Shown in pieces: positions 1 to 16,562 of a DNA stretch of 16,562 nucleotides (position 1 is its first letter; every line of letters begins with the position of its first letter). The position numbers and the translations under genes are program-made. The stretch is from a bacterium. GTDB lineage: Bacteria > Blakebacterota > Blakebacteria > Blakebacterales > Blakebacteraceae. The notes beneath the pieces were generated by a model. It was not told where the DNA came from, ran no database searches, and saw only the letters and a list, made by a program, of their open reading frames with translations. The DNA lies in contig JALGVQ010000038.1 of assembly GCA_025774615.1 (NCBI GenBank), positions 1 through 16,562 of the forward strand, read 5' to 3'.

Positions 1-1003
1 CTCCACTTCGTAATGCTTTTACAGCTAGTGCGCGGTACCTGTCAGGGAACTTATCAGGCTCCGATTCTTCCTTCCGATCCTCGCATTGGAATGAGTAAAC
101 CTTGACTTTTTCGATCTGAGTTTTGGTCTCGGCACTTCTTGCAGGACCCCAATTATACACATAATGCATTCGCCAGATCACAGACTCGATGGATACATCA
201 AATTCACGAGCTACGTCATATAGCTTCAAAAAATCGATCTTACCGGTATCCGAACGACACTCGATGGCGGAGCGAAAGGTGTCGCCAGGCATCAAGAGAT
301 TTGCAGCGAAACAAGTCGCTAATCGTTCCTCTTGGGCAGACGGTTCCACTACTTCCGATGTAGGTGTTGTATGGAATACTGGCCAGGTCAGAAGATGAAA
401 GAGCTCATGTGCCAGATCATGATTCCGTCGCCAACGTGGGTTCCCACTGTTCAGAAGGATCGCTCCTCCGAATGATTCAGATCGTGCACAAGCCGCGGTT
501 CCGATTGGTTCAAAGGTGTCGTGGAATACTTTCACACCACATACTTCTTCGAGTATGGTTAACAAGGTTCTGCCTGGTCGCTCACCAAGTGCAAGCTGTC
601 TTCCGACTTGAAGGGCCAGGTCCTCTGCCTCCCTATACTGGAACTCATCAGAATTACAGGTTACTGCAGGTAAATCGAGGTGCGCCTTCTCCCCGGTCCA
701 TATCTCCAGATTATAATACTGTTCGCACCACTGAAGGAATCGGGCCTCGAGTTCTTTTGGGTCCTCAGGACGCTCCCGCCACATAACAGCAGTTTGCTCG
801 GGTATCGGATCATCCGAGAGAAAGAAGGAAAGTGGACGATGATAGACTTTTGCAAGCTTCTGGAGTTGAGAGAGACTGGGTTCCCGCTTAGCATTCTCAA
901 AATCGGAGAGTGATGACTCCCCAATCTCTGTTCGTTCACGGACTTTGGAACCGGTTAAACCTGTTCGCTCACGAGCGTGACGAAGTCTATCGGCAACTGA
1001 CAT
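1..1003 (-). CDS. XRE-family HTH / ImmA-IrrE zinc metallopeptidase regulator (3' end cut by window edge)
   Basis: One uninterrupted frame runs from ATG at 1003 to the left edge (334 codons, no stop), so it is a partial gene. Residues about 4-60 form an XRE-type helix-turn-helix, including the segment SSLSDFENAKREPSLSQL. A gluzincin motif HELFH lies at residues 199-203 (bases 395-409). The downstream block E226-RLATCFAANLLMP supplies the expected third zinc ligand (Glu226) and is the hallmark of the ImmA/IrrE (COG2856) family. The C-terminal part (EFDVSIESVIWRM) is also family-like, and only some tens of residues are probably missing. Family members cleave a repressor (ImmA, IrrE/DdrO) or act as antitoxins of toxin-antitoxin loci. 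Here DNA binding and protease are fused. Codons are visibly richer in A/T third positions than in the neighbouring genes, suggesting acquisition by transfer. GGAG at 1009-1012 is a well-spaced ribosome site. Cytoplasmic. The family is clear; the target is unknown. Confidence 0.9.
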   Translation of the reverse strand, partial: MSVADRLRHARERTGLTGSKVRERTEIGESSLSDFENAKREPSLSQLQKLAKVYHRPLSFFLSDDPIPEQTAVMWRERPEDPKELEARFLQWCEQYYNLEIWTGEKAHLDLPAVTCNSDEFQYREAEDLALQVGRQLALGERPGRTLLTILEEVCGVKVFHDTFEPIGTAACARSESFGGAILLNSGNPRWRRNHDLAHELFHLLTWPVFHTTPTSEVVEPSAQEERLATCFAANLLMPGDTFRSAIECRSDTGKIDFLKLYDVAREFDVSIESVIWRMHYVYNWGPARSAETKTQIEKVKVYSFQCEDRKEESEPDKFPDRYRALAVKALRSG

Positions 1004-1008
1004 GATTT

Positions 1009-1012
1009 CTCC
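1009..1012 (-). promoter_or_regulatory. Ribosome binding site of the XRE-ImmA gene
   Basis: GGAG on the minus strand, 5 nt before the ATG at 1003. It fixes the start of the edge-truncated gene, and the helix-turn-helix begins a few residues later as expected. Confidence 0.7.
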
Positions 1013-1037
1013 AGTAGAAGCAGGGTTTCTCTTTTAC

Positions 1038-1066
1038 AGAATAGAAGTTTAAATATATGCGGTCAA
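1038..1066 (-). promoter_or_regulatory. Predicted sigma-70 promoter of the XRE-ImmA gene
   Basis: On the minus strand TTGACC (1066-1061) and TATTCT (1043-1038) are separated by exactly 17 bp of AT-rich sequence. This is a good housekeeping-type promoter, and it gives a leader of about 30 nt to the ATG at 1003. The -10 box overlaps an ATTCTGT heptamer that recurs in the nearby palindrome, which suggests autoregulation. Predicted from sequence only. Confidence 0.6.
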
Positions 1067-1076
1067 ACTAATAAAC

Positions 1077-1095
1077 AATTCTATTAAACAGAATT
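1077..1095. promoter_or_regulatory. Palindromic candidate operator upstream of XRE-ImmA
   Basis: A perfect inverted repeat has arms AATTCT and AGAATT separated by the 7-bp spacer ATTAAAC. It lies just upstream of the -35 box. On the minus strand ATTCTGT occurs both in this repeat (1094-1088) and across the -10 box (1042-1036), and the other arm reads ATTCTAT. A repeated half-site in such positions is typical of sites bound by an XRE repressor controlling its own gene. Binding is inference. Confidence 0.45.
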
Positions 1096-1172
1096 ATCGG
1101 CTTTCAGAGCAGGCATCGTCTGAAGAGATGAGTTTTAGTCAACGTAACCGATGCACTTGTACAATATGGAAT

Positions 1173-1967
1173 TTACCCCATCGTGCCGGTGATCGTTCCA
1201 CCATCCACTGCCAGGTGCTGACCGGTGATATAGGCCGCGCGGTCAGAGGCCAGGAACGCGACTGCTTCTCCGATCTCCTCGGGCTCACCGAGGCGCCTCA
1301 GCGGCGTGTTGGCGGTCCAGCCGTCGAATATCTCGTCCTTCGAGCGACCCTCACGCGCTGAGATCTCATCGGCGAGTTCGTCGAGCCGTTCGGTGCGGGT
1401 GTAACCGGGCGCTATGGTGTTGGCGCGGATACCCATCGGACCGTATTCGTTCGCGATCGATTTGATCAGACCGTTCAGACCGGCCCGCAGAGCGTTACTG
1501 GTCACGAGTCCCGGAATGGGCTGTTTCGATGCGATCGACGTGATCACGACGATAGAACCGCTCTTCTGCTTCTCCATGATCGGCAGGACTTCCCGACAGA
1601 GGTGCAGCGTGCTCTTGAATGTGAGGTTGTACGCCTGATCCCACTGCTCGGCGGTGATCGCCGAGAAAGGGCCTCCGGGAGGACCGCCGGCATTGGAGAC
1701 AAGGATGTCGATAGTGTTGAATTCATCGACCGCCTTGCGGATCAGCAGTTCGATTCCGGCGACGTCCGTCAGGTCGCTTTCAAGGGGCAGGGGCTTCACA
1801 CCGGTGTCCCTGCCTATCGTGAGAGCGGCATTGGTGATGCGCTGATAATCACGGCTGCAGATCATGACCGTCGCGCCTTCAGCGGCAAGAGCCCGGGCAG
1901 ACGCATAGCCCAGACCGGCACTCGCTCCGGTTACGAGAGCGACCTTTCCTGAAAGACCGAGATCCAT
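1173..1967 (-). CDS. SDR-family oxidoreductase-like protein (BKR-like subgroup) with altered catalytic residues
   Basis: This 264-residue Rossmann protein belongs to the classical short-chain dehydrogenase/reductase superfamily. TGASAGLG (residues 13-20) is the dinucleotide-binding glycine motif, SNAGG (91-95) is the NAG motif, Asn114 and Ser144 match two members of the catalytic tetrad, and VDGG (254-257) closes the fold. The usual Tyr-x-x-x-Lys is missing: by spacing from Ser144 the positions hold Ser157 and Arg161 (motif TSNALRAGL). This matches the BKR-like SDR-like subgroup, described as lacking a perfect tetrad, so the reaction is unknown and ordinary SDR redox chemistry is doubtful. 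The gene lies 12 bp after the FTCD stop, and AGGAGA in that gap is its ribosome site, so the two are almost certainly cotranscribed. Cytoplasmic. Family secure; substrate not predictable. Confidence 0.9.
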   Translation of the reverse strand: MDLGLSGKVALVTGASAGLGYASARALAAEGATVMICSRDYQRITNAALTIGRDTGVKPLPLESDLTDVAGIELLIRKAVDEFNTIDILVSNAGGPPGGPFSAITAEQWDQAYNLTFKSTLHLCREVLPIMEKQKSGSIVVITSIASKQPIPGLVTSNALRAGLNGLIKSIANEYGPMGIRANTIAPGYTRTERLDELADEISAREGRSKDEIFDGWTANTPLRRLGEPEEIGEAVAFLASDRAAYITGQHLAVDGGTITGTMG

Positions 1968-1979
1968 GAATTTTCTCCT

Positions 1980-3806
1980 CTAGTACTCCAGTGCCTCATC
2001 CACCTTCTGCGCGACTTCGGCGGCGATCCGGTCACTCTCCTCGACGAGTGACTGCAGTCCCCCGACCATCTCCTGCCTGAAGGCCTCATCGTCGATACTC
2101 GGCAGGTTGATACGTACGTTATAGGCTGCGGCGTGTACGCCGGCACGAGCCATCAGGGCGCCGGTACCAACATCGCTGATCATGTTCGGATCGGCATGTT
2201 CAACCATCTCCCGGCAGAGATCGAGAGCGGCCTTGCACTGTTCCACCGTGCTGAAGGGAACCCGGGTCGCGGCCTTGTACCCCTCCTGCATGGCGCGGGC
2301 GCGCACAGCGAGTTCCTCTTCTGTGTCCTTCGGCATGCGCATCGCCTCGAGTACCGAATCGAATGCCAGGGTGTCCTCGTCCACTCCGCGCACGAGAGCA
2401 TCCTTGACGGCCTGACCGCGTTCAGCAAGTTCGCACAGTTCATCATACATCGAGTCGAACTCACCCTTGCCGACCGAGAGGTTGGCAACCATTGAGGCGA
2501 GCGCTGCTCCGAGCGCGCCCGACAATGCGGCGACCGATCCGCCACCGGGGGCTGGAGTATCGCGCGAGACTTCATCGATAAAGTCGAAGGTGGACCGGTT
2601 CACGAGTTCGCCATCGACCTGCGGAAGGCCGAGCACTTTCTCCTCGATGTCGAATGGGGTTACATCCGCGAGACCCATCGACTGGACTGCGGTATCCATC
2701 AGATCGGAGATCGGGATCCCGGTGGATTTCATCATCATCTTCCGGTAGTAGACTCCGGCCTTGCGCATCGCGTCGAAGGGGATCACTCCGACGATCTCGG
2801 AACCGGTGAGCCCGATGCCCCGCTTCCGGGCTTCCTCGCGCGCCGTCTCCAGCACCTCATTTGGGGGACTGACGTGGTAATTGGTGAGGTTCATGCTGAT
2901 CTGAGCGCGATTGTAATCCTCGATCACCCACCCGATTGCCTTGACGTCCCTGAAGCGTCCGTCTTTGAAGACGTGCCCCTTCGGATCAGCGGGGTCGATC
3001 TCGAGTGAGGCGTACCGTGCGGCCAGATCACCGTCGTGCTCCTCACGGTAGTGATCGGCGAGTTCCTCGAACGAGTTACCGATGTAATCGCAATTGCCGC
3101 AGGGATGGGTGCCGTCGCCGGGAAAGTCCACCACGTCACCCTTGTAATAGAATGGCTCTGTGTTCCCGGTTCTTTTCCAGCGCCCCCGCTCCCGAATTTC
3201 ATAGGCGATCTCGTTGGCGTACCGCCTGTCGGTCGAGTTGAGGTTGATGTTGTACGCGATGAGGAACTCCCTGGCGCCGACACCGGTCACACCTGCCGTG
3301 GGATTGAGTTCGGCGGGGCCGAAATCGGGCTTCCATTCGGGATCCTTCAGCTTTTCGGCCATTCCCTCATACTCGCCGGCCCTGACCCGGGCCAGATTCC
3401 GACGCTCCGGTTTCGATGCTGCGTGCTCGTAGAGGTAGACGGAGATACCGAGTTCATCGCCGATGCGGCGGCCCACCTGACGGGCGATCTCAGCGCACTC
3501 CTCCATGGTCACCCCTGAAACCGGAACGAACGGCACCACGTCGGTAGCCCCCATGCGCGGGTGTTCACCCTTGTGGCTGCGCATGTCGATTATTTCCGAG
3601 GCGCGCTTCACACTCACGAACGCGGCCTCGGTCACGGCCTCCGGAGAACCCACGATCGTCACGACGGTCCTGTTGGTATTCGCTCCCGGGTCGACATCGA
3701 GCAACCTGATACCGGGAACACTCTCGATGGTGTCGGTGATATCCTTGATGATGGCAGGGTTCTGCCCCTCCGAGAAGTTGGGTACGCATTCCACGATCCG
3801 TTCCAT
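1980..3806 (-). CDS. ftcD: Bifunctional glutamate formimidoyltransferase / formimidoyltetrahydrofolate cyclodeaminase, with zinc-finger-like insert
   Basis: This enzyme would transfer the formimino group of N-formimino-L-glutamate (from histidine degradation) to tetrahydrofolate, releasing glutamate. It would then deaminate the product to 5,10-methenyl-THF and ammonia. The protein is 608 residues. The transferase domain starts at once with VECVPNFSEG (5-14) and has EHPRMGA (81-87), whose His82 matches the active-site His of mammalian FTCD. A second transferase subdomain resumes at about 285-390. The cyclodeaminase domain occupies about 400-608, with TPAPGGGSVAA (417-427). Residues about 210-281 form an extra segment, between the REXGR and KAIGW motifs, that is much longer than the linker in animal FTCD. 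It contains Cys236, Cys239, His252 and His257 in a C-x2-C-x12-H-x4-H pattern. GGAG lies 10 nt before the ATG. The SDR gene follows in the same operon; no hut genes are in view. Cytoplasmic. Confidence 0.95.
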   Translation of the reverse strand: MERIVECVPNFSEGQNPAIIKDITDTIESVPGIRLLDVDPGANTNRTVVTIVGSPEAVTEAAFVSVKRASEIIDMRSHKGEHPRMGATDVVPFVPVSGVTMEECAEIARQVGRRIGDELGISVYLYEHAASKPERRNLARVRAGEYEGMAEKLKDPEWKPDFGPAELNPTAGVTGVGAREFLIAYNINLNSTDRRYANEIAYEIRERGRWKRTGNTEPFYYKGDVVDFPGDGTHPCGNCDYIGNSFEELADHYREEHDGDLAARYASLEIDPADPKGHVFKDGRFRDVKAIGWVIEDYNRAQISMNLTNYHVSPPNEVLETAREEARKRGIGLTGSEIVGVIPFDAMRKAGVYYRKMMMKSTGIPISDLMDTAVQSMGLADVTPFDIEEKVLGLPQVDGELVNRSTFDFIDEVSRDTPAPGGGSVAALSGALGAALASMVANLSVGKGEFDSMYDELCELAERGQAVKDALVRGVDEDTLAFDSVLEAMRMPKDTEEELAVRARAMQEGYKAATRVPFSTVEQCKAALDLCREMVEHADPNMISDVGTGALMARAGVHAAAYNVRINLPSIDDEAFRQEMVGGLQSLVEESDRIAAEVAQKVDEALEY

Positions 3807-3924
3807 ATCAGGCTGACTCCAGGGTCTGAGAAGTGTGTTGTTCGAACCAGTGCCCTGTCACGCGACAACTGTGGCATGACATAATGATGATACAGGGGAG
3901 TCATGAAGGCAACGATTCGCCATC

Positions 3925-3952
3925 TTGAGCGATACCCCTGGATGGATATAGG
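3925..3952 (+). promoter_or_regulatory. Possible promoter for the DUF4954 gene
   Basis: TTGAGC (3925-3930) and TATAGG (3947-3952) are spaced 16 bp apart, about 75 nt upstream of the preferred start at 4035. A perfect 10-bp palindrome GGGTATACCC sits at 3951-3960, directly over the -10 edge. If real, this promoter excludes translation from the earlier ATG at 3903. The match is moderate. In the rest of this divergent gap (3807-4034) I see only weak promoter-like sequences for ftcD. Confidence 0.3.
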
Positions 3953-4034
3953 GTATACCCTCCAGTTGAGGATATCGCCACTGAATGTGGCTCCCGGGGA
4001 TGTTCGTCGGTTTCATCGACAAGGAAGCAATGTG

Positions 4035-6230
4035 ATGAACAAGATCGCTAAAGAACCGCTCAACCGACTTGGATACGATTTCATCCCTGCGGAATTCCTT
4101 CCTGATGGCGGGGACGAATACCATCTGCGCCTGGAACAGCATCCGGGAGATGGTGCCCTCCGTGCCCTCACAGGTGAAGAGATCGAGATCCTCACACGGA
4201 ACGGGAACCTGGCGGATGATTGGGGCGAGATCTCGGTGACTGATCCTTTCGATCCGCAGCTCGTGCGCGGCTGCAGGTTCCACGGGATGATCCGGATCGG
4301 CGAGCTTCGGGAGACCTGGCGCGAACATCACGACCTCCGCGTGCCTGTCGGTATCTACAACTCGACGATCGTATCATCGGATCTCGGCGCGAACGTCGCG
4401 ATCGATCGCGTGGGGTATCTGGGCCACTACATCGTCGGAGAGGGCGTCATCCTGCTGAACATAGGTGAGATGCTCACTACGAACCGCGCCCGGTTCGGAA
4501 ACGGGATCGTGAAGGAAGGCGAGGCCGGGGATGAGCGGACATGGCTGCGGGTCGGCAACGAGAACGGCGGGCGCAGGGTGTTGCCCTTTGACGGCATGCT
4601 TCCGGCCGATGCGTGGCTCTGGTCGAAGTACCGGGATGACGAGCGACTTCAGGAGAGGCTGATAGAGCTGACCGATGGCATCCTTGATCGACGACGGGGA
4701 TGGTACGGAACCGTTGGAGATCGAACCGCCATCAGGCACTGCGGGATCGTGCGCGATGTCAGGGTCGGCACCGATGCATGCATAGCGGGAGCAGGCAGGT
4801 TGGAGAACCTCACCATCAACAGTGACGGGGGATCGGGTACGCGGATCGGCGAGGGATGTTCACTGGTGAACGGCATCATCGGATTCGGTTGCCACATCTT
4901 CCAGGATGTAAAGGCGATCGGGTTCGTGATGGGTTCGAACGCGAACCTCGAACGTGGCGCGCGGTTCTTCGATTCCTTCCTCGGAGACAACTCCACGGTA
5001 GCGTGCGGTGAAGTCGTGAGCGCGCTGATCTTCCCGGGGCACGAGCAGCATCACAGCAACTCGTTCCTCATTGCCTCTACCATCGGTGGACAGAGCAACA
5101 TTGCGGCGGGCGCGACCATCGGCTCGAATCACAACTCACGGGCTGCCGATGGCGAGATCATCGCCGGTCGCGGATTCTGGCCCGGCCTGATGACGAGCCT
5201 GAAGCACAATTGCCGATTCGCCTCATTCACCCTGATCGCCAAGGGACAGTACCCTGCGGAGCTGGACATTCCGTTCCCCTTCTCGCTCATCTCGAATGAC
5301 GAATCAACGGGTCAGCTGCAGGTGATGCCCGCCTACTGGTTCCTCTACAACATGTACGCGCTGGCGCGGAACAGCTGGAAGTTCGACGCTCGCGATCGAC
5401 GGGAGCACCGGGAACAGCATCTGGAGTTCAACCACCTCGCACCCGACACGATCGAAGAGATGTTCACCGGCATCACTCTCCTCGAGAGATCGGTTGGCAG
5501 GGCGGCGATCCTGGCTGAAGAGGAAAGCCCTGAGGGTGTGACTGATGAAGAACTCGGGAAGAGGGGCAGATCCCTGCTCGATTCCTCCCCTGAAACAGTC
5601 GGGAGTCTGACCGTTCTCGGTGAGAACATGGAAAACTCCCGGCGTCCGGTCGTGGTCCTCAAGGCGGCTGAGGCGTGGGCAGTCTATCGTGAGATGATCC
5701 ACCTCTATGCTGTAGAGACACTGCTCTCCTTCATGGATGACAGTGCGATCACCTCGTTCGATGACCTCAGTGACCGCATGGAGGGTGCCGAACGCGCCCG
5801 CTGGCTGAATGCAGGCGGTCAGGTCGTCCCCGAGAAGGAGATCCGTTCACTCAGAGAGCGCATCGCAGGTGGTGAACTGAACTCGTGGGATGAGGTGCAC
5901 TCCGAATATGACCGGATATGGAACGAATACCCTGAAAAGAGAGCGGGACACGCCTGGGCGTCCCTGCTTGAGATCAACGACGTTACGGCTGCCGGACCTG
6001 ATCGGAAGGGCTGGAAGATGTTCCTGGACAGGGCCGCCGCCACCCGTCGCTCGATTGCCGAATTGACGACGCAATCGCGTCGGAAGGACTACACCGGCCA
6101 TTTCAGACAGATCGCCTATGACTCTCAGGAGGAGATGGACGCTGTCCTGGGAAGGATCGACGAGGACAGTTTCCTCCAGTTGATGAATGCGCGCGCCGAG
6201 GAATTCGAACACTGGATCGGGGATGCCTGA
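4035..6230 (+). CDS. DUF4954 family protein, hexapeptide-repeat (left-handed beta-helix) fold
   Basis: Recognised as the DUF4954 family known from Bacteroidota, spirochaetes and relatives; its function is not established. Numbered from ATG 4035 (731 residues), an N-terminal LTGEEIEIL block (45-53) precedes two stretches of irregular hexapeptide turns, at about 106-161 and 224-370. Highly conserved signatures follow: GATIGSNHNSR (359-369), GRGFWPGL, SLKHNCRFASFTL (388-400) and PAYWFLYNMYALARN (432-446). The last 280 residues are mostly charged and probably helical. Such beta-helices occur in acyl- and nucleotidyl-sugar transferases, but no active site is assignable. The frame is open back to ATG 3903, giving 44 more residues. 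I prefer 4035 because AAGGA at 4021-4025 is well spaced and the extra residues do not resemble the family, whereas GGAG is only 2 nt from the 3903 start. The stop overlaps the next start by 8 nt. Probably cytoplasmic: no signal peptide. Confidence 0.88.
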   Translation: MNKIAKEPLNRLGYDFIPAEFLPDGGDEYHLRLEQHPGDGALRALTGEEIEILTRNGNLADDWGEISVTDPFDPQLVRGCRFHGMIRIGELRETWREHHDLRVPVGIYNSTIVSSDLGANVAIDRVGYLGHYIVGEGVILLNIGEMLTTNRARFGNGIVKEGEAGDERTWLRVGNENGGRRVLPFDGMLPADAWLWSKYRDDERLQERLIELTDGILDRRRGWYGTVGDRTAIRHCGIVRDVRVGTDACIAGAGRLENLTINSDGGSGTRIGEGCSLVNGIIGFGCHIFQDVKAIGFVMGSNANLERGARFFDSFLGDNSTVACGEVVSALIFPGHEQHHSNSFLIASTIGGQSNIAAGATIGSNHNSRAADGEIIAGRGFWPGLMTSLKHNCRFASFTLIAKGQYPAELDIPFPFSLISNDESTGQLQVMPAYWFLYNMYALARNSWKFDARDRREHREQHLEFNHLAPDTIEEMFTGITLLERSVGRAAILAEEESPEGVTDEELGKRGRSLLDSSPETVGSLTVLGENMENSRRPVVVLKAAEAWAVYREMIHLYAVETLLSFMDDSAITSFDDLSDRMEGAERARWLNAGGQVVPEKEIRSLRERIAGGELNSWDEVHSEYDRIWNEYPEKRAGHAWASLLEINDVTAAGPDRKGWKMFLDRAAATRRSIAELTTQSRRKDYTGHFRQIAYDSQEEMDAVLGRIDEDSFLQLMNARAEEFEHWIGDA

Positions 6231-7152
6231 GATTCCTCCGATGCCTGATATCCCTCCACAGATCTCCCGGTACCGCGATCTGGCAGACGACTGGGATGCC
6301 TTTGAAGCGGCGCTTCGAAACCCGCTTCCAACGGATATCCGCTGGAATCCCTTCAAGGTCACCCGTGAGCGGTTCGAGGAGAGGCTGACCAGCGACGGCG
6401 TGAGATGGAGACTCCTTGAAGGTTCCCCCGACCTCTATCGTGTCGAGGGTCTGCCCGGTCCCGGACTGACCTGGGGGTACCACCTCGGCTGGTATCATCC
6501 ACAGGGATACACTTCGACCCTGCCTCCTGTCATTCTGGCTCCTGAACCAGGCTCGGATGTCCTCGATCTCTGTGCCGCGCCGGGTGGGAAAACGGCTCAG
6601 CTATCAGCACTCATGCTGGGACATGGAGTGCTGGTCGCCAACGACATCAATCACTCCCGGATCACTGCACTTGCGGCAAACCTCGAGCGACTCGGCACTC
6701 CGAATGTTCTGATCAGCCAGTACCGTGGAGAGAACTATCCCGAACGGTTCACGTTCGACCATGTGCTGGCGGACGTGCCCTGTACCGGTGAAGGAACGTT
6801 CAGGGTTGGCGGCGGTCGTTATCGCCAGGAGGGTACAAAGCATCTGCAAGCTGTCGCCCGGACACAGCTTGCCCTGCTCCTCAAGGCGCTGAAAATCGTG
6901 CGTCCCGGCGGGACGGTACTGTATTCGACCTGCACGTACGCCCCCGAGGAGAACGAGGCGGTCGTTGCCGCCGCGCTGTCGAAGATGGAACTCGAACTGC
7001 TTCCCCTTCCTGATGATCTGACCGGCCAGCCGGGGATAACTTCCTGGGAGGGAATGGACTGGCCGGATGAACTCACCCGGACCATGCGATTCTGGCCGCA
7101 TCACACTGACTCATGGGGATTTTACTGTGCTCACATCCGCAAACCCGGCTGA
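6223..7152 (+). CDS. RsmB/RsmF (NOL1/NOP2/Sun)-family RNA 5-methylcytosine methyltransferase, catalytic part
   Basis: This SAM-dependent enzyme would methylate a cytosine C5 in rRNA or tRNA. Numbered from ATG 6223 (309 residues), LDLCAAPGGKT (114-124) binds SAM and AND (139-141) gives the acidic ribose contact. DVPCTGEG (184-191) is motif IV with Cys187, the release cysteine, and YSTCTYAPEENE (234-245) is motif VI with Cys237, the expected nucleophile. RFWPHH followed by GFYCAHIRK ends the fold. The chain stops there, without the C-terminal PUA-like domain of E. coli RsmF; that domain is encoded by the next, overlapping gene. ATG 6223 overlaps the upstream stop (ATGCCTGA), suggesting translational coupling. 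An in-frame ATG at 6187 would give 12 more residues but has no ribosome site, and 6241 is also possible. Target nucleotide unknown. Confidence 0.93.
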   Translation: MPEIPPMPDIPPQISRYRDLADDWDAFEAALRNPLPTDIRWNPFKVTRERFEERLTSDGVRWRLLEGSPDLYRVEGLPGPGLTWGYHLGWYHPQGYTSTLPPVILAPEPGSDVLDLCAAPGGKTAQLSALMLGHGVLVANDINHSRITALAANLERLGTPNVLISQYRGENYPERFTFDHVLADVPCTGEGTFRVGGGRYRQEGTKHLQAVARTQLALLLKALKIVRPGGTVLYSTCTYAPEENEAVVAAALSKMELELLPLPDDLTGQPGITSWEGMDWPDELTRTMRFWPHHTDSWGFYCAHIRKPG

Positions 7153-7636
7153 AAAACGGGCCCTCCAGGCAATCTATGAGGAACGCTTCGGCATTCCCGC
7201 CCGGGCGATGGAGGAGTGGTTTGTCTATTCCACCGGCTCGGTTCTCTGGGGACTGCGTGATGCTCCGCATCTTGACGAGGCCCTGGCTGCTTTACGGTTC
7301 GAGCGGACCGGGCTCCCCCTGCTGCGGAGGGCGGGCCGGTTCTGGAAACCGACCACGGTAGCCCTTCAGGTAGTCGGGAAGTTCGTTTTACGCAATATGC
7401 TCGAATTGAGCAGGCAGGAACTGGAAACGATCCTCATCGAAGGTGAACTGCGCGGGACACGCGCCGACGTGGAGCAGGGGTATGTGGCACTCACCGGCCC
7501 GGACGGTGTGGTCGGATGCGGGCTCTACCTTGATCCCGATGAAGACCATAATGAAGGCCTGCTCATCTCCCAGCTTTCTAAAGCCCGCTGGTCAGGAATG
7601 ATATCGTCGGCTGTTCAGGCGCTCCCCGGCCGATAA
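7127..7636 (+). CDS. COG3270-like ribosome-biogenesis protein: detached PUA-like C-terminal domain of RsmF-type methyltransferases
   Basis: This 169-residue protein resembles the NOL1/NOP2/Fmu 'ribosome biogenesis' C-terminal unit. Its features are an N-terminal FGIP segment (21-24), LPLLRRAGRFWKPTT (63-77), and a PUA-like strand pattern GYVAL..DGVVGCGLY (118-133). A terminal SQLSKARW (148-155) replaces the usual ...LPK.xR. It probably binds RNA and supplies substrate recognition for the methyltransferase encoded just upstream. I chose GTG 7127, since TGGGGA at 7114-7119 precedes it by 7 nt and the start overlaps the methyltransferase by only 26 nt. ATG 7067 is in frame but would add 20 residues over an 86-nt overlap and lacks a good site. 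The 3' end overlaps the convergent kinase gene by 22 bp. Family assignment is by pattern and moderately sure. Confidence 0.78.
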   Translation: MLTSANPAEKRALQAIYEERFGIPARAMEEWFVYSTGSVLWGLRDAPHLDEALAALRFERTGLPLLRRAGRFWKPTTVALQVVGKFVLRNMLELSRQELETILIEGELRGTRADVEQGYVALTGPDGVVGCGLYLDPDEDHNEGLLISQLSKARWSGMISSAVQALPGR

Positions 7637-9783
7637 CGATATACAAGGGCCGCCAGATATCCGAAGAGACAGCCCATGAGCGGGCGGAACAGCTCCAGCC
7701 AGTATGACCAACGCCAACAGGCGAAATAGGAAAAAGCGACGAGAAACAGCATCAGAAGCACGATATAGAAACTTCCTCGCGCGATCCGCAGCTCCATGGC
7801 GAGCAACCCACCCACGGCCCCCAGAATAATAACGAGAAGAGAGCCCAGCCCGGCTCCCATGGCCGTTCCGAAATCTCTTTGCAGGAGATTGGCGAGCAGG
7901 ACCGTGTGGATATATGGTCCGGGATTGCCCGCCGACAATGGGGTGGTATGGGCATTCATCAGTCCCGGAGCCGTGATACCAACCATGCTGACACTTCCTT
8001 CAAAGACATCTTCAGACTGTCCGACCCGACCCTCCAGGACGTCGTAGAAAGAGAGTTCGCGAAAGGGATTACCGCTTGAGGGGTACCACCGCAGCAGCAG
8101 GCGCCCCCGCGTATCGATCGGAAGGCGGTAGCTGCCTCCAATCAGGTATCGTCCCGGAATGATGCGCAGATCTTCGATCTGTATCCCCATGATATCGAGG
8201 AACACCCTGAATCCCACCGAAGGGATCAGTCGGTCGTGATATCGGACCAGCAGGTAGTGACGGCGGACTACACCGTCGGAATCGGGGAACAGATTCGACA
8301 AACCGATCCCGCGGCTGGCTGATTCGATCAGGGGAGTCGGACTGCTGAGGGCCAGATCGTCACCCAGGTCGGGCAGGTGTTCGGCTCCCGGCACCATATC
8401 AATCGGGATCGTATGCATGGTCAGTGTTGCAGCGAGGCGGAGCGAATCTATCATGGAGCCAAACACATAGCTGTTCTGCTCGATCAGCCGCATGGTGGTA
8501 TTCACCATCTCTGCTTCAGTCATGTCACGCGCGAAAATCTCATCGACCTCCGGGGTCAGGTCTTCATCGGAAAAAGGGATGTCGAAGCAGATCGAAGCGG
8601 CTCCCCAGTCTGCCAGCTCCCGTGTCAGATCTCCATATCGAGAACTGGGCCACCCGGCAAAGCGGCCATATTTCATCAACGCGCGGTTATCCACTCTGAT
8701 CAGGAAAAGACCACTGTCGGGGTCGAATGGCTCCGTCAGGTCGAGGGCGAACCGGACACGGGCATCGTAGAGACGGTTCTCAAAGCCTTCGAATATCCCA
8801 TTCATCAATCCATAGGTCAGAATGGCAATAGCGAGAGCGGTCAGTGCCCCGGTCAGCACTGTCCTTAACCTGAGCTTTATTCTCCGTGATCTGAACCAGA
8901 CTGGCGCCGTCCTGCCGATCGTCCCTCTCAGAACAGGGCCTTCAACGCTTGCGAGATACCCGGCGGCCGTCTGCATCGCGATCAGGTCGAATACCACCTG
9001 TTCGGTCGACTGGTATCGATCATCCGGGTTCTTCTGCAGCAGCTTCAGGATGATCTTTTCGAGCCTGGATGGAAGGTCGGGGCGAAGATCACGCGGTGGC
9101 TCGGGATCGGTTCCAAGCACTGCGTAGTGGATGGCATGGAGATCATCTCCGGTGAACGGCCGGGAACCGGTGAACATCTCATACAGGGTTGCGCCGAGAG
9201 AAAAGAGATCACTTCGATGATCGATCTTTCCGCCCTGTATCTGTTCCGGGCTCATATACCCGGTCGTACCCATGTCAACGTCGCCCTCGGCAGCTGAAGT
9301 GCCCAACGAAAAACGCGCCAGGCCGAAATCGGTTATCTTCAGCCATCCATGCTCATCAAGCATGAGATTGGCCGGCTTGATGTCCCGGTGAATGATGCCG
9401 CGGTTATGGGCTTCAGCCAGACCTTCAGCGGCCTGCCGGGCCCATGCTACAGTTGTCTCCAGGGAGGGTAGTGCTTTGCCTGCCTCGGTCAGACGGTCAG
9501 TTATTGAGCCGCCTTCGAGATACTCCATGACGATCAGGAGCTCTCCCTCTTCCTCCTTGATCTCAAACACCTGCGCGACGTTGGGATGATTGATGCGTGC
9601 CGCGGATCGTGCTTCCCGAATGAACTGTTCCCGCTGCTTTCCGGTCTGTTCACGGTGGATGGGAGGGGCTTTGATGGCGACCAGGCGATCCAGGGCGGTA
9701 TCTTCAGCGAGCCATACCACGCCCATCCCCCCCTTGCCGAGCATCTCAGTAATATGGAACGGTCCAATCTGGCGGCCGATCAT
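7615..9783 (-). CDS. Transmembrane serine/threonine protein kinase with CHASE2 sensor domain
   Basis: The 722-residue chain begins with a complete Hanks-type kinase (about 8-268): GKGGMG (16-21) glycine loop, Lys38 in VAIK, Glu57 of helix C, HRDIKPAN (132-139) with catalytic Asp134, DFG (152-154) and GTTGYMSPE (172-180). After a basic linker there is one membrane segment (about 309-328). A CHASE2 extracytoplasmic sensor follows (about 330-640), showing LYDARVRF (338-345), RVDNRALMKYGRF (363-375) and WPSSRYGDLTRELADWG (378-394). Three closely spaced hydrophobic segments (about 642-662, 671-688 and 698-715) end the protein, the standard CHASE2 arrangement. It should sit in the inner membrane with the kinase in the cytoplasm and CHASE2 in the periplasm. 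All catalytic residues are present, so it is probably active. Ligand and substrates are unknown. The ATG lacks a strong ribosome site (GGGG, 5 nt away), but the kinase fold allows no later start. Confidence 0.96.
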   Translation of the reverse strand: MIGRQIGPFHITEMLGKGGMGVVWLAEDTALDRLVAIKAPPIHREQTGKQREQFIREARSAARINHPNVAQVFEIKEEEGELLIVMEYLEGGSITDRLTEAGKALPSLETTVAWARQAAEGLAEAHNRGIIHRDIKPANLMLDEHGWLKITDFGLARFSLGTSAAEGDVDMGTTGYMSPEQIQGGKIDHRSDLFSLGATLYEMFTGSRPFTGDDLHAIHYAVLGTDPEPPRDLRPDLPSRLEKIILKLLQKNPDDRYQSTEQVVFDLIAMQTAAGYLASVEGPVLRGTIGRTAPVWFRSRRIKLRLRTVLTGALTALAIAILTYGLMNGIFEGFENRLYDARVRFALDLTEPFDPDSGLFLIRVDNRALMKYGRFAGWPSSRYGDLTRELADWGAASICFDIPFSDEDLTPEVDEIFARDMTEAEMVNTTMRLIEQNSYVFGSMIDSLRLAATLTMHTIPIDMVPGAEHLPDLGDDLALSSPTPLIESASRGIGLSNLFPDSDGVVRRHYLLVRYHDRLIPSVGFRVFLDIMGIQIEDLRIIPGRYLIGGSYRLPIDTRGRLLLRWYPSSGNPFRELSFYDVLEGRVGQSEDVFEGSVSMVGITAPGLMNAHTTPLSAGNPGPYIHTVLLANLLQRDFGTAMGAGLGSLLVIILGAVGGLLAMELRIARGSFYIVLLMLFLVAFSYFACWRWSYWLELFRPLMGCLFGYLAALVYRYRPGSA

Positions 9784-9828
9784 AGGAACCCCGGATGCAT
9801 GAGGAGGAATGCGTTCATACTCCCCGGG

Positions 9829-9857
9829 ATGGTACTCCCTGAAGCGGAATCAGACAA
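9829..9857 (-). promoter_or_regulatory. Predicted promoter of the CHASE2 kinase gene
   Basis: On the minus strand TTGTCT (9857-9852) and TACCAT (9834-9829) lie 17 bp apart in the divergent gap 9784-9978. The start would be about 40 nt upstream of the kinase ATG. A reasonable sigma-70 match; not tested. Confidence 0.4.
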
Positions 9858-9904
9858 GGAACGCACAGGTCCGGTTGTACTCCTTTCAAGTGTCAGGGAT
9901 GACG

Positions 9905-9933
9905 TTGCATGCCTGGTGACCTGGCGATACTAT
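9905..9933 (+). promoter_or_regulatory. Predicted promoter of the S9 peptidase operon
   Basis: TTGCAT (9905-9910) and TACTAT (9928-9933) are spaced 17 bp apart. A transcript starting near 9940 would have a leader of about 39 nt containing GGAGG at 9966-9970, 8 nt before the peptidase ATG. It is back-to-back with the kinase promoter. Confidence 0.45.
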
Positions 9934-9978
9934 CACATTCCCTGAATCCGGAAAGCACCCTGCCTGGAGGTTGATTCA

Positions 9979-12333
9979 ATGAAGCGCACTGTACTGCGAA
10001 CCACACTGCTCATCCTGATCCTTCTGCCCCTGGTGGCCCATGCCCAGGAGAAGAGAGCGATCGAGCCGGAGGATTATTACGCGGTGAAGCGTGTGAGTTC
10101 GACCGAACTCTCTCCGGACGGTCGGTACCTGCTCTATGCGGTCCAGACCGTACGGCAGGATGAGAATGACCGTCTGACCGAAATCTGGTGGACCGACCTG
10201 CAGTCGGGTACGAACCGCAGGCTCAGCACCGCCGGTGCCAACACTACCAGCCCCCACTGGACACCGGATGGGAAACGGATCTATTTCACGACGACCCGGG
10301 GAGATGAGAGCGGTCTTCACTTCCTCAATTTCCTGGAACCGGGGGGTGAGGCCTACCGCATCCCGTCGATCCCGAACAATCCGCGATTCACCCTTGATGG
10401 GAAGTGGATCGTCTTCACACGTCAGGTTGCCGAAGAGGCGGAAGAAGAGAGTGGTGAACGGGGTGATCGGCCAGAACGGGAGGCAGTGCCCCAGAGTCGT
10501 CAGCGCGGGTCGAATCCCGATGGCATCCCCGGTCTGGCCAGACGGATGGGAACTGAATGGGCCGGCACGACTGAGCAGGAGCGGAATCAGGACGTCTATG
10601 TCATTACCACCTCCAGCTACAAACGGAACGGGCAGCTCAATTTCAACACCGGTTCAGGAGGGGGCGGCTTCAGCAGGGGACAGTTCGGCGGTTTTGGAGG
10701 CCAGGGAGGGGGCGATGGACGGTACACCCAATTCTTCCGGATGCCCGCGACCGGCCTGGCTGAGGATGAGGAAGCCGAACAGATGACCACCGATCCATGG
10801 AACAAGAGCTTCCAGGGTTTCAGCCCTGATGGTCGCTCTATCATCTACACAGTCGACCTGGGTCAGAAGGAGGAGCGGGAGGAAACAGAGGACCCGCGTG
10901 AACGCCCACCCACGCGTCTGGGGATCTTCCTTCTCCCGATCGATGGCGGAGAGGGTCATCAGATCGCCGAGGAAACGGGCTCCCTGCGCGGGATCGCGAT
11001 GTCCCCCGACGGTTCGAAGCTGGCGTACTCCATCAGCGTAGATCGGCAGCAGCCTGCTGTTGTCAGGGTGATAACCACCGGCGGCGAGAAGGTATCAGAA
11101 GCGGGTGGAGAAGAGTGGGTGTACGGATTCGGATCGCTGACCTGGACCACCGACAGCGCCAGTCTTCTTACGACCTCCTCGATCGGAGGACAGACGCAGG
11201 TGATGCGGATCACCGCCGCTACAGGCGATTTCGAGCCGATCACCGGGGGAGATCAGGTCCTCTCGGGTGTCACCTTCGATCGGGCCATGACGAAGATGGC
11301 TTTCGTCATGGATTCCGCCGAGTTGCCGTGGGAGGCATACGTCGCCCGAATCGATGGTTCCGCCGTGACGCGCGTGAGCGAGGTGAACACCACCTGGATG
11401 GGCGAGGTGAAACTCAGCCGGGTCGAGCGGATCACCTTCGAGGGTGCGCGCCACAACGAGGAATGGCTCGACAACCTGCCGAAGCGGGGAGTGGAGTACA
11501 TGATGACCCACGAGGCGCCCCGCGGAGAGCGGCCGACGATCGAAGGATGGCTCATGTACCCCCTCGACTACCAGGAGGGCACACAATACCCCCTCGTACT
11601 CTCGATCCACGGCGGCCCCCACTCTGCTTACCGGCATACCTGGTTCCCCGAGTTCCAGATGGTCGCGGCCGAGGGGATCTTTGTCCTCTACATCAACCCG
11701 CGCGGTTCGGGCTCATACGGCAGACACTTCTCGAGCATGATCATGGAGTCGTGGGGAATAGATGACTACAAGGACTACATGCAGGCGGTCGATCTGGTTG
11801 TGGACCGCGGGATAGTGGATGAGAGTGCCATGGGGGTCACGGGGGGTTCCTACGGCGGATTCATGACCAACTGGATCACTGCACATAACGACCGTTTCAA
11901 GTGCGCCATCACCGCCCGCAGCATCTGCAACTGGATCAGTTTCTACGGAATCTCGGACGCTTCTGGGCTCGTTGAGAATGAATTCGGAGGCAGGCCGTGG
12001 CCCTTCGAATCTGAGGATGAGGGGAGCTGGAACCGCGACATGATGCTGAGTCCCATTGCCTGGGCCGACCAGGTGAAGACACCCACGCTGATCATCCACA
12101 GCATCAACGATTATCGCTGTCCTCTGGCAGAAGCAGAGCAGTGGTTCAGAGCGCTCAAGAAGAACGAAGTACCGGTCAAGATGGTCCTCTTCCCTGATTC
12201 CACACACGATCTTTCCCGGACGGGTGAACCGTGGCTGCTGGTGCGCCGCCTGCAGGAGTATGTGGACTGGTTCGGGGCCTATCTGGTGGATGATGAGCCG
12301 GTTGTCGACGCCAACGGTCCGATCGGGAGGTAG
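9979..12333 (+). CDS. Secreted S9-family serine peptidase (prolyl oligopeptidase / acylaminoacyl-peptidase type)
   Basis: A 784-residue exported peptidase that would cleave short peptides in the periplasm or outside. Residues 1-22 are a Sec signal peptide (KR start, LLILILLPLV core, AHA before Gln23). A beta-propeller follows, with repeated blade motifs: SPDGRYLLYA (45-54), TPDGKRIYFT (95-104), SPDGRSIIYT (282-291) and SPDGSKLAYS (342-351). The C-terminal alpha/beta hydrolase (about 515-770) has HGGPHSAY (544-551) for the oxyanion region and GGSYGGF (622-628) with nucleophile Ser624. Asp711 (NDYRCP) and His743 (STHD) complete the triad. Two low-complexity inserts interrupt the propeller: a Glu/Arg-rich run at about 151-175 and a Gly-rich run at about 225-248. 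GGAGG with 8-nt spacing supports this start. The aminotransferase gene follows after 34 bp. Substrate specificity within S9 is not predictable. Confidence 0.96.
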   Translation: MKRTVLRTTLLILILLPLVAHAQEKRAIEPEDYYAVKRVSSTELSPDGRYLLYAVQTVRQDENDRLTEIWWTDLQSGTNRRLSTAGANTTSPHWTPDGKRIYFTTTRGDESGLHFLNFLEPGGEAYRIPSIPNNPRFTLDGKWIVFTRQVAEEAEEESGERGDRPEREAVPQSRQRGSNPDGIPGLARRMGTEWAGTTEQERNQDVYVITTSSYKRNGQLNFNTGSGGGGFSRGQFGGFGGQGGGDGRYTQFFRMPATGLAEDEEAEQMTTDPWNKSFQGFSPDGRSIIYTVDLGQKEEREETEDPRERPPTRLGIFLLPIDGGEGHQIAEETGSLRGIAMSPDGSKLAYSISVDRQQPAVVRVITTGGEKVSEAGGEEWVYGFGSLTWTTDSASLLTTSSIGGQTQVMRITAATGDFEPITGGDQVLSGVTFDRAMTKMAFVMDSAELPWEAYVARIDGSAVTRVSEVNTTWMGEVKLSRVERITFEGARHNEEWLDNLPKRGVEYMMTHEAPRGERPTIEGWLMYPLDYQEGTQYPLVLSIHGGPHSAYRHTWFPEFQMVAAEGIFVLYINPRGSGSYGRHFSSMIMESWGIDDYKDYMQAVDLVVDRGIVDESAMGVTGGSYGGFMTNWITAHNDRFKCAITARSICNWISFYGISDASGLVENEFGGRPWPFESEDEGSWNRDMMLSPIAWADQVKTPTLIIHSINDYRCPLAEAEQWFRALKKNEVPVKMVLFPDSTHDLSRTGEPWLLVRRLQEYVDWFGAYLVDDEPVVDANGPIGR

Positions 12334-12367
12334 GTCTGGACTGAACCTTCGCAGGAAGGTGGCAGGG

Positions 12368-13528
12368 ATGGAATCTGAAGTGGCAGACACAATGATAGTG
12401 AATCTGGCTGATGACGCGCCGGCGCTCCTCGAGCGTCGGCGCTTCCTCACGGTACTCGGTGCCGGAGCCGCCGTGGCAACTGCGATCCTTCCGGCCTGCA
12501 CCGTGTCCGAACCGGTCGTACTGGGTCCGGGCAGAGGGACTTCGAAACTCAATCAGAACGAGAATCCGCTGGGGCCGAGCGATGCCGAGCGCCGGGCCAT
12601 GAAGGCGGCGCTCGACCTGGCGAACCGGTATCCCGGTGGTGAAGGAGAACTCCTCCGTTTTCTTGAGGCTCATCACGGGGTCGATACAGAGTGCTTCCTG
12701 TTGGGATGCGGTTCGACAGAACTGCTGAAGGTCTGTGCCGAGGCTTCTCTCGATGGTACGAAGAACCTGGTGCAGGGATCACCGACCTATCCCACCCTGG
12801 AACGATACGCGCGGGTATATGGAGCCGATATCAGGTCGGTTCCGGTCGATGATAGCGGACATATCGATCTTGTCGGTCTTGCGTCACAGACAGATTCGCG
12901 GACCGGGGTGATCTATCTCTGCAATCCGAACAATCCCACCAGTACGGTGCTTCCAGACGCCATGATACGTGATTTCATCGACCAGATGCCGGAGCAGGCG
13001 CTCATCGTATGTGACGAGGCTTATCACGAGTTCGTGGACGACCCCGGATACAGGAGCCTCGTCGACCTGGCAGTAAAGAGGCAGAACCTTGTCGTGCTGC
13101 GCACTTTCAGCAAAGTATACGGCCTGGCGGGGATGAGGGTCGGTTATGCCATCGGACATCCCGACACGATCGCGGCGCTTGCGCCCTACGGCCTTTCGAT
13201 CAACCTGAACAACCCCGGGCTCCATGCGGCGATCGCCGCGCTCCAGGATCACGACTTCGTCCGGGAGTCGGTAAGGATGAACGCACAGTCCCGCGAGGCG
13301 ATCTTCAATGAGATGCTCCGGTTCGGCGGCACACCAGTTCCGAGCCAGGCCGGATTCGTCTGGATCGATTTTGGTCGGGAGGCTGAATCGATTGCGCGGG
13401 CACTTGTGGATCGGCATGTGTTCGTAAGGAGATATGACCACTCACCGCAGCACCTGCGGATCTCGACCGGACGACCACAGGACATGGACCGGCTCTTCCG
13501 GGCGATGGAGGAAATTACTGTAGTGTGA
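12368..13528 (+). CDS. HisC-like PLP-dependent aminotransferase with Tat (lipo)protein signal
   Basis: A 386-residue fold-type I aminotransferase of the class I/II, histidinol-phosphate aminotransferase-like group. NQNENPLGP (62-70) opens the substrate-binding arm. Other features are GCGSTELL (113-120), CNPNNPT (185-191), CDEAYHEF (215-222, with Asp216 pairing to the PLP nitrogen) and FSKVYGLAGMRVGY (247-260), where Lys249 forms the Schiff base. LRIS (363-366) carries the carboxylate-binding Arg364. Unlike biosynthetic HisC, it has an N-terminal ERRRFLTVLGAGAAV segment (22-36), a twin-arginine signal, followed by LPAC (41-44), which could be a lipobox. It is therefore probably folded with PLP in the cytoplasm and exported, possibly as a lipoprotein. 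AAGG at 12356-12359, 8 nt upstream, supports ATG 12368. A longer frame from 12224 would bury the signal and overlap the peptidase. Substrate unknown; a role in His synthesis is unlikely. Confidence 0.93.
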   Translation: MESEVADTMIVNLADDAPALLERRRFLTVLGAGAAVATAILPACTVSEPVVLGPGRGTSKLNQNENPLGPSDAERRAMKAALDLANRYPGGEGELLRFLEAHHGVDTECFLLGCGSTELLKVCAEASLDGTKNLVQGSPTYPTLERYARVYGADIRSVPVDDSGHIDLVGLASQTDSRTGVIYLCNPNNPTSTVLPDAMIRDFIDQMPEQALIVCDEAYHEFVDDPGYRSLVDLAVKRQNLVVLRTFSKVYGLAGMRVGYAIGHPDTIAALAPYGLSINLNNPGLHAAIAALQDHDFVRESVRMNAQSREAIFNEMLRFGGTPVPSQAGFVWIDFGREAESIARALVDRHVFVRRYDHSPQHLRISTGRPQDMDRLFRAMEEITVV

Positions 13529-13550
13529 CCGATTTACCAGTCGGGTGGAT

Positions 13551-13580
13551 TTGCCCGGCCGGGATGTCGTTCACTATATT
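13551..13580 (+). promoter_or_regulatory. Predicted promoter of pruA
   Basis: TTGCCC (13551-13556) and TATATT (13575-13580) are separated by 18 bp, just after the aminotransferase stop. The transcript would carry a leader of about 100 nt that contains the hairpin at 13637-13658. This makes pruA at least partly independent of the upstream operon. Confidence 0.45.
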
Positions 13581-13636
13581 GGGCAGCGTTCTCTGCCACA
13601 GAGAGCCTTTCAAAGAGATTACCGTACCATGCGCCT

Positions 13637-13658
13637 GATCCCCGGTTTGCCGGGGATC
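13637..13658. promoter_or_regulatory. Strong stem-loop in the pruA leader
   Basis: Perfect 9-bp arms GATCCCCGG and CCGGGGATC enclose a TTTG loop. The stem extends to 12 pairs (13634-13661) if one T-G wobble is allowed. It lies 18 nt before the AAGGAG ribosome site. No T-run follows, so it is not a standard intrinsic terminator. It could be an attenuator, an RNA-stability element, or a factor-assisted end for the aminotransferase transcript. Confidence 0.5.
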
Positions 13659-13690
13659 GGGGCATCCCGAGAGTCCAAGGAGAAACCGTG

Positions 13691-15298
13691 ATGTCGACAA
13701 TGAAAAATGCCGTTATGGCAACGTGGCCTGATGAGGTGATGGAGAAGCGCGGAGAGTTCACGAACTGTCCCCTGACCGATTTTTCGCAGGAAGAGAACCG
13801 GCAGGCCATGATGGCTGCCCTTGCAAAGGTGAAGGGTGAGTTCGGCCGGACCTATCCTCTCGTCCTGGGGGGCAAGGAGGTCATGACCGAAGCGAAACTC
13901 GAATCGTACGATCCTTCCCGACCCTCCGATCTGATCGGCACATTCGCAAAGGCGGGAGAGGATGAGGCCAGGATCGCCATCGCCGCAGCGGTGGAGACCT
14001 TCGAGAGCTGGAAGTGGACCTCGGCGCAGGAGCGGGCCGATTACATCTGGAGGGCCTGCGACCTGATGATCGAGCGAAAACTCGAACTGGCTGCCTGGAT
14101 GGTCTACGAAGAGGGCAAATCGTGGGTCGAGGCCGACGCTGATGTGGCCGAGGCGATCGATTTCCTCGAATTCTACGGCCGGGAGGCGATCCGGTACGCG
14201 GCGCCCCAGCCACTGACACCGATCCCCGGTGAGGAGAACGAACTGCGCTACATTCCGCTGGGACCGGCGCTTGTGGTACCGCCGTGGAACTTCCCACTGG
14301 CGATCCTCGTCGGCATGACGTCTGCCGCCTGGGTCGCGGGGAACACCGTAGTCCTCAAACCCTCGAGTGACGCGCCTGCTATCGGCTACCAGTTCTTCAA
14401 GATCCTGCAGGATATCGGCCTTCCCGAAGGAGTGGTGAACTTCATGCCGGGTGCTGGCGCCTCAGCCGGTGACTATCTGGTGAGGCATCCGCAGACGCGC
14501 CTGATCGCTTTCACCGGTTCGATGGAAGTGGGACTGCACATCAACGCCGCAGCCGCGCAGACCGCCGAGGGACAGATCTGGATCAAGCGGACCATCCTCG
14601 AGATGGGCGGGAAAGACTTCATCGTCGTCGATTCGGATACGGATCTGGATGAGGCGGTCGCCGGCTGTGTTGCTTCATCCTTCGGCTACCAGGGCCAGAA
14701 GTGCAGCGCTGCTTCGCGTCTGATCGTGGTGGAGGATATCTACGACGAGTTCCTCGAGAAGATGATACCCCTTGTGGAACAGATCCGTGTCGGCCACCCG
14801 GAGGACCCCGAGGTCTACAACGGCGCGGTGATCAACGAAGGTGCCATGAACGACCATCTCAGGTACATCGAGATCGGTCGCCAGGAGGGCCGGATCCTCA
14901 CCGGTGGCGCGCGTGACACCGGGGCAGGTGACGGCTGGTTCATCCAGCCGACCGTGATCGCCGATGTCGATTCAAAGGCACGGGTCGCTCAGGAGGAGAT
15001 CTTCGGCCCGGTTACAACGGTCATCAAGGCGCGTGACTTCGATCACGCGCTTGAGATCGCCAACGACACGATCTTCGGTCTGACCGGCTCGTTCTACACG
15101 CGGGACCCGGAGAAGATCGAGAAGGGCAAGAACGTCTTCCATGCCGGCAACCTCTACGTCAACCGGAAATGCACCGGCGCTCTTGTGGGCGGGCATCCCT
15201 TCGGAGGCTTCAACATGAGCGGGACCGACTCGAAGGCCGGTGGGGGAGACTATCTCTTCCTCTTCACCCAGCCGAAACTGATCTCCGAAAAGGTATAA
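13691..15298 (+). CDS. pruA: L-glutamate gamma-semialdehyde (1-pyrroline-5-carboxylate) dehydrogenase, RocA/PruA type
   Basis: An NAD-linked aldehyde dehydrogenase oxidising glutamate-5-semialdehyde to glutamate, the last step of proline and of arginine/ornithine catabolism; cytoplasmic. The 535 residues from ATG 13691 match the RocA branch over nearly their whole length. PPWNFP (197-202) holds Asn200, VVLKPSS (220-226) holds the NAD-binding Lys223, FTGSMEVG is at 274-281, LEMGGKD (303-309) carries general-base Glu304, and GQKCSAASR (335-343) carries nucleophile Cys338. The stretch FTNCPLTDFSQEENRQA near the N-terminus is also RocA-like; about 20 residues precede it. AAGGAG at 13677-13682 is 8 nt from this ATG. 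A GTG at 13688 directly before it is an alternative adding one residue. There is no fused proline dehydrogenase and no putA nearby, so the source of the semialdehyde is encoded elsewhere. Probably monocistronic. Confidence 0.96.
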   Translation: MSTMKNAVMATWPDEVMEKRGEFTNCPLTDFSQEENRQAMMAALAKVKGEFGRTYPLVLGGKEVMTEAKLESYDPSRPSDLIGTFAKAGEDEARIAIAAAVETFESWKWTSAQERADYIWRACDLMIERKLELAAWMVYEEGKSWVEADADVAEAIDFLEFYGREAIRYAAPQPLTPIPGEENELRYIPLGPALVVPPWNFPLAILVGMTSAAWVAGNTVVLKPSSDAPAIGYQFFKILQDIGLPEGVVNFMPGAGASAGDYLVRHPQTRLIAFTGSMEVGLHINAAAAQTAEGQIWIKRTILEMGGKDFIVVDSDTDLDEAVAGCVASSFGYQGQKCSAASRLIVVEDIYDEFLEKMIPLVEQIRVGHPEDPEVYNGAVINEGAMNDHLRYIEIGRQEGRILTGGARDTGAGDGWFIQPTVIADVDSKARVAQEEIFGPVTTVIKARDFDHALEIANDTIFGLTGSFYTRDPEKIEKGKNVFHAGNLYVNRKCTGALVGGHPFGGFNMSGTDSKAGGGDYLFLFTQPKLISEKV

Positions 15299-15316
15299 GT
15301 ACACCGGGGTGGAACG

Positions 15317-15355
15317 AAAAAGGGCGGCGGCTCGCACAGTGGAGCCGCCGCCCTT
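15317..15355 (-). terminator. Intrinsic terminator, best oriented for the minus-strand TonB_C gene; possibly bidirectional
   Basis: A perfect 14-bp stem (15320-15333 pairing with 15342-15355, arm AAGGGCGGCGGCTC) encloses an 8-nt loop. Read on the minus strand, the stem runs into TTTTT, as expected of a terminator about 25 bp after the TonB_C stop at 15380. Read on the plus strand it is followed by CCTGTTT, a poor U-tract, but it may still end pruA transcripts that stop at 15298. Confidence 0.85.
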
Positions 15356-15379
15356 CCTGTTTGCTCTGACAGAATACCC

Positions 15380-16432
15380 TCAGGGAGTCGGCCGGTAATG
15401 ACCCCAGCCGTCCTCGGAGAGAACGAACTGGACGGTCTGGCTCACCAGCGCTCTCACCGGTATGCCGTTGATCGTAGCGGGGTGATAGTGCCACTGCTTG
15501 ACCGCAGCCTCGGCGGCCTTCTCGAAAATCCGGTGACGGTTGGCGGGTACCTGCACAGCGACCTCCACCTGCTCAACTGTTCCGTCAGTCCCGATGACGA
15601 CATGAAAGGTCACGAAGCCCTCGACGCCCGCGCGGCGGGCGATCTCCGGATAATCAGCCGGGCTGTAGTGGGTGAGAGTGGGAGGGGTGTCCCAGTTCAG
15701 GTAGATCCGTGGTGAGGGGGTGATCGATCCTTCACCCGTCGCATCCGGTCCGAAACTCGACATCACGGGCGCGGTCGCCCTGTTCCCGATGAGGTAGGGC
15801 GAGGAGTCGGGAGTGTCGAACGTCAGGACGGCGAACACCGCGTTCTCATCGGTGATCCGCTTGCCGCATGCGATCGGCCGACCAGGATCCACTGCCATCT
15901 GGATGAGGAAGACCTCTTCCTCGTTGCGTGTGATGTTCATGCGGAATTCAAGGTCGCCGTTCTCGGTGTGAGCCTCTAGTGATCCATCCCATGAGTCGCT
16001 CGAATAAGATCCCCATCCCGGTTCCGGGCTGAGTTGATACGTGTACTGTCCCCCCTTCGCTCTGACGGCCTGCAGCAGATAGTAAGACTGGCTGACGATC
16101 TCCAGGTTCTCGAAGGAGTACTTCGCACGCACCACGTCGATGGCCCGTGAAGCGTCGGCTACCGCCTCATTGACTGCTTCCCGGGGGTGGTGGCCACGCA
16201 GCGGGGGAAGGAGGACCCGCGGTTCACCCCTCCGGGCGTCGATCACGTAAAGTCGTACCCGGTTCAGTGTGAAGGTTACCGGGTGACGCTCGCGCTTTTC
16301 CTCGGTGTCAGAGGCGGCCGTGATGTCGGCGGCCAGAGTTCCCGCCGAAAGGGGAAGAAGAGCAAGCAGCAGAGTGGCCAGGAGCGCGCTGCACAGAGCG
16401 TGGCGCGTGATGTCGGTGAAAGAGGCGCGCAT
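15380..16432 (-). CDS. TonB C-terminal-domain envelope protein
   Basis: A 350-residue protein from ATG 16432. The N-terminus HALCSALLATLLLALLPLSAG (11-31) is a signal peptide or membrane anchor, with possible cleavage near LAA (33-35). Residues about 50-245 form a middle region I do not recognise. The C-terminus (261-338) is a TonB_C domain, with YPEIARRAGVEGFVTFHVVI, then GTDGTVEQVEV and AVKQWHYHPA. There is no Pro-rich periplasm-spanning stretch as in energy-transducing TonB, so a transport role is doubtful. Such proteins are common in FCB bacteria and often have unknown envelope roles. AAGGA 9 nt upstream and a TGATG overlap with the upstream stop decide the start. The earlier in-frame GTG at 16483 has no ribosome site and lies inside the upstream gene. 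The strong terminator at 15317-15355 follows. Confidence 0.85.
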   Translation of the reverse strand: MRASFTDITRHALCSALLATLLLALLPLSAGTLAADITAASDTEEKRERHPVTFTLNRVRLYVIDARRGEPRVLLPPLRGHHPREAVNEAVADASRAIDVVRAKYSFENLEIVSQSYYLLQAVRAKGGQYTYQLSPEPGWGSYSSDSWDGSLEAHTENGDLEFRMNITRNEEEVFLIQMAVDPGRPIACGKRITDENAVFAVLTFDTPDSSPYLIGNRATAPVMSSFGPDATGEGSITPSPRIYLNWDTPPTLTHYSPADYPEIARRAGVEGFVTFHVVIGTDGTVEQVEVAVQVPANRHRIFEKAAEAAVKQWHYHPATINGIPVRALVSQTVQFVLSEDGWGHYRPTP

Positions 16433-16562
16433 CACCGCTGTTCCTTCAGCATTTCGGAGCCCTCTCCATCCGACTCGAGCCACAGGTAATGAGCATTATC
16501 TTCCTCGGCATCTGTTTCGATCTCGACGGTTGCCTTCTCACCATCCACGGATAGTTCCGTGA
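16432..16562 (-). CDS. 3' end of an unidentified gene, truncated by the right window edge
   Basis: The last 42 codons and TGA stop (16434-16432) of an open frame enter from the right edge on the minus strand. The translation is acidic, includes VEIETDAEEDNAHYLWLES, and ends LKEQR. Its stop shares one base with the TonB_C ATG (TGATG), and its final codons contain that gene's AAGGA ribosome site, so the two are translationally coupled in one operon. No family can be named from so short a piece. Confidence 0.6.
   Translation of the reverse strand, partial: TELSVDGEKATVEIETDAEEDNAHYLWLESDGEGSEMLKEQR

Follow-up and report, generated by a model that had tools for sequence, protein, structure and literature searches.

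We found that the bifunctional glutamate formimidoyltransferase / formimidoyl-THF cyclodeaminase (FTCD) encoded in the window, by which we mean the whole 16,562-nucleotide stretch of DNA analysed here, carries a predicted C2H2 finger within its formimidoyltransferase domain, and that the four ligand residues of this finger very probably form a zinc site. Eukaryotes, and animal proteins above all, are the familiar setting of C2H2 fingers, and the bacterial examples are mainly the Ros/MucR regulators; here such a finger appears nested in a known enzyme family, that of a folate enzyme, and inherited through several phyla, overlooked because it narrowly misses the usual detection rules. The complete reading, in which the inserted C2H2 finger both holds zinc and serves for protein contact, we consider fairly probable. 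A survey of the open literature found nothing relevant on zinc or a finger in FTCD.

The FTCD gene occupies positions 1980 to 3806 on the minus strand and encodes 608 amino acids, with matches to TIGR02024, Pfam and 1tt9. The protein scored 366 bits against the NCBI equivalog model TIGR02024 FtcD (cut-off 221) and exceeded the Pfam gathering scores (cut-offs 24-27) for the two transferase subdomains, PF07837 (256.6 bits) and PF02971 (149.9 bits), and for the cyclodeaminase, PF04961 (212 bits), while rat FTCD 1tt9 matched it over its whole length (phmmer, E 1.6e-121). The position of His82, a catalytic residue of the transferase in the pig enzyme, is invariant in 47 of 47 aligned insert-bearing homologs, and the glycine-rich loop of the cyclodeaminase (P420-G-G-G-S424) is likewise invariant in the aligned insert-bearing homologs. 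A finger-bearing FTCD would still catalyse the usual two reactions, and since urocanase is encoded in the window genome and in 17 of 20 other genomes checked, the window FTCD probably acts in histidine degradation.

An earlier note had read a C-x2-C-x12-H-x4-H motif into this protein, and its reading frame, residue numbers and coordinates proved correct: on the minus strand, the ligands are Cys236 (TGC, 3099..3101), Cys239 (TGC, 3090..3092), His252 (3051..3053) and His257 (3036..3038), within a finger core of residues 233-258 (3033..3110) that is defined by ligand conservation, the AlphaFold2 fold and profile matches to C2H2 fingers. The claim that animal FTCD lacks the surrounding insert also held. 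Mammalian FTCD (1tt9, 1qd1) shares the two-domain architecture of the window protein, but the phmmer alignment jumps from residue 211 to 282 (insert residues 210-281, 2964..3179, minus strand), the rat and pig enzymes having no finger and two residues in place of the roughly 70 of the window protein. The size of 72 residues, however, stands only against animals, because the segment measures 100 residues with the insert versus 51 in the nearest insert-free bacterial FTCDs, for a net difference of about 49. Both arms of a hairpin are common to insert-bearing and insert-free FTCDs (e.g. REGSPVTGKIVK..DENGNTVMIPG in Bacteroidota). The outgoing neck (residues 212-228, 3123..3173, minus strand), in which R212 and Y220 are invariant across 54 homologs, aligns with the first hairpin strand of insert-free FTCDs, and the return strand (residues 276-285, 2952..2981, minus strand) contains an invariant G283 and nearly invariant G277 and F285. 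Bacteroidota-type fused FTCDs, which are 43-48% identical to the window protein and fall in a separate part of the tree, have these same arms on both sides, but a short hairpin turn replaces the finger, and in the alignment the finger and a second helix (residues 261-267, 3006..3026, minus strand, from the model and the alignment to the PRMT3 finger 1wir, where it is matched) stand in place of that turn. The 72 residues thus appear, from the alignment, to combine a finger module with a hairpin that many bacteria also possess, and residues 233-271 would form an independent C2H2 zinc-finger domain inserted into the tip of a surface beta-hairpin that belongs to the C-terminal formimidoyltransferase subdomain.

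We then assembled homologs by searching an insert-region profile against 386 genomes, followed by phylum-wide searches, and obtained 54 distinct insert-bearing FTCDs. When the insert was shuffled 200,000 times, a motif of the form C-x2-C-x12-H-x3..5-H arose 27 times, but ligand conservation is a far stronger test: all four ligands, in the C2H2 spacing C-x2-4-C-x12-H-x3-5-H, are kept in 48 of 54 homologs. Free variation of these residues among insert-bearing homologs, which would have spoken against the earlier note, was not seen, as Cys236 is retained in 52 of 54 (otherwise Ser), Cys239 in 49 (otherwise Asp), and His252 and His257 in 52 each (otherwise Tyr), with losses concentrated in a few proteins. 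When changes were counted on the tree, the four ligands ranked with the slowest-changing residues in the insert (Cys236, one change; His252, one; His257, two; Cys239, five), compared to up to 33 changes at other module positions. P235, G237 and an aromatic residue at 241 are conserved as well. The hydrophobic core proposed in the note fared less uniformly: position 241 is a conserved aromatic (Phe in 49 and Tyr in 3 of 54), whereas the positions of Ile242, Phe246 and Leu249 vary, the last being Thr in 32 of 54 homologs. Estimates of dN/dS for the module were unreliable, with synonymous changes near saturation and only 40 codons.

AlphaFold2 modelling of the full-length protein from 47 full-length homologs (mean pLDDT 92.9) predicted a beta-beta-alpha C2H2 fold, with DSSP assigning a strand at 234-235, the knuckle at 236-239, a strand at 242-243, a helix at 246-257 (3036..3071, minus strand) that bears both His ligands, and a helix at 261-267. 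Scattering of the ligands in a structure model, which would also have spoken against the note, was not predicted: they fall on a strand-knuckle-strand-helix arrangement with a fragment pLDDT of about 90-95. When the whole model was compared with the PDB, FTCD, cyclodeaminase and unrelated folds took up the matches, and the insert was therefore folded alone (residues 206-294, AlphaFold2, 53 homologs). The isolated fragment retained the two helices and short strands with a core pLDDT of 90-95, in the one of five models that was confident (87.1 versus 66.7-72.0 for the other four). Foldseek matched the fragment mostly to C2H2 fingers, with the PRMT3 finger 1wir first, and superposed it on several solved single C2H2 fingers at 0.4-1.2 Å over 24-27 residues (for 5znf, 1.2 Å over 27 columns), with weak E-values (best 0.26). 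These superpositions bear indirectly on whether the four ligands cluster within metal-binding distance. VIA-align gave Z of at most 2.7 for every chain, and Ros/MucR was absent from its matches, which at such a size is uninformative on kinship. Such weak structural E-values and Z scores are expected for a domain of about 30 residues, and we do not rely on them.

Searched against all PDB sequences (177,635), the insert profile placed C2H2-finger proteins on top (CTCF, PRMT3, ZHX1, REI1, ADR1 and ZNF462), and the PRMT3 finger was matched at all four ligands and along the stretch after them (RQHTPCLFCDRLFASAEETFSHCKLEHQFNIDSMVHKHGLE), scoring 22.7 bits (hmmsearch E 0.0037 among the 177,635 sequences), a score reached by none of 2000 ligand-fixed shuffles (maximum 17.1), and with an hhalign probability of 95.5. 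These data show a similarity to the PRMT3 finger that extends beyond the ligands, a similarity of sequence as opposed to descent. The Ros spacing is C-x2-C-x9-H-x3-H, from which the FTCD finger departs with x12 and x4. Pfam gathering scores and PROSITE PS00028 are means of detecting C2H2 fingers, not definitions of the fold. Many insert-bearing members are matched by Pfam zinc-finger models, but under the gathering scores of these models (zf_C2H2_ZHX on the window FTCD, 12.5-16 bits versus 27), and the PROSITE pattern matches none of the 54: it calls for a hydrophobic residue at position 243, four residues after the second Cys, where these proteins have Gly, Ala, Thr or Ser. Together, the low Pfam scores and the PROSITE failure would explain why the finger goes unannotated.

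The insert is carried by 88% and 74% identical proteins from genus and family relatives, and insert-bearing FTCDs span seven phylum-level groups by the phylum lists of the search tool. They occur in the phylum-level groups of the window genome (G000) and of G225, and the insert-bearing genomes number 13 of 17 in the group of G006, 31 of 40 in that of G346, 4 of 6 in that of G200, 1 of 8 in that of G350 and 1 of 2 in that of G120. A further insert-bearing FTCD (L034) lies on a short contig labelled Holophagaceae (Acidobacteriota), a label to be treated with care. An 18-base Rex site, CTGTGAATCAATTCACAT, has been published for Caldithrix abyssi (PMC5317091); among the 40 genomes of its phylum, only the closed genome G346 contains it, and this genome, which encodes an insert-bearing FTCD, is almost certainly that of C. 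abyssi. In Bacteroidota and other bacteria a short linker takes the place of the insert, and a contig scan that gave mostly insert-free Bacteroidota supplied the insert-free comparison set. A tree of 87 FTCDs, computed from an alignment stripped of the insert columns and with its root not fixed, placed all 51 insert-bearing rows together, set off by one branch (SH-aLRT 100). One gain or one loss of the insert would both fit this topology; how widely the insert-free relatives are spread speaks for a gain. We infer that the insertion is a gain, and the finger would have entered once, early in one bacterial FTCD lineage now found in at least seven phyla.

Six of the 54 proteins have lost at least one ligand and retain the insert, suggesting that the metal may be dispensable in some insert-bearing FTCDs. 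Only Cys239 is lost in L122, L123 and L171, and two ligands are lost in L118. The sister FTCDs L169 and L173 (G428 and G431, genomes larger than 8 Mb) display stepwise decay of the finger, with two ligands lost in both and all four in L173 (S, D, Y and Y). Permuting the losses among proteins gave p ~1e-5 for the observed clustering, treating proteins as independent of phylogeny. In all five cases in which Cys239 is replaced, the replacement is Asp. The Ros/MucR proteins are transcription regulators with a larger fold, unlike the FTCD finger, but as bacterial C2H2 fingers they show similar departures: in Ml1-Ml3 of Mesorhizobium loti, Asp replaces the second Cys and ligates zinc, while Ml4 and Ml5 fold without zinc (PMC9779718). 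The losses in FTCD look, by sequence, like these two routes, namely an Asp ligand or a zinc-free fold.

The same losses could be read to mean that the four residues bind no metal, the motif being a coincidence or the relic of a once metal-binding domain. The insert persists in L173 without any of its ligands and in L118 and L169 without two, and the Pfam thresholds are unmet; however, few positions of the module change as slowly as the ligands, whose losses coincide, and the window protein combines all four with a confidently predicted finger fold, making this explanation quite improbable. We infer instead that a metal is bound and that it is zinc: one structural Zn(II), held by Cys236, Cys239, His252 and His257, would keep the small domain folded. 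Such a zinc might do nothing beyond pinning the tip of a long hairpin, a purely structural cap with no other use. That insert-free FTCDs form the same hairpin with a simple turn, and that several members keep the module after losing ligands, is consistent with a cap, but capping a hairpin does not require a 49-residue module, and P235, G237 and the aromatic 241 are conserved besides the ligands; we regard a mere cap as unlikely.

Mammalian FTCD channels its folate intermediate. Sitting within the transferase domain of such a bifunctional enzyme, the finger might lie close to the folate tunnel and help pass the polyglutamated intermediate on from the transferase site to that of the cyclodeaminase. 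In most members the finger is followed by a Lys-rich stretch (SVKKPG), in keeping with this role, but the module itself is acidic (mean net charge -4.4) and would be a poor partner for polyglutamate, so that channelling by the finger seems improbable. The same acidity, together with the presence of one finger only and its location in a metabolic enzyme, argues against binding of DNA or RNA and against FTCD as a moonlighting regulator; although C2H2 fingers often bind nucleic acid, with Ros/MucR as bacterial examples (PMC9779718), we give this explanation very little credence. In the reading we prefer, the finger would give the enzyme an additional contact surface, most likely for protein (an adjacent FTCD subunit or some partner) and not for DNA. 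Contact with a protein or between subunits is more likely than binding to DNA, and we offer it as a guess at the role of the finger.

As a precedent for what one finger might do for an enzyme, PRMT3 comes nearest: its finger is reported to be needed for binding its natural substrates (PMC12827779). PRMT3 and FTCD each bear one finger, with the same C-x2-C-x12-H-x4-H ligand spacing and a similar stretch after it, but PRMT3 is eukaryotic and its finger lies N-terminal to the catalytic domain, whereas that of FTCD is nested in the catalytic domain. A more specific proposal, which we put forward as a long shot, is that bacterial FTCD recruited a PRMT3-like finger once, as a protein-docking module linking histidine-derived one-carbon flux to a partner, with zinc or redox state serving as a switch. 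C. abyssi, which is in culture and likely has the finger, opens metal content, oligomer state and channelling to direct testing, and the ligand losses found in nature provide ready-made comparisons.

Around FTCD in 14 genomes, we found no constant gene neighbour or operon partner. An SDR-family dehydrogenase gene lies directly downstream of FTCD (window:1173-1967) and also adjoins FTCD in the related genome G003 (L181:5536-6342); it is the only recurrent FTCD neighbour, within the window's own family. Stand-alone cyclodeaminase-like genes are found close to fused, finger-bearing FTCDs in two genomes of one phylum (L182:4969-5685 in G006 and L186:7898-8545 in G396), and their products contain the sequences ...STPGGGSVAAL and ...HVPGGGSVASL. 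Elsewhere in the window, positions 3903-6230 encode a 775-aa DUF4954 protein with a C-terminal DUF6819, and a 189-aa ORF with no Pfam match (7067-7636) overlaps the end of an RsmF-like rRNA methyltransferase gene (6187-7152). Positions 7618-9783 join a CHASE2 sensor domain to a serine/threonine kinase domain. A class I/II aminotransferase is encoded at 12224-13528, and its N-terminal RRRFLTVLGAGAAVATAILPAC resembles a twin-arginine export signal with a lipobox-like Cys. Export of a class I/II aminotransferase, if true, would be unusual.
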